From Fulvimarina sp. (GTDB lineage Bacteria; Pseudomonadota; Alphaproteobacteria; Rhizobiales; Rhizobiaceae), in assembly GCA_002700095.1 (NCBI GenBank), contig PACL01000056.1, forward strand, positions 1 to 64,000: a DNA stretch of 64,000 nt, given 5' to 3'. The notes under the pieces are model-generated. The model was not told the origin of the DNA and ran no database searches. It worked only from the letters and a program-made list of their open reading frames with translations. Position numbers and translations under genes: made by a program. Positions within the stretch are counted from its first letter, which is position 1. Each line of letters opens with the position of its first letter. This document shows positions 1 to 64,000 of this stretch, piece after piece.

Positions 1-20
1 AATCTCCCGGGCCGCCAGTA

Positions 21-797
21 TCAGTTGGCCATCCATCCCCCGTCGACGAACAGGTTGTGCCCGGTGAGATAGGTCGCTTCGGCGCTGGCGAGAAACAGCG
101 CCGCATTGGCGACGTCCTGGGGCGTGCCGAGGCGCGGCCAGGGGGTGCGGGCGTGCGAATAGTCCAGCCAGCGCTGCTCGACCGCCCGGCCGCCCTTGCC
201 GGTCAGGATCTTGCCAGGCGCGACGGCATTGCAGACGATGTGATGCCTGCCGTAGTCGGCGGCGATCTGCCGGGTCATGTAGGCGATGCCCGCCTTCGAC
301 ACGCCATAGGCGAAGTCTTCCGGGGCGCTGACATAGCCATGCTGGGAGGAAATGTTGACGATCCGCCCCCGCACCTCGTCGACGATCTCCTGCGTCAGCA
401 TCTGCCGCACGCTGGCCCGGGCACAGAGGTAGCTGCCCTTCAGGCTGACGTCGATCACCCGGTCCCAGTCCGCTTCCTCGGTTTCGGTCAGCGGCTTGCC
501 GGCTCTGAGGACCGCATTGTTGACGAGGATGTCGATCCGGCCGAAACCGGCCACGGTTGCGGCAACGAGGCGATCGACGGCGTCTTTGGACGAGACGTCA
601 GTCTCGACGAAGCGGGTCGATCCGCCGGCGGCCTCGATCAGCGCGACCGTCGGCTCGCCGCCCTCGATGACCTCCGTCGTGATGTCCGCCACGACAACAT
701 GCGCGCCATGGGCCGCGAAATGCCGTGCGATGCAGCGGCCGATCCCCGATGCTCCCCCGGTGACGATCGCGACTTTGCCTGCGAGCCGTTGCTCCAT
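21..797 (-). CDS. SDR family NAD(P)-dependent oxidoreductase
   Basis: Classical short-chain dehydrogenase/reductase of 258 residues, the usual family length, expected to interconvert an alcohol and a ketone in the cytoplasm. The Rossmann glycine motif TGGASGIG is at residues 13-20, NNA at 93-95, a serine pair at 150-151 and the catalytic YGVSK with Tyr164 and Lys168. Asp38 after the second strand (VVVAD) suggests NAD(H) preference. It is the last gene of a minus-strand group behind the TRAP transporter genes, 68 nt below dctM, so it probably acts on the imported compound. The ATG is preceded by a GGAG about 11 nt upstream. The substrate cannot be read from the sequence. Confidence 0.9.
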   Translation of the reverse strand: MEQRLAGKVAIVTGGASGIGRCIARHFAAHGAHVVVADITTEVIEGGEPTVALIEAAGGSTRFVETDVSSKDAVDRLVAATVAGFGRIDILVNNAVLRAGKPLTETEEADWDRVIDVSLKGSYLCARASVRQMLTQEIVDEVRGRIVNISSQHGYVSAPEDFAYGVSKAGIAYMTRQIAADYGRHHIVCNAVAPGKILTGKGGRAVEQRWLDYSHARTPWPRLGTPQDVANAALFLASAEATYLTGHNLFVDGGWMAN

Positions 798-865
798 CTG
801 AAGGTATTCTCCGCATTGTGAGCTGGTATGTCCGGGAGCGCGGCCGCCCGCCGCCGGTTGCCGGA

Positions 866-2173
866 TCAGGACGGGAAGATGAGGCCCGGCAGCCAGAGCG
901 CGATGGACGGCGCCCCCATCAACAGGATCACCATCGCCAGCATGATCAGGACGAAGGGAAACGAGCCGACCATCACATCGCGGATCGAGCCCTCCCCGCG
1001 GACGCCCTGGACGATGAACAGGTTCATGCCCAGCGGCGGCGTGATCAGCGCAACCTCCATCATGATCACCAGGAAGATGCCGAACCAGACGGGGTCGATG
1101 CCGTAATGGAAGACCAGCGGCATGACGATCGGGATGGTCGCGATCATCATCGAGAGGGTTTCCAGGAAGCAGCCGAGGATGAAGTAGAAGACGATCAGCA
1201 GCAGCAGCACCTCGAAGGGGCTCGAGGCGATCGTCCCGACGGCGCGGGTGAGGGTCTGGGGGATACCGAGAATGCCGATGACGAAGTTGAGGAACTGCGC
1301 GGCGACGACGATCAGGAGGATCATGGCGCTGATCTTGACCGTCGAGAGCAGCGCTTCGTGCAGCATCGCGATCGAGAACCGCCGCTTGGCGATGGTGACG
1401 AGCAGGGCCCCGACGACGCCGACGCCGGCGGATTCCGACGGTGTCGCCCAGCCCAGATAGATCGACCCCATGATGAGGACGAAGATGGCCAGCGGCGGCA
1501 GCACCTCGAGAAGATTGCGAAACCGCTGGTGCCAGGGGACCGAAGGCGGCGTGATGCCAGCCCGGTCGGGGCGCAGCAGGCTGACCACGAGGATGTAGCC
1601 CATGAACAGCAGCGCAAGGACGATGCCGGGCAGGATGCCGGCGGCGAACAGCTGGCCGATCGAGGTGTTCGACATCGAGCCGTAGATGATCATGTTGATC
1701 GACGGCGGGATGAGGATGCCGAGGGTTGAACCCGCCGCGATCGAGCCGAGCGTCAGGCGGTCGTCGTAGCGATTGGCCTTCATGGTCGGGATCGCCACCG
1801 TGCCGATGGTCGCGGCGGTCGCGACCGACGAGCCCGAAACGGCCGCGAACAGGGTGCTGGAGGCGATGTTGGTGTGGAGGAGCCCCCCCGGCAACCAGCG
1901 CAACCAGTCGGTCAGGGCCCGGTACATGCCGTCGGCGACGCCGGAGCGCACGAGCAGCTCCCCGAGCAGGATGAACAGCGGGATCGCGGTCAGGATGAAG
2001 TCGTTGAGCACGCCCCAGGTCTGGTCACCGAAGACCATCAGCGTCGGGATGCCGAGATAGACGAGGCAGCCGAGAACGGCCGTGCCGAACAGCGCCACCG
2101 CGACGGGGACACCGACCAGCATCAGGCCGAGCATGATGGCGAAGCCGATCGCGGCGGGAGCAAAACCGATCAT
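866..2173 (-). CDS. dctM: TRAP transporter large permease (DctM-type)
   Basis: Large membrane subunit of a tripartite ATP-independent periplasmic transporter, 435 residues, the normal DctM length. It is hydrophobic throughout, with a dozen or so predicted membrane segments and the glycine-rich family signature GTVAIPTMKANRYDDR near residue 125. The subunit couples solute uptake to an ion gradient and works with the binding protein and small permease encoded just upstream. Its ATG overlaps the end of dctQ in an ATGA junction (2170-2173), indicating translational coupling. The cargo is unknown; context suggests an organic acid. Confidence 0.93.
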   Translation of the reverse strand: MIGFAPAAIGFAIMLGLMLVGVPVAVALFGTAVLGCLVYLGIPTLMVFGDQTWGVLNDFILTAIPLFILLGELLVRSGVADGMYRALTDWLRWLPGGLLHTNIASSTLFAAVSGSSVATAATIGTVAIPTMKANRYDDRLTLGSIAAGSTLGILIPPSINMIIYGSMSNTSIGQLFAAGILPGIVLALLFMGYILVVSLLRPDRAGITPPSVPWHQRFRNLLEVLPPLAIFVLIMGSIYLGWATPSESAGVGVVGALLVTIAKRRFSIAMLHEALLSTVKISAMILLIVVAAQFLNFVIGILGIPQTLTRAVGTIASSPFEVLLLLIVFYFILGCFLETLSMMIATIPIVMPLVFHYGIDPVWFGIFLVIMMEVALITPPLGMNLFIVQGVRGEGSIRDVMVGSFPFVLIMLAMVILLMGAPSIALWLPGLIFPS

Positions 2174-2760
2174 TGTCCGGCTCCCCGCTCGCCCAGTTGC
2201 GCGGTGTGCTCCTTCAGCTCCTCACCGAGCGACTTCGCGCCATAGGCCTGCGCCAGGCCGGGCGAGCCGGTGACGAAAAGGACGAGCGCATGGACGGCGG
2301 TCGCCGCGGCGACGAGCGCGAAGAACACCAGCCCCAGGACCCAGACCGCCTGCGGCTGCCACAGCGGCGTCATCAGGGGCGTCCCCGAGAGCGAGCCATA
2401 GGCGGCGCTCTCCGACATCGCCGACCATCCCCGCCAGGCCATGAAGACCGCCATCCCGGTCACCGACAGGACCGAGATAAGGTCGAGCACGCGCCTGACG
2501 CTGCGCGGCAGCCGCTCGAGCAGGATCTCGACGCGGGTGTGCGAGCGATCGAGCCAGGTATAGGCGAAGCCGAAGGCGGCGAGGGTCGCCAGCGTATAGC
2601 CGCCGAACTCCGCGCTGCCCTGCAGCGAGACGTTGAAGAGCTTGCGCAGGAGAACCTCGGCGGTGATCAACAGTGCAAGGCCGAGCACCGCATAGCCGGC
2701 AACGAGCGCGAACAGCCTTGCCAGAGGGCCGAGAGCGGCTGAGACGGGATTGGTCGGCAT
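2170..2760 (-). CDS. dctQ: TRAP transporter small permease (DctQ-type)
   Basis: Small four-helix membrane subunit of the TRAP transporter, 196 residues. Hydrophobic segments lie near residues 12-32, 48-66, 90-110 and 135-158, with the typical DctQ pattern LDRSHTRVEILLERLP after the second helix. It bridges DctP and DctM. It overlaps dctM by four bases and is separated from dctP by 85 nt that contain a strong hairpin, so dctQM may be expressed below dctP. The C-terminus is somewhat extended and polar. Confidence 0.9.
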   Translation of the reverse strand: MPTNPVSAALGPLARLFALVAGYAVLGLALLITAEVLLRKLFNVSLQGSAEFGGYTLATLAAFGFAYTWLDRSHTRVEILLERLPRSVRRVLDLISVLSVTGMAVFMAWRGWSAMSESAAYGSLSGTPLMTPLWQPQAVWVLGLVFFALVAAATAVHALVLFVTGSPGLAQAYGAKSLGEELKEHTAQLGERGAGQ

Positions 2761-2787
2761 GGGTGACGGGCGCCTCTCGCGGGATGG

Positions 2788-2823
2788 AAAAGGCTGACCC
2801 GAAGCGACGGGTCAGCCGGCCTT
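2788..2823 (-). terminator. Intercistronic hairpin between dctP and dctQ
   Basis: A perfect 10-bp inverted repeat (GGCTGACCCG at 2792-2801 and CGGGTCAGCC at 2808-2817) with a 6-nt loop. On the minus strand it is followed directly by TTTT, giving an intrinsic-terminator shape. It lies between the binding-protein gene and the permease genes, a common place for partial terminators or 3'-end stabilisers that let the binding protein be made in excess. The plus strand also has CCTTTT on the other side, so it could work in both directions. Confidence 0.75.
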
Positions 2824-2845
2824 TTCGCGTCCTTCGGACAGCTGC

Positions 2846-3892
2846 TTACTGGATGGTGAGCCCGGCGGCCTTGCCGGCCGTCTCGTTCCAGGTGGCCGAA
2901 CACTGCGGGTCGACGGCGTTGCAGGTGTCGCGCCAGATCGGCAGGACGACGCTCTCGGCCGCTTCCTTCACCTTCGCCTGATCCTCCGGCGATATCTCGA
3001 CGAGGGTCATGTCGAACTTCTTGTGGTTCGCGCAGCCGTCCTGACCGGTGTTGCAGGCGACTGCATCTTCGTTGGACGTCACGGCAAGGTCCCAGAGCTT
3101 GTCCTCGAGGGTCTTGAACGCCGCCTGCAGCTCTTCCTGCTGTTCGGCCGAGAAACTGTTCCAGGTATCGAGATTGATGAAGTGCCCCTGGACAGAGCCG
3201 GACACCGAGAGCGGCAGGAAATGCGTGGTCACCTCAGGCCAGTTGCCGGTGTTGCCGGAGGTCGGCGAGGTCACGCCGCAGGAGACGACGCCGCGCTGGA
3301 GGGCCGGATAGACTTCCGAGAACTGCAGCGTGACCGGCGTCGCGCCGAAATGCTGGAGCATCGCGGACATCGACGGCGTGAAGCTCCGGACCTTCAAGCC
3401 CTTGAGATCGTCGAGGGTCGCGATCGGATTGTTGCAGTAGAAGACCTGCGGGCCGAACGGCCAGAGCGTCAGCACCTTGGCATTGAACTTCGTCTGCAGC
3501 CGCTCGTCGAAGGCCTGGCGGTAGCCGTCCACCACCTTGTGCAGGGCCTCCATGTCGGTTGCGACGCCGATGAGATCGACGCCCTCGAAGAACGGGTCGT
3601 CGCGCGAGGCCATGCCGATCTGCACCGACATCACGTCGAAGGATCCACCCTTGAGCATGCGCAGGGCGTCCGGCGCCTTCACGCCGACGACGTCCATGGG
3701 ATTGTAGTTGACGCCGAGGTCGATGCCGGTCGTCTCGCCGAGACCCTCGAAGAACGCCCGCTCGATGTCGACCTGCTTGTTGTTCTGCGAGAAATTGCCC
3801 GCGACCCGCAGCGAGGTCTGCGCATGGGCCGAGGCCAAACCAGCCGACAAGGCGGCAGCGGTCGCGAGACCGACGAGCGTGTGTCTGATCAT
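2846..3892 (-). CDS. dctP: TRAP transporter substrate-binding protein (DctP-type)
   Basis: Periplasmic solute receptor of the TRAP system, about 348 residues. The chosen start MIRHTLVGL gives a clean Sec signal peptide ending in ASAHAQ near residue 24, and a GGAG lies 6 nt before it. In-frame ATGs 12 and 42 nt further upstream lack such a site. The body has the DctP pattern, including LDDLKGLKVRS and the GVVSCGVTSPTSG segment near the substrate-contact loop. Several cysteines (VACNTGQDGC, DTCNAVDPQC) could form disulfides. First gene of the minus-strand operon dctP-dctQ-dctM-SDR and divergent from the racemase-like gene. The ligand is unknown. Confidence 0.92.
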   Translation of the reverse strand: MIRHTLVGLATAAALSAGLASAHAQTSLRVAGNFSQNNKQVDIERAFFEGLGETTGIDLGVNYNPMDVVGVKAPDALRMLKGGSFDVMSVQIGMASRDDPFFEGVDLIGVATDMEALHKVVDGYRQAFDERLQTKFNAKVLTLWPFGPQVFYCNNPIATLDDLKGLKVRSFTPSMSAMLQHFGATPVTLQFSEVYPALQRGVVSCGVTSPTSGNTGNWPEVTTHFLPLSVSGSVQGHFINLDTWNSFSAEQQEELQAAFKTLEDKLWDLAVTSNEDAVACNTGQDGCANHKKFDMTLVEISPEDQAKVKEAAESVVLPIWRDTCNAVDPQCSATWNETAGKAAGLTIQ

Positions 3893-4186
3893 GGGAAGCT
3901 CCATTTTGAATTCATTTTCTGAGGAAAGCATCACAGATCAGGGCGATTTGGGAAACGGCAAATATTGTGCAGAGAGACAGGAGCAGAACGCCTGATTTGC
4001 CTCCACAAACCCGGTCGCTGCCGTGTTTTTGAGCGACTTTTTCAAAGCAACGCCCGGTTTTTGGGCCCTTCCCTGACCGTGGCAGGACGCTTGAGCAATT
4101 GTCTTCAGGCGCTCGTCATGCCATCACCGGTCACGGCAGGCCGGCGTAACGCGGCCGCTTGCCGCGGTCACCGCCGGAGAAAATGA

Positions 4187-4966
4187 ATGCAAAATTGGGA
4201 TCGACTTCGCCGTTCCGCTTCAGGCGATGGGGCCGTCGGCCGCAAGCTGATCGGCATGCTCACGCCGTCCTCGAACACCGTTCTGGAGCCTTACACGACG
4301 CATATGCTGGGGCCTCTCTTCCCGAGGGTCTCGGCTCATTTCGCGCGGTTCCGCGTCACCCAGATCGCTCTCGACGAGACCGCCAATGGTCAGTTCGCTT
4401 TAGCGCCGATCATGGCCGCGGCCGAACTTCTGGCCGATGCGAAATGCGACGTCATCGCGTGGAACGGAACCTCGGCGAGCTGGCTCGGCTTCGACAGCGA
4501 CGAGCGGCTCTGCGAGGCGATCAGCGAGAAGACCGGCATTGCGGCGACGAGCGCGATCCTCAGCCTCAACAGACTGCTGGCGGATCTCGGCGTGAAACGG
4601 CTCGGCCTCGTCACGCCCTATACCGAGGATGTCCAGGCGAGGATCATGGCGAACTACGCCAGCATCGGCATCAAGGTCTGCGCCGAAGCCCATTGCGGCC
4701 TCAGCGACAACTTCTCCTTCGCCAATGTCGGCGAAGACGCGATCGAGGCAATGTGCGAGGAGGTCGCGGCGGGCCGGCCGGACGCCATCGCGATCGTCTG
4801 CACCAACATGCGCGGACCCCTCATCGCCGCGGCGCTCGAACGGCGGCTGGGGATACCGGTCCTCGATTCCGTCGCCTTCACTCTTTGGGGATGCCTCGCC
4901 GCGGTCGATGTCGAGCCGGCGGCGCTGGGGGAATTCGGCTCGATCTTCGCGCCGGCAGGGCGCTAG
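4187..4966 (+). CDS. Asp/Glu racemase / maleate isomerase / arylmalonate decarboxylase family protein
   Basis: Cytoplasmic enzyme of 259 residues in the Asp/Glu/hydantoin racemase superfamily, which includes maleate cis-trans isomerase and arylmalonate decarboxylase. Visible family features are IGMLTPSSNTVLEPY near the N-terminus (phosphate/carboxylate-binding type loop), VIAWNGTSASWLG where an active-site residue would lie, and IAIVCTNMRG containing a cysteine (near residue 204) that aligns with the catalytic Cys. GGAG is 7 nt before the start; an ATG 4 nt upstream is out of frame. It heads a plus-strand group with a GntR regulator, an amidohydrolase and an epimerase, divergent from the TRAP genes. 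Racemase, isomerase and decarboxylase activities cannot be told apart here. Confidence 0.82.
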   Translation: MQNWDRLRRSASGDGAVGRKLIGMLTPSSNTVLEPYTTHMLGPLFPRVSAHFARFRVTQIALDETANGQFALAPIMAAAELLADAKCDVIAWNGTSASWLGFDSDERLCEAISEKTGIAATSAILSLNRLLADLGVKRLGLVTPYTEDVQARIMANYASIGIKVCAEAHCGLSDNFSFANVGEDAIEAMCEEVAAGRPDAIAIVCTNMRGPLIAAALERRLGIPVLDSVAFTLWGCLAAVDVEPAALGEFGSIFAPAGR

Positions 4967-4974
4967 GCTGCGCC

Positions 4975-5667
4975 ATGTCCGGCGGATCGACCCTCACCCT
5001 GGACGCCGCGACCGACACGGAGCGTCCGATCCTCCACACCCAGGTGATCGACGAATTGCGCGGCATCATCACCCGGGGCGAACTCGCCGAGGGCAAGCGC
5101 GTTCCCGAGGCCGCCCTGTGCGAGCGCCTCGGCGTCTCGCGCACGCCGCTGCGCGAAGCGCTGAAGGTTCTCGCGGCGGAGGGCTTCGTCGAGCTTCGGC
5201 CCAATCGCGGTGCGGTCGTCGTGCCGATCGACGGCGATGCCGTGGCCGCGCTGTTCGAGCTGAAGGGGGCGATCGAGCATATGATCGGGCTGACGCTGCC
5301 CGAACGGATCACGCCGGCCGAACTCGCCCATATCGAGGCCATCCACCAGCGCCTGAAGGCCTGCCAGCAGAGGCTCGACGCTCCGGCCTACACCCTCGGG
5401 AACCACGCTTTCCATGCCGCCCTCGCGGCCGCGATCCACAACGACGCCGTCGTGCAGACCTATTCCACGCTCCAGCAGAAGATCCTGCGGGCAAGGCTCG
5501 CCATCAACGAGGATCCGAGCCAGCTGGCCCGGTCCGTCGAGGAGCACGAGGGGATCATGGCCATGTTGCGGGCGGGCGCGGCCCGCGACCTCGCCTTCCG
5601 GCTGGAGGAGCACAATCGCCGCACCGGCGAGGCGATCCTGGCGCAACTGCGCATGACGGCGGAGTAG
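4975..5667 (+). CDS. GntR-family regulator with FCD domain
   Basis: DNA-binding regulator of 230 residues. The winged helix-turn-helix is at about residues 20-85, with the hallmark VSRTPLREALKVLAAEG near 54-70. A helical FCD ligand-binding domain follows, with the metal-ligand histidines characteristic of FadR/VanR-type proteins (NHAFHAAL, EEHEGIM). It starts 8 nt after the racemase-like gene and ends 6 nt before the amidohydrolase, so it is co-transcribed with its likely targets. It probably represses both divergent units of the TRAP/racemase locus in response to the transported acid or a breakdown product. I could not find its operator convincingly in 3893-4186. Confidence 0.88.
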   Translation: MSGGSTLTLDAATDTERPILHTQVIDELRGIITRGELAEGKRVPEAALCERLGVSRTPLREALKVLAAEGFVELRPNRGAVVVPIDGDAVAALFELKGAIEHMIGLTLPERITPAELAHIEAIHQRLKACQQRLDAPAYTLGNHAFHAALAAAIHNDAVVQTYSTLQQKILRARLAINEDPSQLARSVEEHEGIMAMLRAGAARDLAFRLEEHNRRTGEAILAQLRMTAE

Positions 5668-5673
5668 CGGGCG

Positions 5674-7122
5674 ATGCGCATCCTCAGGGCCAGGCTCGTC
5701 GTTCCAAGCGCAGGCGCCGAGGCGATCGTCGATGGATGCGTTGCGATTGCCGGGGACCGGATCGCCGCCGTCGGGCGCTTCAAGGATGTCCGGAGCCGCT
5801 TTCCAGGCGGCGAGGTCCTCGACTACCGTCAGGCGACCATCCTCCCCGGCCTGATCAATGCCCACCAGCACGGCCGGGGGCTCAGCCCGCTCCTCCTCGG
5901 CTACCCGGACGACGCACTGGAGCCCTGGATCGCCGCGCGGCGACGCCATGGGCCACCCGACGTTTATGCGGTCACCCGGCTTGCGGCCGAGGAGATGCTG
6001 GCGAACGGCGTGACCGCGACGCTGCACGCGAACTACAGCTACGGCTCCGGCTATCGCGCGGAACTCGGCGCGACGGCGCGGGCCTACCGCGATGCGGGCC
6101 TCAGGGCGACGATCTGCATCGGCTATCAGGACCGCGGCTTCCTCGCCTATGAGAACGAGGCCGGCTTCGTCGCCGCCTTGCCGGAAGACGCCCGGAAGGC
6201 GCTCCGAATGCCGGCCGAGCCGCCCTATGCCGGCAGCGTCGCCGAGACGATCGCCCTTATGGAGGAGATGTCGGCGCGCTTCGAGGATGCGCCGCTGATC
6301 ACCTTCGCCTACGGCCCCGCCGGACCGCAATGGGTGAGCGATGCGGCCTGGGCCGCCCTCGCAAAAGATGCCGCAAGGCGCGGCGTCGGCCTGCATTTCC
6401 ATCTCCTGGAATCGCCGCTGCAGGCGGCCTGGTGCCGCAAGACCCATGGCGGCTCGACGCTGGCCCATCTACGGCGGCTGGGGGTCTTCGAAGCCAAGGC
6501 GAGCTGCGCCCACGGCGTCTTCATGAGCGAGGCCGACATGACGCTCGCTTGCGAGGAGGCCGTCGTCGTCGTCGCCAATCCGGGTTCGAACCTGCGCCTC
6601 TTCAACGGGCCGCCGCCGGTGGCGGAGCTGCATCGCCGGGGATGCATGGTCGCCGTCGGCACCGACAACACGGCGCTTGCCGACGACGAGGACTATCTCG
6701 CCGAGTTGCGGCTTTACGCGGCCCTTGCCCGCACGCCCGGCATCGACGCGGTCGGGCCTTCGCCGGCGGAGATCCTCCGAACCGCGACGACCAACGGCGC
6801 GAAGGCGGCGTTCCTTCCCGAGGGCGCCGGGTCGCTGGAGCCGGGCCAGCCGGCCGATCTCGTCGCGATCGATTGTGCCCGTTTCGAGCTCCCCGACGGC
6901 TTGCGCCCCGACAACGCCCTGCCCCTGCTGCTCGCCCGGGCGAGGGGCACAGACGTCGTCCTGACCATGACGGCGGGCATCGTGCGCCATGCGAGGCGCC
7001 GGGAGGATGCCGACCGCCGCGCCCATTGGCGCCATGTCGCGGCCGCCTCGGTTGCAAACCGCGAACGGCGGCAGGACGAGGCGACCGTCGCGGCCATCCA
7101 ACGAGGGTTGCGTGCCCGATGA
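5674..7122 (+). CDS. Amidohydrolase-superfamily metal-dependent deaminase/hydrolase
   Basis: Metal-dependent hydrolase of 482 residues in the cytosine deaminase / chlorohydrolase (TrzN, AtzA, SsnA) branch. It has the metal-binding HQH at residues 64 and 66 (GLINAHQHGRG), a later FHLLES and SCAHGVF giving further histidines, and the metal Asp in GTDNTALADD, followed by the C-terminal ADLVAID strand of the composite beta domain. Six nucleotides separate it from the GntR gene. The likely role is hydrolysis or deamination of a nitrogen compound in the same pathway as the racemase-like protein. The substrate is not inferable. Confidence 0.87.
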   Translation: MRILRARLVVPSAGAEAIVDGCVAIAGDRIAAVGRFKDVRSRFPGGEVLDYRQATILPGLINAHQHGRGLSPLLLGYPDDALEPWIAARRRHGPPDVYAVTRLAAEEMLANGVTATLHANYSYGSGYRAELGATARAYRDAGLRATICIGYQDRGFLAYENEAGFVAALPEDARKALRMPAEPPYAGSVAETIALMEEMSARFEDAPLITFAYGPAGPQWVSDAAWAALAKDAARRGVGLHFHLLESPLQAAWCRKTHGGSTLAHLRRLGVFEAKASCAHGVFMSEADMTLACEEAVVVVANPGSNLRLFNGPPPVAELHRRGCMVAVGTDNTALADDEDYLAELRLYAALARTPGIDAVGPSPAEILRTATTNGAKAAFLPEGAGSLEPGQPADLVAIDCARFELPDGLRPDNALPLLLARARGTDVVLTMTAGIVRHARRREDADRRAHWRHVAAASVANRERRQDEATVAAIQRGLRAR

Positions 7123-7165
7123 CGCGGGGCTCGACCTGCAACCCATCATCGCCAGGAATGACGCC

Positions 7166-8134
7166 ATGAAGATCGCCATCACCGGCGGTTCGGGCTTCGT
7201 CGGCCTCGCCGCTGCGGAAGCCCTCGCAGCGCGCGGCCACGACGTCGTGATCCTCGATCTTGCCGCTCCGCCGGCCGGGTTTTGGTCCCATCCGGCCATC
7301 GCGGGAGCCCGCTTCACGCGCGCAGACATCTGCGACGGCGAAATGCTGGCGCAGGTCTTCGCGGCCGAGCGGCCGGACGTGCTTCTCCATCTGGCTGCCC
7401 TGACCTCCAACGAGGCGATGGAGCGGCAGGACGCGGCACGGATCGTCGCCGTCAATGTCGGCGGCACGGCGACGACGCTGGAAGCCGCTGCCAGAGCCGG
7501 ATGCCGGCGGGTCGTCGCGCTCTCCTCGATCGCCGTCTACGGCTCGCGCCGTCAGGACTTCGGCGACATTGACAGCCTCGACGAGACGATGCCGCCCTGC
7601 CCGGACACGCTCTACGGGATCACCAAGCAGGCCGGCGAGGCGGTGGCGCACCGGCTGGCAGAGCTCCACGAGCTCGAGCTGACGGTGCTCCGCCTCGGGC
7701 CGATCTTCGGCCCCTGGGAGCGGCCCGGCGAGGCGCGGCCCGATCTCAGCCCGCATGCCCAGATCCTCGCCCAGCCGGCGCCGCGGCTCGCCTCCGAAAT
7801 GCGGGCGGACTGGCTCTACAGCCGCGACGCCGGCCAGGCGATCGCCGCGGTGGTCGATACGGCCGGGCTCGGCGGGAAGACCTTCAATCTCGGCGCCGGC
7901 TCGCTGTCGACCCCCCACGAATGGGCCGCCGCAGCCGGCATCGCGGCTCCCGAGATCGCACCCGATGCCCCGACCGTCACCTCCCGGATCCCGCCGTCGC
8001 GGCCGCCGCTGGCGATCGAGCGTCTGCGGTCGGCGATCGGCGCTGCCGGCACGCGGCCGATCACGGATGCGGCGGCCGACCACATGGTGTGGCTGGCATC
8101 GGTCAACATGAAGCCGCCGCACGCGAACGGATGA
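7166..8134 (+). CDS. NAD(P)-dependent epimerase/dehydratase (extended SDR)
   Basis: Extended short-chain dehydrogenase of 322 residues. The Rossmann motif TGGSGFVG is at residues 6-13, and the catalytic pair YGITK gives Tyr150 and Lys154, with a Ser at 120-121. The ATG at 7166 places the nucleotide fold at the very N-terminus. An in-frame GTG at 7112 would overlap the previous gene and add 18 residues, which is less likely. Last gene of the plus-strand catabolic group. Relatives include nucleoside-sugar epimerases and sugar-acid dehydrogenases, so a small-molecule dehydrogenase role is as likely as sugar epimerisation. Confidence 0.85.
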   Translation: MKIAITGGSGFVGLAAAEALAARGHDVVILDLAAPPAGFWSHPAIAGARFTRADICDGEMLAQVFAAERPDVLLHLAALTSNEAMERQDAARIVAVNVGGTATTLEAAARAGCRRVVALSSIAVYGSRRQDFGDIDSLDETMPPCPDTLYGITKQAGEAVAHRLAELHELELTVLRLGPIFGPWERPGEARPDLSPHAQILAQPAPRLASEMRADWLYSRDAGQAIAAVVDTAGLGGKTFNLGAGSLSTPHEWAAAAGIAAPEIAPDAPTVTSRIPPSRPPLAIERLRSAIGAAGTRPITDAAADHMVWLASVNMKPPHANG

Positions 8135-8173
8135 GCGAGGCCGGCACGGTGTTCCGGCAGTTCAGCAGGGCGC

Positions 8174-9577
8174 TCATCCCACCGCATCGCCTCCTCTCCT
8201 TCCGGTCGAACCTCCGTCCAGGCCGGAAACGCCAGCTCCTCCACCATGCCCGATCAGCTGCAATTCCGCCCGCAAGCCGGCCGGCGTCCTGCGGGCGAGG
8301 GTCAGATGGCCGCCGAGTTTCCGGGCGCAGATCTCGGCGATGGCGAGGCCGAGCCCGCTACCGATCGGCGTGCGGTTGCTGCCGCGGAAGAAGCGGCTCG
8401 TCGCCCGCTCGATCTCGTCCTCCGGCATGCCGGGGCCCTCGTCCTCGATGGCGATGCCTCTTCCCGTCCACGACAGGCGAACTGTCCCGCCCGACGGCGA
8501 ATGATTGACCGCATTCTCGACGAGATTGCGCAGAGCCAGCGCAATCAGTGTTCCATTCGCCTCGATCTCGATTCCGTCGAGGGACGGATCGAGCCGAAGC
8601 GAGCCGCCCTTGGCCACGAGGCGCGCTTCCTGGCCGGCAACCGCTTCCCGCACCACCTCGGACAGGCGCAGCGGCGCGACGCTCGCTGCCGGAACGGCCT
8701 CGGCTTCCGCCATGGCGAGGAGCTGGCGCACCAGCCGCGCCGTTCGCTCGACCCCCGTGACGATCTGGTTCAGGGCGAGCGTCCGCATCTCGGGACGTTC
8801 GGCCTTCAGCGCGATCTCGGCCTGGGTCTTCAGGCCGCTCAAGGGCGTGCGCAGTTCGTGAGCGGCATAGGCGAGGAACTGGCGCTCGCGCTCGCGGGCC
8901 TCGGCCACCCGTCCGAAGAGGCCGTTCAGCGCCGTGACGACGGGGCGGATCTCCGACGCCGTCTCTGTCTGCGGCAAAGCGTGGAGATCTTCGGCGGCCC
9001 GGTGCTCGAGGCCGGTCGCCAGCTGCGACAGCGGCCTGAGGCCGCGCCCGACGCCGAACCACAGGATCGCCGCCAGCGCCGGCATGACCAGCGCCATCGG
9101 CAGAGCGAGGCCCTTCACCATGTCGCGCACCAGCCGCGCCCGGATGTCGAGATTGTCGCCGACCAGCACCTGGACGCCCCGCGCCTCGTCGCGGATCGCA
9201 TAGACCCGCCACGTCTCGCCGTCGATGCTGCGCTCCGCAAAGCCGTCCGGATGGTCGGAGAGGCGTTCGGCGGGGGCACCGTCGGACTTGCCGATCAGCG
9301 TCCCGGTCAGCGACCAGATCTGGCAGGACAGTTGGCGTTCATAGGGGCTGTGCCGGCGGTCCGGCATGACGTCCGGGTCGAGCGAGGCGACGGCGGTGTC
9401 GATCTCCTGGCTGTCGATCAGGGAGGAGACCATCCGGGCTGCCTCCATCAGCCGTGCGTCGAGCACGTGCTCCACCTCGGCACGGGTGCTGAGATAGACC
9501 CAGGCCGTCGCCGACATCCAGACGAGGCCGGTCGCGGCAATCAGAATGAGGAACAGCCGGGCGCGCATCGATCGCAT
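8174..9577 (-). CDS. Sensor histidine kinase (QseC/PmrB-like)
   Basis: Inner-membrane sensor kinase of 467 residues. One transmembrane helix lies near residues 6-28, then a periplasmic sensor of about 125 residues, a second helix near 157-177, a HAMP-like linker, a HisKA domain with phospho-acceptor His240 in AAHELRTPLSGLKTQAE, and an ATPase domain with N box NLVENAVNHSP, DEGPGMP and GSGLGLAI. The HELRTPLSGLKTQAEIAL wording is typical of the QseC/PmrB group. It lies 3 nt downstream of the response regulator gene and forms a pair with it. The periplasmic domain holds a single cysteine (SCQIW, near residue 85), which could matter given the divergent thiol-redox operon. Confidence 0.92.
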   Translation of the reverse strand: MRSMRARLFLILIAATGLVWMSATAWVYLSTRAEVEHVLDARLMEAARMVSSLIDSQEIDTAVASLDPDVMPDRRHSPYERQLSCQIWSLTGTLIGKSDGAPAERLSDHPDGFAERSIDGETWRVYAIRDEARGVQVLVGDNLDIRARLVRDMVKGLALPMALVMPALAAILWFGVGRGLRPLSQLATGLEHRAAEDLHALPQTETASEIRPVVTALNGLFGRVAEARERERQFLAYAAHELRTPLSGLKTQAEIALKAERPEMRTLALNQIVTGVERTARLVRQLLAMAEAEAVPAASVAPLRLSEVVREAVAGQEARLVAKGGSLRLDPSLDGIEIEANGTLIALALRNLVENAVNHSPSGGTVRLSWTGRGIAIEDEGPGMPEDEIERATSRFFRGSNRTPIGSGLGLAIAEICARKLGGHLTLARRTPAGLRAELQLIGHGGGAGVSGLDGGSTGRRGGDAVG

Positions 9578-9580
9578 GGG

Positions 9581-10240
9581 TCAGCCCTCCCGCAGACGGT
9601 AGCCGACGCCGCGCACCGTCTCGATGAAGCGGCTGCCGAACTTGGCCCTGAGATGATGCACATGCACCTCGACGGCATTGCTCTCGACGCCTTCCTGGAA
9701 GCCATAGAGCCGCTCTTCGAGCTGGGCCCGCGACAGGATTGCGCCCGGATGCTCCATCAAAGCGTGGAGGATGGTGAACTCCCGGCGTGACAGGCCCACC
9801 GCTCGCCCGTCCAGCGACGCCTCCATGCGAGCGGGATCGAGGGTGACGCCTGCGAACTCCAGATGCGCCGTCAGCCGCCCGGCGCCGCGCCGCACCAGCG
9901 CCCTCAGCCGCGCCGCCAGCTCGTCGAGGTCGAAGGGCTTGCCGAGATGATCGTCGGCGCCGCCATCGAGGCCCTGGATCCGGTCGGCGACGCTGTCGAG
10001 CGCCGTGAGCATCAGAACGGGCGTCGCGTCGCCGCGCCGGCGCATGACGCGCAAAAGGTCATGGCCACTGCCGTCGGGCAGCATGACGTCGAGGGCGACG
10101 GCCGAGAAGCCGCCAGCCAGAAGGGCCGCATCGGCCTCGGCGGCCGACACGGCAAGGTCCGGCGTGAAGCCGTTCATCGCCAGCCCCACCGTCAGCCCGT
10201 CGCCCAGGATCTCGTCGTCTTCGACGATCAGGATGCGCAT
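9581..10240 (-). CDS. OmpR-family response regulator (QseB/PmrA-like)
   Basis: Response regulator of 219 residues: receiver domain with Asp8-Asp9 acidic pocket, phospho-acceptor Asp51 (LDVMLPDGSG) and Lys101 (GKPFD), then an OmpR-type winged helix ending RGVGYRLREG. The recognition region ESNAVEVHVHHLRAK is typical of QseB/PmrA/TctD regulators, whose known sites are direct repeats of CTTAA. The start MRILIVEDDE was chosen because the receiver fold begins there and GGCGGA precedes it; an open frame continues upstream without homology. A perfect CTTAAG-N5-CTTAAG lies 50 bp upstream, between this gene and the divergent dsbD-like operon, so it likely controls both. Confidence 0.93.
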   Translation of the reverse strand: MRILIVEDDEILGDGLTVGLAMNGFTPDLAVSAAEADAALLAGGFSAVALDVMLPDGSGHDLLRVMRRRGDATPVLMLTALDSVADRIQGLDGGADDHLGKPFDLDELAARLRALVRRGAGRLTAHLEFAGVTLDPARMEASLDGRAVGLSRREFTILHALMEHPGAILSRAQLEERLYGFQEGVESNAVEVHVHHLRAKFGSRFIETVRGVGYRLREG

Positions 10241-10289
10241 TCGTCCGCCTGCCTCACAACTTCGTTTCCCCGTCGCCTCGCCCGACCGG

Positions 10290-10306
10290 CTTAAGCCTGC
10301 CTTAAG
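10290..10306. promoter_or_regulatory. PmrA/QseB-type direct-repeat operator
   Basis: CTTAAG at 10290-10295, five bases, then CTTAAG at 10301-10306. This matches exactly the half-site form YTTAAK-N5-YTTAAK described for PmrA (equivalently CTTAA-N6-CTTAA for QseB). Half-sites start 11 bp apart, one helical turn, as expected for a tandem OmpR-type dimer. It sits in the 112-bp divergent promoter region between the response regulator (start 10240) and the dsbD-like gene (start 10353). Binding by the adjacent regulator is inferred. Confidence 0.8.
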
Positions 10307-10352
10307 CTCGCGACGCGAACGGCATTTCCGACACCTGTTCAGGGGGACCGGA

Positions 10353-12347
10353 ATGTCGCTTTTCAGGCGAACTCTCATCGCGCTCTTGTTGATCGCGCTG
10401 CCGCATGCGGCCATGGCCGAGCCGGGCCAGCCGCTCGACATCGACCGGGCCTTCGCGCTGTCGGCGAGCCGGGCCCCGTCCGGCGGCCTGACGCTGAACT
10501 GGCGGATCGCCGACGGCACCTATCTCTACCGCGACAAGATCACGCTCAAAACTGCCGATGGCCGGCCGGTTCCCATCGAGACGCCGGCGGGCGAGCCGAA
10601 GGACGATCCGTATTACGGACGGCTCGAAGTCTATCACACCGCCGCGACGGCGACCGTCTCCGCAGATGCACTCAGGGCCGTGCCGGAGGGCGAGACGCTA
10701 TCGCTCACCTATCAGGGCTGCCAGGATGGCGGCATCTGCTATCGGCCGCAGACCCGCGACATCGATCCGGCCAACCCTGTCGCGCTCGATGCGCCCGGGG
10801 CAGCGGACGGAGCGGCGGCGACCCTCGGCCGTCTGGCGCGGGCGTCCCGCTCATCCGATCGTTCCAGCCCGTGGGCGCAAGCGCCGTCGGCCAGCGCGAC
10901 CGGCAGCTCCGCATCGCCGCCGGGCCCCGAAGACGGTGCCCCGGATGCCGCCTCCGCCGGCGATCTGCGGACCGTCAGCAATCTGCCGGCCGCAGCGGAA
11001 GCCGAAGCCGCAGCCGCAGCGTACTCGGCGGGATCGGCGGGCATCACTCTCGCATCCTCCACGGGTCTCGTCGACGGGCTGCTCGGCGAGGGCGGCAGCC
11101 TCTGGGTCGTCGCCGTCTTCTTTGCGCTCGGGCTCGGCCTCGCCTTCACCCCTTGCGTCCTGCCGATGTATCCGATCCTTGCCGGCCAGTTGACCCGCAG
11201 CGGTGAACGACCCTCTCTCGCCCGCGGCTTCTCCCTGTCGGCGACCTATGTTCTCGCCATGGCCGCCGCCTTCGCCATCGTCGGTTTCGCCGCCGCCTGG
11301 TCGGGCCAGAACCTGCAGATGGCGCTGCAATCGAAGGCGGCGATCATCCTCGTCTCCGGGCTGTTCGTCGGTCTCGCCCTGTCTATGTTCGGCCTGTTCG
11401 AACTGCGCCTGCCGGCCGCCTGGACGAATGCGGTCGCCGGCCTGCCGTCGCCCCGCCGTGGCAGCCTTGCCGCCAGTGCCGGGCTCGGCTTCACCTCGGC
11501 GCTGATCGTCGGTCCCTGCATGACCGCACCGCTCGCCGGCGGCCTCCTCTACATCGCCCGGACCGGCGATGTCGGCCTCGGTGCCGGCGCCCTGTTCGCC
11601 CTCGGTCTCGGCCAGGGTGTGCCGCTGATCGTCTTCGGCACGCTCGGAGCGCGAGCCCTGCCGAGGCCAGGCGCCTGGATGACCCGCGTCACGCAGGGCT
11701 TCGGTTTCGTCTTTCTGGCGCTCGCTGTGTGGATGGTCTCCCGCATTTTGCCCGATGCCGCGACGCTGTTTCTCTGGTCGGCGCTGCTGATCGGGGTGGG
11801 CGTCTTTGTCGGCGCGCTCGACGCTCTGACGGCCGACAGCGGTCCGCGCCGCCGGCTGGCGAAGGCCACGGGCCTCGTCGCCGTCCTCTACGGCGCGATC
11901 CTGGCAGTGGGAGCGGCGGCGGGCGGCGGCGATCCGCTGCGCCCGCTGGCCGAGATTGCCTCGGCCAAGGTTGTCCGCGAGGCTTCGCCGCAGTTTCGCG
12001 AGGTGGCGAGCACCGCCGAGATCGCGAACAGCCTGAGGAACTCCGATCGCCCATCGCTGATCTACGTCACTGCCGACTGGTGCGTCTCCTGCGACGTCAT
12101 CAAGCGCGACGTCTTCGCCGATCCGGAGGTGCGGGCCCGCATGGCCGGGATGCAGCTTCTCGAAGTCGACGTCACCGATGCCGACCGGGGCAGTGACAGC
12201 CTGATGCGCGAGCTCGGCGTCGCCGGGCCGCCGACCATGGTGTTCGTCGACCGGAACGGCCGGGAAGCGCCCGGCTCGCGGCTGATCGGCGATGTTTCAC
12301 CGCAGCAGTTCATCGAAGCTGCTGACCGCACCGGAGATCGATCATGA
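10353..12347 (+). CDS. dsbD: DsbD/ScsB-like thiol:disulfide interchange protein
   Basis: Transmembrane electron conduit of about 664 residues that passes reducing power from cytoplasmic thioredoxin to the periplasm. Order: signal peptide 1-22, N-terminal DsbD-alpha-type domain with cysteines in YQGCQDGGICYRP, a low-complexity Ala/Ser linker, an eight-helix CcdA-like domain with FTPCVLPMYPIL and a matching second cysteine in VGPCMTAPL, and a C-terminal thioredoxin domain with the CVSC active site in TADWCVSCDVI. A strong AGGGGG lies 8 nt before the ATG. It heads an operon with a TlpA-like protein, two L,D-transpeptidases and a DsbA-like protein, an arrangement resembling scs (suppressor of copper sensitivity) loci, though scs operons lack transpeptidases. 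Confidence 0.92.
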   Translation: MSLFRRTLIALLLIALPHAAMAEPGQPLDIDRAFALSASRAPSGGLTLNWRIADGTYLYRDKITLKTADGRPVPIETPAGEPKDDPYYGRLEVYHTAATATVSADALRAVPEGETLSLTYQGCQDGGICYRPQTRDIDPANPVALDAPGAADGAAATLGRLARASRSSDRSSPWAQAPSASATGSSASPPGPEDGAPDAASAGDLRTVSNLPAAAEAEAAAAAYSAGSAGITLASSTGLVDGLLGEGGSLWVVAVFFALGLGLAFTPCVLPMYPILAGQLTRSGERPSLARGFSLSATYVLAMAAAFAIVGFAAAWSGQNLQMALQSKAAIILVSGLFVGLALSMFGLFELRLPAAWTNAVAGLPSPRRGSLAASAGLGFTSALIVGPCMTAPLAGGLLYIARTGDVGLGAGALFALGLGQGVPLIVFGTLGARALPRPGAWMTRVTQGFGFVFLALAVWMVSRILPDAATLFLWSALLIGVGVFVGALDALTADSGPRRRLAKATGLVAVLYGAILAVGAAAGGGDPLRPLAEIASAKVVREASPQFREVASTAEIANSLRNSDRPSLIYVTADWCVSCDVIKRDVFADPEVRARMAGMQLLEVDVTDADRGSDSLMRELGVAGPPTMVFVDRNGREAPGSRLIGDVSPQQFIEAADRTGDRS

Positions 12348-13141
12348 CCACCCTCACCCTCGGTCCTCTGGTCTTTGCCGGCGAGCGGCTTGCTGCGGTG
12401 ATCGCCATCGTCGCCTTCCTGGCGATCTCGGCGATCCTCTCGGCAAGGCTCGACGCGCGGATCGGCAGCTGGTCGATGCGGGCGCTCGTCGTCGGCCTCC
12501 TCGGGGCGCGGATCGGCCATGTCCTCCTGCATCTGCCGAGTTTTGCCGCCGATCCCTGGCGCATTGCGATGATCTGGCAGGGCGGTTTCTCCTTGCCGGC
12601 AGGCCTCCTTGCGGTGGTGGTCTTCAGCCTGTTTCAGTTACGCGAGACGCGCCCCCGCATCGGTTCGTTCGCGGCCCTCGCCGCGGCACTGATGGTCTGG
12701 AACGTGGCCTTCCAGCTGGTCGCGACGACATCGGCCATCGCCGCCCCGGCCGCGACGATGACGACGCTCCAAGGGTCCGAGGTTCAGCTCGCCGACTTCG
12801 AGGGGCGCCCGGTCGTCGTCAATCTCTGGGCAAGCTGGTGCCCGCCCTGCCGGCGCGAGATGCCGGCGCTGATGGAGACGGCAAAGGAGCGCACCGATAC
12901 CGCCTTCGTCCTCGCCAATCAGGGCGAAGGGGCCGGCGCCATCACCCGTTTCCTCGGCACCGCCGGCCTTGCGGCCGACCACGTGGCGCTCGACCAGGAG
13001 ATGGCGCTCGCCCGGCACTATGGCGTCCAGGGCTTCCCGGTCACCCTGTTCCTGGATCGGCGGGGCATTCTCCAGACCATGCATTTCGGCGAGATCTCCC
13101 CCGAGGCGCTGAATGCCGCAATCGATGCCCTCCAAGAATGA
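12344..13141 (+). CDS. Membrane-anchored TlpA/ScsD-like thioredoxin with Lgt-like N-terminal domain
   Basis: Protein of 265 residues whose C-terminal half (from about residue 133) is a TlpA-type thioredoxin with active site WASWCPPCRREMP and the cis-Pro region GVQGFPVTLFLD. The N-terminal 125 residues hold three or four membrane helices. They contain GARIGHVLLHLPSFAADP and IWQGGFSLPAGLLA, which closely resemble part of prolipoprotein diacylglyceryl transferase (Lgt). The Lgt catalytic His of HGGL is replaced here (LPAGL) and the later GRxGN region is absent, so acyl transfer is not expected and the segment probably serves as an anchor. It overlaps dsbD by ATGA and is probably its reduced partner in the periplasm. 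Confidence 0.88.
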   Translation: MTTLTLGPLVFAGERLAAVIAIVAFLAISAILSARLDARIGSWSMRALVVGLLGARIGHVLLHLPSFAADPWRIAMIWQGGFSLPAGLLAVVVFSLFQLRETRPRIGSFAALAAALMVWNVAFQLVATTSAIAAPAATMTTLQGSEVQLADFEGRPVVVNLWASWCPPCRREMPALMETAKERTDTAFVLANQGEGAGAITRFLGTAGLAADHVALDQEMALARHYGVQGFPVTLFLDRRGILQTMHFGEISPEALNAAIDALQE

Positions 13142-13827
13142 AAGCCAACGACATGTCCCACCCCCGCGCCCCGATGGCCGCGATCCTTGCCGTCATGGCC
13201 CTGGCCCTCGCCGGCTGCTCGACGGTCGCCGATTATGGCCGCAACGCTCTCGCCTATGCGACGCCCGGCGCAGTTGATCCCCGCTACGCCGGCTTCGAGG
13301 AGGACGGGCACAGGGTGCCGGCGATCCCGGACCGATACCTCGGCGAGGACATGACTCGCCGGGAAGTGGCCTATTCCGGCCCCGAGGCGCCGGGGACCAT
13401 CGTCGTCCAGCCCTCGGCGCATGTGCTCTATCTCGTCCTTGAGGGCGGCAAGGCGATGCGATACCGCGTCGGCGTCGGCAAGGCGGGCTTTGCCTTCACG
13501 GGCCGGGCGACCGTGGCCCGCAAGGCCGACTGGCCTCGCTGGACACCCACCTCCAACATGCTGCGGCGCGAGCCGGACCGCTTCGTCCCCTATGCCGGTG
13601 GCCTCCCGGGCGGCGTCGGAAACCCGCTCGGGGCCCGCGCCCTCTATCTCTACCGGGGCGGCCGCGACACCTATTACCGCATCCACGGCACCAACGATCC
13701 CTCATCCATCGGACACTCGGTCTCCTCGGGATGCATCCGCATGTTCAATCAGGACGTCGTCGATCTCGAAAGCCGGGTCGCCCCGGGCGCGCAGGTCATC
13801 GTCAAGCCTGCCGGCGCATCGGTCTGA
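13138..13827 (+). CDS. L,D-transpeptidase lipoprotein (YkuD/ErfK domain), copy 1
   Basis: Periplasmic L,D-transpeptidase of 229 residues, which forms 3-3 peptidoglycan cross-links or attaches proteins to meso-DAP. The lipobox ALAGC follows a short hydrophobic N-terminus (lipidated Cys near residue 25), so it should be a lipoprotein. The YkuD domain runs from about residue 80 to 225, with the conserved His in YYRIHGTND and the catalytic Cys in SSGCIRMFNQD. Translation is coupled to the TlpA-like gene by an ATGA overlap; an in-frame ATG at 13153 is an alternative start. It shares much of its sequence with the next gene. Its single active-site cysteine is a plausible client of the thiol reductants encoded beside it. 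Confidence 0.9.
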   Translation: MKANDMSHPRAPMAAILAVMALALAGCSTVADYGRNALAYATPGAVDPRYAGFEEDGHRVPAIPDRYLGEDMTRREVAYSGPEAPGTIVVQPSAHVLYLVLEGGKAMRYRVGVGKAGFAFTGRATVARKADWPRWTPTSNMLRREPDRFVPYAGGLPGGVGNPLGARALYLYRGGRDTYYRIHGTNDPSSIGHSVSSGCIRMFNQDVVDLESRVAPGAQVIVKPAGASV

Positions 13828-13857
13828 CCGGACGTTCCAACCAAACAGAGACTGCTC

Positions 13858-14571
13858 ATGACTTCGAAGACCTTGCGGGCCGCCGGCCTGATCGCGCTGG
13901 GGCTCGTCGCCGGCTGCTCGACGACGCGGCCCGCGCCGCAATCCCTTGCCTATCAGCAGCCGAAGCCGCAGCCGGATCCGCGCATCGCCCGGATGTATGG
14001 CGCCGAAGAGGATCAGGGCTGGCGGATACCCGCCGTCGACCCGCAGAAGATGGAGCGGCGCAACATCCGCCAGGTCGTCGATTATCAAACCGACCAGCCA
14101 CCCGGCACCCTCGTCGTCGATCCGCATGCCCGCTTCCTCTATCTCGTGATGGAGAACGGCAAGGCGATGCGCTACGGCGTCGGCGTCGGAAAAGCCGGGC
14201 TGGAATTCACCGGCACCGGCACGATCGCCCGCAAGGCGGCCTGGCCGCACTGGACACCGACGCCGGACATGATCAAGCGCGAGCCGGACAAATACGGCGA
14301 CGAGCTGCGCGACGGCATGGAGGGCGGCATCGACAACCCGCTCGGCGCCCGCGCCCTCTATCTCTTCAAGGACGGCCGCGACACGCTGTTCCGTATCCAC
14401 GGCACCAATCAGGAATGGTCGATCGGCAAGGCCGTCTCGTCCGGCTGCATCCGCATGCTGAACCAGGACGTCATCGACCTCAACCGCCGCGTCCCGACCG
14501 GCAGCAAGATCGTCGTCGTCGGCATGGACCAATCCACCGCAGGAACCCCCAACGGAGAACCGACGTCATGA
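13858..14571 (+). CDS. L,D-transpeptidase lipoprotein (YkuD/ErfK domain), copy 2
   Basis: Second L,D-transpeptidase of 237 residues, paralogous to the preceding gene along its whole length: shared GYGVGVGKAGL-like and NPLGARALYL segments, His in FRIHGTNQ and catalytic Cys in SSGCIRMLNQD. Lipobox LVAGC places the lipidated Cys near residue 20. It begins 30 nt after copy 1 and overlaps the DsbA-like gene by ATGA. Tandem duplication inside a redox operon suggests either different acceptors or dosage. The two proteins diverge most in the 40 residues after the lipobox. Confidence 0.9.
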   Translation: MTSKTLRAAGLIALGLVAGCSTTRPAPQSLAYQQPKPQPDPRIARMYGAEEDQGWRIPAVDPQKMERRNIRQVVDYQTDQPPGTLVVDPHARFLYLVMENGKAMRYGVGVGKAGLEFTGTGTIARKAAWPHWTPTPDMIKREPDKYGDELRDGMEGGIDNPLGARALYLFKDGRDTLFRIHGTNQEWSIGKAVSSGCIRMLNQDVIDLNRRVPTGSKIVVVGMDQSTAGTPNGEPTS

Positions 14572-15206
14572 CGTTCCAACTCGATCGCCGAACCTTTCTG
14601 ACCGCGACACTCGCAGGCGGCGCAGCCTTTGCCGGCGGCGCGGCGCTCGTCGCCGGCCCCGCCCTTGCCGCGCCCGATCCGATGTCGAAGGAGGCGGTGC
14701 TCTACGATCCCGAGGCGCCGGTGCTCGGCAATCCCAAGGGCGACGTCACCATCGTCGAATGGTTCGACTACCAGTGCCCCTACTGCAAGAAGGCCTATCC
14801 GGAGATCCAGGAGATCGTCGAGGCGGACGGCCGGATCCGCATGGTGATGAAGGACTGGCCGATCTTTGGCCCGCCCTCCGAATATGCCACGAACCTGACG
14901 CTGGCGGCCGGCAAGCATCGCCCGCAGGCGCTCGATGCCCTGATGCGCACCGAGGGGCGGCTGACCGATCAGATGATCGACGAACGTCTGACGGCGGCCG
15001 GCTTCGACGTCGCCGCGCTGAAGCGGGCTCACCAGCGCGAGAAGGGGCGGATCGACGCGCTGATTGCGCGGAATGCGGCCCAGGCGGAAGCGTTCGGCTT
15101 CCTCGGCACGCCCGCTTATATCGTTGGAACCGTCGTATTTCCCGGTGTGCCGTCGATGGCGGACTTCAGGCAGGCGATCGCCGACGCGCGGGCGAAGAGC
15201 GGCTGA
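14568..15206 (+). CDS. DsbA/ScsC-like thiol-disulfide oxidoreductase, likely Tat-exported
   Basis: Thioredoxin-fold oxidoreductase of 212 residues with the active site FDYQCPYCKKAYPEI near residues 63-77, a helical insert, and the cis-Pro loop GTPAYIVG. The N-terminus MTFQLDRRTFLTATLAGG carries a twin-arginine motif (RRTFL) before a hydrophobic Ala/Gly stretch ending ALAAP, so Tat export is likely, which is unusual for DsbA-type proteins. The CPYC centre matches the Com1/ScsC group. Last gene of the operon, coupled to the second transpeptidase by ATGA. It may be an isomerase/reductase kept reduced by the DsbD-like protein rather than an oxidase. Confidence 0.88.
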   Translation: MTFQLDRRTFLTATLAGGAAFAGGAALVAGPALAAPDPMSKEAVLYDPEAPVLGNPKGDVTIVEWFDYQCPYCKKAYPEIQEIVEADGRIRMVMKDWPIFGPPSEYATNLTLAAGKHRPQALDALMRTEGRLTDQMIDERLTAAGFDVAALKRAHQREKGRIDALIARNAAQAEAFGFLGTPAYIVGTVVFPGVPSMADFRQAIADARAKSG

Positions 15207-15420
15207 CGACGGTCACGCAGCGAACGGGGCATACCGGCGGCCGGTCTTCGGCCAGCGCCAAAGGGGGACGCCTGAAGCCCTGCGCGGGCACGGCTCCAGA
15301 CCCCCTGATCCGCCGGCCCATGGCGGAGAGGCGACGTCCGCCACCCCCGCCATGCGGCGGCGCGCATGGTGCGGGATGGGACCAGCTTCGTTTGGCATCC
15401 CGCTCCATGCTCTTGTTGCC

Positions 15421-15465
15421 GCATGATCTTTGCCGAAAACCGGTTCCCGCTTTCCGCGATCATGC
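15421..15465. repeat. Rhizobiales-type dispersed palindromic repeat
   Basis: A 45-bp element bounded by GCATGATC and its inverse GATCATGC, with an interior containing CGAAAACCGGTTCCCGCTTT. From memory this matches the extragenic palindromic family seen many times in Mesorhizobium, Brucella and related genomes (GCATGATC...AAAACCGGTTCCC...GATCATGC). It lies in the 273-bp space between the convergent dsbA-like and mfd genes, where it could fold and act as a transcript end for both. No other copy was noticed in this window. Confidence 0.75.
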
Positions 15466-15479
15466 GCTGGAATCGAGAG

Positions 15480-18400
15480 CTAACCGGTGCCTTCGAGCGC
15501 GTCGAGCAGTCGGTGCGCGAGCCGCAGCCCCTCGTGTGCGTCGGTGCTTGCCTGTCTGAGGAGCAGCCGGTCGCCCGACCATTCCAGCCCCGGCGGTGGA
15601 TCCTGTCGCTGCATCGTCCGGGCCCGGGCGGGGCGGAAGGTGGCGGCAATCGCCTGCGGCCCGCCGTCGAGCTCGGCGATGCCTGCCTCATGGCACCGCA
15701 CCCGGATCTCGGCCACCGCGAGGAGGTCCGACATCGCCTCCGGCAGCGGCCCGAAGCGGTCTGCGACTTCGTCTTCCAGCTCGGCGAGCGCCTTTGCATC
15801 CTCGGCCGCGGCGAAGCGGGCATAGAGGTCGATCCGGACCTCGTCGTCGGGAATGTAGCTCGCCGGGATGCGCCCGGAGATGCCCAGTTGGGTGGCGGGG
15901 CGCCATTCGTCCTCGGGCGGCGAGCCCTCCGCCGCCCGCATCGCCCGGTCCAGGAGATGGCGGTAGAGATTGATGCCGATGAGACGGATGTGCCCGGCCT
16001 GTTCCTCGCCGAGAAGATCGCCGGCGCCGCGCAGGTCGAGATCGCGTCCGCTGATGTCGAAGCCGGCACCGAGCCGGCCCAGCGTCTCGATCGCCGCGAG
16101 ACGCCGCTCCGCATCCTCGCCGACCGGCTGCCCCGGCTCGATGAGGAAGAGAGCGGTGCCGCGCCGCGCGCCGCGCCCGACCCGGCCGCGCAGCTGATGC
16201 AGCTGGGCGAGGCCGAAACTGTCGGCGTGCCAGACGATTATCGTGTTGGCATTCGGCACGTCGAGGCCGCTCTCAATGATGTTGGTCGCCAGGAGAACGT
16301 CGCCGTCGCCATCGGCGAACCCCAGCATGACGGCGTCGATGTCGCCGGCACTCATCTCGCCATGGGCGGTCACCAGGCCCAGTTCCGGCGCGAGCGCGCG
16401 AAGCCGCTCGGCCATCGGCGCCAGATCCTCGATGCGCGGGCAGACGACGAAGCTCTGGCCGCCGCGCAGTTTCTCGCGGCGGAGTGCGTTGTGGATCGCG
16501 GCTTCGTCGAAGGCGGTGACCGCCGTGCGGACCGACTGGCGGGCCACCGGCGGCGTCTCGATGACGCTCAGATCCTGCAGGCCGACGAGGCTCGCCTGGA
16601 GCGTGCGGGGGATCGGCGTCGCCGTCAGGGTCAAGACATGCGCCGTTTCCGCAAGGCTCTTCAGCCGGCTCTTCACCCGCGCGCCGAAATGCTGTTCCTC
16701 GTCGAGGATGACGAGGCCGAGATCGGCGAAACCGACGCCCTTCGCCGCCACCGCATGGGTGCCGACGACGATCCCGACGTCGCCGCTCTTCAGCCCGTCC
16801 TTCACCCTTCGCGCCTCGGCCGGCTTCACCATGCGCGACAGTTCGGCCACCACGATGCCGGTCCCGGCGAAGCGGCGGGCGAGCGTGCGCAGATGCTGGC
16901 GCACGAGCACCGTCGTCGGCGCGACGAAGGCGACCTGCTTGCCGGCGAAGACGGCCGCGGCCGCGGTGCGCAGCGCGACTTCCGTCTTGCCGTAGCCGAC
17001 ATCGGCGCAGACCAGCCGGTCCATCCGCCGCCCGGAGGAGAGATCCGCCATCACATCGTCGATCGCGGCGGACTGATCTCGCGTCAGGGCATGGGCGAAG
17101 CGGGCGGCGAAACGCTCGAAGCGCGCCGTCTCGGGAACGAGCTTCGGCGCCTTGCGGGCGTGCCTGTCCCGGACCGCCTCGACCAGCCTTTCGGCCGTCG
17201 TCCGGATCGCCTTGTCGAGGCTGGCGCGGCGCTTCGCCCAGCGCTCGCCCTTCAGCCGGTCGAGGGTCACGGCCGAGGCATCGCCGCCGTAGCTCCACAG
17301 CGCCTCGATCTCGGCGACCGGCACCATCAGCGTGGCGTCGCCCTCGTATCGCAGCCGCAGGGCATCGTGGGTCGCCCCCTCCGGCAGCGCGATTTCCTCG
17401 ATGCCCTCCAGGAGGCCGAGGCCGTGGTCGCGGTGGATCACCGGCTCGCCGATCCGGAACGTCGGGCCGATCAGCCCCGGATGATCCGGCGCCACAGCGG
17501 GGCGCGAGACCTTCGCCCGGCTGCCGAGGAGATCGGCCGCCGCGATGACGGCAACGTCGCCGGACGCCGTCTGAAAGCCATGGTCGAGCGGCAAGGCGAG
17601 GCTGAGGAGACTGCCGGGCTCGGATGCCGCCGCCTCACGCCAATCCGCGACCGCCTGGGATGCTTGGCCGAGCAGACGCTCCGCCCGGCGGCGGAAGCTG
17701 CCGAGGCCCGGCTTGTGGCCGGCGAGCACGATGCGGCCGCCGGCCTTGAGCCGGTCTTCGACAAAGCGCCGAAAGGCGTCCTCCGCGTTTCGGCCTGTGC
17801 AAAACCGCGGCACGCTTCGATCGTCTGTCGGAGCTTCGTCGGTCGCGGACGCGCCGACGGTGGCGGTGGCGCGGGCGGCCAGGGCCTCGTCCCAATCCGC
17901 CTTGTCCAGGAAGGCATGATCGGGAGCGGCCGGAGCACGCCGGCTCGCCGCGCCGCCGCGGAAGCTCATCTCGCTCTCATGGCCCTCGCGGACGCCATCG
18001 AGGAAATCGGTGCCGCGCTCGCCCGCTCCGGCTTCGCAGACGAGCCGGGCATCGGCCGCGTAGTCGAAGACGCTTGCAAGCTCCGGATAGAACAGCGGCA
18101 GCCAGTGTTCGCGCCCGGGCGGCAGGTCCGCGGCCTCGGGCGCTTCCTGCGCGCCCGCGTCCGCGCCGTCGGACAGGACGATTTCCGATGCCGGATCGAC
18201 GTCCAGGCAGTCGGTCTCGACGATGGAGCGCTGGGTTGCCGGATCATAGGAATGGATCGCGGTGATCCGGCCCTCTTCGTACTCGATCCGGCAGGGAAAG
18301 GCCGCCGCGGCCGGGAAGATCTCGATGACACGGCCGCGCAGCACCGCTTCGCCGGGCTCGTCGACGCGGTCGTCGAGGACGTATCCGATCTTTCGAAGCG

Positions 18401-18836
18401 CCACCTCGACGGCTTCGGGCTCGACCGTCTCGCCCACCCGGAACGCCAGATGCGCCTTTGGCCAGATCTGCGGCGGCGGGACGCGCCGGAGCAGGGCGTC
18501 TGGCGTCGTGACGACGAGAGCCGGCCGAAACGTGCGGTCGGTCAGCCAGCGGAGCGTAGCCATCCGCTGCCCCATGACGGCGCGGGACGGCGAGGCGCGG
18601 TCGTAGGGTGGACAGTCCCAGGCCGGCAGCGAGGCGATCGCCAGTTGCGGTGCAAGCGCGCGGAGCAGCGCCTCGAGCGCCCGGGCGCGCCCGGCGTCGC
18701 GCGCCACATAGAACAGCGGCGCCGGCGCCGCCTGGTCGACGAAGGCCAGCAGGTCGGCGGCGATGGCTCCCAGCGGGTCGAGGGCGGCGAACAGCCTGCC
18801 CTCGGTCTTCTGGCCCACAACGGTCGCATCGTTCAT
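15480..18836 (-). CDS. mfd: Transcription-repair coupling factor family translocase (Mfd), divergent
   Basis: Superfamily-2 translocase of about 1118 residues, close to the 1148 of E. coli Mfd, which removes stalled RNA polymerase and recruits UvrA. Visible parts are an N-terminal UvrB-like region, the RNA-polymerase-binding domain (IHRDHGLGLLEGIEEIALP), Walker A in ADVGYGKTEVALRTA, DEEQHFG, TATPIPRTLQASL, LRGRVGRG, and a C-terminal TRCF domain. The start MNDATVVGQ was chosen because homology begins there; the open frame extends 68 codons further upstream with no family resemblance. Several motifs depart from the usual wording (YGKTE for FGKTE, VTAHGEMS for VAHGQM, VIETPPVARQSV), so this may be a second Mfd-like paralogue rather than the housekeeping copy. 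Confidence 0.88.
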   Translation of the reverse strand: MNDATVVGQKTEGRLFAALDPLGAIAADLLAFVDQAAPAPLFYVARDAGRARALEALLRALAPQLAIASLPAWDCPPYDRASPSRAVMGQRMATLRWLTDRTFRPALVVTTPDALLRRVPPPQIWPKAHLAFRVGETVEPEAVEVALRKIGYVLDDRVDEPGEAVLRGRVIEIFPAAAAFPCRIEYEEGRITAIHSYDPATQRSIVETDCLDVDPASEIVLSDGADAGAQEAPEAADLPPGREHWLPLFYPELASVFDYAADARLVCEAGAGERGTDFLDGVREGHESEMSFRGGAASRRAPAAPDHAFLDKADWDEALAARATATVGASATDEAPTDDRSVPRFCTGRNAEDAFRRFVEDRLKAGGRIVLAGHKPGLGSFRRRAERLLGQASQAVADWREAAASEPGSLLSLALPLDHGFQTASGDVAVIAAADLLGSRAKVSRPAVAPDHPGLIGPTFRIGEPVIHRDHGLGLLEGIEEIALPEGATHDALRLRYEGDATLMVPVAEIEALWSYGGDASAVTLDRLKGERWAKRRASLDKAIRTTAERLVEAVRDRHARKAPKLVPETARFERFAARFAHALTRDQSAAIDDVMADLSSGRRMDRLVCADVGYGKTEVALRTAAAAVFAGKQVAFVAPTTVLVRQHLRTLARRFAGTGIVVAELSRMVKPAEARRVKDGLKSGDVGIVVGTHAVAAKGVGFADLGLVILDEEQHFGARVKSRLKSLAETAHVLTLTATPIPRTLQASLVGLQDLSVIETPPVARQSVRTAVTAFDEAAIHNALRREKLRGGQSFVVCPRIEDLAPMAERLRALAPELGLVTAHGEMSAGDIDAVMLGFADGDGDVLLATNIIESGLDVPNANTIIVWHADSFGLAQLHQLRGRVGRGARRGTALFLIEPGQPVGEDAERRLAAIETLGRLGAGFDISGRDLDLRGAGDLLGEEQAGHIRLIGINLYRHLLDRAMRAAEGSPPEDEWRPATQLGISGRIPASYIPDDEVRIDLYARFAAAEDAKALAELEDEVADRFGPLPEAMSDLLAVAEIRVRCHEAGIAELDGGPQAIAATFRPARARTMQRQDPPPGLEWSGDRLLLRQASTDAHEGLRLAHRLLDALEGTG

Positions 18837-19121
18837 GTCATGACTCGGTCGATGGTCGAAGGTCGGGACTGCGGAGACCGTGTCGTCCGCCGCCGGTTCG
18901 CATGGCGGCGGACGGGCGGTTCTGTGGTTGCCATCTGTGCTCCTCGTTCGGCAGTGTGCCGGTGGCCGTCCTTGGACAAGCCAGCAACAACAATGATTTG
19001 CGCAGAAAGCGTTGCGTGGGCTTTCCCGTTCCGGCGGCACGAGGGGGAAATCGTCAGCCTGCCACGAAATTGAGCGCCGCCCGCGGCAACAGACCGCAGC
19101 CGCGCGCCGAAGCGAGGGGCT

Positions 19122-19335
19122 TCAGGCGCCCAAGGCGGCAAGCGCCGGGACGAAGGGAAGCGCCCGCAGGCGCTCGCCGGTGGCGGCGAAGATCGCATTG
19201 CCGAGGGGCGGCGGCGCCGAGACCGTCGCCGTCTCGCCGATGCCGCCGGGACCCTCGGTGCTCTTCACGATGTGCACCTCCACGGGGATGCTCTCGTCCA
19301 TCAGCAGCTGGCCATAGCCGGAGAAGCTCGACGCT
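19122..19335 (-). pseudogene. C-terminal fragment of an isoquinoline 1-oxidoreductase beta-like molybdo-hydroxylase
   Basis: The last 60 or so codons before the stop at 19122 read like the C-terminus of xanthine-dehydrogenase-family molybdopterin-binding subunits: PVEVHIVKSTEGPGGIGE followed by LGNAIFAATGERLRALPF. Full proteins of this type are over 700 residues, and nothing upstream in any minus frame continues the homology, so this is a remnant of a deleted gene. It lies between mfd and an unrelated two-component system, marking a deletion or rearrangement junction. No small iron-sulfur partner subunit is present. Confidence 0.7.
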
Positions 19336-19339
19336 TGCG

Positions 19340-19765
19340 GAGCGCCCGGGACCGGCCAAGGCCCCGCCGCCGCCGGGCGAGCTGCCGGAAGACCGCGTTG
19401 CGCGTTCCGAAGTGGCGGGCCGGCAGCATGAGCCCGGCGGACGCAGTTCGGCGAGCGCGGCTGGCCGGCCGGCTGGCTTGCGCGTCGTCGAGAGAGCCTC
19501 TCGCGTTGACGGTGTTGTGAAGGTCCATGTATCCTCGAGATCCTCTTCTTGAAACGAAGAGAATTCGTGTCGGAGGCGCTGAAGATGGCCTTGCGAAATA
19601 TCTCGAGCCGATCGTGACGACGTTGGGTCGGGGAAGCGATGCGGGGATCGGCGATGCTTCGGCGGGCTTCCGTCATGGCTCTGACTGCCATCGCCTGATG
19701 GCCGCCGCCGGGCCTCGGTTTCATCAGCCGGTAGAGGGCGGCCTTCCCCAAAGCACCGGCAGGCG
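19340..19765. other. Non-coding or decayed stretch
   Basis: About 425 bp between the molybdo-hydroxylase fragment and the NtrC-like regulator. Open frames exist on both strands but none shows a recognisable domain, signal peptide or convincing ribosome site. It probably contains decayed sequence from the truncated gene next to it and the promoter of the regulator gene. Confidence 0.5.
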
Positions 19766-21169
19766 ATGATGTCCATCAGTCCCGCCAGCCTGCCAGCCTT
19801 GCGGGAGCCGCCGGACACGGCGATCGCCAATGCTGGTCTCAGCGACGAACTGACGAAATCGGCCGTACTCGTCGTCGACGACGAGCCGGGCATGCGGAAC
19901 TTCCTGTCCAAGATTCTCGCCGCGAACTGCGCCCGGGTGGACGTCACCGCGGACACGCGCGACGCCTCGCGGCTCCTCGACGAAAACGCCTATGACGTGA
20001 TCATCCTCGACAACATCATGCCCGACAAGACCGGGCTAGAATGGCTGGCCGAGCAACGCAGGATCGGCCTCTTCAGCGACGCGATCATGATCACCGCCCA
20101 TGCCGATCTGGACACGGCGATCCAGGCCATTCGCGCCGGCGCCAGCGACTTCCTTTTGAAGCCGTTCCGCTCCAACCAAGTCCTGAACGCCATTGCCCGC
20201 AGTCTCGAACGCTCCCGCCTGCGCCGCCAGAACTCGGTGCTGCGTCACGAACTCGAGGTCGGCAAGGACATCCTGAAGCATCGGGATGCGCTTTTGGGGA
20301 CGTCGGTCGAGATCCAGAAGGCCCGGCAGGCGATCGAACAGGCCGCCCTGTCCCATGCCAACGTCGTGTTTCGCGGCGAGGTCGGCTCGGGCAAGCAGGT
20401 CGCCGCGCGCATGCTGCACGCCGCCTCGCCCCGGGCCGCCAACCCGTTCGTCTGGCTGCAATGCTACGGCATGACCGAACAGGCCTTCCAGGAACGCCTG
20501 TTCGGGCATCTCGGCGCGCCGGCCGACGGGCCTTCTTCGCAGCAGGAGGGCATTCTCCTCAGCGCGGCGGGGGGTACCCTCTATCTCGAAGACGTCGAGA
20601 TGCTGTCGGCGGGTTGCCAGAACATTCTCGCCGAGCTCGTCAGCACCGGTCGCTTCAGCCCGCTCGGGGCGCGCCGCAGTCTGGAATTCGACCTGCGGAT
20701 CATCAGCTCCACGACACGTCCGCTCCAGGACATCGCCGCCGAGCGGATGTTCCGCACGGACCTCTTCTATCTCCTGACCGTCGTCGAGATCCTGTTGCCG
20801 CCGCTGCGGCAGCGGACGGCCGACATCATGGAGCTGACGCGTTTCTTCTCCGAAAGGCTGTCGCAGCGCATGGGAACCGGCGTTCCCGCCTTTTCGCCGG
20901 CGGCGCGCCGGCGGTTCCTCTCCCATGACTGGCCGGGCAACGTCATGGAGCTGCGCAACACGGTCGAGCGTGCCCTCATCCACGGCGACTTCGAGGCGGC
21001 TCTCGGCAGTGCCGCCACAAGGATCGAGATCGAGGACCTCGCCGCCGTCGAACGGCGCCACATCCTCGCCGTCCTCGACGCCTGCGACGGCAATCGCGCC
21101 GAGGCGGCGCGCCGCTTGGGCGTCGCCCGCAAGACCATCGACCGGAAATGCCACGCCTGGGGGCTGTGA
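19766..21169 (+). CDS. NtrC-family response regulator lacking the GAFTGA loop
   Basis: Regulator of 467 residues: receiver with Asp82 (IILDNIMPDKTG) and Lys in FLLKPFR, an AAA+ domain and a Fis-type C-terminal helix-turn-helix (NRAEAARRLGVARKTIDRK). Walker A is altered to GEVGSGKQ and the Walker B region reads GGTLYLEDVE instead of GGTLFLDE. After ERLFGH, where sigma-54 activators have GAFTGA, the sequence is LGAPADGPSSQQEG, so the sigma-54 contact loop is missing. It should therefore act as a repressor or sigma-70-type regulator. It is followed after 4 nt by a sensor kinase gene, and both precede the ABC transporter they probably control. Confidence 0.88.
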   Translation: MMSISPASLPALREPPDTAIANAGLSDELTKSAVLVVDDEPGMRNFLSKILAANCARVDVTADTRDASRLLDENAYDVIILDNIMPDKTGLEWLAEQRRIGLFSDAIMITAHADLDTAIQAIRAGASDFLLKPFRSNQVLNAIARSLERSRLRRQNSVLRHELEVGKDILKHRDALLGTSVEIQKARQAIEQAALSHANVVFRGEVGSGKQVAARMLHAASPRAANPFVWLQCYGMTEQAFQERLFGHLGAPADGPSSQQEGILLSAAGGTLYLEDVEMLSAGCQNILAELVSTGRFSPLGARRSLEFDLRIISSTTRPLQDIAAERMFRTDLFYLLTVVEILLPPLRQRTADIMELTRFFSERLSQRMGTGVPAFSPAARRRFLSHDWPGNVMELRNTVERALIHGDFEAALGSAATRIEIEDLAAVERRHILAVLDACDGNRAEAARRLGVARKTIDRKCHAWGL

Positions 21170-21173
21170 CCCG

Positions 21174-23123
21174 ATGCACTCGGTGCGGCTGCAGCTGCTC
21201 GCCATCGCTCTCCTGCCGCTGATCGTCCTGCTACCCTTGCTGCTCGGCGTGACGATGCTGCGCTGGATCAACAAGTACGACGACCTTCTGATCGCCAAGG
21301 TGGGCAGCGACCTGCGTGTGGCCGAGCAGTATTTCGGCCGGATCTCCGCCACGCTGGCCGCCGAGGTGGCGGCGGTGGCCCAGTCGGTGGATTTTTTCGA
21401 AGCGAAGTCGCACGGCGAGTTCGCTCTGGAGCAGTTCGTCGAGCGCAGGCGCACAGCCCTCGGGCTCGATTTCCTGGTCTGGGGCACCGTGACCGACACC
21501 GGCCTGCCCCGGGCGGCCCGCGAAGTCGCCCTCGCCGCAACTCCCAACGCTCCGAGCGCGGAGCTGGTGCTCCTCGGCGCCGCGGAGATGTCGGCGATTT
21601 CGCCCTCTCTCGGCGAGCGGGCGGCAATCCCGCTGGTGCCGACCGAGGCGGCGCGGCCGATCGCCCGCGACGTGGAAAGCCGGGGCATGTTCATCCTGGC
21701 GGCGCACCGCTCCGCCGACAGCGGCGAAATGTTGATCGGCGGCCGGCTCCTGAACCGCAATCTCGACGTCATCGACACGATGAACGCCCTCGTCTACCGC
21801 GACGAGGCGGGGCAGGTCTCGCGCACCGGAACGACGACGCTGTTCCTCGAGGACGTGCGGATCTCCACCAATGTCCGGCTGTTCGAGGGGTCCCGCGCGC
21901 TCGGCACGCGGGTTTCCGAGGCCGTCTGGCGGCGGGGGATGGAGGACGGTGAGACGTGGCTCGACCGCGCCTTCGTCGTCAACGACTGGTATATCTCCGG
22001 CTACGTTCCCCTCGCCGACATTTCCGGCAACCGGATCGGCATGCTCTACACCGGGTTTCTCGAGGCGCCGTTCACCGCTCAGCGGAACGCGACGATCCTG
22101 ACGCTCATCCTCGCCTTCGTCGCGGTGATCGGGCTGTCGGTGCCTTTGTTCCTGTGGCTTGCCAGGGGCATCTTCGCGCCTCTGGAAAAGATGACGGCCA
22201 CGATGGCGCATGTGGAGGCCGGGGCCTTCGACGCACGGATCGGCGCCGTCTCCGGCAACGACGAGATCGGCGCCGTCGCCCGCCATCTCGACCGCCTGCT
22301 CGACCAGGTGGAGGAGCGCGACGCCGCGCTGCGCGACTATGCCAACAACCTCAACGAACTCGTCGAGCGGCGCACCGACGAGCTGAAGGAGGCCAATCGC
22401 AAGCTGGAGACGACCTTCGCGCAACTGGTCATGTCCGAGAAGCTCGCCTCGGTCGGCGAGATCACCGCAGGTGTCGCCCACGAGATCAACAATCCCGTCG
22501 CAATCATCCAGGGCAACCTCGAAGTCATCCGCATGGGGCTTTCGCCCGAGCAGAGGGCGGAGCTGAAGAGCGAACTGGATTTCATCGACACCCAGACGCA
22601 TCGCATCAACATCATCGTCGGCAAGCTCCTGAACTTCACCCGGCCCGACGAGATGTCCGACGCGATCTCCCGGGTGGACGCCGCCCGGGCCGTCGACGAC
22701 GCGCTGATCCTGGTCGCGCCGGATCTGCGCAAGCACGCGATCGAGACGCGGGTGGAGCACAGCCCGAGCCCGAGCTTCAGGGTCGTCGAGACCGAGCTGC
22801 AGCAGGTGGTGGTCAACCTCGCCATCAACGCCGCGCAGGCGATGGGCGCAGGAGGAACGCTGACGATCCGGACGCGGCCGGCCACGCGCGAGAATATTTC
22901 CGGTTGCGAGATCGTCGTCGAGGACACCGGTCCCGGCATTCCGCCGGACAGGATCGACAACGTCTTCGACCCCTTCATGACGACCAAGATCGGCACGGGA
23001 TCGGGATTGGGCCTGTCGATCAGCCAGGCGCTGGTGACACGCGCAGGAGGGTTGATCAGCGTCCGCAGCGCCCCCGGCGAGGGAGCCACCTTCACAGTGT
23101 GGTTTCCGGCCTCGGACATTTAG
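21174..23123 (+). CDS. Cache-type sensor histidine kinase
   Basis: Membrane sensor kinase of 649 residues. A first helix (residues 9-29) is followed by a large periplasmic Cache-like sensor (about 35-300), a second helix near 305-325, HAMP, a coiled-coil segment (ELKEANRKLETTFAQL), HisKA with the phospho-acceptor in VAHEINNPVAIIQGN, and an ATPase domain with NLAINAAQAM, DTGPGIPP and GSGLGLSIS. The HEINNP box is typical of NtrB/DctB-like kinases that sense extracellular nutrients. It begins 4 nt after the regulator gene. Its stop codon TAG lies inside the first of three 42-bp-spaced repeats. Confidence 0.92.
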   Translation: MHSVRLQLLAIALLPLIVLLPLLLGVTMLRWINKYDDLLIAKVGSDLRVAEQYFGRISATLAAEVAAVAQSVDFFEAKSHGEFALEQFVERRRTALGLDFLVWGTVTDTGLPRAAREVALAATPNAPSAELVLLGAAEMSAISPSLGERAAIPLVPTEAARPIARDVESRGMFILAAHRSADSGEMLIGGRLLNRNLDVIDTMNALVYRDEAGQVSRTGTTTLFLEDVRISTNVRLFEGSRALGTRVSEAVWRRGMEDGETWLDRAFVVNDWYISGYVPLADISGNRIGMLYTGFLEAPFTAQRNATILTLILAFVAVIGLSVPLFLWLARGIFAPLEKMTATMAHVEAGAFDARIGAVSGNDEIGAVARHLDRLLDQVEERDAALRDYANNLNELVERRTDELKEANRKLETTFAQLVMSEKLASVGEITAGVAHEINNPVAIIQGNLEVIRMGLSPEQRAELKSELDFIDTQTHRINIIVGKLLNFTRPDEMSDAISRVDAARAVDDALILVAPDLRKHAIETRVEHSPSPSFRVVETELQQVVVNLAINAAQAMGAGGTLTIRTRPATRENISGCEIVVEDTGPGIPPDRIDNVFDPFMTTKIGTGSGLGLSISQALVTRAGGLISVRSAPGEGATFTVWFPASDI

Positions 23124-23209
23124 TCCGGCGAGGGACGGAATCGCGCGAAGGAGGTGGACATTTTGTCTCGGGCTAGAGAGAGATCTTATAGGACCGTCGA
23201 CATTCTGTC
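23115..23209. promoter_or_regulatory. Three GACATTYWGTC boxes at exact 42-bp spacing
   Basis: GACATTTAGTC at 23115-23125, GACATTTTGTC at 23157-23167 and GACATTCTGTC at 23199-23209. Start-to-start distances are 42 and 42 bp, four helical turns, so all three face the same side of the DNA. Boxes 2 and 3 are perfect inverted repeats GACA-N3-TGTC; box 1 has a mismatch in the inner arm but gains CGGAC/GTCCG symmetry. Box 1 overlaps the end of the kinase gene. The array lies some 400-500 bp upstream of the binding-protein gene, so the adjacent NtrC-like regulator is the obvious candidate binder. Confidence 0.75.
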
Positions 23210-23609
23210 CTTCAGCGAACTTGCATAATACCCCCAATGCTTTGATTTAAAAGATTAAATAGTTGACAGGTTGCAAGCTTCAATCCTAGCAATACTCCTC
23301 AGTTACGTATGGGAGGCCGGTGCCGCCCGATCGGGCGAACCGCGAGATGGGGGGATTTGAGCCGAACCTTTCCGGCAGCGACGTCGCGCGTGACGGGCCG
23401 CCCCCGAGCAGCCTCGTTCGTGACGGGAGCCGGGTCTTGCAGGCGACCGGATGATCCCTCCGGGCCATGAGCGACATCGGATGCGCGACACCGCCGCATC
23501 CAGTGACGCAAGCAGATCGACCGCCCGGCGAAGCCCGGACCGGACCGCAATGGTCGCACCGAGCAACGCGTACCGATCAAGAAAAAAGAAGCCAAAGGGA
23601 GGAAATGGA
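23124..23609. other. Regulatory intergenic region upstream of the ABC operon
   Basis: A 486-bp region with no recognisable gene. Its first part carries boxes 2 and 3 of the 42-bp array, then an AT-rich island (about 23221-23300, with GATTTAAAAGATTAAATAG) standing out from the GC-rich surroundings, and a -35-like TTGACA. The remaining 300 bp are GC-rich leader with two copies of CGTGACGGG 30 bp apart (23389 and 23419). A long 5' leader is implied if transcription starts near 23300. Confidence 0.6.
23263..23292 (+). promoter_or_regulatory. Candidate sigma-70 promoter of the ABC transporter operon
   Basis: TTGACA at 23263-23268 is a perfect -35 hexamer. The best -10 is TAGCAA at 23287-23292 after an 18-bp spacer, which is a poor match. 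It lies just downstream of the three-box array and within the AT-rich island. Confidence 0.35.
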
Positions 23610-24941
23610 ATGTTCCGGAGACACATGCATCTCGCGGCAGCTGCCGTCGCCTTGGCGGCAGTATCGGCCACCGCAATACCCGCATCTGCGCAGGAAACGC
23701 AGTATTTCCCCGTGGCCAGCAGCCGGGTCGGCCCGTATTCCGCCATGGGCACCGGCTATTACGGTGCGCAGATCGACTACATGAACTACGTCAACATGAA
23801 CGGCGGCGTGAACGGCGTCATGCTGACCTGGCAGGAGTGCGAGACCGAGTACAACGCGGTCAAGACCGTCGAGTGCTACCAGCGCCTCCTGGAAAAGGAC
23901 GGCCAGCGGATCGTCGTGTTCGACACGCTCGGAACGCCCGGCGCCTATGCCGTGATCAACCGGATGGCCGAGGACAACGTCGTTCTCGCCCAATATGGCT
24001 ACGGCAGGACCGACGCGGCGGATGGGCGGGTCTGGCCGTGGGTCTTCAATGCCGCCAGTCACTACTGGTCGCAGATCGCCGTCAAGATGAAGTTCATGGC
24101 CGAGCAGGAAGGCGGCGTCGAGAACATGAGGGGCAAGAAGATCGTGCACCTTCACATCGACTCGGCCTATGGGCGCGAACCGCTGCCCGCCATGCGCAAG
24201 ATCGCCGAGGACTGGGGCGTCACCCTGGTCGAGATCTCGGTGCCGCCGCCGGGCCTCGAACAGCAGTCGCAATGGCTGCAGATCCGCCGCGAACGGCCCG
24301 ACTGGGTGACGTTCTGGGGTGCCGGCTCGGGCATGAATTCGACCGCGATGACCAATGCGGCGCGCGTCGGCTTCCCCCGCAACCGCATGATGTACGTGAC
24401 CTTCGGCGCGGCCGAGGAAGACATGTTCCCCGCCGGCGACGCAGCGCTCGGCACCTACGCCATGGCCAATGCCCTCCCCGGCCAGGACTATCCGCTGGTC
24501 AAGGCGATCAAGGAACAGGTGTACGGCGCCGGCAAGGGCAATTTGTCGGACCAGAGCCGCATCGGGTCGGTCTACTGGAACCGCGGCCTCGGCGCGGCGG
24601 TGATGTGGGTCGAGGCGCTGAAGAACGCCCAGGAGATGCACGGCAAGGTCGGCAAGGCCGTGACCGGACCGGAATTTCGAGACGGCTACGAGGCGCTGAA
24701 CATGACCGAGGAGCGCCTCGAGGAAATCGGCATCAAGGGGATGATCGCGCCCTTCGCCATCTCGTGTGAAAACCACGAAGGCGCCGGCAAGTTCGCCGTG
24801 ATGCAGTGGAATGGCGAGAAGTTCGAGCAGATCACCGGTTGGGAGGCTCCTCTCGACCCCGGCTACATCCGCCAGCTGGTGGAAGAGTCCGCCGCCAAGT
24901 TCGCCAGCGAGAACAACATCACCCCCAAGAGCTGCTCCTGA
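23610..24941 (+). CDS. Branched-chain-type ABC transporter substrate-binding protein
   Basis: Periplasmic binding protein of 443 residues (LivJ/UrtA fold), with a Sec signal peptide ending IPASAQE near residue 25. It opens with a receptor-type strand (SRVGPYSAMGTGYYGAQID) and contains the family features MTWQECETEYNAVKTVE and HIDSAYGREPLPAM. GGGAGGAA lies 6 nt before the ATG. It is longer than LivJ, like members specific for aromatic or other larger solutes. Followed by two ATPase and two permease genes, forming a complete importer under the upstream two-component system. The ligand is unknown. Confidence 0.9.
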   Translation: MFRRHMHLAAAAVALAAVSATAIPASAQETQYFPVASSRVGPYSAMGTGYYGAQIDYMNYVNMNGGVNGVMLTWQECETEYNAVKTVECYQRLLEKDGQRIVVFDTLGTPGAYAVINRMAEDNVVLAQYGYGRTDAADGRVWPWVFNAASHYWSQIAVKMKFMAEQEGGVENMRGKKIVHLHIDSAYGREPLPAMRKIAEDWGVTLVEISVPPPGLEQQSQWLQIRRERPDWVTFWGAGSGMNSTAMTNAARVGFPRNRMMYVTFGAAEEDMFPAGDAALGTYAMANALPGQDYPLVKAIKEQVYGAGKGNLSDQSRIGSVYWNRGLGAAVMWVEALKNAQEMHGKVGKAVTGPEFRDGYEALNMTEERLEEIGIKGMIAPFAISCENHEGAGKFAVMQWNGEKFEQITGWEAPLDPGYIRQLVEESAAKFASENNITPKSCS

Positions 24942-25082
24942 CACGTCCTTTCGGGGATGAACCAGGCAACGCGGCGCCGAGGGCCCATGCGAGCGGGCCT
25001 TCGGCACCGCTTGACCGAAGCCGGCCGCCTGGCACCCCCCGCGCAAAAGGGGGCGCCGGACAACGCAGATGGCAGGAAAGCG

Positions 25083-25907
25083 ATGACCGCGAGCACGGAC
25101 AACATCCTGGAGATCGACGCGATCGAGGTCGTCTATGACGGCGTCATCGCCGCCGTACACGACGTGTCGCTGACGGTGCCGCGGGGCAAGATCGTGGCGC
25201 TTCTCGGCGGCAACGGCGCCGGCAAGAGCACCACCCTGAAGGCGATCTCGACGATGCTGGCCGCCGAACGCGGGATGGTCACCAAGGGTACGATCACCTA
25301 CGACGGCAAGCCGGTCAAGGATCAGGGTCCGGCCGACATGGTCCGCCTCGGCATGGTTCAGGTGCTCGAAGGGCGGCGATGCTTCGCGCATCTGACCGTC
25401 GAGGAAAACATCATTGCGGGGGCGTACTCACGCAAGCTCTCCAAGGCCGAGATCCGCAACGAACTCGAGAAGATCTACACCTATTTCAAGCGCCTGAGAG
25501 AGCGCCGCAAGAGCCAGGCCGGCTTCACGTCGGGGGGCGAGCAGCAGATGGTCGCCGTCGCCCGCGCGATGATGGCCAAGCCCAAGATGCTGCTCCTCGA
25601 CGAGCCGTCGATGGGCCTTGCACCGCAGCTGGTCGCCGAGATCTTCAACATCGTCAACACGCTCAACCAGAAGGAGGGCGTGAGCATCCTGCTCGCCGAG
25701 CAGAACACCAACGTCGCGCTGCGCAACGCCGATTACGGATACATCATCGAGACCGGGCACGTGATGCTGCACGGGACGGCCCAGAGCCTCCTCAACGACG
25801 AGAAGGTCAAGGATCTCTATCTCGGCGTCTCCAAGGAAGGCCGGAAGAATTTTCGCGACGTCCTGAGAAGAGAAAGCGCCGTCCACCCCGATTTTCATCA
25901 AGCCTAG
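25083..25907 (+). CDS. ABC transporter ATP-binding protein (LivF-type)
   Basis: ATPase of 274 residues for the branched-chain-type importer. Walker A GGNGAGKST, signature TSGGEQQMVAVARAMM (Thr in place of the usual Leu), Walker B KMLLLDEPSMGLAP, and the LivF-like Q-loop region MVQVLEGRRCFAHLTVEEN. It is about 35 residues longer than typical LivF, with a basic tail (GRKNFRDVLRRES). The ATG at 25083 begins just before the nucleotide-binding fold. 141 nt separate it from the binding-protein gene. Confidence 0.92.
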   Translation: MTASTDNILEIDAIEVVYDGVIAAVHDVSLTVPRGKIVALLGGNGAGKSTTLKAISTMLAAERGMVTKGTITYDGKPVKDQGPADMVRLGMVQVLEGRRCFAHLTVEENIIAGAYSRKLSKAEIRNELEKIYTYFKRLRERRKSQAGFTSGGEQQMVAVARAMMAKPKMLLLDEPSMGLAPQLVAEIFNIVNTLNQKEGVSILLAEQNTNVALRNADYGYIIETGHVMLHGTAQSLLNDEKVKDLYLGVSKEGRKNFRDVLRRESAVHPDFHQA

Positions 25908-25941
25908 ACCGTCGCGCAATCAGGAAAAGAGACCGAAGGAC

Positions 25942-26739
25942 ATGGTTGAGGCCAGACGCTTTCCGATTGGCGAGCCCATCCTGGAAGTGAAGAACATCTC
26001 GCTGCGCTTTGGCGGCGTGCGGGCGATCACCGATACGTCCTTCAACGTCTTCCGGCACGAGATCCGGGCGATCATCGGCCCCAACGGCGCCGGCAAGAGC
26101 TCGCTGCTCAACTGCATCAACGGGATTTACAAGCCGCAGGAAGGCACGATCGCCCTGAACGGCGAGGTGCTCGACAAGATCAGCCCGAACATCGTCGCGC
26201 GGAAAGGCCTCTCCCGCACGTTCCAGAACCTCGCCTTGTTCAAGCGCATGTCGGTCCTCGACAACATCCTCGTCGGTCGCAAGCTGCACATGTCGGCCAA
26301 TTTCCTCGAGGTCGCCTTCCGGCTGCCCAAGGCCGTGCACGAGGAGCGGGAAAACCGCGCCAAGTGCGAGGAGATCGTCGAGTTTCTCGAGATCAGCCAC
26401 ATCCGCGACACACCGGTCGGGCGGCTTCCCTACGGCCTGCAGAAGAAGGTCGAACTCGGCCGGGCGCTCGCCACCGAGGCCGACATCCTCCTTCTTGACG
26501 AGCCCATGGCGGGCATGAATGTCGAGGAGAAGCGCGACATGTGCCGGTTCATCCTCAAGGTCAACGACGCGTTCGGCACGACCATGGTGCTGATCGAGCA
26601 CGACATGGGGGTCGTCATGGACATTTCCGACAATGTCGTCGTGCTCGACTACGGCAAGGTCATCGGCGACGGACCGCCCGACGAGGTCCGGGCCGACCAG
26701 GCCGTGATCGACGCCTATCTCGGGGTGGCCCATGACTGA
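25942..26739 (+). CDS. ABC transporter ATP-binding protein (LivG-type)
   Basis: Second ATPase of the importer, 265 residues. Walker A GPNGAGKSS, LivG-like GLSRTFQNLALFKRMSVLDN, signature LPYGLQKKVELGRALA in the LSYG-type form found in LivG proteins, and Walker B ILLLDEPMAGMN. It is preceded by 34 nt and overlaps the first permease gene by 8 nt (26732-26739), so translation is coupled. Confidence 0.93.
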   Translation: MVEARRFPIGEPILEVKNISLRFGGVRAITDTSFNVFRHEIRAIIGPNGAGKSSLLNCINGIYKPQEGTIALNGEVLDKISPNIVARKGLSRTFQNLALFKRMSVLDNILVGRKLHMSANFLEVAFRLPKAVHEERENRAKCEEIVEFLEISHIRDTPVGRLPYGLQKKVELGRALATEADILLLDEPMAGMNVEEKRDMCRFILKVNDAFGTTMVLIEHDMGVVMDISDNVVVLDYGKVIGDGPPDEVRADQAVIDAYLGVAHD

Positions 26740-27634
26740 TTTCCTCTTCTTCATCGAAGTCGTGGTCGCCGGCCTGCTCGCGGGCACGATGTACTCGCTC
26801 GTCGCCCTCGGCTTCGTCCTGATCTACAAGGCCTCGTCGACGTTCAACTTCGCCCAGGGGGCGATGGTGTTCTTCGCCGTCCTTGCCTTTGTCGGCTTCA
26901 TGGAGCTGGGACTGCCATTCGTCGTGGCCTTCTTCGTCACCATCGTCCTGATGGGGCTGGTCGGGTTCTTCACCGAGCGGCTGGTCCTCAAACCGCTGAT
27001 GAACCAGAGCGAAGACACGCTGCTGATGGCGACCATCGGCCTCGGCTTCGTGCTGGAGGGCCTGGCACAGGCGGCCTGGGGGGTGGAAGTCCGGCGGCTC
27101 GACCTCGGCATCGGGGATTTCCCGATCCCTTGGATCATCGACAGCACCGGCCTTTTCATCAGCGCCCTCGATCTCACCGCCGGTCTCGTCGCCGCCGTTC
27201 TCATCATCGGTCTTGCACTGCTTTTCAAATATACCAAGATGGGGCTCGGCCTTCGCGCCGTCGCCGACGATCCGGGCGCGGCCAGCTCGATCGGCATTCC
27301 GCTCGGCAACATCATGCTGCTGGTCTGGACGGCGGCCGGGATCGTCGCGCTCGTCGCCGGCATGATGTGGGGCGCGCGCGCCGGCGTGCAGTTCGCGCTG
27401 GTCGACCTCGCCCTCAAGGCGCTTCCGGTGCTGATCATCGGCGGCTTCTCGTCGATCCCGGGCGCCATCGTCGGCGGCCTGATCATCGGGGCCTCCGAAA
27501 AGGTCCTGGAAGTCTATGTCGGGCCCTATTTCGGCGGCGCGATCGAGGGCTGGGCGCCTTACGTTCTGGCCATCTTCTTCCTGTTGTGGCGACCCGAAGG
27601 CCTGTTCGGCGAGAAGATCATCAGGCGCGTATAG
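26732..27634 (+). CDS. ABC transporter permease (LivH-type)
   Basis: Inner-membrane permease of 300 residues with about eight helices. The LivH signature appears as LVALGFVLIYKASSTFNFAQGAM near residue 25-45 and GLGLRAVADDPGAASSIGI in the cytoplasmic EAA-like loop. It pairs with the next gene to form the translocation pore. Confidence 0.92.
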   Translation: MTDFLFFIEVVVAGLLAGTMYSLVALGFVLIYKASSTFNFAQGAMVFFAVLAFVGFMELGLPFVVAFFVTIVLMGLVGFFTERLVLKPLMNQSEDTLLMATIGLGFVLEGLAQAAWGVEVRRLDLGIGDFPIPWIIDSTGLFISALDLTAGLVAAVLIIGLALLFKYTKMGLGLRAVADDPGAASSIGIPLGNIMLLVWTAAGIVALVAGMMWGARAGVQFALVDLALKALPVLIIGGFSSIPGAIVGGLIIGASEKVLEVYVGPYFGGAIEGWAPYVLAIFFLLWRPEGLFGEKIIRRV

Positions 27635-27645
27635 GATAGCGGCAC

Positions 27646-28710
27646 ATGAACTCGAACTTCCTCTTCATGGGTTACACGCGCAGCGACGTGATCAATCTCG
27701 TCGTCGTCCTGGCGGTGGCCCTGATCCTCATCCCGCTGACCATCGAGTCGGATTACTGGTACGCGTCGATCCTGATCCCCTGGCTCTGCCTCGCGCTCGC
27801 GGCGGTCGGGCAGCAGATCGTCATGGGCTATGCCGGCCAGCTGGCGCTCGGGGCTGCGGGCTTCATGGCGGCGGGCGCGTTTGCCTGCTTCAACCTGATC
27901 CTGCGCGTGCCCTACATGCCGTTTCCGGTGGCGCTGATGCTCTCGGGCCTGATCGCGGCGGCCTTCGGGGTCCTGTTCGGGCTGCCCAGCCTGCGGGTCC
28001 GAGGCATCTACCTCATGGTGGCGACGCTCGCCTCGCAGTTCTTCATCGTCTGGATGATCGACAAGTTCGGCTGGTTCAAGAACTACGACACCTCCGGCAT
28101 CATCACGGCGCAGGACATCGTGATCTTCGGCAAGCCCTTCACGACGCCGCTCGAGATGTATCTGGTCGTCGTCGTGGTTGTCGCGGTGCTGACGATCCTC
28201 GCCATCAACATGACGAGGGGCAGTACGGGGCGAAGCTGGATGGCCGTGCGCGACATGGACATCGCGGCGGAATCCATGGGCATCTCGCTCTTGCGCACCA
28301 AGCTCCAGGCCTTCGCCATCTCCGCCTTCTTCTGCGGCGTCGCCGGGGCGCTGTTCGCCTTCACCTATCTGAAGTCGCTCGAGCCGGTCGCCTTCGACAT
28401 CAAGCTCTCGTTCAAGATCCTGTTCATGGTCATTCTCGGCGGCCTCGGCACGATCAGCGGCGCTTTCATCGGCGCCGCCTTCATCCTTCTGTTCCCGGTC
28501 GTCCTGAACAGCCTCGGCAACAACGTCTTCCACGGCGCGATCGACGCCACCATCATTTCGGCCGCGGAACAGGTCGTGTTCGGCGCGCTGATCATCGTCT
28601 TCATGATCTACGAGCCGCTCGGCATGACCAAGCTGTGGGAGAACGTGAAGCAGCGCTTCCGCTTCAAGCGTGAGCCGAAGGCGACGCTTCCAAAGCCGCA
28701 GGTCACCTGA
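27646..28710 (+). CDS. ABC transporter permease (LivM-type)
   Basis: Second permease, 354 residues, with the LivM features QQIVMGYAGQLALGAAGFMA and AVRDMDIAAESMGISLLRTK. It starts 11 nt after the LivH-type gene. The C-terminus is basic (KQRFRFKREPKA). Last gene of the importer operon; a strong hairpin follows before the convergent DJ-1/PfpI gene. Confidence 0.92.
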   Translation: MNSNFLFMGYTRSDVINLVVVLAVALILIPLTIESDYWYASILIPWLCLALAAVGQQIVMGYAGQLALGAAGFMAAGAFACFNLILRVPYMPFPVALMLSGLIAAAFGVLFGLPSLRVRGIYLMVATLASQFFIVWMIDKFGWFKNYDTSGIITAQDIVIFGKPFTTPLEMYLVVVVVVAVLTILAINMTRGSTGRSWMAVRDMDIAAESMGISLLRTKLQAFAISAFFCGVAGALFAFTYLKSLEPVAFDIKLSFKILFMVILGGLGTISGAFIGAAFILLFPVVLNSLGNNVFHGAIDATIISAAEQVVFGALIIVFMIYEPLGMTKLWENVKQRFRFKREPKATLPKPQVT

Positions 28711-28732
28711 GGGCCGGAAGAGACTGGGGTCC

Positions 28733-28766
28733 GAGGCGCAAGATGCCGAAACGGCACTTGCGCCTC
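28733..28766. terminator. Bidirectional hairpin between convergent operons
   Basis: GAGGCGCAAG (28733-28742) pairs with CTTGCGCCTC (28757-28766), and after one bulged A, TGCCG pairs with CGGCA around an AAA loop, giving a 15-bp stem. It sits between the LivM-type gene (ends 28710) and the oppositely oriented DJ-1/PfpI gene (ends 28780). No clear T-tract follows, so it may be Rho-assisted or an mRNA 3'-end stabiliser. Confidence 0.65.
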
Positions 28767-28779
28767 GCCGCGATGTCGC

Positions 28780-29367
28780 TCAGCCGTGGACGATCTTCGT
28801 GCCGAGAACGTTCAGGCATTCGCGCATGAAGGCGGCAAGCGCGGTCCAGCCCTTGGCCGAGACCATGTTGCCGTCGACATAGGCTTCGGTCGGGCTGAGG
28901 TCGACATAGATGCCGCCGACCGCCGTGACCTCGGGTTCGCAGGCGCCGAGGCCGGCGACCTTTCGGCCCTTGAGGACGCCCGGCACCGCCATCAGGATCT
29001 GCACCCCGTGGCAGATCGTGAAGATCGGCTTGCCGGTCTCGTGAAAGTGGCGGACGATGTTCTGCACGCGCTTGTCGGTCCGGATATATTCCGGACCACG
29101 GCCGCCCGCGGCGTAGACCGCATCGTATTCGTCGACATTCACTTCGGCGAAGGTCTTGTTGATGTCGGCGTAATGGCCGAGCTTCTCGGTATAGGTCTGG
29201 TCGCCCTCGAAGTCGTGCAGCGACGTCTTGATGCGATCGCCAGCCTTCTTGTCGGGACAGACGACGTGGACCGTGTGACCGACGGCCTCCATCCCCTGCT
29301 GGAAGACGAAGATCTCGTATTCCTCGGTGAATTCACCGGTCAGCATCAGAATTTTTTTGCCACTCAT
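28780..29367 (-). CDS. DJ-1/PfpI family protein
   Basis: Class-I glutamine-amidotransferase-like protein of 195 residues. The reactive cysteine sits in the nucleophile elbow FTICHGVQIL, and AAGGRGPEYIRTDK matches the oxyanion region of PfpI-type proteins. Members include proteases, glyoxalases and deglycases, and the exact activity cannot be assigned. AGGAGG precedes the chosen ATG (MSGKKILML); an open frame extends 24 codons upstream without homology. It is the last gene of the minus-strand sugar-type ABC operon, 75 nt after the binding-protein gene, so it may handle a reactive carbonyl made in that pathway. Confidence 0.85.
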   Translation of the reverse strand: MSGKKILMLTGEFTEEYEIFVFQQGMEAVGHTVHVVCPDKKAGDRIKTSLHDFEGDQTYTEKLGHYADINKTFAEVNVDEYDAVYAAGGRGPEYIRTDKRVQNIVRHFHETGKPIFTICHGVQILMAVPGVLKGRKVAGLGACEPEVTAVGGIYVDLSPTEAYVDGNMVSAKGWTALAAFMRECLNVLGTKIVHG

Positions 29368-29442
29368 CGAAGAGTTCCTCCTGGCGGTTGTCGACAGAAT
29401 GGCGGCTGGCTCGCGCCGGCCGCCATGAAGCTTGAGCAATTA

Positions 29443-30417
29443 TCAGAACGGCGAGTCCGGGAAGTAGAACTGGTCGGCGTTCTCGGGGGTGATCAGCGGC
29501 GCATCTAGCTTGAACGAGCCGCGCATCGGCGCCTGGCCGGCGAACTGGCCGGCGGTCATGTAGATGGCCGACTTGATCATCGACGGCGGATAGGGCGTCG
29601 AGATCGGCGTCCGCGCGTCGCCTTCCTTCACCATCTCGATCACCTGCTTCATGCCGTTGCCGCCCAGCGCGAAGCGGATGTCCTCGCGTCCGGCCTGGTC
29701 GACGGCCTCGATGACGCCGAGCAGCATGTCGTCGTCATTGGCCCAGACCGCATCGATCTTGGGATATTTGGCGAGATAGTCCTGCATCAGGGTGAAGGCC
29801 TCGTCCTGGTTCCAGTTGGCGTACTGGATGTCGAGGATCTTGATGTCGGTCTCGGCGATGACGTCGGAAAAGCCCTTGATGCGCTCGTCGTCGATGACGG
29901 TCGGAATGCCGCGCAGGACGACGATCTCGCCCTTGCCGCCGAGCTGATCGCTGAGCCAGCGGGCGGTGTTGGCGCCGACGGCGATGTTGTCACCGGCGAC
30001 GTAGAGGTCCTGGATGGCCGGATCGGTCAGGCCTCGATCGACGACGGTGATGAAGGTCCCCTTCGACTTGACCTGCTCGACGGGGCCGGTCAGCTCCTCC
30101 GAGGTGAAGGGCAGGATGACGAGGGCGGCGAGCTTCTGCGTCGCCGACAGATCTTCGAGCGAGGAGACCTGGGCCGTGGCCGAGGAAGCGGTCGAGACGA
30201 TGACGTCGATATTCGGGAACGCCGCCTCGATCTCCTTCTCCGCCTGTTCGGCATGATAGACGACGCCGCCGGTCCAACCATGGGTCGCGGCCGGGATCGA
30301 CACGGCGATCTTCACGTCGCGCTCCTGGGCGAGGGCCTCGCCGAGGCCGAGCGGCAAGGCGCAGGCGAGCGCCACCGCCGACAGGACCATCCGGCTCGTC
30401 TCGTTCATCATTCTCAT
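29443..30417 (-). CDS. Sugar-type ABC transporter substrate-binding protein (RbsB-like)
   Basis: Periplasmic binding protein of 324 residues in the ribose/LacI-like fold. The signal peptide ends near residue 31 (GEALAQE). The ligand-fold strands DVKIAVSIPAATHGWTGGVV and IDAVWANDDDMLLGVIEA are typical of RbsB/XylF-type proteins. AGGAGG lies 6 nt before the ATG. It works with the permease and double ATPase encoded upstream. The ligand is not inferable; relatives bind pentoses, polyols and autoinducer-2. Confidence 0.9.
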   Translation of the reverse strand: MRMMNETSRMVLSAVALACALPLGLGEALAQERDVKIAVSIPAATHGWTGGVVYHAEQAEKEIEAAFPNIDVIVSTASSATAQVSSLEDLSATQKLAALVILPFTSEELTGPVEQVKSKGTFITVVDRGLTDPAIQDLYVAGDNIAVGANTARWLSDQLGGKGEIVVLRGIPTVIDDERIKGFSDVIAETDIKILDIQYANWNQDEAFTLMQDYLAKYPKIDAVWANDDDMLLGVIEAVDQAGREDIRFALGGNGMKQVIEMVKEGDARTPISTPYPPSMIKSAIYMTAGQFAGQAPMRGSFKLDAPLITPENADQFYFPDSPF

Positions 30418-30454
30418 GGGTTTCCTCCTCTGTTTGTCTTGATTGTCCGAACTG

Positions 30455-31450
30455 TCAGCGGCTGCTGGTGAAGCGGTGCGCCAGCATGGCGATGATGATG
30501 ATCGCCCCCTGCACCGCAGCCACGAGGTATTCCGAGACCAGGTCCGACAGGACCATCACATTGGCGATGATCTCGAGGATCAGCGCTCCCGCCACGGAGC
30601 CCCAGACCCGGCCCTTGCCTCCCCGCAAGAGCGTTCCGCCGATCACCACGGCGGTGATGACCTGCAATTCCCAGAGCTGGCCCGTCGTCGGCGTCGCGGC
30701 GCCGAGGCGCGGCACGTAGCAGATCGCGGCCACCGCCACGCAGAAGCCCTGAATGACATAGGCGCTGGTGCGCATGCCCCCGACATTGACGCCGGAGAAC
30801 CGGGCGACGTCGGCGTTCGAGCCCGCCGATGTCAGACGGCGCCCGTATTTCGTGCGGTAGAGCAGGAAGGCACCGAGAAGCACGACGGCCAGCGTGATCA
30901 GGATCGGATAGGGAATGCCGAGGAAATCGCCGAAATAGACCGGCCGGTAGGCCTCCCTCAGGCTCCTGTCGATCGGCAGCGAGCCGCCGTCCGTCATGAA
31001 GGTGATGAAGGCCCGGAAAATCCCCATGGTGCCCAGCGTCACGATGAACGGCTCGATCCGCCCGACCGTCACGATCACCCCGTTGAACAGCCCGCAGAGC
31101 ATGCCGACGATCAGCGCTGTCCCGGCTCCCGCGAGGATCGCCCAGTCGCCGAGCGCCGGGGCGAGCGCATTCATCGTCATGATCATGATGCCGGTGACGA
31201 AGGCCATCATCGAACCGACGGAAAGATCAAGGCCGCCAGAGGCGATGACGAAGGTGGCGCCGACGGCGATGATCGCGATGAAGGCGCTTCTCGTGGCGAC
31301 GTTCAGGAGGTTCGCCGATGAGACGAAGTTCTGGTTGATCAGCGCGCCGAGGACGATGATCACCGCCAGGGCGATGAAGGGCGCGAGGTCCCCCAGGCGG
31401 ATGCGGCGGCCTTCCTTCACGGCCGCGACGGTGGTTGTCGTTGCGGTCAT
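30455..31450 (-). CDS. Sugar-type ABC transporter permease (RbsC-like)
   Basis: Integral membrane permease of 331 residues with about ten hydrophobic segments. RbsC hallmarks include ASGGLDLSVGSMMAFV and TKYGRRLTSAGSNADVARFSGV. It overlaps the ATPase gene by ATGA (31447-31450). Confidence 0.92.
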   Translation of the reverse strand: MTATTTTVAAVKEGRRIRLGDLAPFIALAVIIVLGALINQNFVSSANLLNVATRSAFIAIIAVGATFVIASGGLDLSVGSMMAFVTGIMIMTMNALAPALGDWAILAGAGTALIVGMLCGLFNGVIVTVGRIEPFIVTLGTMGIFRAFITFMTDGGSLPIDRSLREAYRPVYFGDFLGIPYPILITLAVVLLGAFLLYRTKYGRRLTSAGSNADVARFSGVNVGGMRTSAYVIQGFCVAVAAICYVPRLGAATPTTGQLWELQVITAVVIGGTLLRGGKGRVWGSVAGALILEIIANVMVLSDLVSEYLVAAVQGAIIIIAMLAHRFTSSR

Positions 31451-33015
31451 CCTGGTGCCCTGCCCTCGCTCTCATGCCTGCCGCTGGTCGCCGCATAGAC
31501 GACGTTCTGTTCGGTGATGGCCTCGCCCGTCAGCTCGGCGACGATCTTCCCTGCCCGCATCACCAGCACCCGGTCGGCGATGCCGACGAGTTCCTGCATT
31601 TCGGAGGAGATGACGATGCAGGCCATGCCAGCCCGCACCATCCTGTCGATGAAGCCGTAGATCTGGCTCTTGTTGCCGATGTCGATGCCACGCGTCGGCT
31701 CGTCGATGATGACAATGGATGGCTTTGCCATCATGACCTTCGCCAGAAGCAGCTTCTGCTGGTTGCCGCCGGACAGCTTGCCGGCCTCCAGCGTCAGCGA
31801 CCTGACGCGGATGTCGTACTCCCGCACCGCCTTTTCGAGCACGGCCACTTCGGGGCGGCGGTGCAGCAGGACACCCGGATTGACCGCGTCGAGCGCCTGC
31901 AGCGTCAGGTTCGGCGCCAGTTCCTCGTCGAGCAAGAGGCCCTTGCCCTTGCGGTCCTCGGTCAGATAGACGAGCCCCGCCTTCATCATCGCGGTGACGT
32001 TGCGATGGGCGATCTCCCGGCCATCCACGACGACCTTCGTCGCATGGGACGGGCGCAGGCCCATCAGGCCTTCCATCAGTTCTGTCCGGCCGGACCCGAT
32101 CATTCCGCCGATGCCCAGAACCTCGCCGGGCTGCAGCGTGAAGGAGGCCTTCGCCGCGCCGTGATCGACCGCAAGATCGATGACCTCGAGGATCGGCGCG
32201 GCCGCGACGGCATCGCGCTTGCGCGGATAGAGCATCGAGAGTTCGCGCCCGACCATCAGCTCGGCCATCTCGCGCTGGCCGAGGTCGGATGCCGGCCAGG
32301 TGCCGATCATCCGCCCGTCGCGCAGGACCGTGATCCGGTCGGCCAGCGCCTGGACCTCGTCCAGACGGTGGGAGATGTAGAGGACGCCGACTCCATGCGC
32401 GCGCAGGCTCCGGACGATGTCGAGGAGGGCCGCGACCTCGTCATTGGCAAGGACGGCGGTCGGCTCGTCGAGGATGACGACCTTGCGCTCCTCCAACAGC
32501 GCCCGGGCGATCTGCACCAGCTGGCGCTGCGCCAAGGGGAGATCCCCGACGCGGTCGCGGGGATGGGCGGCGGAGCCGACACGCGCCAGGACGGCGGCGG
32601 TGCGGCGGTCCATCGCCCGGTCGTCGGCGAGCCAGCCGCGGCCGAGTTCGCGGCCGAGAAAGACGTTTTCGGCGACCGTCAGATCGGCGGCCAGCAGGAT
32701 CTCCTGGTGGACGAGAACGATGCCCGCCGCCTCGGCCTCGGCCGCATCGTCGAAGTCGACCGGCATGCCGTCGACCATGAGATGGCCCGCCGTTGGACGC
32801 GCATGGCCCGACAGAAGCTTCATCAGGGTGGACTTGCCGGCGCCGTTCTCGCCGATCACCGCATGGACCTCGCCCGGCAGGATGTCGATCGTCACGTCGG
32901 ACAGAACGGTGATCGACCCATAGGTCTTGCCGAGGCCTTCGGCCTGCATCACGGCCGGACGGGGGGCGACCGACATCGGGGTGGGGAGCGGGGCAGGGAT
33001 CGGAGCGGCGATCAT
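31447..33015 (-). CDS. Sugar-type ABC transporter ATP-binding protein (RbsA-like, two domains)
   Basis: Double ATPase of 522 residues. The first domain has Walker A GENGAGKST, a signature-equivalent LPLAQRQLVQIARAL and Walker B VVILDEPTAVL. The second has a degenerate Walker A (IGGMIGSGRTELMEGL), SGGNQQKLLLAKVM and IVIIDEPTRGID, the usual asymmetric arrangement of RbsA proteins. Start and stop overlaps on both sides couple it to the GntR regulator (33012-33015) and to the permease. Confidence 0.93.
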   Translation of the reverse strand: MIAAPIPAPLPTPMSVAPRPAVMQAEGLGKTYGSITVLSDVTIDILPGEVHAVIGENGAGKSTLMKLLSGHARPTAGHLMVDGMPVDFDDAAEAEAAGIVLVHQEILLAADLTVAENVFLGRELGRGWLADDRAMDRRTAAVLARVGSAAHPRDRVGDLPLAQRQLVQIARALLEERKVVILDEPTAVLANDEVAALLDIVRSLRAHGVGVLYISHRLDEVQALADRITVLRDGRMIGTWPASDLGQREMAELMVGRELSMLYPRKRDAVAAAPILEVIDLAVDHGAAKASFTLQPGEVLGIGGMIGSGRTELMEGLMGLRPSHATKVVVDGREIAHRNVTAMMKAGLVYLTEDRKGKGLLLDEELAPNLTLQALDAVNPGVLLHRRPEVAVLEKAVREYDIRVRSLTLEAGKLSGGNQQKLLLAKVMMAKPSIVIIDEPTRGIDIGNKSQIYGFIDRMVRAGMACIVISSEMQELVGIADRVLVMRAGKIVAELTGEAITEQNVVYAATSGRHESEGRAPG

Positions 33016-33704
33016 TCGAACGCCGCGAGCAGGCGATCGCGCGAGCGCTCGATGTGGTTCGCCATCGCCTTTGCGGCGGCATCGGCGTCGCCGGCCCGGA
33101 AGGCGGCCAAGAGCTCCTCGTGCTCCTCCAGCGCCTCCTGGGTGACGCGGCTGTTGAACATCAGCCTGAAGATGTGAAGATGGACGTGCTGATTGTAGAG
33201 CGTCGTGCGGATCACCTCGTTGCCGGCGATCCGCAGGATCTCGTCGTGGAAATGCGCGTCGGCGCGGGCAAAGCGCGAATAGCGGGTGCGTCGGTCGAGC
33301 GGCGCCTCGCCGCCATCCATGTCGGCGGCGACGCTTTCGAGAGCCTGCAGGCTCTCCGGCGTCAGGTTGCGGGTGGCGAGACGCGAACCTTCCGGCTCGA
33401 GCAGCAGGCGGAACGTATAGAGGTCGTCGAACTGCTTGCGGGTCAACTGCGGCGCGGCGCTGTAACCGATCAGGTGCTCCTTGCGCACCAGCCCCTCGCG
33501 TTCGAGGCGGCTCAGCGCCTCCCGGACGGGGGTCTGCGACACACCGAACTCGCGGGCGATGGTGTCGATCGGAATGCGCGAGCCCGGAGCGACATCGAGC
33601 GACATCAGCTGGTGGTAGATGCGGTCATAGACCCCGTCCACCACGCTGGGGGGACGAATTGCGGCCGACGCACCGTCTCGCTCCGTCGCCATTCTCACCT
33701 GCAT
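33012..33704 (-). CDS. GntR-family regulator with FCD domain
   Basis: Regulator of 230 residues with the winged-helix motif FGVSQTPVREALSRLEREG and an FCD ligand domain carrying metal-type histidines (RADAHFHDEIL, LEEHEELL). The start MQVRMATERD was chosen over upstream in-frame ATGs because these fall in the AT-rich operator zone. It is the first gene of the sugar-type ABC operon and divergent from Fe-alcohol dehydrogenase. A near-palindrome of GntR/FCD type lies 68 bp upstream, so it likely controls both directions. Confidence 0.9.
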   Translation of the reverse strand: MQVRMATERDGASAAIRPPSVVDGVYDRIYHQLMSLDVAPGSRIPIDTIAREFGVSQTPVREALSRLEREGLVRKEHLIGYSAAPQLTRKQFDDLYTFRLLLEPEGSRLATRNLTPESLQALESVAADMDGGEAPLDRRTRYSRFARADAHFHDEILRIAGNEVIRTTLYNQHVHLHIFRLMFNSRVTQEALEEHEELLAAFRAGDADAAAKAMANHIERSRDRLLAAFE

Positions 33705-33771
33705 CACCCCTTCTCGGCCAATATTGACAGCGATCAGCCTGTACCAGAGAATATCAGATGTCAAATACATT

Positions 33772-33783
33772 ATCATATACGAT
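33772..33783. promoter_or_regulatory. Candidate GntR/FCD operator
   Basis: ATCATATACGAT is palindromic at 10 of 12 positions and differs at one conserved position from the ATNGTATACNAT form common for FCD-type GntR regulators. It lies in an AT-rich patch (33741-33806) that also holds inverted ATATCA (33751) and TGATAT (33785, 33798) words, between the divergent gntR and Fe-alcohol dehydrogenase genes. Binding is inferred from position and form. Confidence 0.5.
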
Positions 33784-34001
33784 TTGATATTGGATCGTGA
33801 TATGAGGTTGGCGGGGCGGTCGACAGATGCCCGGACTTGCTCTTCGCCAGCCCGCCGGCATCGCGCTCAAGCCCCGCCGATGCCGAGGATGATGTCGGTC
33901 CGGGGCGGACCGTTTCGCCGCCGGGCAGCGACCTGCCCGACGCTTCTCCAGGAGCCGCAGGGCCTTGCGACGGCCCCGGACCATCGAAAGGAAACCACGA
34001 G

Positions 34002-35201
34002 ATGAACCTGTTCGGCACGATCAGGGCCCCGCGCGAACTCGTCTTCGGCAGCGGCCAGCGCCACAGCCTCGGCCGGATCGTCGGCAAGCTCGGGCGCCGC
34101 GCCCTGGTGGTCAGCGACGCACGCCTGACGGCCGATCCGGACTTTGTGGCGATGATGGCCGATCTCGAACGACAGGGGATCGCGGTGGCGGTGGACGGCT
34201 CGGTCCTGCCCGACGTTCCGGTGGAGCTGGCGCAGGCCAGCGCCGACGCCGCCCGCGCCTTCGGGCCGGATCTCGTCATCGGCATCGGCGGCGGCTCCTG
34301 CCTCGACATGGCCAAATGCGTCGCGGTGCTTCTGGCCCATGGCGGCCGGCCGCAGGACTATTACGCCGAGCACAAGGTCCCCGGCCCCGTGCTGCCGCTG
34401 ATTGCCATCCCCACCACCGCCGGAACCGGCTCGGAGGGGACGCCCGTCGCCGTCCTGTCCGACGCCGAGCGCAGCCTGAAAGTCGGCATCTCCAGCCCCT
34501 ATCTCGTTCCCACGGCGTCGATCTGCGACCCGGATCTAACCGCCACCTGCCCGCCGGGCCTGACGGCGATCGCCGGGGCCGATGCCCTGACCCACGCGAT
34601 CGAGGCCTTCACCGCGATCCGCCGCGAGCCGGTGCCGGGCATCGCCCAGGAGCGGGTCTTCGTCGGCAAGAACCATCTGTCCGACCACTTCGCGCTTCGC
34701 GCCATCGCGCTCCTCTGGCAGGGGCTCGAAGCCGCCTGCCGGGACGGCGCCGACCGCGAGGCCCGCGAGAAGGTGATGATGGGCGCGACCCTCGCCGGCC
34801 TCGCCTTCGGCGTCGCGGGCACGGCAGCCGCCCATGCCATCCAGTATCCCGTCGGCGCCCTCACCCACACGCCCCACGGCGCCGGCGTCGCCTGCCTCAT
34901 GCCCTACGTCATGCAGTGGAACGCGCCGGCCATCCGAGCCGAGCTCGGCGAGATTGCCCCGGCAATGGGCCTTTCAGGCGGCGATGCGGTGATCCCGGCC
35001 ATCGCCGCCCTGTTTCAGCGGATCGGCATTCCGGCGACGCTGAAGGATCTCGGCCTTGCCGAGGACCGCCTCGACTGGGTCGCCGAGCAGAGCTGCGGCA
35101 TCGCCCGGCTGATCCAGAACAACCCCCGCCCCCTCGACCGGGACGACATGAACCGCCTCGTCGCCGCGGCCTATGCCGGCGACAGGGCAGCCCTCAACTG
35201 A
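34002..35201 (+). CDS. Iron-containing alcohol dehydrogenase
   Basis: Group III (FucO/GldA-like) alcohol dehydrogenase of 399 residues. NAD-binding GIGGGSCLDMAK is near residues 92-103, followed by PTTAGTGSEGTPVAVLSD. Metal ligands are supplied by GADALTHAIEAF (Asp, His) and by histidines in TAAAHAIQYP and THTPHGAGVACL. Start ATG follows an AAGGA. It probably oxidises an alcohol to an aldehyde that the next-encoded dehydrogenase converts to an acid. Divergent from the GntR/ABC operon and likely co-regulated with it. The preceding 165 nt are leader with no supported gene. Confidence 0.92.
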   Translation: MNLFGTIRAPRELVFGSGQRHSLGRIVGKLGRRALVVSDARLTADPDFVAMMADLERQGIAVAVDGSVLPDVPVELAQASADAARAFGPDLVIGIGGGSCLDMAKCVAVLLAHGGRPQDYYAEHKVPGPVLPLIAIPTTAGTGSEGTPVAVLSDAERSLKVGISSPYLVPTASICDPDLTATCPPGLTAIAGADALTHAIEAFTAIRREPVPGIAQERVFVGKNHLSDHFALRAIALLWQGLEAACRDGADREAREKVMMGATLAGLAFGVAGTAAAHAIQYPVGALTHTPHGAGVACLMPYVMQWNAPAIRAELGEIAPAMGLSGGDAVIPAIAALFQRIGIPATLKDLGLAEDRLDWVAEQSCGIARLIQNNPRPLDRDDMNRLVAAAYAGDRAALN

Positions 35202-35218
35202 TTCCGACGGAGACGATC

Positions 35219-36682
35219 ATGACCATCCACACCACCACGTCGCGCTATGCCGATCCGGCGCTTCACGCACAGGGCCTGTTCATCGGCGGCCGGTGGGAGC
35301 CGGGCGCCGGAATCCCGGTGCTCGATCCGTCCACCGGCCGGATGCTCGCCGAAGTCCCGGACGCCTCGATCGGGGACGCGATGCGTGCGGTGGACGCCGC
35401 CGAGGCCGCCGCTGCCGGCTGGCGCGCCACGCCGCCGCGGCAGCGATCGGAAATCCTGCGCCGCTGGTTCCAGCTGATGAGCGAGCATGCCGAGGTACTG
35501 GCGGGGCTGATTTCTCTCGAAAACGGCAAGGCGCTCACCGATGCGCGCGGCGAGGTCGCCTATGCGGCGGAGTTCTTCCGCTGGTATGCCGAGGAGGCGA
35601 CGCGGATCCCCGGCGAGTTCCGGCATACGCCGTCGGGCTCCCACGGCATCCTGGTGGATCACGAGCCGATCGGCATCGCAGTCCTGATCACCCCGTGGAA
35701 TTTTCCCGCCGCGATGGCGACGCGCAAGATCGGCCCGGCGCTTGCGGCGGGCTGCACGGTGATCCTGAAGCCCGCCTCCGAAACGCCGCTGACCGCCTAT
35801 GCGATGGCCCGGCTCGGCGAGGAGGCGGGTCTGCCGGCGGGTGTCGTCAATGTCCTGACCACGCGCGACCCCGGCCCGGTGGTCGCCGCCATGCTGGCGG
35901 ATCCGCGGGTGCGCAAGCTCTCCTTCACAGGCTCCACCGGCGTCGGCCGCGTTCTCCTCGCGGAAGCCGCCCGGTCGGTCGTCAACTGTTCGATGGAGCT
36001 CGGCGGCAACGCCCCCTTCCTCGTCTTCGACGACGCCGATCTCGACGCGGCGCTCACCGGCGCCATGATCGCCAAGATGCGCAATGCCGGCGAGGCCTGC
36101 ACGGCCGCCAACCGGTTCTATGTCCAGGCCGGCATCCACGACGCCTTCGTGGAGGGCCTGACGGCCCGCATGGCGGCGCTGAAGGTCGGTGCGGGTTCCG
36201 ATCCCGCCACCCAGTGCGGGCCGATGATCACGCAAAGGGCCGTCGCGAAGATCGACCATCTCGTCTCGGACGCGCTGCAGCGCGGCGCGACGGCGACCAC
36301 CGGCGGCTCGCCGCTGCCGGGAGACGGCTATTTTTATCCGCCGACGGTCCTCGAAAACGTGCCGGTGGATGCGGCGATCGCCCATGAGGAGATCTTCGGG
36401 CCGGTTGCCGCCATCTATCGCTTCGAGACCGAGGAGGAGGCCGTCCGGCTTGCCAATGCGACCGAATACGGCCTGGCCGCCTATGTCTATTCCGCCGATC
36501 TCAAGCGGGCACTCAGGGTCGGCAAGGGCATCGAAACCGGCATGGTCGGGATCAATCGCGGCCTGATGTCGGATCCGGCCGCCCCCTTCGGCGGCGTCAA
36601 GCAGAGCGGCATCGGCCGCGAGGGCGGCGTCACCGGGATCCTGGAATTCATGGAGGCGAAGTACTACGCGCTGGAATTCTGA
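35219..36682 (+). CDS. NAD(P)-dependent aldehyde dehydrogenase (succinate-semialdehyde dehydrogenase-like)
   Basis: Aldehyde dehydrogenase of 487 residues, close to GabD in length. It shows TPWNFPAAMATRKIGPALA with the oxyanion Asn, the nucleotide-binding FTGSTGVGR, catalytic Glu in MELGGNAPF and catalytic Cys in GEACTAANR. A GGAG lies 7 nt upstream of the ATG, 17 nt after the alcohol dehydrogenase stop. Resemblance to succinate-semialdehyde and glutarate-semialdehyde dehydrogenases is visible in the GEACTAANRFYVQ wording; the true substrate is unknown. Confidence 0.92.
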   Translation: MTIHTTTSRYADPALHAQGLFIGGRWEPGAGIPVLDPSTGRMLAEVPDASIGDAMRAVDAAEAAAAGWRATPPRQRSEILRRWFQLMSEHAEVLAGLISLENGKALTDARGEVAYAAEFFRWYAEEATRIPGEFRHTPSGSHGILVDHEPIGIAVLITPWNFPAAMATRKIGPALAAGCTVILKPASETPLTAYAMARLGEEAGLPAGVVNVLTTRDPGPVVAAMLADPRVRKLSFTGSTGVGRVLLAEAARSVVNCSMELGGNAPFLVFDDADLDAALTGAMIAKMRNAGEACTAANRFYVQAGIHDAFVEGLTARMAALKVGAGSDPATQCGPMITQRAVAKIDHLVSDALQRGATATTGGSPLPGDGYFYPPTVLENVPVDAAIAHEEIFGPVAAIYRFETEEEAVRLANATEYGLAAYVYSADLKRALRVGKGIETGMVGINRGLMSDPAAPFGGVKQSGIGREGGVTGILEFMEAKYYALEF

Positions 36683-36713
36683 TACCAAGGGAAGCCACCA
36701 TCGGTTCAGGAGA

Positions 36714-36753
36714 GCGGTCTTCGTCGAGCTTCCGGCTCGGTCTCGAAGACCGC
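36714..36753 (+). terminator. Long hairpin after the aldehyde dehydrogenase gene
   Basis: GCGGTCTTCG (36714-36723) pairs with CGAAGACCGC (36744-36753), and an inner CGAGC/GCTCG stem closes a TTCCG loop. No T-run follows. It separates the two dehydrogenase genes from the hydrolase gene starting at 36832 and may reduce read-through or stabilise the mRNA. Confidence 0.55.
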
Positions 36754-36831
36754 GATCGCGTGCGACGGGCGGGCGCGTCCAGTGTCCTGCCCTTCGCTTC
36801 AAAACGGTCACGTCAGGAGGTTAAGGGAGAC

Positions 36832-37689
36832 ATGAGCGAGACCGATCTCTACCGCATCCGCGATTTCGTCCCGGATTTCGAGGCCATCGCCGCGGAGTTC
36901 TCGGCGCGCAGTCGCGCGTTGACCGCCAGCACCACGGTGCTCGCCGACATCGCCTATGGGCCGCGCCCGCGCGAGACCATCGACGTCCTCCTTCCCCGTG
37001 ATCCGGCGGCCGACGCGCCGCTGCACGTCTTCGTCCATGGCGGCTACTGGCGCTCGGGCGAAAAGGCCGACTACCGCCTCGTCGCGGCGCCGGTCCTCGC
37101 GGCGGGCGGCATTGCGGCGCTGGTCGAATACGATCTGATGCCGCAGCAACGGCTGCCGGTGCTGGTCGACCAGATCCGCCGCGCGGTCCTCTGGCTAGAG
37201 GGTCATGCCGGCGAATTTGGCGCCGATCCCTCCCGCATCACGGTCAGCGGCCATTCGGCGGGGGCGCATCTCGCCTCCTATCTCGCCGCGACGGGGCCGC
37301 AGGAGGAAGCCGCCCCTCTCCTGCCGGACATCCGGGGACTGCTGCTCCTGAGCGGGATCTACGACCTCTCCGGCATCCCGGGAAGCTTCCTGAAGCAGGA
37401 GGCGCAGATGACCGACGCCGAAGCCGCCGCATGGTCGCCGCTCGCCTCGACCCAGCACGCGGGGCCGCGACGCATCATCGCCTATGGGACGGACGAGACC
37501 GCCCCGTTCAGCGGGCAGGCGACAGAACTCGGCCGGCGCCTGCGGACCGACATCGGGGACGCCGAACTCATCGCCGCCGCCGGCCTCAACCACATGACCG
37601 TCGTGCTTGACCTCGCCGATGTCGACGGCGTCATCGGCCGCCGCCTCGCCGATCTCGTCGCATCGAGCCGCCCCCGCGATGCGTCCTGA
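36832..37689 (+). CDS. Alpha/beta hydrolase of the arylformamidase (KynB-like) type
   Basis: Serine hydrolase of 285 residues. HVFVHGGYWRSGEK carries the HGGYW oxyanion signature of arylformamidase/esterase-D-like proteins, the nucleophile elbow is GHSAGAH, and the terminal catalytic His lies in GLNHMTV. AGGGAG precedes the ATG. It could hydrolyse an N-formyl or ester compound. It follows the two dehydrogenase genes after 149 nt and a hairpin, and converges on the sulfide cluster. No other kynurenine-pathway genes are present, so that role is not supported. Confidence 0.82.
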   Translation: MSETDLYRIRDFVPDFEAIAAEFSARSRALTASTTVLADIAYGPRPRETIDVLLPRDPAADAPLHVFVHGGYWRSGEKADYRLVAAPVLAAGGIAALVEYDLMPQQRLPVLVDQIRRAVLWLEGHAGEFGADPSRITVSGHSAGAHLASYLAATGPQEEAAPLLPDIRGLLLLSGIYDLSGIPGSFLKQEAQMTDAEAAAWSPLASTQHAGPRRIIAYGTDETAPFSGQATELGRRLRTDIGDAELIAAAGLNHMTVVLDLADVDGVIGRRLADLVASSRPRDAS

Positions 37690-37724
37690 AACGACGCGAG
37701 CCGGCCGCGGCGATCGCGTCGCCC

Positions 37725-38609
37725 TCACAGCGTGTCGATCGGCACCTTCAGATAGCGCTTGCCGTCGCTCTCGGGCTCGGGCAACGCGCCGGCCTTCATG
37801 TTCACCTGCAGCGACGGGATGATCAGCTTCGGCATGTCGAGAGTGGCATCGCGCTCGGTGCGGTACTTGACGAACTCCTCCTTCGTCCTGCCGCCGCCGA
37901 CATGGATGTTGTGGGCCTTTTCCTCGCCGACGGTGGTCTCCCAGCGGATGTCGCGGCCGTTGGGTCCGTAGTCGTGGCACATGAAGAGCCGTGTCGCGTC
38001 GGGCAGTGCCAGCACCTTCTGGATGGAATCGTAGAGCGTGGCGGCATCGCCGCCGGGGAAGTCAGCCCGGGCCGAGCCGCCGTCCGGCATGAACAGCGTG
38101 TCGCCGACGAAGGCCGCATCGCCCATCACATGGGTCATGCAGGCCGGCGTATGGCCGGGGGTGTGGATCGCGAGGCATTCCATCTGGCCGACGCTGTAGG
38201 TATCCCCGTCGTCGAACAGCCGGTCGAATTGCGAGCCGTCGCGCTGGAACTCGGTGCCCTCGTTGAAGATCTTGCCGAAGGTTTCCTGCACGACGGTGAT
38301 GCTCCGGCCGATGCCGAGCTTGCCGCCGAGACGCTGCTGGAGATAGGGCGCCGCCGACAGGTGGTCGGCATGGACATGGGTCTCGATCAGCCATTCGACC
38401 GTCAGGTCATGCGCCTTCACATGGGCGATGATGGCGTCGGCATGGTCGTAGCTGATGCGGCCCGCCGCATAGTCGATGTCCATGACGCTGTCGACGATGG
38501 CGCAGGCCTTGGACGCGGGATCCCTGACGACGTAGCTGATCGTGTTGGTCGCCGGATCGAAGAAGCCCTTCACCTCCGGCTTCACGTCGAGATGGACAGG
38601 GTAAGTCAT
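37725..38609 (-). CDS. Persulfide dioxygenase-like MBL-fold protein, copy 1
   Basis: Metallo-beta-lactamase-fold protein of 294 residues in the ETHE1/BLH group that oxidises persulfides to sulfite. The metal motif is THVHADH (HxHxDH) with further ligands in HTPGHTPACMT, GDTLFMPDGG and MCHDYGPNG. The start MTYPVHLDVK follows AGGAGG; an open frame runs 45 codons further upstream. Third gene of the minus-strand module prx-DUF2892-dioxygenase. About half of its positions match copy 2 by eye. It probably takes electrons or sulfur from the SQR-derived persulfide pool. Confidence 0.87.
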   Translation of the reverse strand: MTYPVHLDVKPEVKGFFDPATNTISYVVRDPASKACAIVDSVMDIDYAAGRISYDHADAIIAHVKAHDLTVEWLIETHVHADHLSAAPYLQQRLGGKLGIGRSITVVQETFGKIFNEGTEFQRDGSQFDRLFDDGDTYSVGQMECLAIHTPGHTPACMTHVMGDAAFVGDTLFMPDGGSARADFPGGDAATLYDSIQKVLALPDATRLFMCHDYGPNGRDIRWETTVGEEKAHNIHVGGGRTKEEFVKYRTERDATLDMPKLIIPSLQVNMKAGALPEPESDGKRYLKVPIDTL

Positions 38610-38641
38610 GGCAGTTCCTCCTCTTGTGGGTGAAGTCGGTA

Positions 38642-38851
38642 TCAGCTCACGCGGCAGGTCCTGATGCCGAGCAGCGAATAGAGCGGGCAGTTGCCGACGG
38701 CGGCGGTCAGCAGCGCGACGGCGCCGAAGCCGTAGAAGGCCCATTCGAGCCAGGTTCCGTCACCGACGGTCGTGGCGGCGGCGAGAGTGAAGAGTGCGGC
38801 GGCGACCACCAGCCGAAAGCCGCGGTCGAGCTTGCCCATGTTGACTGTCAT
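38642..38851 (-). CDS. DUF2892 / YgaP-type small membrane protein
   Basis: Small protein of 69 residues with two hydrophobic segments (about 10-28 and 36-54) and the family C-terminus GNCPLYSLLGIRTC. In YgaP this membrane module is attached to a rhodanese domain, but here it stands alone. AGGAG lies 7 nt before the ATG. Its position between peroxiredoxin and persulfide dioxygenase genes supports a role in sulfane-sulfur handling. The cysteines in the tail (GNCP, RTC) are conserved in relatives. Confidence 0.85.
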   Translation of the reverse strand: MTVNMGKLDRGFRLVVAAALFTLAAATTVGDGTWLEWAFYGFGAVALLTAAVGNCPLYSLLGIRTCRVS

Positions 38852-38963
38852 GTTGGTCTCCTGAGGTTGTGGTGGATCGTCTTGTTTGTTCGCATCGTCC
38901 CCGGCAGGGACGGTGCGGATGCCGGCCATCGGCGGAACGGCGGGCCGCTTCGCCGATGGCCGA

Positions 38964-39596
38964 TCAGGCGCCGAGCCGCGTCAGCCGCAGATACGGGCGC
39001 AGCGTCTCGAAGCCCTGGGGGAACGCCTCCCGCGCCTTCTCGTCGGACAGCGAATTGCGGATGATCACCCGGTCGCCCGGCTGCCAGTCCGCCGGACAGG
39101 CGACGCTCATGCGGTCGGTGAGTTGCAGGGCGTCGATCGCCCGCAGGATCTCGGAGAAGTTCCGGCCGACGGTCATCGGATAGGCCATGGTCAGCCTGAT
39201 CTTCATCGCCGGATCGATGAGGAAGACGCTGCGCACGGCGGCCGTATCGTCCTCGCCCGGATGGATCATGTCGTAGAGGGCCGCGACCTTCCTGTCCTTG
39301 TCGGCGACGATCGGAAACTTGAGCGTCGTGTTCTGGGTGGCGTCGACATCCGAGATCCAGGCGAGATGCTCGCTTACGCTGTCGGTGGACAGCCCGAGCG
39401 GCTTGACGTTGCGCGCCTCGAACTCCGGCGCGAGCTGCGCCGTGCGGCCCATCTCGGTGGTGCAGACCGGCGTGAAGTCGGCCGGATGGGAGAAGAAGAA
39501 CACCCAGGAGCCCCTCGCCCAGTCATGGAAGCGGATGGGGCCCTGCGTCGTGTCGATCTCGAAGTCGGGGGCGGTGTCGCCGATCCTGAGGGACAT
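38964..39596 (-). CDS. 1-Cys peroxiredoxin (Prx6-like), copy 1
   Basis: Peroxiredoxin of 210 residues with the peroxidatic cysteine in HPADFTPVCTTE (Cys near residue 46) and the supporting Arg further on. The C-terminal half is of Prx6 type (GWQPGD-like ADWQPGDRVII). It probably reduces peroxides or persulfides formed during sulfide oxidation. First gene of the minus-strand module, facing a paralogous peroxiredoxin gene across a 286-bp promoter region. Confidence 0.9.
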   Translation of the reverse strand: MSLRIGDTAPDFEIDTTQGPIRFHDWARGSWVFFFSHPADFTPVCTTEMGRTAQLAPEFEARNVKPLGLSTDSVSEHLAWISDVDATQNTTLKFPIVADKDRKVAALYDMIHPGEDDTAAVRSVFLIDPAMKIRLTMAYPMTVGRNFSEILRAIDALQLTDRMSVACPADWQPGDRVIIRNSLSDEKAREAFPQGFETLRPYLRLTRLGA

Positions 39597-39736
39597 GGAC
39601 GGTTTCCTTTTGCTGGTGTCGATCGCCGCCGAAGCGGCGGCAGGTTCGGCAGGATGACGGGCCGTCGGCCATTCGCCCCGGGAGCCACAGGCTTACCCGG
39701 TCACGAGGGACGCAACAGCGCCTTATGATTATGCGA

Positions 39737-39752
39737 AAAACTATATAGTTTT
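39737..39752. promoter_or_regulatory. Perfect 16-bp AT-rich palindrome
   Basis: AAAACTATATAGTTTT is identical to its reverse complement. It lies between the two divergent peroxiredoxin genes, 141 bp upstream of the minus-strand one. Its AT-richness and symmetry suit an ArsR-family dimer such as the BigR/SqrR-like repressor encoded nearby. It could also overlap the minus-strand promoter, since CATAAT-like words flank it on that strand. Confidence 0.6.
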
Positions 39753-39829
39753 GCCCACGGATTGCGGCATTTGCGGCCGAATTGCAGCAGTCGCGATTGC
39801 GGAATGGATATAATACTGGTTTTTGTATA

Positions 39830-39858
39830 TTGACAAGCCCCGTCGATATTCATATTTT
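39830..39858 (+). promoter_or_regulatory. Sigma-70 promoter of the plus-strand sulfide operon with overlapping inverted repeat
   Basis: TTGACA (39830-39835), a 17-bp spacer and TATTTT (39853-39858) give a good promoter about 25 bp before the peroxiredoxin start codon. An imperfect inverted repeat (ATATTC-N7-GAAATA, 39846-39864) covers the -10 hexamer. It differs by one base from the ATTC-N8-GAAT form reported for SqrR-type repressors. Repression by the ArsR protein from this site is inferred. Confidence 0.65.
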
Positions 39859-39882
39859 GAAATAGAAGCAGACGGAGACAGC

Positions 39883-40524
39883 ATGAGCCATCCCACCCCC
39901 CTTGCCCCCTTCCAGCCGCGGATCGGCGACGAAGCGCCGGCATTTTCCTGCCGCTCGACGCGCGGCGAGGTGCAGCTTTCGGACTATCGCGGCCGCTGGC
40001 TGGCGTTCTTCTCGCATCCGGCGGACTTCACCCCCGTCTGCACGTCGGAATTCGTCGCCTTCGCCGAAGCGGCCGGGGAGTTCGACGCGATCGGATGCGC
40101 CCTTCTCGGCCTGTCGGTCGACAGCCTGTTCTCCCACCTCGCCTGGGTTCGGGCGATCGAGGAGCGGTTCGGACTGAAGATCCCCTTCCCGGTCTGCGAG
40201 GACCCGTCGATGGCCATCGCCAGGGCCTATGGCATGCTGGATGCCGCGGCGGGGACGAGCGCGACCGTGCGCGGTCTCTTCGTCATCGATCCGCAGGGGA
40301 TCGTGCGGATGTCGTCGTTCTATCCGATGTCGACGGGGCGCTCGGTCGCCGAGGTTTTGCGCACGGTGCAGGCGCTGCAGCTGTCCGACGGCCACGACGT
40401 CGCGACGCCGGAGGGCTGGCAGCCCGGCGACGAGATCATCGATTTCGCCGACATGGTGCGCGAGGACGGCGTCGGCGTCTCCGACTGGCTCTACCGGACC
40501 CGGACGCTGGAGGTGACGAAATGA
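39883..40524 (+). CDS. 1-Cys peroxiredoxin (Prx6-like), copy 2
   Basis: Peroxiredoxin of 213 residues, paralogous to the divergent copy, with peroxidatic Cys in HPADFTPVCTSE and the Prx6-type GWQPGDEIIDF near the C-terminus. GGAG is 6 nt upstream of the ATG. It is coupled to the following MBL-fold gene by an ATGA overlap (40521-40524). First gene of the plus-strand operon that continues to the ArsR repressor. Confidence 0.9.
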   Translation: MSHPTPLAPFQPRIGDEAPAFSCRSTRGEVQLSDYRGRWLAFFSHPADFTPVCTSEFVAFAEAAGEFDAIGCALLGLSVDSLFSHLAWVRAIEERFGLKIPFPVCEDPSMAIARAYGMLDAAAGTSATVRGLFVIDPQGIVRMSSFYPMSTGRSVAEVLRTVQALQLSDGHDVATPEGWQPGDEIIDFADMVREDGVGVSDWLYRTRTLEVTK

Positions 40525-41411
40525 CCGCGTCTCCCATCGTGACGGGCTTCTACGATCCGCGCACCTTCTCCGTCCAATATGTCGCCAGCTGCCCGGCGAC
40601 GAAGCGCTGCGCGATCATCGACCCGGTGCTCGACTTCGACCCGAAGTCCGGCGCGACGGCGACGCTGTCGGCCGACGCGATCCTCGCCTTCGTCGAGAGC
40701 CAGGGTCTGACGGTCGAATGGATCCTCGACACCCACCCCCATGCCGACCACTTCTCGGCGGCGCAGTATCTGAAGGCGAGGACCGGCGCGCCGACGGCGA
40801 TCGGCGAGAAGGTGACCCGGGTCCAGGCGCTCTGGAAGGACATCTACAACTGGCCGGATTTCCCCGCTGACGGCTCGCAGTGGGACAGGCTCTTTGCCGA
40901 AGGCGAGACCTTCAGGGTCGGCGAGATCGACGCGAAGGTCCTGTTCTCGCCGGGCCATACCCTCGCCTCGATCACCTATGTCGTCGGCGACGCGGCCTTC
41001 GTCCACGACACGCTGTTCCAGCCCGATGGCGGCACGGCCCGCGCCGACTTTCCCGGCGGCAGCGCCGAGGCGCTGTGGCGGTCGATCCAGGAGATCCTCG
41101 CTTTGCCGGACGAAACCCGCGTCTTCACCGGCCACGACTATCAGCCGGGCGGCCGCGAGCCAGCCTGGGAATCCACCATCGGCGAACAGAAGCGGGCGAA
41201 CATCCATCTGACCCGGGCCAGGACCGAGGCGGAATTCGTCGACCTGCGCGAGACCCGCGACAAGACGCTTTCGATGCCCAACCTGATCCTTGCGGCGCTG
41301 CAGGTGAACACCCGCGGCGGGCGGTTGCCGGAGCCCGAGGACAACGGCACGCGCTATCTGAAGATCCCGCTCGACCGGCTCGCCGGCGCGCCCTGGGGGG
41401 ACGCTCGATGA
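40521..41411 (+). CDS. Persulfide dioxygenase-like MBL-fold protein, copy 2
   Basis: MBL-fold protein of 296 residues, paralogous to copy 1. Metal motif THPHADH, then SPGHTLASIT, HDTLFQPDGGTARADFPGG and GHDYQPGG. ATGA overlaps link it to the peroxiredoxin gene before it and the ArsR gene after it. Likely oxidises glutathione persulfide or a similar persulfide to sulfite. Unlike Blh proteins it lacks an attached DUF442 domain; that domain is found on the SQR protein instead. Confidence 0.88.
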   Translation: MTASPIVTGFYDPRTFSVQYVASCPATKRCAIIDPVLDFDPKSGATATLSADAILAFVESQGLTVEWILDTHPHADHFSAAQYLKARTGAPTAIGEKVTRVQALWKDIYNWPDFPADGSQWDRLFAEGETFRVGEIDAKVLFSPGHTLASITYVVGDAAFVHDTLFQPDGGTARADFPGGSAEALWRSIQEILALPDETRVFTGHDYQPGGREPAWESTIGEQKRANIHLTRARTEAEFVDLRETRDKTLSMPNLILAALQVNTRGGRLPEPEDNGTRYLKIPLDRLAGAPWGDAR

Positions 41412-41845
41412 GCGGCGCTGCCGAAAGGCCCGGCGCTGCGGCGCTTGCCCAGCCGGAGATGATCGAGGAGGCGGTCTCGCTCCTGAAGCGGCTCGGCCAT
41501 CCGAGCCGGCTCCTCATCGTCTGTCGGCTGATCGAAGGCGAGATGTCGGTGGCCGAGATGGAAGACGAGCTCGGCCTGCGCCAGCCTTCGCTGTCCCAGC
41601 AGCTCGGCGAGCTGCGCAATGCCGGGATCATCGAGCCGCGGCGCGAGGCCAAGAACGTCGTCTACCGCCTCGCCGATGCAAAGGCCGAACGGCTGGTCGA
41701 GACGCTGCACGGGCTGTTCTGTCCCGATCAGCCCCCTCCGGTCAGAGCTGCAAAGCCGCCTCGGCCCGTCGCCCTCGGCAAGTTTCTCGGCGCCGCCGTC
41801 TTTGCGAAGGTCGGCCTCATGGCTGCCGACAACGACGACTCTTGA
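41408..41845 (+). CDS. bigR: BigR/SqrR-type ArsR-family persulfide-responsive repressor
   Basis: Winged-helix repressor of 145 residues. Two cysteines, Cys39 (LLIVCRLIEG) and Cys105 (LHGLFCPDQ), are 66 residues apart, exactly the spacing of the persulfide-sensing pairs Cys41/Cys107 of SqrR and Cys42/Cys108 of BigR. The recognition helix region is LRQPSLSQQLGELRNAGI. No other metal-site cysteines are present. It is translated from an ATGA overlap with the persulfide dioxygenase gene, so the operon is autoregulated. A basic proline-rich tail extends past the core fold. The sensing mechanism is inferred from the cysteine positions. Confidence 0.88.
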   Translation: MSGAAERPGAAALAQPEMIEEAVSLLKRLGHPSRLLIVCRLIEGEMSVAEMEDELGLRQPSLSQQLGELRNAGIIEPRREAKNVVYRLADAKAERLVETLHGLFCPDQPPPVRAAKPPRPVALGKFLGAAVFAKVGLMAADNDDS

Positions 41846-42092
41846 CCGACACCGCCCGCGCTGCGGGCAAGGGCTGCGGGCAGGCACATGGCGGCAAGGG
41901 CGCCCGTCACCGGCGACCGGGCCCGGCGGTGCGGGCCGAGACAGGCCAGCCAGACATCGTCCGGTGATCGTCCGGCGCGCGTCGGGCTCGACAGCAGGAT
42001 TTGCGGGAGGCGGTCGATCCGGCCAGCCGCCCGCAAACCAGAGGGCCGGCCGGACCGGCTGGCAGGTTCTTCAGAACAGGGAGGATACCCAC

Positions 42093-43778
42093 ATGGATCC
42101 GAGAAGACTCACCGACCAGCTCGCCGTCCGCGATCAGGTGCATCCCGAGGAGATCCCGGCCCTCAAGGCCGCCGGCTTCCGCTCGATCATCGTCAACCGG
42201 CCGGACGGCGAAGGCGCCGACCAGCCGACCTTTGCGGAGATCGATCGCGCGGCCATAAGCGCCGGCATGGAAGCCCGCTACATCCCTGTCGAGACCGGCA
42301 AGGTTCTGGACGCGGACGCCGAGAAGTTTGCCGCCGCCATGGAGGAACTGCCGAAGCCGGTGCTCGCCTTCTGCCGCTCGGGCACCCGCTCGACGACGCT
42401 CTGGGCGCTGAGCCAGGCCGGCCGGCGGCCGCTGCCCGACATCCTCGCTCGGGCCAAGTCCGCCGGCTACGACATGTCCGGCGTCACCCGCCGCATCGCC
42501 AATGGCGGCAACGTGCCGACCGACACGGCGGAGATCAGCCACGACATCGTCATCGTCGGGGCCGGCGCCGGAGGCATCGCGGCCGCCGCCAGCCTCCTCG
42601 CCCGCGTCGACAATCTCGACATCGCCATCATCGACCCCGCCGACATCCACTACTACCAGCCCGGCTGGACGCTGGTCGGCGGCGGCGTCTTCAAGCCGGA
42701 GGAGACGCGCAGGGACATGGCGTCGCTGATCCCGGACGGCGTCAAGTGGATCCGGGCGGCCGTCGCGGCCTTCGAGCCCGATGCCAATGCGGTGATCCTC
42801 GAGGGCTGCCGGGTGGTGAAGTACAAGAAGCTGATCGTCGCTCCCGGCCTGAAGCTCGACTGGCACGGCATCGAGGGCCTGGAACAGACGCTCGGGCGCA
42901 ACGGCGTCACCTCCAACTACCGCTACGATCTGGCGCCCTACACCTGGGATCTGGTGAAATCCATATCCGGCGGAACGGCGCTGTTCACCCAGCCGCCGAT
43001 GCCGATCAAATGCGCCGGCGCGCCGCAGAAGGCGATGTACCTCTCCTGTTACGAGTGGGAGCGGCGCGGCACCCTGAAGGACACCAAGGTCGAGTTCCTA
43101 AATGCCGGCGGCGTGCTGTTCGGCGTCAAGGACTACGTCCCGGCGCTGATGGACTATGTGAAGCGCTACGGCATCGACCTCTCCTTCGGCCACAACCTGA
43201 CGAAGATCGACGGACCGGCGAAGACCGCCTGGTTCGAGACCACCGATGCCGAGGGCAACAAGACGATCGTCGAGCGCCGCTTCGACATGATCCACGTCGT
43301 GCCGCCGCAGACTGCGCCGGACTTCGTGCGCGTGTCGCCGCTTGCCAACGAGGCCGGCTGGGTCGATGTCGACCAGTGGACGCTCCGGCATGTGCGCCAC
43401 CACGACGTCTACGGCCTCGGCGACGCGATCGGCACGCCCAACGCCAAGACGGCGGCCGCGGCCCGCAAGCAGGCACCGGTCGTCGCCGAGAACCTCCTGC
43501 GCGATCTCGGCCTGATCGAGGAGCCGCGCCCGGCGATCTACGACGGCTACGGCTCCTGCCCGCTCACCGTCGAGCGCGGCAAGGTGGTGCTGGCCGAATT
43601 CGCCTATGGCGGCAGGCGCGTGCCGAGCTTTCCGAAATGGTTCATCGACGACCTGAAGCCCTCCAAGACGGCCTGGCTGCTGAAGGAGAAGATCCTTCCG
43701 CCAATCTACTGGCAGGCGATGCTGAAGGGCCGCGAACCGATGGCGAAGCCCGAGCGCGAAAAGACGCCGGCCGCCTGA
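42093..43778 (+). CDS. DUF442 (phosphatase/sulfurtransferase-like) - sulfide:quinone oxidoreductase fusion
   Basis: Two-domain protein of 561 residues. Residues 1-110 form a DUF442/TIGR01244 domain with the loop FCRSGTRS (Cys94-x4-Arg99), the spacing of rhodanese-type loops rather than the CX5R of tyrosine phosphatases. Residues 150-540 are a flavoprotein of SQR type with FAD motif GAGAGG (156-161) and redox cysteines Cys307 in KCAGAPQK and Cys489 in YGSCPLT. It should oxidise sulfide to persulfide, pass electrons to quinone, and hand sulfane sulfur to its own DUF442 domain. GGGAGG lies upstream of the ATG. 247 nt separate it from the ArsR gene. Confidence 0.9.
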   Translation: MDPRRLTDQLAVRDQVHPEEIPALKAAGFRSIIVNRPDGEGADQPTFAEIDRAAISAGMEARYIPVETGKVLDADAEKFAAAMEELPKPVLAFCRSGTRSTTLWALSQAGRRPLPDILARAKSAGYDMSGVTRRIANGGNVPTDTAEISHDIVIVGAGAGGIAAAASLLARVDNLDIAIIDPADIHYYQPGWTLVGGGVFKPEETRRDMASLIPDGVKWIRAAVAAFEPDANAVILEGCRVVKYKKLIVAPGLKLDWHGIEGLEQTLGRNGVTSNYRYDLAPYTWDLVKSISGGTALFTQPPMPIKCAGAPQKAMYLSCYEWERRGTLKDTKVEFLNAGGVLFGVKDYVPALMDYVKRYGIDLSFGHNLTKIDGPAKTAWFETTDAEGNKTIVERRFDMIHVVPPQTAPDFVRVSPLANEAGWVDVDQWTLRHVRHHDVYGLGDAIGTPNAKTAAAARKQAPVVAENLLRDLGLIEEPRPAIYDGYGSCPLTVERGKVVLAEFAYGGRRVPSFPKWFIDDLKPSKTAWLLKEKILPPIYWQAMLKGREPMAKPEREKTPAA

Positions 43779-43806
43779 CGGGGACGGTCTGACGGGCCGC
43801 CTGGAT

Positions 43807-43876
43807 GACGAGCGGCATCGCTCGCTCGTCGTGTGGACCGCAATCTTAACCCCAACGCCTCGAGGCTTGCCTCGAG
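43807..43876 (+). terminator. Two consecutive hairpins between the SQR fusion and TauE genes
   Basis: Hairpin one: GACGAGCG (43807-43814) with CGCTCGTC (43823-43830) around an 8-nt loop. Hairpin two: CTCGAGGC (43859-43866) with GCCTCGAG (43869-43876) around TT, ending 11 nt before the exporter start codon. Neither has a T-run. The first may end or stabilise the SQR transcript; the second could mask the ribosome site of the exporter gene. Confidence 0.5.
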
Positions 43877-43887
43877 TGGACCCGACC

Positions 43888-44673
43888 ATGACCCTCGAGC
43901 CGCTGCAATATCTTCTCGGTGCCTTCTCCGGCTCGCTGGTCGGGCTGACCCTCGGCCTGTTCGGCGGCGGCGGCTCGATCCTCGCCGTGCCGCTGATGGT
44001 GTATCTCGTCGGCGTGCCCAACGCCCATATGGCGATCGGCACCAGCGCCCTTGCCGTGGCGGCGAATGCCGGCACCAATCTCGTCGGCCATGCCCGCCTC
44101 GGCAACGTCAAATGGCGCTGCGCCGGCCTCTACAGCGTCGCGGGCATTCTCGGCGCCTTTCTCGGCTCGACCCTCGGCAAGGCGATCGACGGGCAGAAGC
44201 TCCTGTTCCTGTTCGCGCTCCTGATGCTCGTCGTCGGCGTCCTGATGTTCCGCAACCGCGGCCAGCTCGGCAATGCCGGCGCCGAATGCAACCGCGAGAA
44301 CGCCCCGAAGGTGCTCGGCTTCGGCGGGCTGACGGGGATCTTCTCCGGCTTCTTCGGCATCGGCGGCGGCTTCCTGATCGTCCCCGGCCTCGTCGCCTCG
44401 ACCGGCATGCCGATGATCAACGCCATCGGCTCCTCGCTCGTCGCCGTTGCCGCCTTCGGCATGACGACGGCGCTGAACTACGCCTTCTCGGGCCTCGTCG
44501 ATTGGCCGCTCGCCATCGTCTTCGTCGCCGGCGGCATCGTCGGCGGGCTGTTCGGCACCCTCGTCGCCCGCTGGCTCTCGGGCAGGAAGGGCGCCCTCAA
44601 CGTCGCCTTCGCCGGCCTCATCTTCGTCGTCGCCCTCTATATGCTCTACAAGAGCGCGGCGGCCATCGTCTGA
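43888..44673 (+). CDS. TauE/SafE-family sulfite exporter
   Basis: Membrane protein of 261 residues with about eight helices in two repeats, each beginning with a glycine-rich motif: GLTLGLFGGGGSILAVPLM and GIFSGFFGIGGGFLIVPGL. This is the TauE/SafE anion-exporter pattern. In a sulfide-oxidising cluster the likely cargo is sulfite or a related sulfur oxyanion made by the dioxygenases. An in-frame GTG 12 nt upstream is an alternative start. Confidence 0.9.
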   Translation: MTLEPLQYLLGAFSGSLVGLTLGLFGGGGSILAVPLMVYLVGVPNAHMAIGTSALAVAANAGTNLVGHARLGNVKWRCAGLYSVAGILGAFLGSTLGKAIDGQKLLFLFALLMLVVGVLMFRNRGQLGNAGAECNRENAPKVLGFGGLTGIFSGFFGIGGGFLIVPGLVASTGMPMINAIGSSLVAVAAFGMTTALNYAFSGLVDWPLAIVFVAGGIVGGLFGTLVARWLSGRKGALNVAFAGLIFVVALYMLYKSAAAIV

Positions 44674-44706
44674 GCGGCGCATCGCGTCACCACCGGAAAG
44701 TCCGAC

Positions 44707-45141
44707 ATGCCCCTCGATACCGTCACCCCCTTCACGCCCCTCGCCTCGACCCTCGGCGGCGTCCTCATCGGCCTTTCCGCCGTCCTCGTGATGGCGCTGT
44801 TCGGCCGCATCGCCGGGATATCCGGCATCACCACCGGAGCGCTGCCCATGCGCCGCGACGACTGGGACTGGCGCCTCGCCTTCGTCGCCGGGCTGATCGC
44901 CGCGCCGCTCCTCGTCCTGGCCATCACCGGAACCCCGGTCCGGCAGACGGTTCCGACCGACCTCACCGCCATGGCCATTGCCGGCCTCCTCGTCGGCTTC
45001 GGCACCGTGATGGGCTCCGGCTGCACCTCCGGCCATGGGGTCTGCGGCCTCGCCCGGCTGTCGCCGCGCTCACTGGTCGCCGTCCTCACCTTCATGACGA
45101 CGGCCTTCCTCACCGTCCTAGTCCTGCGTCACCTCGTCTGA
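44707..45141 (+). CDS. YeeE/YedE (DUF395) transporter, first half
   Basis: Membrane protein of 144 residues with four helices and the DUF395 signature GSGCTSGHGVCGLARLS, whose cysteines are implicated in thiosulfate/sulfane-sulfur passage in YeeE. Full YeeE-type transporters have two such halves; here they are separate genes, as in the pmpAB pair of bigR operons. Followed after 11 nt by the second half. Confidence 0.9.
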   Translation: MPLDTVTPFTPLASTLGGVLIGLSAVLVMALFGRIAGISGITTGALPMRRDDWDWRLAFVAGLIAAPLLVLAITGTPVRQTVPTDLTAMAIAGLLVGFGTVMGSGCTSGHGVCGLARLSPRSLVAVLTFMTTAFLTVLVLRHLV

Positions 45142-45152
45142 AAGCCCGCCCC

Positions 45153-45578
45153 ATGCGCATCTTCCTCGGCTTCCTCTCCGGCCTCCTCTTCGGCGTCGGC
45201 CTCCTCCTCGCCGGCATGTCCGATCCGGCCAAGGTCCTGAACTTCCTCGACGTCTTCGGGACGTTCGACCCGAGCCTCGCTTTCGTCATGGGCGGCGCGG
45301 CGATCACCACCTTCATCGGCTACCGGCTGGTCTGGCGGCGGGAGCGGCCCTTGCTTCTCGCCGACTTCCAGATCCCCAGCCGGCACGACATCGACGCCGA
45401 CCTTGTCCTCGGCGCGGCGACCTTCGGCATCGGCTGGGGCATCGGCGGCTTCTGCCCGGGGCCCGCCTGGACGGCGCTGCCGCTCGCGGCACCCGGCACG
45501 CTGGTCTTCCTGCCGGCGATGCTGATCGGCATGACGGTCGCCACCATCCTGAAACAGCGCCGAACCGCTCTCGCCTGA
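45153..45578 (+). CDS. YeeE/YedE (DUF395) transporter, second half
   Basis: Membrane protein of 141 residues with SGLLFGVGLLLAGMSDPAKV at the N-terminus and GIGGFCPGPAWTAL near the C-terminus, the second-half pattern of YeeE/YedE proteins with its single conserved cysteine. It probably pairs with the preceding product to move thiosulfate or another reduced sulfur species. End of the sulfide region. Confidence 0.9.
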   Translation: MRIFLGFLSGLLFGVGLLLAGMSDPAKVLNFLDVFGTFDPSLAFVMGGAAITTFIGYRLVWRRERPLLLADFQIPSRHDIDADLVLGAATFGIGWGIGGFCPGPAWTALPLAAPGTLVFLPAMLIGMTVATILKQRRTALA

Positions 45579-45832
45579 GAAGAACGGGACCTGCCGGCCC
45601 CGCGCGCAATGGCCGACCGACCCGCACCGCCCGCAGGCCGGTCGTCATCAGCCGGCGATGGTCCATCTATAAAGGGCGCGGGGCATGCCCGATTCCGCCA
45701 GCAGGATCGGCGGCGCGGTGTTATGCTCCTCGAAAGGGCACTCGAACGACGCTCGCGGAGGAACGCTCGCAGGCCCGGTCAGGGCCGGGCGGCAGCGTGT
45801 GCGATCGCTCGATCTGCAGGCAGGGCTCGATC

Positions 45833-47251
45833 ATGTTCATCTCGGTCTTCGAAATCTTCAAGCGCGGCATCGGCCCGTCCTCGTCGCACACGATGGGTCC
45901 CATGGTCGCCGCCGCACGCTTTCTCGGCGACCTGCGCAGCGGCGCCGACCGGATCCCCGGCGGCGGCGATCCCGCTTCGATCCGGGTCTCGCTGCACGGC
46001 TCGCTCGCCTTTACCGGCAGGGGACACGCCACCGACCGGGCGGTGCTGCTCGGCCTCCTCGATCAGCTGCCCGAGACCGTCGACATCGACACGGCCGAGG
46101 CGATGCTGGCGACGCTCCGGGAGACGCGGCGGCTCGACCTGCCGGGTCTCCCGCCCATGGCGTTCGATCCCGACAAGGATCTGGTCTTCGACTACGGCCC
46201 GGCCCTGCCGCTGCATCCCAACGGCATGATCTTCCGCGCCTTCGACAGGCGCGGCAATCCGACGCTCACCACCACCTATTATTCCGTCGGCGGCGGCTTC
46301 GTGATGAGCGAGGCCGAGCGCGTCGCGCAGAACGAGGGCGGGACCGGCCGTGCGGCATCCTCGCAGGAACCCGCCCGGGTGCCCTATCCCTTCACCTCCT
46401 CGAAGGACATGCTGGAGATGGGACGGGCCAGCGGACTCACCATCGCCGCGATGAAGCGGGCGAACGAGGAGGCCCGGTGCGGCGGCGCGGAGGATCTCGA
46501 CACGAGGCTCGACGAGATCTCCGACGCGATGAATGCCTGCATCGACCGCGGCCTCGTCGGCTCCGGCATCCTGCCCGGCGGGCTGAAGGTGCGCCGGCGG
46601 GCGCGCGACCTTCACGAGAAGCTCGAGGCGGAGCGCTTCACCAACCAGCAGATGCCGCATATCGGCAACGAGTGGCTGGGCCTCTACGCCATGGCGGTCA
46701 ACGAGGAGAACGCCGCGGGCGGCAAGGTCGTGACAGCGCCGACCAACGGTGCGGCCGGCACGGTGCCCGCCGTCCTGCGCTACTGGCAGGACCATTGCGG
46801 CGGCCGCTCCGACAGGCTGCGGCGCGACTTTCTGCTGACGGCGGCGGCGATCGGCGGGATCATCAAGGCGAACGCCTCGATCTCCGGCGCCGAAGTCGGC
46901 TGCCAGGGCGAGGTCGGCAGCGCCGCGGCGATGGCGGCGGCCGGCCTCTGCGCGGCCCTTGGCGGGACCAATGCGCAGATCGAGAACGCCGCGGAGATCG
47001 CCCTCGAACACCATCTCGGCATGACCTGCGATCCGGCCGGCGGCCTGGTGCAGGTGCCGTGCATCGAGCGCAACGCTCTCGGCGCCATCAAGGCCGTCTC
47101 GGCCGCCGCCCTGGCGCTGCGCGGCGACGGGGAGCATTTCATGCCTCTCGACAACTGCATCAGGGTGATGCTCGAGACCGGGCGCGACATGAACGTGAAG
47201 TACAAGGAAACCTCGACCGGCGGCATCGCGGTCAACCTGCCCGAGTGCTGA
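45833..47251 (+). CDS. sdaA: L-serine ammonia-lyase (L-serine dehydratase)
   Basis: Iron-sulfur L-serine dehydratase of 472 residues, single-chain type, converting L-serine to pyruvate and ammonia. The N-terminal beta domain has [16 protein letters not shown], and the alpha domain has [13 protein letters not shown]. The cysteines expected to hold the 4Fe-4S cluster occur in [20 protein letters not shown] and VPCIERNA. The start MFISVFEIF was chosen because family members begin there; the ribosome site is weak. The 254-nt upstream region holds no recognisable riboswitch. It may link to the hydroxypyruvate isomerase-like gene through serine metabolism. Confidence 0.93.
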
Positions 47252-47332
47252 CGATGTGCGGGGCAAGGTTCTCCGGCTGGCTGCCGCGTCGGATCCTGGA
47301 CCGACGCCGCCTTGGCGGGTCGCCCGCCACTC

Positions 47333-48100
47333 TCATCTCCTGAACCGGGTCATCCAGCCGAGGCCGGCATCGGTCGTCGTGGCCGGCCGGTATTCCGCGC
47401 CGACGTACCCGTCATAGCCCGCCGCCTCGAGCATCGGCAGCAGCCGGTCATAGGCGACCTCGCCGCCATCCGGCTCGGCGCGCGACGGCACCGCCGCGAT
47501 CTGGACGTGGCCGACGATGCCGCGATGGGCCCGGAAGCGTTCGAGAAGATCGCCGCCGGTGATCTGCAGGTGATAGCAGTCGAACATCAGCGACAGTTCC
47601 GGCCGGGCGAGGCGCCGGGCGATGTCCGCGGCCAGCGCCAGGTCGACCAGGAAGTATCCGGGAACATCGCGGTGGTTGAGCGGCTCGATGAGGACGCCCA
47701 TGGCGTTCCGCGCCGCGACGTCGCAGGCATGAGCGAGATTGGCCTCGAACGTCTCCCGCGCGCCGTCGATGCCGAAGGTATTGCCCGCCATGACATGGAC
47801 CCGGCCCGCCCCGATCCGCGCGCCATAGGCGAAGGCCTCGTCGATCGCCGCCCTCGCCTCCGCCTCGCGGCCGGGCATGGCGGCAAGGCCGTTGTCGATG
47901 CCCGGCCGGCCACGCCGCGTGTTGAGCGAGAGCATCGGCAGGCCGGTCTCCTCCAGCGCCGCCCGGACGGCGAGCGGGTCGACCTCGTAGGGCCAGTGGC
48001 ACTCGACCGCCTCGAAGCCGGCCGCCCCGGCGCGGCGGATCGCCTCGGGAAGCGGCAGTTCGGTCCACAGGAAGCCGAGATTGGCGGACAGGCGCAGCAT
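47333..48100 (-). CDS. hyi: Hydroxypyruvate isomerase-like TIM-barrel protein
   Basis: Xylose-isomerase-like TIM barrel of 255 residues. N-terminal RLSANLGFLWTELP, IEPLNHRDVPGYFL with the metal Glu, and MFDCYHLQITGGDL match the Hyi/OtnI group, which interconverts hydroxypyruvate and tartronate semialdehyde or 2-oxo-tetronate. It ends 81 nt from the convergent serine dehydratase gene. An upstream SDR gene in the same direction, 242 nt away, could supply a second step. Confidence 0.85.
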   Translation of the reverse strand: MLRLSANLGFLWTELPLPEAIRRAGAAGFEAVECHWPYEVDPLAVRAALEETGLPMLSLNTRRGRPGIDNGLAAMPGREAEARAAIDEAFAYGARIGAGRVHVMAGNTFGIDGARETFEANLAHACDVAARNAMGVLIEPLNHRDVPGYFLVDLALAADIARRLARPELSLMFDCYHLQITGGDLLERFRAHRGIVGHVQIAAVPSRAEPDGGEVAYDRLLPMLEAAGYDGYVGAEYRPATTTDAGLGWMTRFRR

Positions 48101-48342
48101 CGCTCATTCTCCGTCGGCAGACTTCGCCCGGTCGCGCATCGGCCCGCTGCCGAGCGCATTCGGCGGCTCGCCGATGCGGCAATATGGCGAGGATCCCCGG
48201 TCCATTTAGCCACACGTCGCGCCGTGGCCAGCTTTCTGAACGGCTTTCGGCGCCGCCTCGCCGCGCGAGCCAAACCTCGATGCGGACGGGCAGCGACCGT
48301 CCGGACCGTCCGCAGCCGACCGCGACGCCGCTCAGCGCCGCC

Positions 48343-49104
48343 TCAGAACTGCACCCCGCGGGTCAGCGCGCCGTCGATGACGAGGTTCGTCCCTGTGATG
48401 AAGCTCGCCGCCGGGCTGGCGAGGAACACCACGCCATTGGCGATCTCCTCCGGCGTCGCCATGCGGCCGGTCGGATTGAGGGCGAGGGAATCGGCGTAGA
48501 GGCCGGGATTGCCCGTCTCGATCTGGTTCCAGACGCCGCCGTCGAAATAGGTGTTGCCCGGCGAGACCGAGTTGGCGCGGATGTTCTGGCCGGCCAGCCG
48601 GAACGACAACCCTTGCGTGTAGTGAATGATCGCCGCCTTGAACGCGCCATAGGGGCCGGCGGCGAAATCGATCTCCCGGCCGGAGACGCTGGAGATGGTC
48701 ACGATCGAGGCGGCGTCGCTCTTCTCCAGATAGGGCATCGCGGCATCGACGAGGCGGACGGTTCCCATCATGTCGGTCTCGAATCCGGCCCGCCAGCTTG
48801 CCTCGTCGCCGCCGACGGCAAGCGCGCTGACATTCGCCACGACGATGTCGATGCCGCCAAGGGCTTCTGCCGCCTTGTCGACGAAGCCCGCGAGCGCTGC
48901 TCCATCGCTCACGTCGACCGCTTCGCCATAGGCCGTCGCGCCGTCCGCCGTCAGCGCGGCGACCTCGGCCGAAACCGCGTCCTGGCTGCGCGCGCAGAAT
49001 GCGACCGACGCGCCTTCGGCGGCCAGCATGCGCACGATCGCGCGGCCGATGCCTTTGGTGCCGCCTGTCACGACGGCCTTCCTGCCCTGCAACTTGAGGT
49101 CCAT
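48343..49104 (-). CDS. SDR family oxidoreductase
   Basis: Short-chain dehydrogenase of 253 residues with TGGTKGIG near residues 13-20, the NVSAL version of the NNAG motif, catalytic Ser in TISSVSG and YGAFK (Tyr-x3-Lys). An AGGAAGG precedes the ATG. The Asn of NNAG is present as N in VVANVSA. Same orientation as the hydroxypyruvate isomerase-like gene but separated by 242 nt without a recognised gene. Substrate unknown. Confidence 0.88.
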   Translation of the reverse strand: MDLKLQGRKAVVTGGTKGIGRAIVRMLAAEGASVAFCARSQDAVSAEVAALTADGATAYGEAVDVSDGAALAGFVDKAAEALGGIDIVVANVSALAVGGDEASWRAGFETDMMGTVRLVDAAMPYLEKSDAASIVTISSVSGREIDFAAGPYGAFKAAIIHYTQGLSFRLAGQNIRANSVSPGNTYFDGGVWNQIETGNPGLYADSLALNPTGRMATPEEIANGVVFLASPAASFITGTNLVIDGALTRGVQF

Positions 49105-49260
49105 GTCGCGCCCTTCCTGTCAAAGCGTCCGGTGTTGATGCATGGGGGCGGGATGCGCCTCCCGCATGCGCCTATCGGGGCAGGATTCGCGGCGGCTGAC
49201 AAGCCATCCGGCAAAAGTTCGAGCAGGCCGAGTTCCACCGCTTGACAAGCCCGCGGAAAC

Positions 49261-49277
49261 CCGGCAGCCTAATTGAT
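49261..49277 (+). promoter_or_regulatory. Weak candidate sigma-54 promoter of the amide operon
   Basis: CCGGCAGCCTAATTGAT fits the sigma-54 pattern in the GG pair, CA, and TTG at the correct 12-bp separation, but has CGGCA for TGGCA and GA for the -12 GC. Nitrogen-regulated amide operons often use sigma-54, which makes the match worth noting. A perfect TTGACA at 49242-49247 has no -10 at proper distance. Confidence 0.3.
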
Positions 49278-49279
49278 AT

Positions 49280-49347
49280 GCGCAGAGCAGCGTTGCTCAA
49301 AAATGCGCCGCACGATGACGTTTCCAAAATATCCCGGCAGTGTCGCC
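49280..49347 (+). promoter_or_regulatory. Possible ANTAR-recognised hairpins in the amide-operon leader
   Basis: ANTAR antiterminators bind two hairpins with hexaloops having A at position 1 and G at position 4. Two candidates fit: GCGC-AGAGCA-GCGT (49280-49293) and GGC-AGTGTC-GCC (49336-49347). The second shares GCC with the 5' arm of the terminator that follows, so the two structures would exclude each other. The stems are short (3-4 bp) and the 42-nt linker is longer than usual. Confidence 0.35.
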
Positions 49348-49378
49348 CTGACAGCACCTCGTGCTGACGGGGCCTTTT
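49345..49378 (+). terminator. Leader intrinsic terminator of the amide operon
   Basis: GCCCTG-A-CAGCAC pairs with GTGCTG-A-CGGGGC around a CTC loop (12 pairs including one G-U, with one A-A mismatch), followed by CTTTT. It ends 16 nt before the AmiC-like start codon, so it must stop transcripts before the operon unless antiterminated. This is the arrangement known for amiE/AmiR control. Confidence 0.8.
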
Positions 49379-49394
49379 GCGTTGAGGATCGCAG

Positions 49395-50552
49395 TTGACG
49401 AAGACGCGCTATTCCATCGGCATCCTGTTCTCGACAACCGGCTCCTACGGCACGGTCGGGCGGACGATGCTGAACGGCGCCCTGATGGCCTGCCGGGCGG
49501 TGAACGAAGATGCGGCTTCCGGCGTCGTCCTCGATCCCGTCATCGCCGATCCCCAGAGCCAGCTCGTCGCCTATGCGCCGCAGGCCGAAGCGATGCTCGA
49601 TCGCGGCATCCGCCACGTCGTCGGCTGCTACACCTCGTCGAGCCGCAAGGACGTGATCCCGCTGTTCGAGAAGCGCGATGCGATCCTCTGGTATCCGACC
49701 CACTACGAAGGCTTCGAGAGCTCGACCAACGTCGTCTACACCGGCACGGCGCCGAACCACCACATGGCGCCGATGGTCGACCATCTGGTGTCGAACTACG
49801 GCCGGCGCGCCTTCTGCGTCGGGTCGAACTACATCTGGGGCTGGGAGAGCAACCGCGTCCTGCGCGAGGACCTGACCCAGCGCGGCGGCAAGGTCCTGTC
49901 GGAGCGCTACCTCGCCGTCGGCGATACCGATTTCTCGGCGATCATCGAGGCGATCTTCGAGACCTCTCCGGACTTCGTCTTCAATGCGCTGATCGGCCAG
50001 TCGTCCTATGCCTTCTTCCGGCAGTTCCGGGCGGCCTGCGTCGCCCGCGGCATCGACCAGAAGACCCGGTTTCCGGTGGCGAGCTGCAACCTCTCCGAAC
50101 CCGAGCTGCACGAGATCGGCCCCGAGGCCGTGGACGGCCATATCAGCTCCTCGGTCTATTTCGCCTCCATCGACACGCCGCGGAACCGCGCCTTCGTCGA
50201 GCGCTACAACGCCATGTTCCCCGATGGCCCGGCGGTCTCCGCCGAGGCGGAGTCGGCCTATCTCGCCGTCCTGTTCCTGGCGCTCGGGCTGGCGAAGGCT
50301 GGAACCGAAGAGGCCCGCGCCGTTCTTTCCGCGACGCGCGGCCAGTCGGTCGAGGCGCCCCAGGGCCGCGTCACCATCGATGCGGAGACGATGCACAGCT
50401 ACCTGACGCCGCGCATCGGCCGCTCGCGGCCGGACTGCCATTTCGACATCCTCGCCGAAGCGGCCTGCCCGGTGCGGCCGGCCCCCTATCTCGTCAGGGC
50501 CGCGCCGCCGATCGAGACCGTCTCCCGTCGTCCGCAGCTGAGGGTGATCTGA
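49395..50552 (+). CDS. amiC: AmiC-like cytoplasmic amide sensor (UrtA/AmiC-family binding protein)
   Basis: Ligand-binding protein of 385 residues in the AmiC/UrtA periplasmic-binding fold but with no signal peptide: it begins MTKTRYSIGILFSTTGSYGT. The core contains GCYTSSSRKDVIPLFEKRD and LWYPTHYEGFESSTNVVYTG, wording shared with AmiC and urea/amide receptors. In Pseudomonas, AmiC holds AmiR inactive until an amide binds. Here an ANTAR protein is encoded immediately downstream, overlapping by one base (TGATG), so the same regulatory pair is inferred. Its start follows a leader terminator by 16 nt. Confidence 0.88.
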   Translation: MTKTRYSIGILFSTTGSYGTVGRTMLNGALMACRAVNEDAASGVVLDPVIADPQSQLVAYAPQAEAMLDRGIRHVVGCYTSSSRKDVIPLFEKRDAILWYPTHYEGFESSTNVVYTGTAPNHHMAPMVDHLVSNYGRRAFCVGSNYIWGWESNRVLREDLTQRGGKVLSERYLAVGDTDFSAIIEAIFETSPDFVFNALIGQSSYAFFRQFRAACVARGIDQKTRFPVASCNLSEPELHEIGPEAVDGHISSSVYFASIDTPRNRAFVERYNAMFPDGPAVSAEAESAYLAVLFLALGLAKAGTEEARAVLSATRGQSVEAPQGRVTIDAETMHSYLTPRIGRSRPDCHFDILAEAACPVRPAPYLVRAAPPIETVSRRPQLRVI

Positions 50553-51208
50553 TGGCCGTGCCGCGATACATCCAGAACTTCAGTCGGCGGCGGGCGATCC
50601 TGGTCAGCGATGATCTGCGCGTCGGCGCGGCGCTGTCGCCCATCCTGTCGCGCCTCGGGCTGACGATCTGCCAGAAGGCGACCGCCGAAGGGCCGATCGA
50701 ACTCGCTCCGGCGGAGCTCGATCCCTGCCTCGACGTCATTCTCGTCGACGGTGACCTGCCCCGCATGCCGGTGGTGCCGCGCGCCGCGTCCGGCGACGCG
50801 GGGCCCTTCGTGCCGGTGGTCGGGCTGGTCGGCGTCGAGGCGCCCAGCCGGCTGAAGACCCTGCTGCAGATCGGCGCCACCGCCTTCCTGGCCAAGCCCA
50901 TCCATGCCGGCTCGGTCTATTCGGCGCTCTATCTCGCGGTCAACGAGCACGCCCGCAAGGCCGAGCTCAGCGGCGCCCTCGAGGTCCACGAGCAACGCCG
51001 GCGCCAGCGCCGCTTCGTCATCAAGGCGGTGTTGAAGGTGATGCAGGAGCGCGGCTGCGACGACGATGCGGCCTTCGTCTACCTGCGCAACCAGAGCATG
51101 CACGCGCGGGTCAGCATCGAGCAATACTGCCAGTACGTCGTCCAACGAAGTGCGACGCGGAACGAAAGCGACTCCGAGCCCGACATGCGGCTCAGGCTCG
51201 CGGAATAA
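50552..51208 (+). CDS. amiR: AmiR-like ANTAR transcription antiterminator
   Basis: Protein of 218 residues: an N-terminal pseudo-receiver domain (about 10-140) lacking a normal phospho-acceptor pocket, a coiled coil (AELSGALEVHEQRRRQRR) and a C-terminal ANTAR domain with AVLKVMQERGCDDDAAFVYLRNQSM. ANTAR domains bind paired hairpins in nascent mRNA to prevent termination. Start overlaps the amiC stop. The likely target is the terminator at 49345-49378 in its own operon leader, released when the AmiC-like sensor binds its ligand. Confidence 0.88.
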   Translation: MAVPRYIQNFSRRRAILVSDDLRVGAALSPILSRLGLTICQKATAEGPIELAPAELDPCLDVILVDGDLPRMPVVPRAASGDAGPFVPVVGLVGVEAPSRLKTLLQIGATAFLAKPIHAGSVYSALYLAVNEHARKAELSGALEVHEQRRRQRRFVIKAVLKVMQERGCDDDAAFVYLRNQSMHARVSIEQYCQYVVQRSATRNESDSEPDMRLRLAE

Positions 51209-51229
51209 CTTCCCGACACGGAGACAGAC

Positions 51230-52468
51230 ATGCACAAGCCAACAACGAGCGTCCTCGCGGCGCTGGGGACCCTTCTTGCCTTGTCGACGGCGGCCATCGC
51301 CCAGGAAGGCCCGATCAAGATGGGCGTCCTCGAGGACCAGTCCGGCGACTTCGCCGTCGCCACCATCGGCAAGGTGCACGGCATCGAGCTGGCGGCCGAG
51401 GAGATCAACGCCGCCGGCGGCATCGCCGGCCGGCCGCTGGAACTCGTCACCTACGACACCCAGTCCGACAACCGCCGCTACCAGGAGTTCATGCGCCGCG
51501 TCCTGCAGCGCGACAAGGTCGACGTCGTCTTCGCCGGCTTCTCGTCCGCCTCGCGGGAGGCCTACCGGCCGATCGTAGACCAGTTCAAGGGCCTCGCCTT
51601 CTACAACAACCAGTATGAAGGCGGCGTCTGCGACGCCAACATGATCGTCACCGGCGCGGTGCCCGAGCAGCAGTTCTCGACGCTGATCCCCTACATGATG
51701 GAGAAGTACGGCAAGAACGTCTACACGATCGCCGCCGACTACAATTTCGGCCAGATCTCGGCCGAATGGGTCCGCGACATCGTCAAGGAGAACGGCGGCA
51801 CCATGGCCGGCGAGGAGTTCATCCCGCTCGGCGTGTCGCAGTTCTCCCAGACCATCCAGAACATCCAGAAGGCCAAGCCCGACTTCCTCGTCACCCTCCT
51901 CGTCGGCACCGCCCAGGCCTCCTATTACGAGCAGGCCGCCTCGGCCGATGTCGGCCTGCCGATGGCCTCCTCGGTCAATGTCGGCCAGGGCTACGAGCAC
52001 AAGCGCTTCCAGCCGCCGTCGCTCGCCAACATGTACGTGACGACCAACTGGATCGAGGAAGTCGACAATCCGGCCAGCAAGGCCTTCGTCGAGAAGTGGC
52101 GCGCGAAGTTCCCGGACGAGCCCTACATCAACCAGGAAGCCGAGAACTCCTACATCGCCGTCTATCTCTACAAGCAGATGGTCGAGCGGGCGAAATCCAC
52201 CGATCACGATGCGATCCGCAAGGTGATCGCCGAGGGCGACGTCTGCATGGACGCTCCGGAAGGCCGGGTCTGCATCGACCCGAAGAGCCAGCACATGTCG
52301 CACACGATCTATCTGGCCAAGGTCGGCGAGGACCACTCGATCTCGTTCCCGAAGGTCTGGGACGACATCAAGCCCTACTGGCTCGGCGACGTCGGCTGCG
52401 ACCTGACCAAGGAAAACCCGGAAGCCCAGTACACGCCCTCCGACAATCCGATGAAGTCGGGCGGCTGA
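51230..52468 (+). CDS. Amide/urea-type ABC transporter substrate-binding protein (FmdD-like)
   Basis: Periplasmic binding protein of 412 residues related to FmdD/UrtA, which bind short-chain amides and urea. The signal peptide ends STAAIAQE near residue 25. Family features are MGVLEDQSGDFAVATIGKVHG, YNNQYEGGVCDANMIVTG and YVTTNWIEEV. It follows amiR by 21 nt with a GGAG before the ATG. Paralogous in fold to the cytoplasmic AmiC-like sensor in the same operon. Confidence 0.92.
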   Translation: MHKPTTSVLAALGTLLALSTAAIAQEGPIKMGVLEDQSGDFAVATIGKVHGIELAAEEINAAGGIAGRPLELVTYDTQSDNRRYQEFMRRVLQRDKVDVVFAGFSSASREAYRPIVDQFKGLAFYNNQYEGGVCDANMIVTGAVPEQQFSTLIPYMMEKYGKNVYTIAADYNFGQISAEWVRDIVKENGGTMAGEEFIPLGVSQFSQTIQNIQKAKPDFLVTLLVGTAQASYYEQAASADVGLPMASSVNVGQGYEHKRFQPPSLANMYVTTNWIEEVDNPASKAFVEKWRAKFPDEPYINQEAENSYIAVYLYKQMVERAKSTDHDAIRKVIAEGDVCMDAPEGRVCIDPKSQHMSHTIYLAKVGEDHSISFPKVWDDIKPYWLGDVGCDLTKENPEAQYTPSDNPMKSGG

Positions 52469-52480
52469 TCTCCCACGCCT

Positions 52481-52510
52481 GCGGAAGGGCGCTCCCCCGC
52501 GCCCTTCCGC
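52481..52510 (+). terminator. Perfect 12-bp hairpin after the binding-protein gene
   Basis: GCGGAAGGGCGC (52481-52492) and GCGCCCTTCCGC (52499-52510) pair without mismatch around a TCCCCC loop. There is no T-run. It lies between the binding-protein and permease genes, where such stems usually protect the upstream mRNA and set a high ratio of binding protein to membrane parts. Confidence 0.65.
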
Positions 52511-52597
52511 CCCGGCGTCATCTCGGCTGGCCGGCCGGCCGCCATCCGCGGCTCGTAGCCCGGCCTCCCCCAGGATCCTCTCATCGAAGGACCGTTC

Positions 52598-53470
52598 ATG
52601 GACGTCTTGTCCGGCCTCTTCTCGTTCCTCTACCAGACCGGCGACGCCTTCGCCTTCCTCGTCCTGTCGGCCTGCGGGCTGGCGGTGATCTTCGGCATGA
52701 TGGGAATCATCAACCTCGCCCATGGCGAGTTCATCCTCTGCGGCGCCTATGTCACGACCAGCGCCGTGCAGATGGGCCTGCCGCTGCCGATCGCCATCCT
52801 CGCCGGCGCCCTCGTCGCCGGCCTCGTCGGCATGCTTCTGGAACGCACGATCATCCGGCATCTTTATTCCCGCCCGCTCGATTCCATCGTGGTGACCTGG
52901 GGCATCTCGATGATCGCGACGCAGGGAACGCTCATCCTCCTCGGCTCGACCATGCCGGGCACCGGCACGCCCTTCGGGAGCTTCACGGTCGGCGACTACG
53001 GCTATTCCGTCTACCGCCTCGTCCTGATGCTGGCGGCGGTCGCGACGCTGGCCGTCCTCTGGCTGATCTTCACCCGCACGCGCTTCGGCATCCTCGCAAG
53101 GGCGACGATCCAGGTGCCGCACATCGCCGAGGCGCTCGGCGTCAACACTTCGCTGATCTACAGCCTCACCTTCGGTCTCGGCGCGGCCCTCGCCGGGCTC
53201 TGCGGCGGGCTCTACGCCCCGACCATGACCCTCGTTCCGACAATGGGCGCGGCCTTCGTCGTCGAGGCCTTCGTCACCGTCGTCGTCGGCGGCGCCGACA
53301 TCTTCCTCGGCACGGCACCCGCCGCGGCGATTCTCGCGGTGGTCAAGGCGGGCCTCACCTCCTGGCAGGGCCAGCTCGCAGGCCAGATCGGCCTCCTCGT
53401 CGCCGTCATCGTCGTCATCCGCATTCTGCCGCGGGGCCTGACCGGCTTCATCCTGCGGGAAAGGGCCTGA
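52598..53470 (+). CDS. Amide/urea ABC transporter permease (UrtB/FmdE-like)
   Basis: Permease of 290 residues with about eight helices. MMGIINLAHGEFILCGAYV near residue 40 is the UrtB/LivH signature, and ARATIQVPHIAEALGVNTS lies in the cytoplasmic loop. It follows the binding-protein gene after a 129-nt spacer with a hairpin and precedes the second permease gene by one base. Confidence 0.92.
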   Translation: MDVLSGLFSFLYQTGDAFAFLVLSACGLAVIFGMMGIINLAHGEFILCGAYVTTSAVQMGLPLPIAILAGALVAGLVGMLLERTIIRHLYSRPLDSIVVTWGISMIATQGTLILLGSTMPGTGTPFGSFTVGDYGYSVYRLVLMLAAVATLAVLWLIFTRTRFGILARATIQVPHIAEALGVNTSLIYSLTFGLGAALAGLCGGLYAPTMTLVPTMGAAFVVEAFVTVVVGGADIFLGTAPAAAILAVVKAGLTSWQGQLAGQIGLLVAVIVVIRILPRGLTGFILRERA

Positions 53471-53471
53471 C

Positions 53472-54548
53472 GTGGCATTGCGCAACTCTCCGATCGCCGC
53501 CTTGCGGCTTCTCGAAGGCCCCCAGACCCTCGGCAAGGGGCCGGGCTTCTGGGGCGGCTTCACCACAATCGTCGCCCTCGCCTGCCTCTATCCGCTGTTT
53601 GCGGACGGCTATGACGTCGGCAACAATGTCTACTTCTTCAACTGGACCTTCATGGCCCTCGGCCTCAGCCTGATCTGGGGCTATGGCGGCGCGCTCTCCT
53701 TCGGCCAGACGGCCTTCTTCGGCGTCGCCGGCTATGCTTACGGCGTCCTCACCATCAATCTCGGCGACGCCTATGGCCTGACCTTCGTCTCGCTGATCGC
53801 GGCTGTCGGCCTGTCGGCGCTGTTTGCCGGCGTCCTCGGCTACTTCCTGTTCTTCGGCCGGATCAGCGGGGTGTTCCTCGGCATCGTCACCCTGTCGGTG
53901 ACGCTGGTGCTGGAGCGCTTCATGTCCCAGACCGCCGGCCCGGAATGGGCGATCGGCTCGGCCCGCCTCAACGGCTTCAACGGCATGGGCGGGATGCCGT
54001 CCCTCACCATCCCGTGGCCGGGCGGCGACATCGTGCTCTTTCCGGACGTCGCCCTCTACTACCTGACGCTGGCGATGCTGGTCGTCGTCTATCTCGCTTT
54101 GCGCATCCTGGTGAACTCGCGCTTCGGCAACGTCCTCGTCGCCATCCGCGAGAACCCGCAGCGCGCCGAGATGCTCGGCTACGACATCCGCCGCTACCAG
54201 CTCGGCGCCTTCGTCATCGGCTCGGGGCTCGCGGGGCTCTCGGGCGTGCTCTACACCGCCTGGGGCAACTACATCACGCCGTCGTCGATGGGCATGTCGG
54301 CGGCAGCCCTTCCCGTCGTCTGGGTGGCGGTCGGCGGGCGCTCGGACCTGACGACCACGCTGTTCGGCACGCTCCTCGTCCTCGCCGGCTTCCAGTATCT
54401 GACAATCTACGGCAGCCAGTACGCCCTCGTCGTCATGGGCGTCCTCCTGGTCGTCACCATCCTTGCAGCCCCGAGCGGCATCTTCATCACCGTCGGCTCG
54501 CTGTTTTCCAAGGGCCTCAGACGGCGCCTGAAGCGGGAGAGCGTCTGA
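53472..54548 (+). CDS. Amide/urea ABC transporter permease (UrtC/FmdF-like)
   Basis: Permease of 358 residues, LivM/UrtC type, with SLIWGYGGALSFGQTAFFGV and AIRENPQRAEMLGYDIRRYQ. The N-terminus has about 35 polar residues before the first helix, as UrtC often does. The start is GTG or a nearby ATG; the frame opens at 53472, one base after the previous stop. It overlaps the next gene by one base (TGATG). Confidence 0.9.
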   Translation: MALRNSPIAALRLLEGPQTLGKGPGFWGGFTTIVALACLYPLFADGYDVGNNVYFFNWTFMALGLSLIWGYGGALSFGQTAFFGVAGYAYGVLTINLGDAYGLTFVSLIAAVGLSALFAGVLGYFLFFGRISGVFLGIVTLSVTLVLERFMSQTAGPEWAIGSARLNGFNGMGGMPSLTIPWPGGDIVLFPDVALYYLTLAMLVVVYLALRILVNSRFGNVLVAIRENPQRAEMLGYDIRRYQLGAFVIGSGLAGLSGVLYTAWGNYITPSSMGMSAAALPVVWVAVGGRSDLTTTLFGTLLVLAGFQYLTIYGSQYALVVMGVLLVVTILAAPSGIFITVGSLFSKGLRRRLKRESV

Positions 54549-55264
54549 TGGCGATCCTCGAGACCCGCAAGCTCGACAAGTGGTTCGGCGGCCTGCATGT
54601 CACCGACGCGGTCGACTTCGCCGTCGAGACCGGCGAAATCCATTGCCTGATCGGCCCCAACGGGGCCGGCAAGAGCACCTTCTTCCGGCTCGTCCTCGGC
54701 GAGCACGCCCCGTCGGGCGGGCAGATCTTCTACGACGGCAGGGACATCACCAAGGCAAAGCCCTTCGAGCGGATCCGCCGCGGCATCTCGGTCAAGTTCC
54801 AGGTGCCCGGCATCTTCCAGGCGCTGAAGGTTCGCCAGAACCTGCAGATCGCCCTGCAGCACCACCTAGAAGGCTCTTCGCTGAACGAGGAGATCGACCG
54901 GCTCCTGGAGTTCCTCAAGCTGAAGGACGCCGAAAGCCAGCTCGCCGGCTCGCTCAGCCATGGCCAGAAGCAGTGGCTGGAAATCGGCATGGCGATCGCG
55001 CTGAAGCCGAAACTTCTCCTCCTCGACGAGCCGACCGCCGGCATGACCCCGGACGAGACCTTCGCCACCGGCGAGATGGTCCAGGCGCTGAATGCGCAAG
55101 GGGTGAGCGTTCTCGCCGTCGAGCACGACATGGCCTTCGTGCGGCAGATCGCCCAGAAGGTCACGGTCCTCCATTTCGGCAAGGTCTTCGCGCAGGGCAC
55201 GATCGATGAGATCGTCGCCGACGAGCGCGTGGCCGCGATCTATCTGGGTGAAGTCCATGCGTAA
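54548..55264 (+). CDS. Amide/urea ABC transporter ATP-binding protein (UrtD-like)
   Basis: ATPase of 238 residues. Walker A GPNGAGKSTFFR, the UrtD-like GISVKFQVPGIFQALKVRQN, signature LSHGQKQWLEIGMAIA (the LSHGQKQW form is specific to UrtD-type proteins) and Walker B LLLLDEPTAGMT. It overlaps both neighbours by a few bases, so the four transporter genes are translated in series. Confidence 0.94.
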   Translation: MAILETRKLDKWFGGLHVTDAVDFAVETGEIHCLIGPNGAGKSTFFRLVLGEHAPSGGQIFYDGRDITKAKPFERIRRGISVKFQVPGIFQALKVRQNLQIALQHHLEGSSLNEEIDRLLEFLKLKDAESQLAGSLSHGQKQWLEIGMAIALKPKLLLLDEPTAGMTPDETFATGEMVQALNAQGVSVLAVEHDMAFVRQIAQKVTVLHFGKVFAQGTIDEIVADERVAAIYLGEVHA

Positions 55265-55979
55265 GGAAGTCATCCTCGAGACCATGAAGCTCTGGGCCGG
55301 CTATGGCGGCAAGCCGGTGCTGCAGGGCGTCGACCTTTCCGTCCGCGAGGGCGAGATCGTCGCGGTGATCGGGCGCAACGGCGTCGGCAAGTCGACGCTG
55401 ATCAAGAGCCTGATCGGCCTCCTGCCGCCGCAGCAGGGGGCGATCCTGTTCAAGGGCTCAGAAGTCAACGGCCTTGCCGCCCACAAGCGCGCCCGCCTCG
55501 GCGTCGGCTACGTGCCCCAGGGGCGCGACGTCTTCCCGCGCATGAGCGTCTATGAGAACCTCCTCGTCGGCCAGTCGATCGACGGGTCGGGCAAGGCCGA
55601 CGCCCGCCAGCGGATCGAGGCGATCTACGGCTACTTCCCGATCCTGAAGGAGCGCCGCGACCAGCGGGCCGGCACCTTGTCCGGCGGCCAGCAGCAGCAG
55701 CTCGCCATCGGCCGCGTCCTGATGGGCGATCCGGCCATGATCCTCCTCGACGAGCCCTCCGAAGGCATCCAGCCGAACATCGTCCAGGACATTGCCCGCA
55801 TCATGGTGGAGCTGAACCGCGACACCGGGATCACCGTCGTCTTCGTCGAGCAGAACCTCGACATGATCCGGCAGATGGCCGAGCGTTGCTACGTCATGGA
55901 CAAGGGCACGGTCACCGCCGAGATCGGCAAGGAGGCCCTGGAGGACCGCGACACGGTTCGGCGCTATCTCGCCGTCTGA
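55257..55979 (+). CDS. Amide/urea ABC transporter ATP-binding protein (UrtE-like)
   Basis: ATPase of 240 residues. Walker A GRNGVGKST, YVPQGRDVFPRMSVYENLLVG, signature LSGGQQQQLAIGRVLM and Walker B MILLDEPSEGIQPNIVQDI, all in the UrtE form. It overlaps the UrtD-like gene by eight bases. Completes the importer; enzymes for the imported amide follow. Confidence 0.94.
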   Translation: MRKEVILETMKLWAGYGGKPVLQGVDLSVREGEIVAVIGRNGVGKSTLIKSLIGLLPPQQGAILFKGSEVNGLAAHKRARLGVGYVPQGRDVFPRMSVYENLLVGQSIDGSGKADARQRIEAIYGYFPILKERRDQRAGTLSGGQQQQLAIGRVLMGDPAMILLDEPSEGIQPNIVQDIARIMVELNRDTGITVVFVEQNLDMIRQMAERCYVMDKGTVTAEIGKEALEDRDTVRRYLAV

Positions 55980-56038
55980 CAGACACGTGGTCTTCGAAGG
56001 ACTGCGAAGGAAAGCATCATCATGAAGAGGAAAGACCC

Positions 56039-57037
56039 ATGAGCTGGTTCGACGATTCCATCATGGCCCGCAAGGCCGTCGCCAAGGGCAAGGCGCTCAC
56101 CACCCATTCGATCACCGAGGCGAGCCAGGGCCAGTACCACTATGTCTACGGCGCCTTCGTCGAACCGGTGCTGACCGTCGATCCCGGCGCCGTCGTCTCG
56201 GCCGAGACCCACGACGCCTTCGAGGGCGCGATCAAGTCCGAGACCGACAAGCCGAGCGAGATCCTCAACTTTCCCTATCTCAACCCGCAGAACGGCCCGA
56301 TCTGGGTGAATGGCGCCGAGAAAGGCGACTGCCTCGCCATCTATATCGAGAGCGTCGTGCCGCGCGGGCCGCAGCCCCGGGGAACCACGGTGATCATGCC
56401 GGAATTCGGCGGTCTCGTGCCGACCGCCGATACCGCGATGCTGACCGCGCCCTTGCCCGAGCGGGTCAAGAAGCTGGAGATCACTGAGGAGAAGGGCACG
56501 GTCTGGAACGACCGGATCACCCTGCCCTACGAGCCCTTCATCGGGACGATCGGCACGGCACCGGAAATCGAGGCGATCTCCTCCCTCGTGCCCGACTACT
56601 ACGGCGGCAACATGGACCTGCCGGACGTCGCGCCGGGCGCGGTGATCTACCTGCCGGTCAACACCAAGGGCGCCTATCTCTATGTCGGCGACTGCCACGC
56701 CGCCCAGGGTGACGGCGAACTCTGCGGCGTCGCCATCGAGCATCCGACGGTGACGACGCTCAGGATCGATCTCATCAAGGGCTGGACGATCAAGACGCCG
56801 CGGCTGGAGAACGAGAAATTCTACATGACCATCGGCTCGGCCCGGCCGATGGAGGACGCCGCCCGCGGCGCCTATCGCGAGCTGATCCGCTGGATGGCGA
56901 AGGACTTCGGCTTCGACGAGATCGACGCCTACATGCTGCTCACCCAGTGCGGCCGCATCCGGCTCGGCAACATGGTGGACCCGAAATACACCGTCGGCGC
57001 GTCGATCCTGAAGTCGATCTCCGGCATCGCCGCCTGA
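56039..57037 (+). CDS. fmdA: Acetamidase/formamidase family protein
   Basis: Cytoplasmic amidohydrolase of 332 residues in the FmdA/AmdA family, which hydrolyses formamide or acetamide to the acid and ammonia. Family landmarks are HYVYGAFVEPVLTVDPG, GDCLAIYIESVVPRGPQP, the metal-site type YVGDCHAAQGDGELCG and MLLTQCGRIRLGNMVDP. A reading frame of six codons (MKRKDP) upstream ends at its start codon, and AGAGGAAAGA supplies the ribosome site. It lies 59 nt after the UrtE-like gene in the amide operon. Confidence 0.9.
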   Translation: MSWFDDSIMARKAVAKGKALTTHSITEASQGQYHYVYGAFVEPVLTVDPGAVVSAETHDAFEGAIKSETDKPSEILNFPYLNPQNGPIWVNGAEKGDCLAIYIESVVPRGPQPRGTTVIMPEFGGLVPTADTAMLTAPLPERVKKLEITEEKGTVWNDRITLPYEPFIGTIGTAPEIEAISSLVPDYYGGNMDLPDVAPGAVIYLPVNTKGAYLYVGDCHAAQGDGELCGVAIEHPTVTTLRIDLIKGWTIKTPRLENEKFYMTIGSARPMEDAARGAYRELIRWMAKDFGFDEIDAYMLLTQCGRIRLGNMVDPKYTVGASILKSISGIAA

Positions 57038-57146
57038 AGGCGCCGAAGCCCGGCGCCGCAGACCTTCAAAGCAAGAACGTCGCCCTCCCCGACCAGCCGG
57101 CCGGGGAGCCCGGCAAGTCATGCCTCGTTTCCTGAAAGGCCATGCG

Positions 57147-58865
57147 ATGAACGCGCCGTTCAAGGCCGCCGCCGTCCAGTTCGAACCGGCGATGGGCGAC
57201 AAGACCCGCAACCTCGATGCCCTCGCCAAGCTCGTCGAACAGGCCGCCGAGGACGGCGCCGCGCTGATCGTGACGCCCGAAATGGGGACGACCGGCTATT
57301 GCTGGTACGATCGCAAGGAGGTCGCTTCCTTCGTCGAGCCCATCCCCGGCCCGACCACCGAACGCTTCGCCGCGATCGCCAAGAGGCGGAACGTCTTCGT
57401 TGTCATCGGCATGCCGGAGGTCGATCCGGCGACCGACCTCTACTACAACTCGGCGGTCCTCATCGGCCCGGACGGCGTCGTCGGCACCCACCGCAAGACC
57501 CATCCCTACATCTCCGAACCCAAATGGGCGGCGAGCGGCGATCTCGGCCATCAGGTCTTCGAGACGCCGCTCGGCCGGATCGCGCTGCTCATCTGCATGG
57601 ACATCCATTTCATCGAGACGGCGCGGCTGGCCGCCCTCGGCGGGGCGGACGTCATCTGCCACATCTCCAACTGGCTCGCCGAGCGCACGCCCGCGCCCTA
57701 CTGGATCAACCGGGCCTTCGAGAACGGCTGCTACCTGATCGAGAGCAATCGCTGGGGGCTGGAGCGCGGCGTCCAGTTCTCCGGCGGCAGCTGCATCATC
57801 GGCCCGGAGGCCGAGATCCTGGCGGTGATCGACGGGGGCGACGGCATTGCCACGGCGACGATCGACCCAGCCCTCGCCCGGCAAGGAACGATGCGCGGCG
57901 AAGCGGTCCTGCGCCAGCGCCGGCCCGAGCTCTACAAGGAGCTGATGTCGAACACCTTCGCCTGGAACCCGAGCGACTTCTTCTCGCTCTATGGGCATCA
58001 GACACTGCCGAAGGGGCGTCAGGCTAAGATCGCCGTCGGCGAGTTTTCGCCCTCCGCCGACGTCGCCGAAAACCTTGCCACCATCGCCGACCTTGCCAAG
58101 GCAGCCGCGGACGAGGGCGCGGAACTGCTGGTCCTGCCGGAACGCGCCCTGACGGGGCTCGCAGATCCGGCCGGGAGCGCCGTCGCCCTCGACGGCCCGG
58201 CCGTCGCGGGCCTGACGGACATCGCCAGGCAGGCGGGGCTGTTTCTCGTTGCCGGCCTCGCCGAGCGGGACAGCGAGCTCGTCTATAATTCGGCCATTCT
58301 GGTCGGCCCCGACGGGCTCGTCGGCAGCTACCGCCAGACCCACCTCTCGGAGGCGGACCGCGCATGGGCGAGCGCCGGAGACGACTGGGCGGTGTTCGAT
58401 CTCCCCTTCGCCCGGCTCGGCCTTCTCGTCGGCCACGACGCCGATTTTCCCGAGGCCGGCCGGGTTCTCGCCATCCGGGGCTGCGACGTGATCGCCTGCC
58501 CGGCGGCGGTGAAAGGCGGTTTCCATCTCGGCCACGAAGGCACCGCCGTCGCCCAGCCCGCACCGATCCCCACCGGCGCCGATCCGCTGCACTGGCACCA
58601 GTTCCGGGTGCGCGGCGGCGAGAACAACTGCCACTTCGCCTTCGCCAATGTGCGCGACGAGGCGCATTGCGGCCTGTCGGGCATCTTTGGGCCGGACACG
58701 TTCCTGTTCCCGCGTCAGGAGGCGGTGGTGACCGGCAACCGCAATCTGGCGGTGGCCGAGATCGACACCGGCAGCCACGGCGGCACCTATCCGACCACCG
58801 CGCTGCGGCGCAAGGATCTCGTCCTCATGCGCCTGCCGCAGCACTATGTTCCGCTGGTCGTTTAG
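57147..58865 (+). CDS. Tandem nitrilase-superfamily protein, second domain catalytically degenerate
   Basis: Protein of 572 residues made of two nitrilase/amidase (CN-hydrolase) domains; single-domain members are about 270-350. Domain 1 (residues 5-285) keeps the triad: Glu45 (TPEMGTTGY), Lys117 (THRKTHPY) and Cys150 (LLICMDIHF). Domain 2 (about 293-570) keeps Glu332 (LPERALTG) but has Gln397 where Lys is expected (SYRQTHLS) and Gly429 where the nucleophile Cys is expected (LLVGHDADFPE). It should hydrolyse an amide or nitrile with the first domain, the second acting in assembly or regulation. Start MNAPFKAAAV chosen at the domain start, with AAAGG upstream. Last gene of the amide operon. Confidence 0.9.
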   Translation: MNAPFKAAAVQFEPAMGDKTRNLDALAKLVEQAAEDGAALIVTPEMGTTGYCWYDRKEVASFVEPIPGPTTERFAAIAKRRNVFVVIGMPEVDPATDLYYNSAVLIGPDGVVGTHRKTHPYISEPKWAASGDLGHQVFETPLGRIALLICMDIHFIETARLAALGGADVICHISNWLAERTPAPYWINRAFENGCYLIESNRWGLERGVQFSGGSCIIGPEAEILAVIDGGDGIATATIDPALARQGTMRGEAVLRQRRPELYKELMSNTFAWNPSDFFSLYGHQTLPKGRQAKIAVGEFSPSADVAENLATIADLAKAAADEGAELLVLPERALTGLADPAGSAVALDGPAVAGLTDIARQAGLFLVAGLAERDSELVYNSAILVGPDGLVGSYRQTHLSEADRAWASAGDDWAVFDLPFARLGLLVGHDADFPEAGRVLAIRGCDVIACPAAVKGGFHLGHEGTAVAQPAPIPTGADPLHWHQFRVRGGENNCHFAFANVRDEAHCGLSGIFGPDTFLFPRQEAVVTGNRNLAVAEIDTGSHGGTYPTTALRRKDLVLMRLPQHYVPLVV

Positions 58866-59026
58866 CCGGTTGGTCGTCCAGCCCGGCGCGGGCCTGGTTC
58901 CCGGCATGAGGGCGCGGGCTTTGCGAGCATGAGCCGGATCCTCGAAGCGGCCGGTGGGCGCGTGCGTTCAACGACGCATCCGCAGCAATGCCCCCGCCGC
59001 TCAGCCGGAAACCGCAGGGCGCGGCC

Positions 59027-59471
59027 TCACTCCAACGTCACCCGGAGCGTCGAGGGCGCTGCCGCATTGGTCCGGTCGACGACCGTCACCGCGTAGTCGC
59101 CGGCCCGCATGGGATAGAAGCTGAACGCCACGGTGCCCGCCCCCTCGCACTGGATCGCCGGAAGGACAGGCCCTGGAGATAGACTTCGACGGTCACGATG
59201 CGAAGATGCGCGTCCCGCAGCAGGCTCGATGCGTCGAAGCTGAAGGCGGGATCGCCGCCCTCACCAAAAGGCAGGCAAGGTTCAGGCGGTAGTAGCCGCC
59301 CTTCTGCAGGGTGATCGCGGCGGTCGAAAGCGCGATGCCGGCCTGCGACCGGCTCACCTCGACATGGATGTCCTCCGGCGGCGTCCCGCCGACCGGTTGC
59401 GCCGTCGGGGCCGAGGCACTCGCAAGGAGGGCAAGGGCGGCGAGCGCAGCCCGGAATGGTCCGGCGTTCAT
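59027..59471 (-). pseudogene. Small secreted protein gene with two frameshifts
   Basis: Three successive minus-strand frames read as one protein: a signal peptide MNAGPFRAALAALALLASAS and mature part to GGYYRLNLAC; then, after a one-base loss near 59270, PFGEGGDPAFSFDASSLLRD to VTVEVYLQGL; then, after another near 59163, PAIQCEGAGTVAFSFYPMRA to the end STLRVTLE. Restoring two bases gives 447 nt, 148 codons, and an exported beta-rich protein. It lies downstream of the mxaC-like gene. I do not recognise the family. Both lesions are single-base, so sequencing error cannot be excluded. Confidence 0.65.
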
Positions 59472-59637
59472 GGGATCGTCCTCTCGTCTGGAAATGGTTC
59501 GGTCCGGAGCATTCTCTCGCCGCCCGTCGCAGCGCCACCTCGCAGCGCTTCCGCTCTGCCGGGCAGGATCGCCCGGTCCATGCGCGATTGCCGGCCTCGC
59601 CACCGGCAACGGCCGCGACCGGCGGCGGGCCTAGGCT

Positions 59638-60806
59638 TCACTTCGCGCCTTCACCTTCGACATAGCGCTTGATCCCCTCGAGCCCGGTCGTCACATGGTC
59701 CGCCATGGCGGCAACCGCGACCTCGTCGGTCTGGTCCTCGGCGGGAAAATTGCCGGTATCGGCGCGGTAGAAGCGGCCGATCCACATCGGCGGCAGCATC
59801 CGGGCCGAGGCGAGGAGTTCCCGTTCGCCGAGCTTGGCCAGCACCAGCAGCAGGATCGCCAGGGCAGCGCCGGCATAGGCGAAATGACTGAGGTCGCGCC
59901 GGGGAACGCGCTCCTCATAGAGGATCGGCCGGGCTTCCAGGTTGTCGATCTCGCCGATGGCGGCTTCCACGGCCTGGCGGTTGTCGGCCTCAAAGGCGCG
60001 ATAGGGCACGCCGAGGCTCTGCAGGAACAGATGCAGATGGCTCTCGGGGCGGGCCTGGGGGGTGTCGCGCCCCCCGATTGCGGAACCTCGAAGATGCCCT
60101 CGGCGCCCGCGGTGCGCGGGAACAGCCAGTAGAGGTTGACCGGCTCGCGCCCGACGAGATCGCGCAACTCCGCCTGCACCTCCCGGCTGATCACCCCGGC
60201 CCCGTCGGCGACAAGGATGACGGCCCGCGAGGCCTCAAAGCTCGCGCCGTCGAAGGCGCCTATCGCCAGGGCGAGGCCGCGGCCGACATTGGTCTGGGCG
60301 AGACCTGGCCAGGCCATCGTGGCGATGGCCGCCTTCACGATCGGCCGGTGGTCGGTCAGGGGCACGGCGAGCATCGGCGAGGTCGAGACCATCGCGACGC
60401 CGAGGCGGTCGTGCGGACGCCGGTCGACGAAGTCCGACAGAAGGCGCCGCGCCGCCGTCGCCTTGGATTCTTCCGCCCCGTCCGGCGCCCCGTCCGGCCG
60501 GCGGCCGGCAAAGCTGTTGGCCATCGAGGACGAGCGGTCGATCAGCAGCAACAGCTGGGCGCCCCGCCCTTCCTTCAGGATCCGCTGATCCGTCCGATTG
60601 AGACCGGCAAGGCCGAGGAGGAGCAGCGCGATTGCGAGGGCGGCGAGCACCGGCAACAGGATCGAGACGGCCCGCGACGCGCCATCGAGCGGCGCCAAAG
60701 CGCGATGCGGATGGCCGACCGTCGCAAGCAGCGGCGCGAGGAATGGCAGCGCCACGAGGGGCAGAGCGAAGAGCCAGAGCGGGCTGTCGAGGGCCAGACC
60801 GATCAC
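59638..60806 (-). pseudogene. mxaC: MxaC-like VWA-domain membrane protein gene, frameshifted
   Basis: Membrane protein with two N-terminal helices, a von Willebrand A domain with MIDAS motif LLLIDRSSSMANS, and a C-terminal helix region (AYAGAALAILLLVLAKLGE). The part up to GIFEVPQSGG is in one frame; the rest, from SHLHLFLQSLGVPYRAFEAD to KRYVEGEGAK, is in another. A run of six G (about 60060) is one short of what joins the frames. Order of domains and the LHLFLQSLG-PYRAFEADN wording resemble MxaC of methanol dehydrogenase clusters. Its start overlaps the mxaA-like fragment by ATGA. It is a pseudogene or an assembly error. Confidence 0.7.
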
Positions 60807-61012
60807 GACGCGCCCGCCCGTTCGATGGCCGCGAGCCGCCGTGCCAGGAGGACCAGCGCCCTGCCCGGCAGGCCGGCTTCCGCCTGCCGCGGGTCGCCGT
60901 CGAAGAAAAAGCGCCGGGATGCCGCAAAGAAGGCCTTGAGGTCGCTGCGCAGCGCGGCAACCGGCGCCGGCCCGGCTCTCCGGCGACAGGTCGCCCCTGG
61001 CGGCGAGAGCAA
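60803..61012 (-). pseudogene. mxaA: C-terminal fragment resembling MxaA
   Basis: Open frame of 69 codons whose last 53 residues (ALRSDLKAFFAASRRFFFDG ... LVLLARRLAAIERAGAS) resemble the C-terminus of MxaA, a protein needed for methanol dehydrogenase maturation and normally encoded directly before mxaC. The rest of mxaA is absent: the sequence runs instead into the end of a flavoprotein gene. The ATGA overlap with the mxaC-like gene preserves the ancestral junction. Identification rests on a short segment recalled from family memory. Confidence 0.45.
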
Positions 61013-61042
61013 AGCCGCTGGCGCCGATGCGCCATTCCGGCG

Positions 61043-62704
61043 TCAGGCCGAGGCGCCCGGCCCGAAGGTCTCGACATGGATCTGGCCCTGCGGCACGCCG
61101 CCCGCCTCGAGGCCCGCGCCGATCTCAGCCATGAAGCGGACTGGGCCGCACAGCATGTAGTGGGCATCCGGCCCGGCCTTCAGCGCGAGGAGATCGGCGG
61201 CGGTCAGCCGGCGCGCCGCGTCGAAGGCCGCAGCCATCCGGTCCTCGTCGCGCGGCAGGCTGTAGAAGATCCTGCGCCGGACTGCCCGGCCGCGCGCCAC
61301 CAGCCCGTCGACCTCCGACCGGAAGCCGTGGGTCGCCCCGTCGCGCGTGGCATGGACGAAACAGACCCGGCGATCGGTGTTCGCGGCGACCGCCGCATGC
61401 AGCATCGCGAGCATCGGCGTGATGCCGACGCCGGCACTGACCAGCACCAGCGGGCCATCGCCCCGGGGCATGACGAAATCGCCCGACGGCGAGCGGGCAT
61501 CGATCAGATCGCCGACGGCGACGTGGTCGTGCAGGAAGCGCGAGGCCGTCCCCCGCTCCTCGCGCTTGACCGTGATCCGATAGGTTTCGGCGAAGGGCGA
61601 TCCCGACAGGGAATAGCTCCGCCGGACCGGCGCCGGCTGGCCGGGGATCTGCAGCTCGATCGGCAGATGCTGGCCGGCCTCGAAAGGCTGCAGCGCACTC
61701 CCTTCATCATCGGCATCGCCATCCCCATCGGCATCGGCCAGATGGAAGGAGACGACGTCGCGGCTCTCCACCACCTTGTCGACGACCCGCAGCCGCACAA
61801 GGCCCTCGCCCTCCTCGCGCCATCTGAGGGCCAGCGCCGCCGCCCGGTCGACGACCTTGTCGACGCTGACCACGATCATCCGCCGCGCCTCGGGATCATG
61901 GCTTTCCCTCGGCGCCCAGTCGATCCGGGCACGCCCGGTGATCTGCAGCATTCCCCCGGTCGCAAAGTCGACGAACAGGAGGCCGACCCGCGAGTCGCGG
62001 GCGAGATTGCCGATCGTGTTGAAGAAGTTGTTGCCCGCATAGTCGGGGATGTGCAGCGTCCCGTCCTCGGCCACCCGGACGAAGCTGGGCTCGCCACCGC
62101 GATGGGAGGCGTCGTAGCCGTCCGACCGGCGCCCCTCGCCCGAACTGAAGCCCGAGCCGATGAAGAAGGTATCGGCGCGAGCGATCCGCCGCGTCTGATC
62201 CGCGTCCAGCCTGTCCGAGACCTTGGCCGCCGGCGAAAGTCCCGCCTCGACCCGGCGCCATTGCCGTTCGCGGATATATTGTGGGCAGTTGCCGAAGCTC
62301 TGCCGCACCTCGACGGCAAAGGCTTCACCCTCCGCTCGCAGGACGCCGTTCATCCGGTTGCGCCGCCGGGTCGCCAGCTCGATCCCGAGAATGCCGATGG
62401 CGGCGCCGGCGGTGAGCGAGGCGGCGAGCGGATCCTCGACGCCGAGACGCGCCGCGACCGTCAGGCTGCGCGGATCGGGCGAGGCGAGGAAGCCGCCCGG
62501 CCCTTCCATGATCGTCACCCAGGGGCGGCCGGCCTCGTCGCCGCCGGCAACGACGATGAAGGGGAGCGCGGCAAAGAACGCCCGGTGCTGCTCGGGCATC
62601 TCGGCGCGGATGAAACCGCCGATCGAGGCCGCGATGGCCTCCACGCCGGCCCGGCGCTGCGCCTCGATCTCGCCGGCATGAAACGTCGGGGATGCAATCG
62701 TCAT
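61043..62704 (-). CDS. PNPOx-FNR fusion flavoprotein (pyridoxamine-oxidase-like plus ferredoxin-reductase-like)
   Basis: Protein of 553 residues. Residues 1-310 resemble pyridoxamine 5'-phosphate oxidase-like flavin proteins (GPGGFLASPDPRSLTVAA, GNNFFNTIGNLARDSRVGLL). Residues about 315-550 are a ferredoxin-NADP reductase module with RRSYSLSGSP (FAD), SAGVGITPMLAML (NAD) and MLCGPVRFM. Relatives often continue past HVETFGPGASA into a 2Fe-2S domain; here a stop follows at once. Start MTIASPTF was chosen at the beginning of homology. It is directly upstream, on the same strand, of the mxaA-like fragment, which may reflect a deletion. Likely a cytoplasmic electron-transfer or nitric-oxide/haem-type reductase; role unknown. 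Confidence 0.85.
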   Translation of the reverse strand: MTIASPTFHAGEIEAQRRAGVEAIAASIGGFIRAEMPEQHRAFFAALPFIVVAGGDEAGRPWVTIMEGPGGFLASPDPRSLTVAARLGVEDPLAASLTAGAAIGILGIELATRRRNRMNGVLRAEGEAFAVEVRQSFGNCPQYIRERQWRRVEAGLSPAAKVSDRLDADQTRRIARADTFFIGSGFSSGEGRRSDGYDASHRGGEPSFVRVAEDGTLHIPDYAGNNFFNTIGNLARDSRVGLLFVDFATGGMLQITGRARIDWAPRESHDPEARRMIVVSVDKVVDRAAALALRWREEGEGLVRLRVVDKVVESRDVVSFHLADADGDGDADDEGSALQPFEAGQHLPIELQIPGQPAPVRRSYSLSGSPFAETYRITVKREERGTASRFLHDHVAVGDLIDARSPSGDFVMPRGDGPLVLVSAGVGITPMLAMLHAAVAANTDRRVCFVHATRDGATHGFRSEVDGLVARGRAVRRRIFYSLPRDEDRMAAAFDAARRLTAADLLALKAGPDAHYMLCGPVRFMAEIGAGLEAGGVPQGQIHVETFGPGASA

Positions 62705-62791
62705 GACAGACCACCTTTCTTCGCCATGCCGGAGAGGGCTGGCGGACAAACGGGAGGATGCGGCATGCGGATGATCGGGCGGGTGCCCGGC

Positions 62792-63433
62792 TCAGGCGAG
62801 GTCCGGCGAGCGGGCCATGCCGACGAAGTTCGCCAAGGCCTCGACGCGGGCGAGCCAGGCCCGCACGCTGGGAGCGTCGGCAAGGCTGACGCCGCCCTCC
62901 GGCGCATGGGCGACGTAGCTGTAGGCGGCGATGTCGGCGAGCGTCGGCCTGCCGGCGGCGAGCCACTCCCGCCCGCCGAGATGCGCCTCCATCATGCCGA
63001 GGAGCGTCTTGGCGATCGCCTTCGCCCCCTCGTGGTCGAGGGACGCGCCGAAGAGCGTGACGAGGCGGGCCGCCGCAGGGCCCCGCGCAATCTCGCCGGC
63101 AGCGATGGACAGCCAGCGCTGCACCTCGGCCTTCTCAAAGGGATCACGGCCCGTCCATTGGCCGGCGTCGCCATAGCGCTGGGCGAGATAGGTGATGATG
63201 GCATTGGAGTCGGAAAGCGTGAAGCCGCCGTCGTCGATCACGGGGACCTGCCCGAGCGGGCTGATCTTCAGATAGTCCGGCGCCTTGTGGGCGCCCTTCG
63301 CCATGTCGAGATCGACGGTCTCGTAAGGAATGGCGAGCAGCGAGAGCATCAGCTGGACCCGGTGACAGTGACCCGACTTCGGGGTCCGGTAGAGCCGCAC
63401 TGGAGCATGGGGGCGGGCGGGGCTGTGGGACAT
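62792..63433 (-). CDS. Glutathione S-transferase family protein
   Basis: Glutathione transferase of 213 residues. The thioredoxin-like N-terminal domain has RTPKSGHCHRVQLML as the glutathione-activating region, PLGQVPVIDDGGFTLSDSNAI with the cis-Pro and Glu/Ser-Asp pair, and an all-helical C-terminal domain with GGREWLAAGRPTLADIAAYS. 87 nt upstream of the flavoprotein gene in the same direction and divergent from a LysR-type regulator, which probably controls it. Confidence 0.92.
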   Translation of the reverse strand: MSHSPARPHAPVRLYRTPKSGHCHRVQLMLSLLAIPYETVDLDMAKGAHKAPDYLKISPLGQVPVIDDGGFTLSDSNAIITYLAQRYGDAGQWTGRDPFEKAEVQRWLSIAAGEIARGPAAARLVTLFGASLDHEGAKAIAKTLLGMMEAHLGGREWLAAGRPTLADIAAYSYVAHAPEGGVSLADAPSVRAWLARVEALANFVGMARSPDLA

Positions 63434-63588
63434 GATGGGACGATCCGATCCGTTGCGAGAGGGGGCTGGCCGATCCGCCGGCGAAGCGACGGCTCGATCA
63501 TGCCGGCAACGTAGCGATCTTCCTGATCCGCAATAATGACCTTCCTCGGAAGAACACTATTTCAGATTTCGCAGCAATCGAGGGTGAC

Positions 63589-64000
63589 ATGGACCGCTTG
63601 CAGGCCCTGAAGATGTTCGTCGCGGTGGCCGAGGCCGAGAGCTTCGCCGCCGGCGCCCGCGCGGCCGGCCTCAGCGCCGCCTCCGCCACCCGCGGGATCA
63701 ATTCGCTGGAGACGTTTCTCGGCGCGCAACTCTTCACCCGCACGACGCGGCAGGTGCGGCTGACCGATGTGGGGCGGGCCTATCTCGAGGAGGTCCGGGA
63801 GATCCTCGCGCAGTTGCAGGATGCCGACGATGCCGCATCGGGGGCTGCGGGAAGCCCCGCCGGCAGGCTGCGCATCACCAGTCCGCAGGAGTTCGGCCGG
63901 ATCCACCTCTCGCCCGTCCTGACGGATTTCCTCGACCGCTTCCCGGGTGTCAGCGCCGACGTCTTGATGGTCGACCGCGTCGTGAACCTCGTCGAGGAGG
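63589..64000 (+). CDS. LysR-family transcriptional regulator (cut by window end)
   Basis: First 137 residues of a LysR-type regulator; typical length is about 300. The N-terminal helix-turn-helix is MFVAVAEAESFAAGARAAGL through SAASATRGINSLETFLGAQL, and the beginning of the effector domain is visible. It is divergent from the glutathione transferase gene across 155 bp containing a CTTCC-TC-GGAAG inverted repeat at 63541-63552, a plausible LysR site. The reading frame is open at the window edge. Confidence 0.93.
   Translation, partial: MDRLQALKMFVAVAEAESFAAGARAAGLSAASATRGINSLETFLGAQLFTRTTRQVRLTDVGRAYLEEVREILAQLQDADDAASGAAGSPAGRLRITSPQEFGRIHLSPVLTDFLDRFPGVSADVLMVDRVVNLVEE

Follow-up and report, generated by a model that had tools for sequence, protein, structure and literature searches.

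Three boxes in exact 42-bp steps beside a GAFTGA-less NtrC-type regulator: a candidate operator upstream of an ABC transporter operon in Fulvimarina sp.

Between a sensor kinase gene and a set of ABC transporter genes, the genome of Fulvimarina sp. carries three near-identical inverted-repeat boxes, each starting the same distance after the one before it. Which protein would recognize such an array, and through which form of RNA polymerase would it act on the genes that follow? These questions were approached in a window of 64,000 nucleotides, by which the whole stretch of DNA analyzed is meant, and in the related loci of other genomes. The features of the region are as follows.

19766–21169, + strand: NtrC-type response regulator with a receiver, an AAA+ domain (APADGP for GAFTGA; altered Walker B, LYLEDV) and a Fis-type HTH; it presumably binds the boxes
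21174–23123, + strand: sensor histidine kinase (Cache_3, HAMP, HisKA, HATPase)
23115–23125, no strand: box 1, GACATTTAGTC, one mismatch to GACA-N3-TGTC, enclosing the kinase gene's TAG stop codon
23157–23167, no strand: box 2, GACATTTTGTC, perfect GACA-N3-TGTC, starting 42 bp past box 1
23199–23209, no strand: box 3, GACATTCTGTC, perfect GACA-N3-TGTC, starting 42 bp past box 2; weaker in relatives
23235–23247, − strand: IHF-like site, CAATGCTTTGATT, which fits the IHF consensus WATCAANNNNTTR at every position
23263–23268, + strand: TTGACA, presumed −35 element of an inferred sigma70-type promoter, 64 bp past the start of box 3
23610–24941, + strand: periplasmic binding protein (PF13458) belonging to a LIV-type ABC transporter; its gene presumably opens the regulated operon
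24957–25907, + strand: LivF-like ATPase, below the NCBIfam cut-offs; the bounds are those of the ORF and the true start is perhaps further in
25942–26739, + strand: LivG-like ATPase, below the NCBIfam cut-offs
26732–27634, + strand: LivH-like permease, below the NCBIfam cut-offs
27646–28710, + strand: LivM-like permease, below the NCBIfam cut-offs

The array within its genome

A preliminary description of this DNA had claimed three boxes in identical phase, and these are indeed found at 23115, 23157 and 23199, in steps of exactly 42 and 42 bp. The binding protein gene follows the array after 400 bp, and homologs of LivF, LivG, LivH and LivM come next; the nearest solved structure to the binding protein is 4ru0, which is itself named merely a putative branched-chain amino acid binding protein. 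The same description had held the array to be unlikely by chance, and shuffling agrees, since triples with equal steps (12–60 bp) turned up in a single case when the window was shuffled 300 times with its dinucleotides kept. Sites with at most one mismatch number 26 in the window, against 17.4 expected, a count reached in none of 100 shuffles.

Single perfect boxes are not rare in the genome (103, versus 16 for a control pattern). The search of its 5.6 Mb for arrays returned boxes 2 and 3 as the sole perfect pair with a gap of 5–35 bp, and the control pattern gave none. Pairs at 42 bp with up to three mismatches number 38 genome-wide, versus 9 for the control, the two best being the window's own. 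A second target in the same genome was considered and rejected, as no perfect pair besides boxes 2 and 3 was found and the MFS paralog at C15 has no box upstream. A search of positions 23050–23650 against Rfam revealed no known structured RNA, with no match up to an E-value of 1.

The box, the two-component system and its targets

Relatives were gathered through matches to the kinase: among 297 genomes the family gave 41, the order gave 45 among 397, and the class 9 among 385. These sets overlap, and each includes the window's own genome. Named relatives were added, namely Aurantimonas sp. 22II-16-19i (taken as locus L006), Jiella pelagia, Phycocomes zhengii and metagenome-assembled genomes called Neomegalonema and Roseovarius. 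The resulting 95 loci comprise all kinase matches of the family, order and class, with the window counted once, and four named loci; L100 was taken as the same genome as L006, and L105, a distant match of 25%, was left out. The regulator is absent beside the kinase in three loci (L058, L106 and L125), and the state of its GAFTGA motif was counted as unknown in L057 (contig end) and L101 (broken frame), where no loop is readable. The kinase tree is of a quick kind: it omits L136, contains some long rows, including L082, and has L055 entered as cut at an in-frame TAG.

Within 600 bp after the kinase, an MFS gene is found in 62 of the 95 loci, the binding protein gene in six (the window, L006 and four other named loci) and neither in 27, among which L118 and L136 lie at a contig edge, with 112 and 0 bases left, and L077 has 802 bases. 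A box with at most one mismatch stands near the kinase end in all 68 transporter-adjacent loci, versus 3 of the 27 others (L077, L121 and L122). In L109 and L133, which also count among the 27, the MFS gene lies 1010 and 773 bp past the kinase, and no box is near the kinase. The MFS gene was also sought in 16 genomes and matched in six; leaving aside the known L082 locus, six genes in five genomes remain, and five of these six genes, all away from the kinase, have a box pair upstream, 41–43 bp or 23 bp apart. The MFS genes located elsewhere thus keep the pair, which indicates that the box goes with the target promoter rather than with the kinase end as such.

The preliminary description had regarded the boxes as a site of this ABC transporter group, a view that the distribution of MFS and ABC genes does not bear out, for the site goes with the two-component system. 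The orthologous loci point to an operator that belongs to a single two-component system of the NtrC type. In the kinase tree the ABC-linked loci, six in number, group on one branch (SH-aLRT 99) inside the MFS-linked ones, which suggests that the transporter target was swapped from MFS to ABC while the control region stayed.

Regulators and promoters with and without GAFTGA

The regulator encoded beside the kinase possesses a recognizable AAA+ sigma54-interaction domain (PF00158, 129.5 bits). GAFTGA is the motif by which such proteins contact sigma54; at the aligned place the window regulator has APADGP, and in place of an intact Walker B motif (DE) it has LYLEDV. Its identity to regulators with GAFTGA is 68% in the receiver and 71% in the HTH, and only 35% in the AAA+ domain, compared to 79% for the AAA+ domain within that class. 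Having lost GAFTGA and retained the receiver and the Fis-type HTH, the protein belongs with the GAFTGA-less NtrC-type regulators, and this uneven pattern of divergence is that of a protein in which sensing and DNA recognition appear to have been kept and the sigma54 machine released.

Among the transporter-adjacent loci, 49 have a regulator with GAFTGA (or GAFTSA or GAFTNA) and 17, the window's clade included, have lost it. The loops in this clade are diverse (APADGP in the window, PQADGS, HYAQG, GAFPGA, GAFLGA and others). Walker B is altered in 14 of the 17 regulators and intact in three, versus intact in all 51 GAFTGA-class regulators compared. Partial states thus occur: three loci combine a GAFPGA- or GAFLGA-like loop with an intact Walker B, and in the window type both motifs are changed. 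L057 and L101, despite their unreadable loops, resemble the lost class. The box consensus, GGACAWWWTGTCC, is the same in both classes (100 and 43 boxes).

The promoters differ along the same line. A sigma54 site scoring at least 9 out of 10 is present in 44 of the 49 GAFTGA loci, counting L129, where it lies 253 bp from the last box; the five that miss the cut-off are L022, L024, L033 and L025, with TGGCAC or TGGCAT and an imperfect second half, and L119. No site of this score occurs in any of the 17 lost-class loci, and the window's intergenic region contains no sigma54 promoter (TGGCAY-N5-TTGC), its best score being 7 out of 10. Instead, TTGAC is found 60–150 bp past the kinase stop in 16 of these 17 loci (all but L082), compared to three of the 49 GAFTGA loci; with L057 and L101 included the count is 18 of 19, against a mean of 3.0 and a maximum of 9 in shuffles. 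The association between loss of GAFTGA and loss of the sigma54 site gives a Fisher probability of 1e-11 (about 1e-11 to 2e-11 over the Fisher tests on the two classes), uncorrected for kinship, which could carry much of this signal, since the tree provides only two independent contrasts among the transporter-adjacent loci, one of them being L082, a long branch of unsure place; the co-loss is therefore without formal significance. The GAFTGA and lost states require four changes on the kinase tree. RpoN is encoded in the window's genome, so the change was not forced by its absence. Loss of RpoN as a general cause was considered and rejected, as 15 of the 17 genomes examined, among them the window's, encode the Sigma54_DBD domain; the two without it are G181 (66% complete) and G699 (100% complete), the latter holding L111, in which GAFTGA is lost and no box is found.

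Spacing between boxes is a less distinctive feature. In the 49 GAFTGA loci the first step measures 19–24 bp in 36, 42–45 bp in nine and 13 bp in three, and one locus has a single box; in the lost class at least two boxes are present in 13 of 17 (42 bp apart in 11 and 43 bp in two), with one box at threshold in four. A spacing of 42–45 bp alone does not mark the lost class, occurring as it does in nine of the GAFTGA loci as well.

The spacers were examined in 11 loci of the lost class, aligned without gaps on box 1 and selected because their first step measures exactly 42 bp (a property of 12 of the 19 loci with lost or unknown motif, from which the near-copy L006 was dropped). The two spacers are only 31% and 27% identical, yet the 42-bp step is kept. 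Over the eight palindrome positions, boxes 1, 2 and 3 are 91%, 98% and 46% identical, the values for boxes 1 and 2 being partly due to the choice of loci. Box 3, which was not used in that choice, shows a mean of 3.0 mismatches out of 8 at +84, versus 4.8–6.9 at other offsets; the mean at +83 is 5.2, and it is there that L099 and L030 carry the box. With up to three mismatches out of 8, box 3 is present at +84 or +83 from box 1 in 10 of the 11 loci and absent in L103. Boxes and spacing are thus retained in relatives, where their disappearance, together with a lack of binding, had been named in advance as refuting the reading, and this conservation is the strongest evidence against a chance origin.

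The suggestion that box 1 and the coding end are under joint constraint, made from the overlap with the stop codon, fares less uniformly. It is plausible insofar as box 1 lies in the kinase frame or at the stop in 10 of the 11 window-type loci inspected, the exception being L055 with its earlier in-frame TAG. The overlap with the stop itself, on the other hand, is confined to L005, L006, L101 and L102; elsewhere in the window-type clade the kinase stop is further downstream than box 1.

The position of TTGAC is regular as well. It starts 64–65 bp past box 3 in L005, L006, L104 and L099, which are of the window type with box 3 detected, and 44 bp past it in L061, L030 and the Leisingera locus L155, whose boxes are 43 and 43 bp apart; the two distances, 44 and 65 bp, differ by two turns. 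In loci where box 3 is not detected, TTGAC falls at 64–68 or 44 bp only when 42-bp steps are extrapolated. In the sigma54 loci the TGG element begins 63–65 bp past the last box in 36 of 44. A second mark is given by an IHF-like motif, for which we take the consensus to be WATCAANNNNTTR. With at most one mismatch and in the same orientation, it is found 28–32 bp before TGG in 26 of 43 sigma54 loci, and in 13 of 18 loci it precedes TTGAC by 26–30 bp, with one further case at 39 bp; in shuffles the figures are 2.4 of 42 and 3.6 of 18, respectively, so that the motif is enriched in both classes. Judged by these matching distances to two marks, the last box and the IHF-like site, TTGAC holds about the place of the −24 element. 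A strict scan of the window for TTGACA-N16-18-TATAAT gave no −35/−10 pair, and activator-dependent promoters commonly have none.

Mode of action, alternatives and known systems

We consider it likely that the boxes are the operator of the adjacent response regulator, through which the SBP-LivFGHM operon (23610–28710) would be activated by way of a sigma70-type polymerase. In the proposed course of events, the Cache-domain kinase would phosphorylate its cognate regulator (19766–21169), each GGACAWWWTGTCC palindrome would take one Fis-type HTH dimer, and the 42-bp step, equal to four turns, would set the dimers on one face of the DNA. A bend at the IHF-like site, between array and promoter, may then keep the dimers in register with RNA polymerase, whereupon the phosphorylated regulator would activate the operon. 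The regulator would be a descendant of a sigma54 activator, and since GAFTGA and a normal Walker B are lost, activation would most likely proceed through a sigma70-type polymerase at TTGACA instead of by sigma54 remodelling. The choice of polymerase draws on the TTGAC element, the loss of GAFTGA and the precedent of GAFTGA-less NtrC. As to the earlier idea of a phased array read by an NtrC-like regulator, conservation supports a functional array with the adjacent regulator as the best candidate for its binder; the part of it that seems unlikely is a standard NtrC-like sigma54 enhancer, with GAFTGA gone and no sigma54 promoter downstream.

That the array is nevertheless an ordinary sigma54 enhancer, on which a regulator hexamer remodels the sigma54 polymerase as in the GAFTGA relatives, would be in keeping with the presence of RpoN and with homologs of about 50% identity that have GAFTGA, boxes and a sigma54 promoter (44/49). 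The replacement by APADGP, the change of Walker B to LEDV and the low intergenic score of 7, in a class where none of 17 loci reaches 9, make this very unlikely. The array could also be a fossil, a decaying remnant of a former enhancer, or a chance array. The decay of box 3 in relatives and the fast divergence of the AAA+ domain are what such a remnant would show, but the step persists while the spacers have drifted to 27–31%, box 3 stands out at +84 although it had no part in choosing the loci, and receiver and HTH are still conserved; this explanation is therefore given hardly any weight.

The main rival for the binder is a protein of the RegA/ActR type. Members of the RegA/ActR/PrrA family are global regulators whose sites can share the core of the boxes, and R. 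capsulatus RegA also has a Fis-like HTH. Two RegA ChIP motifs from R. capsulatus contain GACAAAATGTC and GACAATTTGTC (PMC5359404). The surplus of single perfect boxes in the genome is likewise what dispersed sites would produce. Across orders, however, the boxes track the two-component system and its target, in most relatives they lie upstream of sigma54 promoters, and the paired array is unique in its genome, for which reasons a global regulator is deemed unlikely. Slightly less probable still is a repressor or autoregulatory operator, where the regulator on the array would silence transcription. GAFTGA-less regulators can repress, as Caulobacter NtrC does at some genes (PMC10274813), and the overlap of box 1 with the kinase end would suit such a role; yet the boxes start 64, 106 and 148 bp upstream of TTGACA, where activator sites are placed, and the layout of the GAFTGA loci indicates that the same boxes serve there as upstream activating sites of sigma54 promoters.

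If activation from a sigma70-type promoter is accepted, a wider history may be envisaged, whereby an enhancer-dependent sigma54 promoter was converted in place into an activator-dependent sigma70-type promoter: GAFTGA was lost, the boxes settled in exact steps of four turns, and, with the IHF-like bend retained, a −35 element (TTGAC) took shape where the −24 element had stood; one branch later exchanged its MFS target for the ABC transporter with the control region kept. Belief and doubt in this sequence of events are, in our judgment, evenly balanced. Activators of sigma54 and sigma70 polymerases employ different physics, ATP-driven remodelling in one case and recruitment in the other. A single orthologous system seems to exist here in both states: box and IHF-like site are shared, the distances match, and partial states occur besides. 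The question of how an enhancer-binding protein may become an ordinary activator is thereby made directly testable, by swaps of regulators and promoters between relatives. A further outcome is that a widespread two-component system, found with an MFS family and, on Roseobacter plasmids, with formate dehydrogenase, now has a predicted operator, and the annotation "sigma-54 dependent regulator" seems to be wrong for part of the family.

Formate, lactate or a similar small carboxylate is the probable signal, given that relatives control an OFA-type (oxalate/formate/lactate) MFS transporter or adjoin formate dehydrogenase. Annotations in Shinella, Leisingera and Methylorubrum place the MFS protein in the OFA family. 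For the L055 MFS fragment of 411 residues, the best solved structure is the L-lactate transporter 6g9x, followed by the oxalate:formate antiporter 8hpj, and its scores fall short of the NCBIfam cut-offs for the L-lactate model and the oxalate/formate model alike. The plasmid examples are ten matches picked by eye (H1, H2, H53, H61, H79, H80, H81, H86, H87 and H90, with H2 and H90 on one plasmid) and yield no rate. On Roseobacter plasmids, in each of the five FDH loci inspected, an FDH3 formate dehydrogenase operon ends with a regulator ortholog that lacks GAFTGA and has Walker B intact. The divergent region upstream shows, in all four regions fetched, which come from related species, an apparent pair of degenerate boxes with at most two mismatches per box and a distance of exactly 41 bp; the fifth region runs over the start of its record.

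Three-site arrays and GAFTGA-less NtrC proteins and activators are already known. At hupSL of R. capsulatus, the NtrC-family regulator HupR works with IHF at a sigma70-type promoter, and would differ from the window system in operator and target. For NtrC of R. capsulatus, which has no GAFTGA, action through sigma70 is reported, and the motif is missing from Caulobacter NtrC too (PMC10274813, citing Bowman and Kranz 1998). Both share with the window regulator the receiver-AAA+-HTH architecture of the NtrC type without GAFTGA, and an alphaproteobacterial host. The window regulator belongs to another system, with the operator GGACAWWWTGTCC and three sites in exact 42-bp steps, and, unlike in those two cases, sigma54-promoter loci of the same system survive in relatives. 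Vibrio cholerae VpsR (7v2b), printed as VspR where it is described, is a further GAFTGA-less family member acting on sigma70 promoters, and is likened to the window regulator in those features alone. The three enhancer sites of E. coli NorR at norVW, which scaffold a higher-order oligomer (PMC2941729), resemble the array in number and upstream position, but NorR has GAFTGA, uses sigma54 and senses through a GAF domain. Another comparison is offered by the GAFTGA-intact orthologs with an OFA-family MFS gene, such as that on plasmid p2 of Shinella sp. H4-D48 (L152), where the same regulator–kinase pair is followed directly by the boxes; unlike in the window, these are 22 bp apart, the regulator has GAFTGA, and a sigma54 promoter and an MFS target are present. 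Among open-licence papers, judged mostly by title, no description was found of the operator of this family, of an exact 42-bp array, or of sigma54 and converted promoter forms side by side.

The box word also appears in other settings. M.SsoII, a DNA methyltransferase of a restriction-modification system, binds a regulatory site, AGGACAAATTGTCCT, which has the same 13-bp palindrome, GGACAAATTGTCC (PMC3978073), and is a single site, unlike the array of the window. Further papers that match the box letters deal, to judge by title, with that restriction-modification system or a near-identical one. No restriction-modification genes were seen directly beside the window array. As this methyltransferase uses the same palindrome, the word is not specific to one protein family. 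The letters of the box occur, in addition, in a paper on a plasmid oriT.

Box 1 and the end of the kinase gene

In the clade of the window regulator, in which the GAFTGA loop is replaced, the end of the sensor kinase gene runs into the first GACA-N3-TGTC palindrome, and box 1 is translated in frame as DNLS, DILS, or DN or DI followed by a stop. In the window itself (box 1, 23115-23125), the single mismatch of this box creates the TAG stop codon of the kinase. The kinase match at locus L055 (G560:C1:759620-761569) carries one in-frame TAG near its end, such that box 1 sits behind a stop at this locus.

Boxes elsewhere in the window genome

The GACA-N3-TGTC pattern occurs 103 times in the whole genome, versus 16 occurrences of the reversed control pattern, an excess that may stem from codon usage or from binding sites for another regulator scattered over the genome. 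No boxes were seen upstream of the paralog of the MFS transporter gene that is the target in relatives (L085, G000:C15:42905).

Regulator and kinase orthologs in other genomes

An additional branch of regulators (L067, L070, L072, L073 and L135) also lacks GAFTGA, bearing EATSET and similar sequences instead; no boxes were seen beside the kinase at these five loci, and a search for the MFS gene, which covered four of these five genomes, gave no match. In Jiella pelagia (L101), the regulator gene reads as two segments separated by 386 bases, a length that is not a multiple of three, which points to either a broken frame or an assembly error.

Arrangements on Roseobacter plasmids

Kinase homologs without an adjacent regulator gene were observed on Roseobacter plasmids (L150, L151 and L162), and likewise at L058, L106 and L125; in Sagittula stellata and Pseudosulfitobacter pseudonitzschiae the two genes share one plasmid in separate positions. 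On Roseobacter plasmids (L153, L154, L157, L158 and L159), an FDH3 formate dehydrogenase operon ends with the regulator ortholog, and the divergent regions upstream (L160, L161, L162 and L164) contain degenerate box pairs spaced 41 bp apart.
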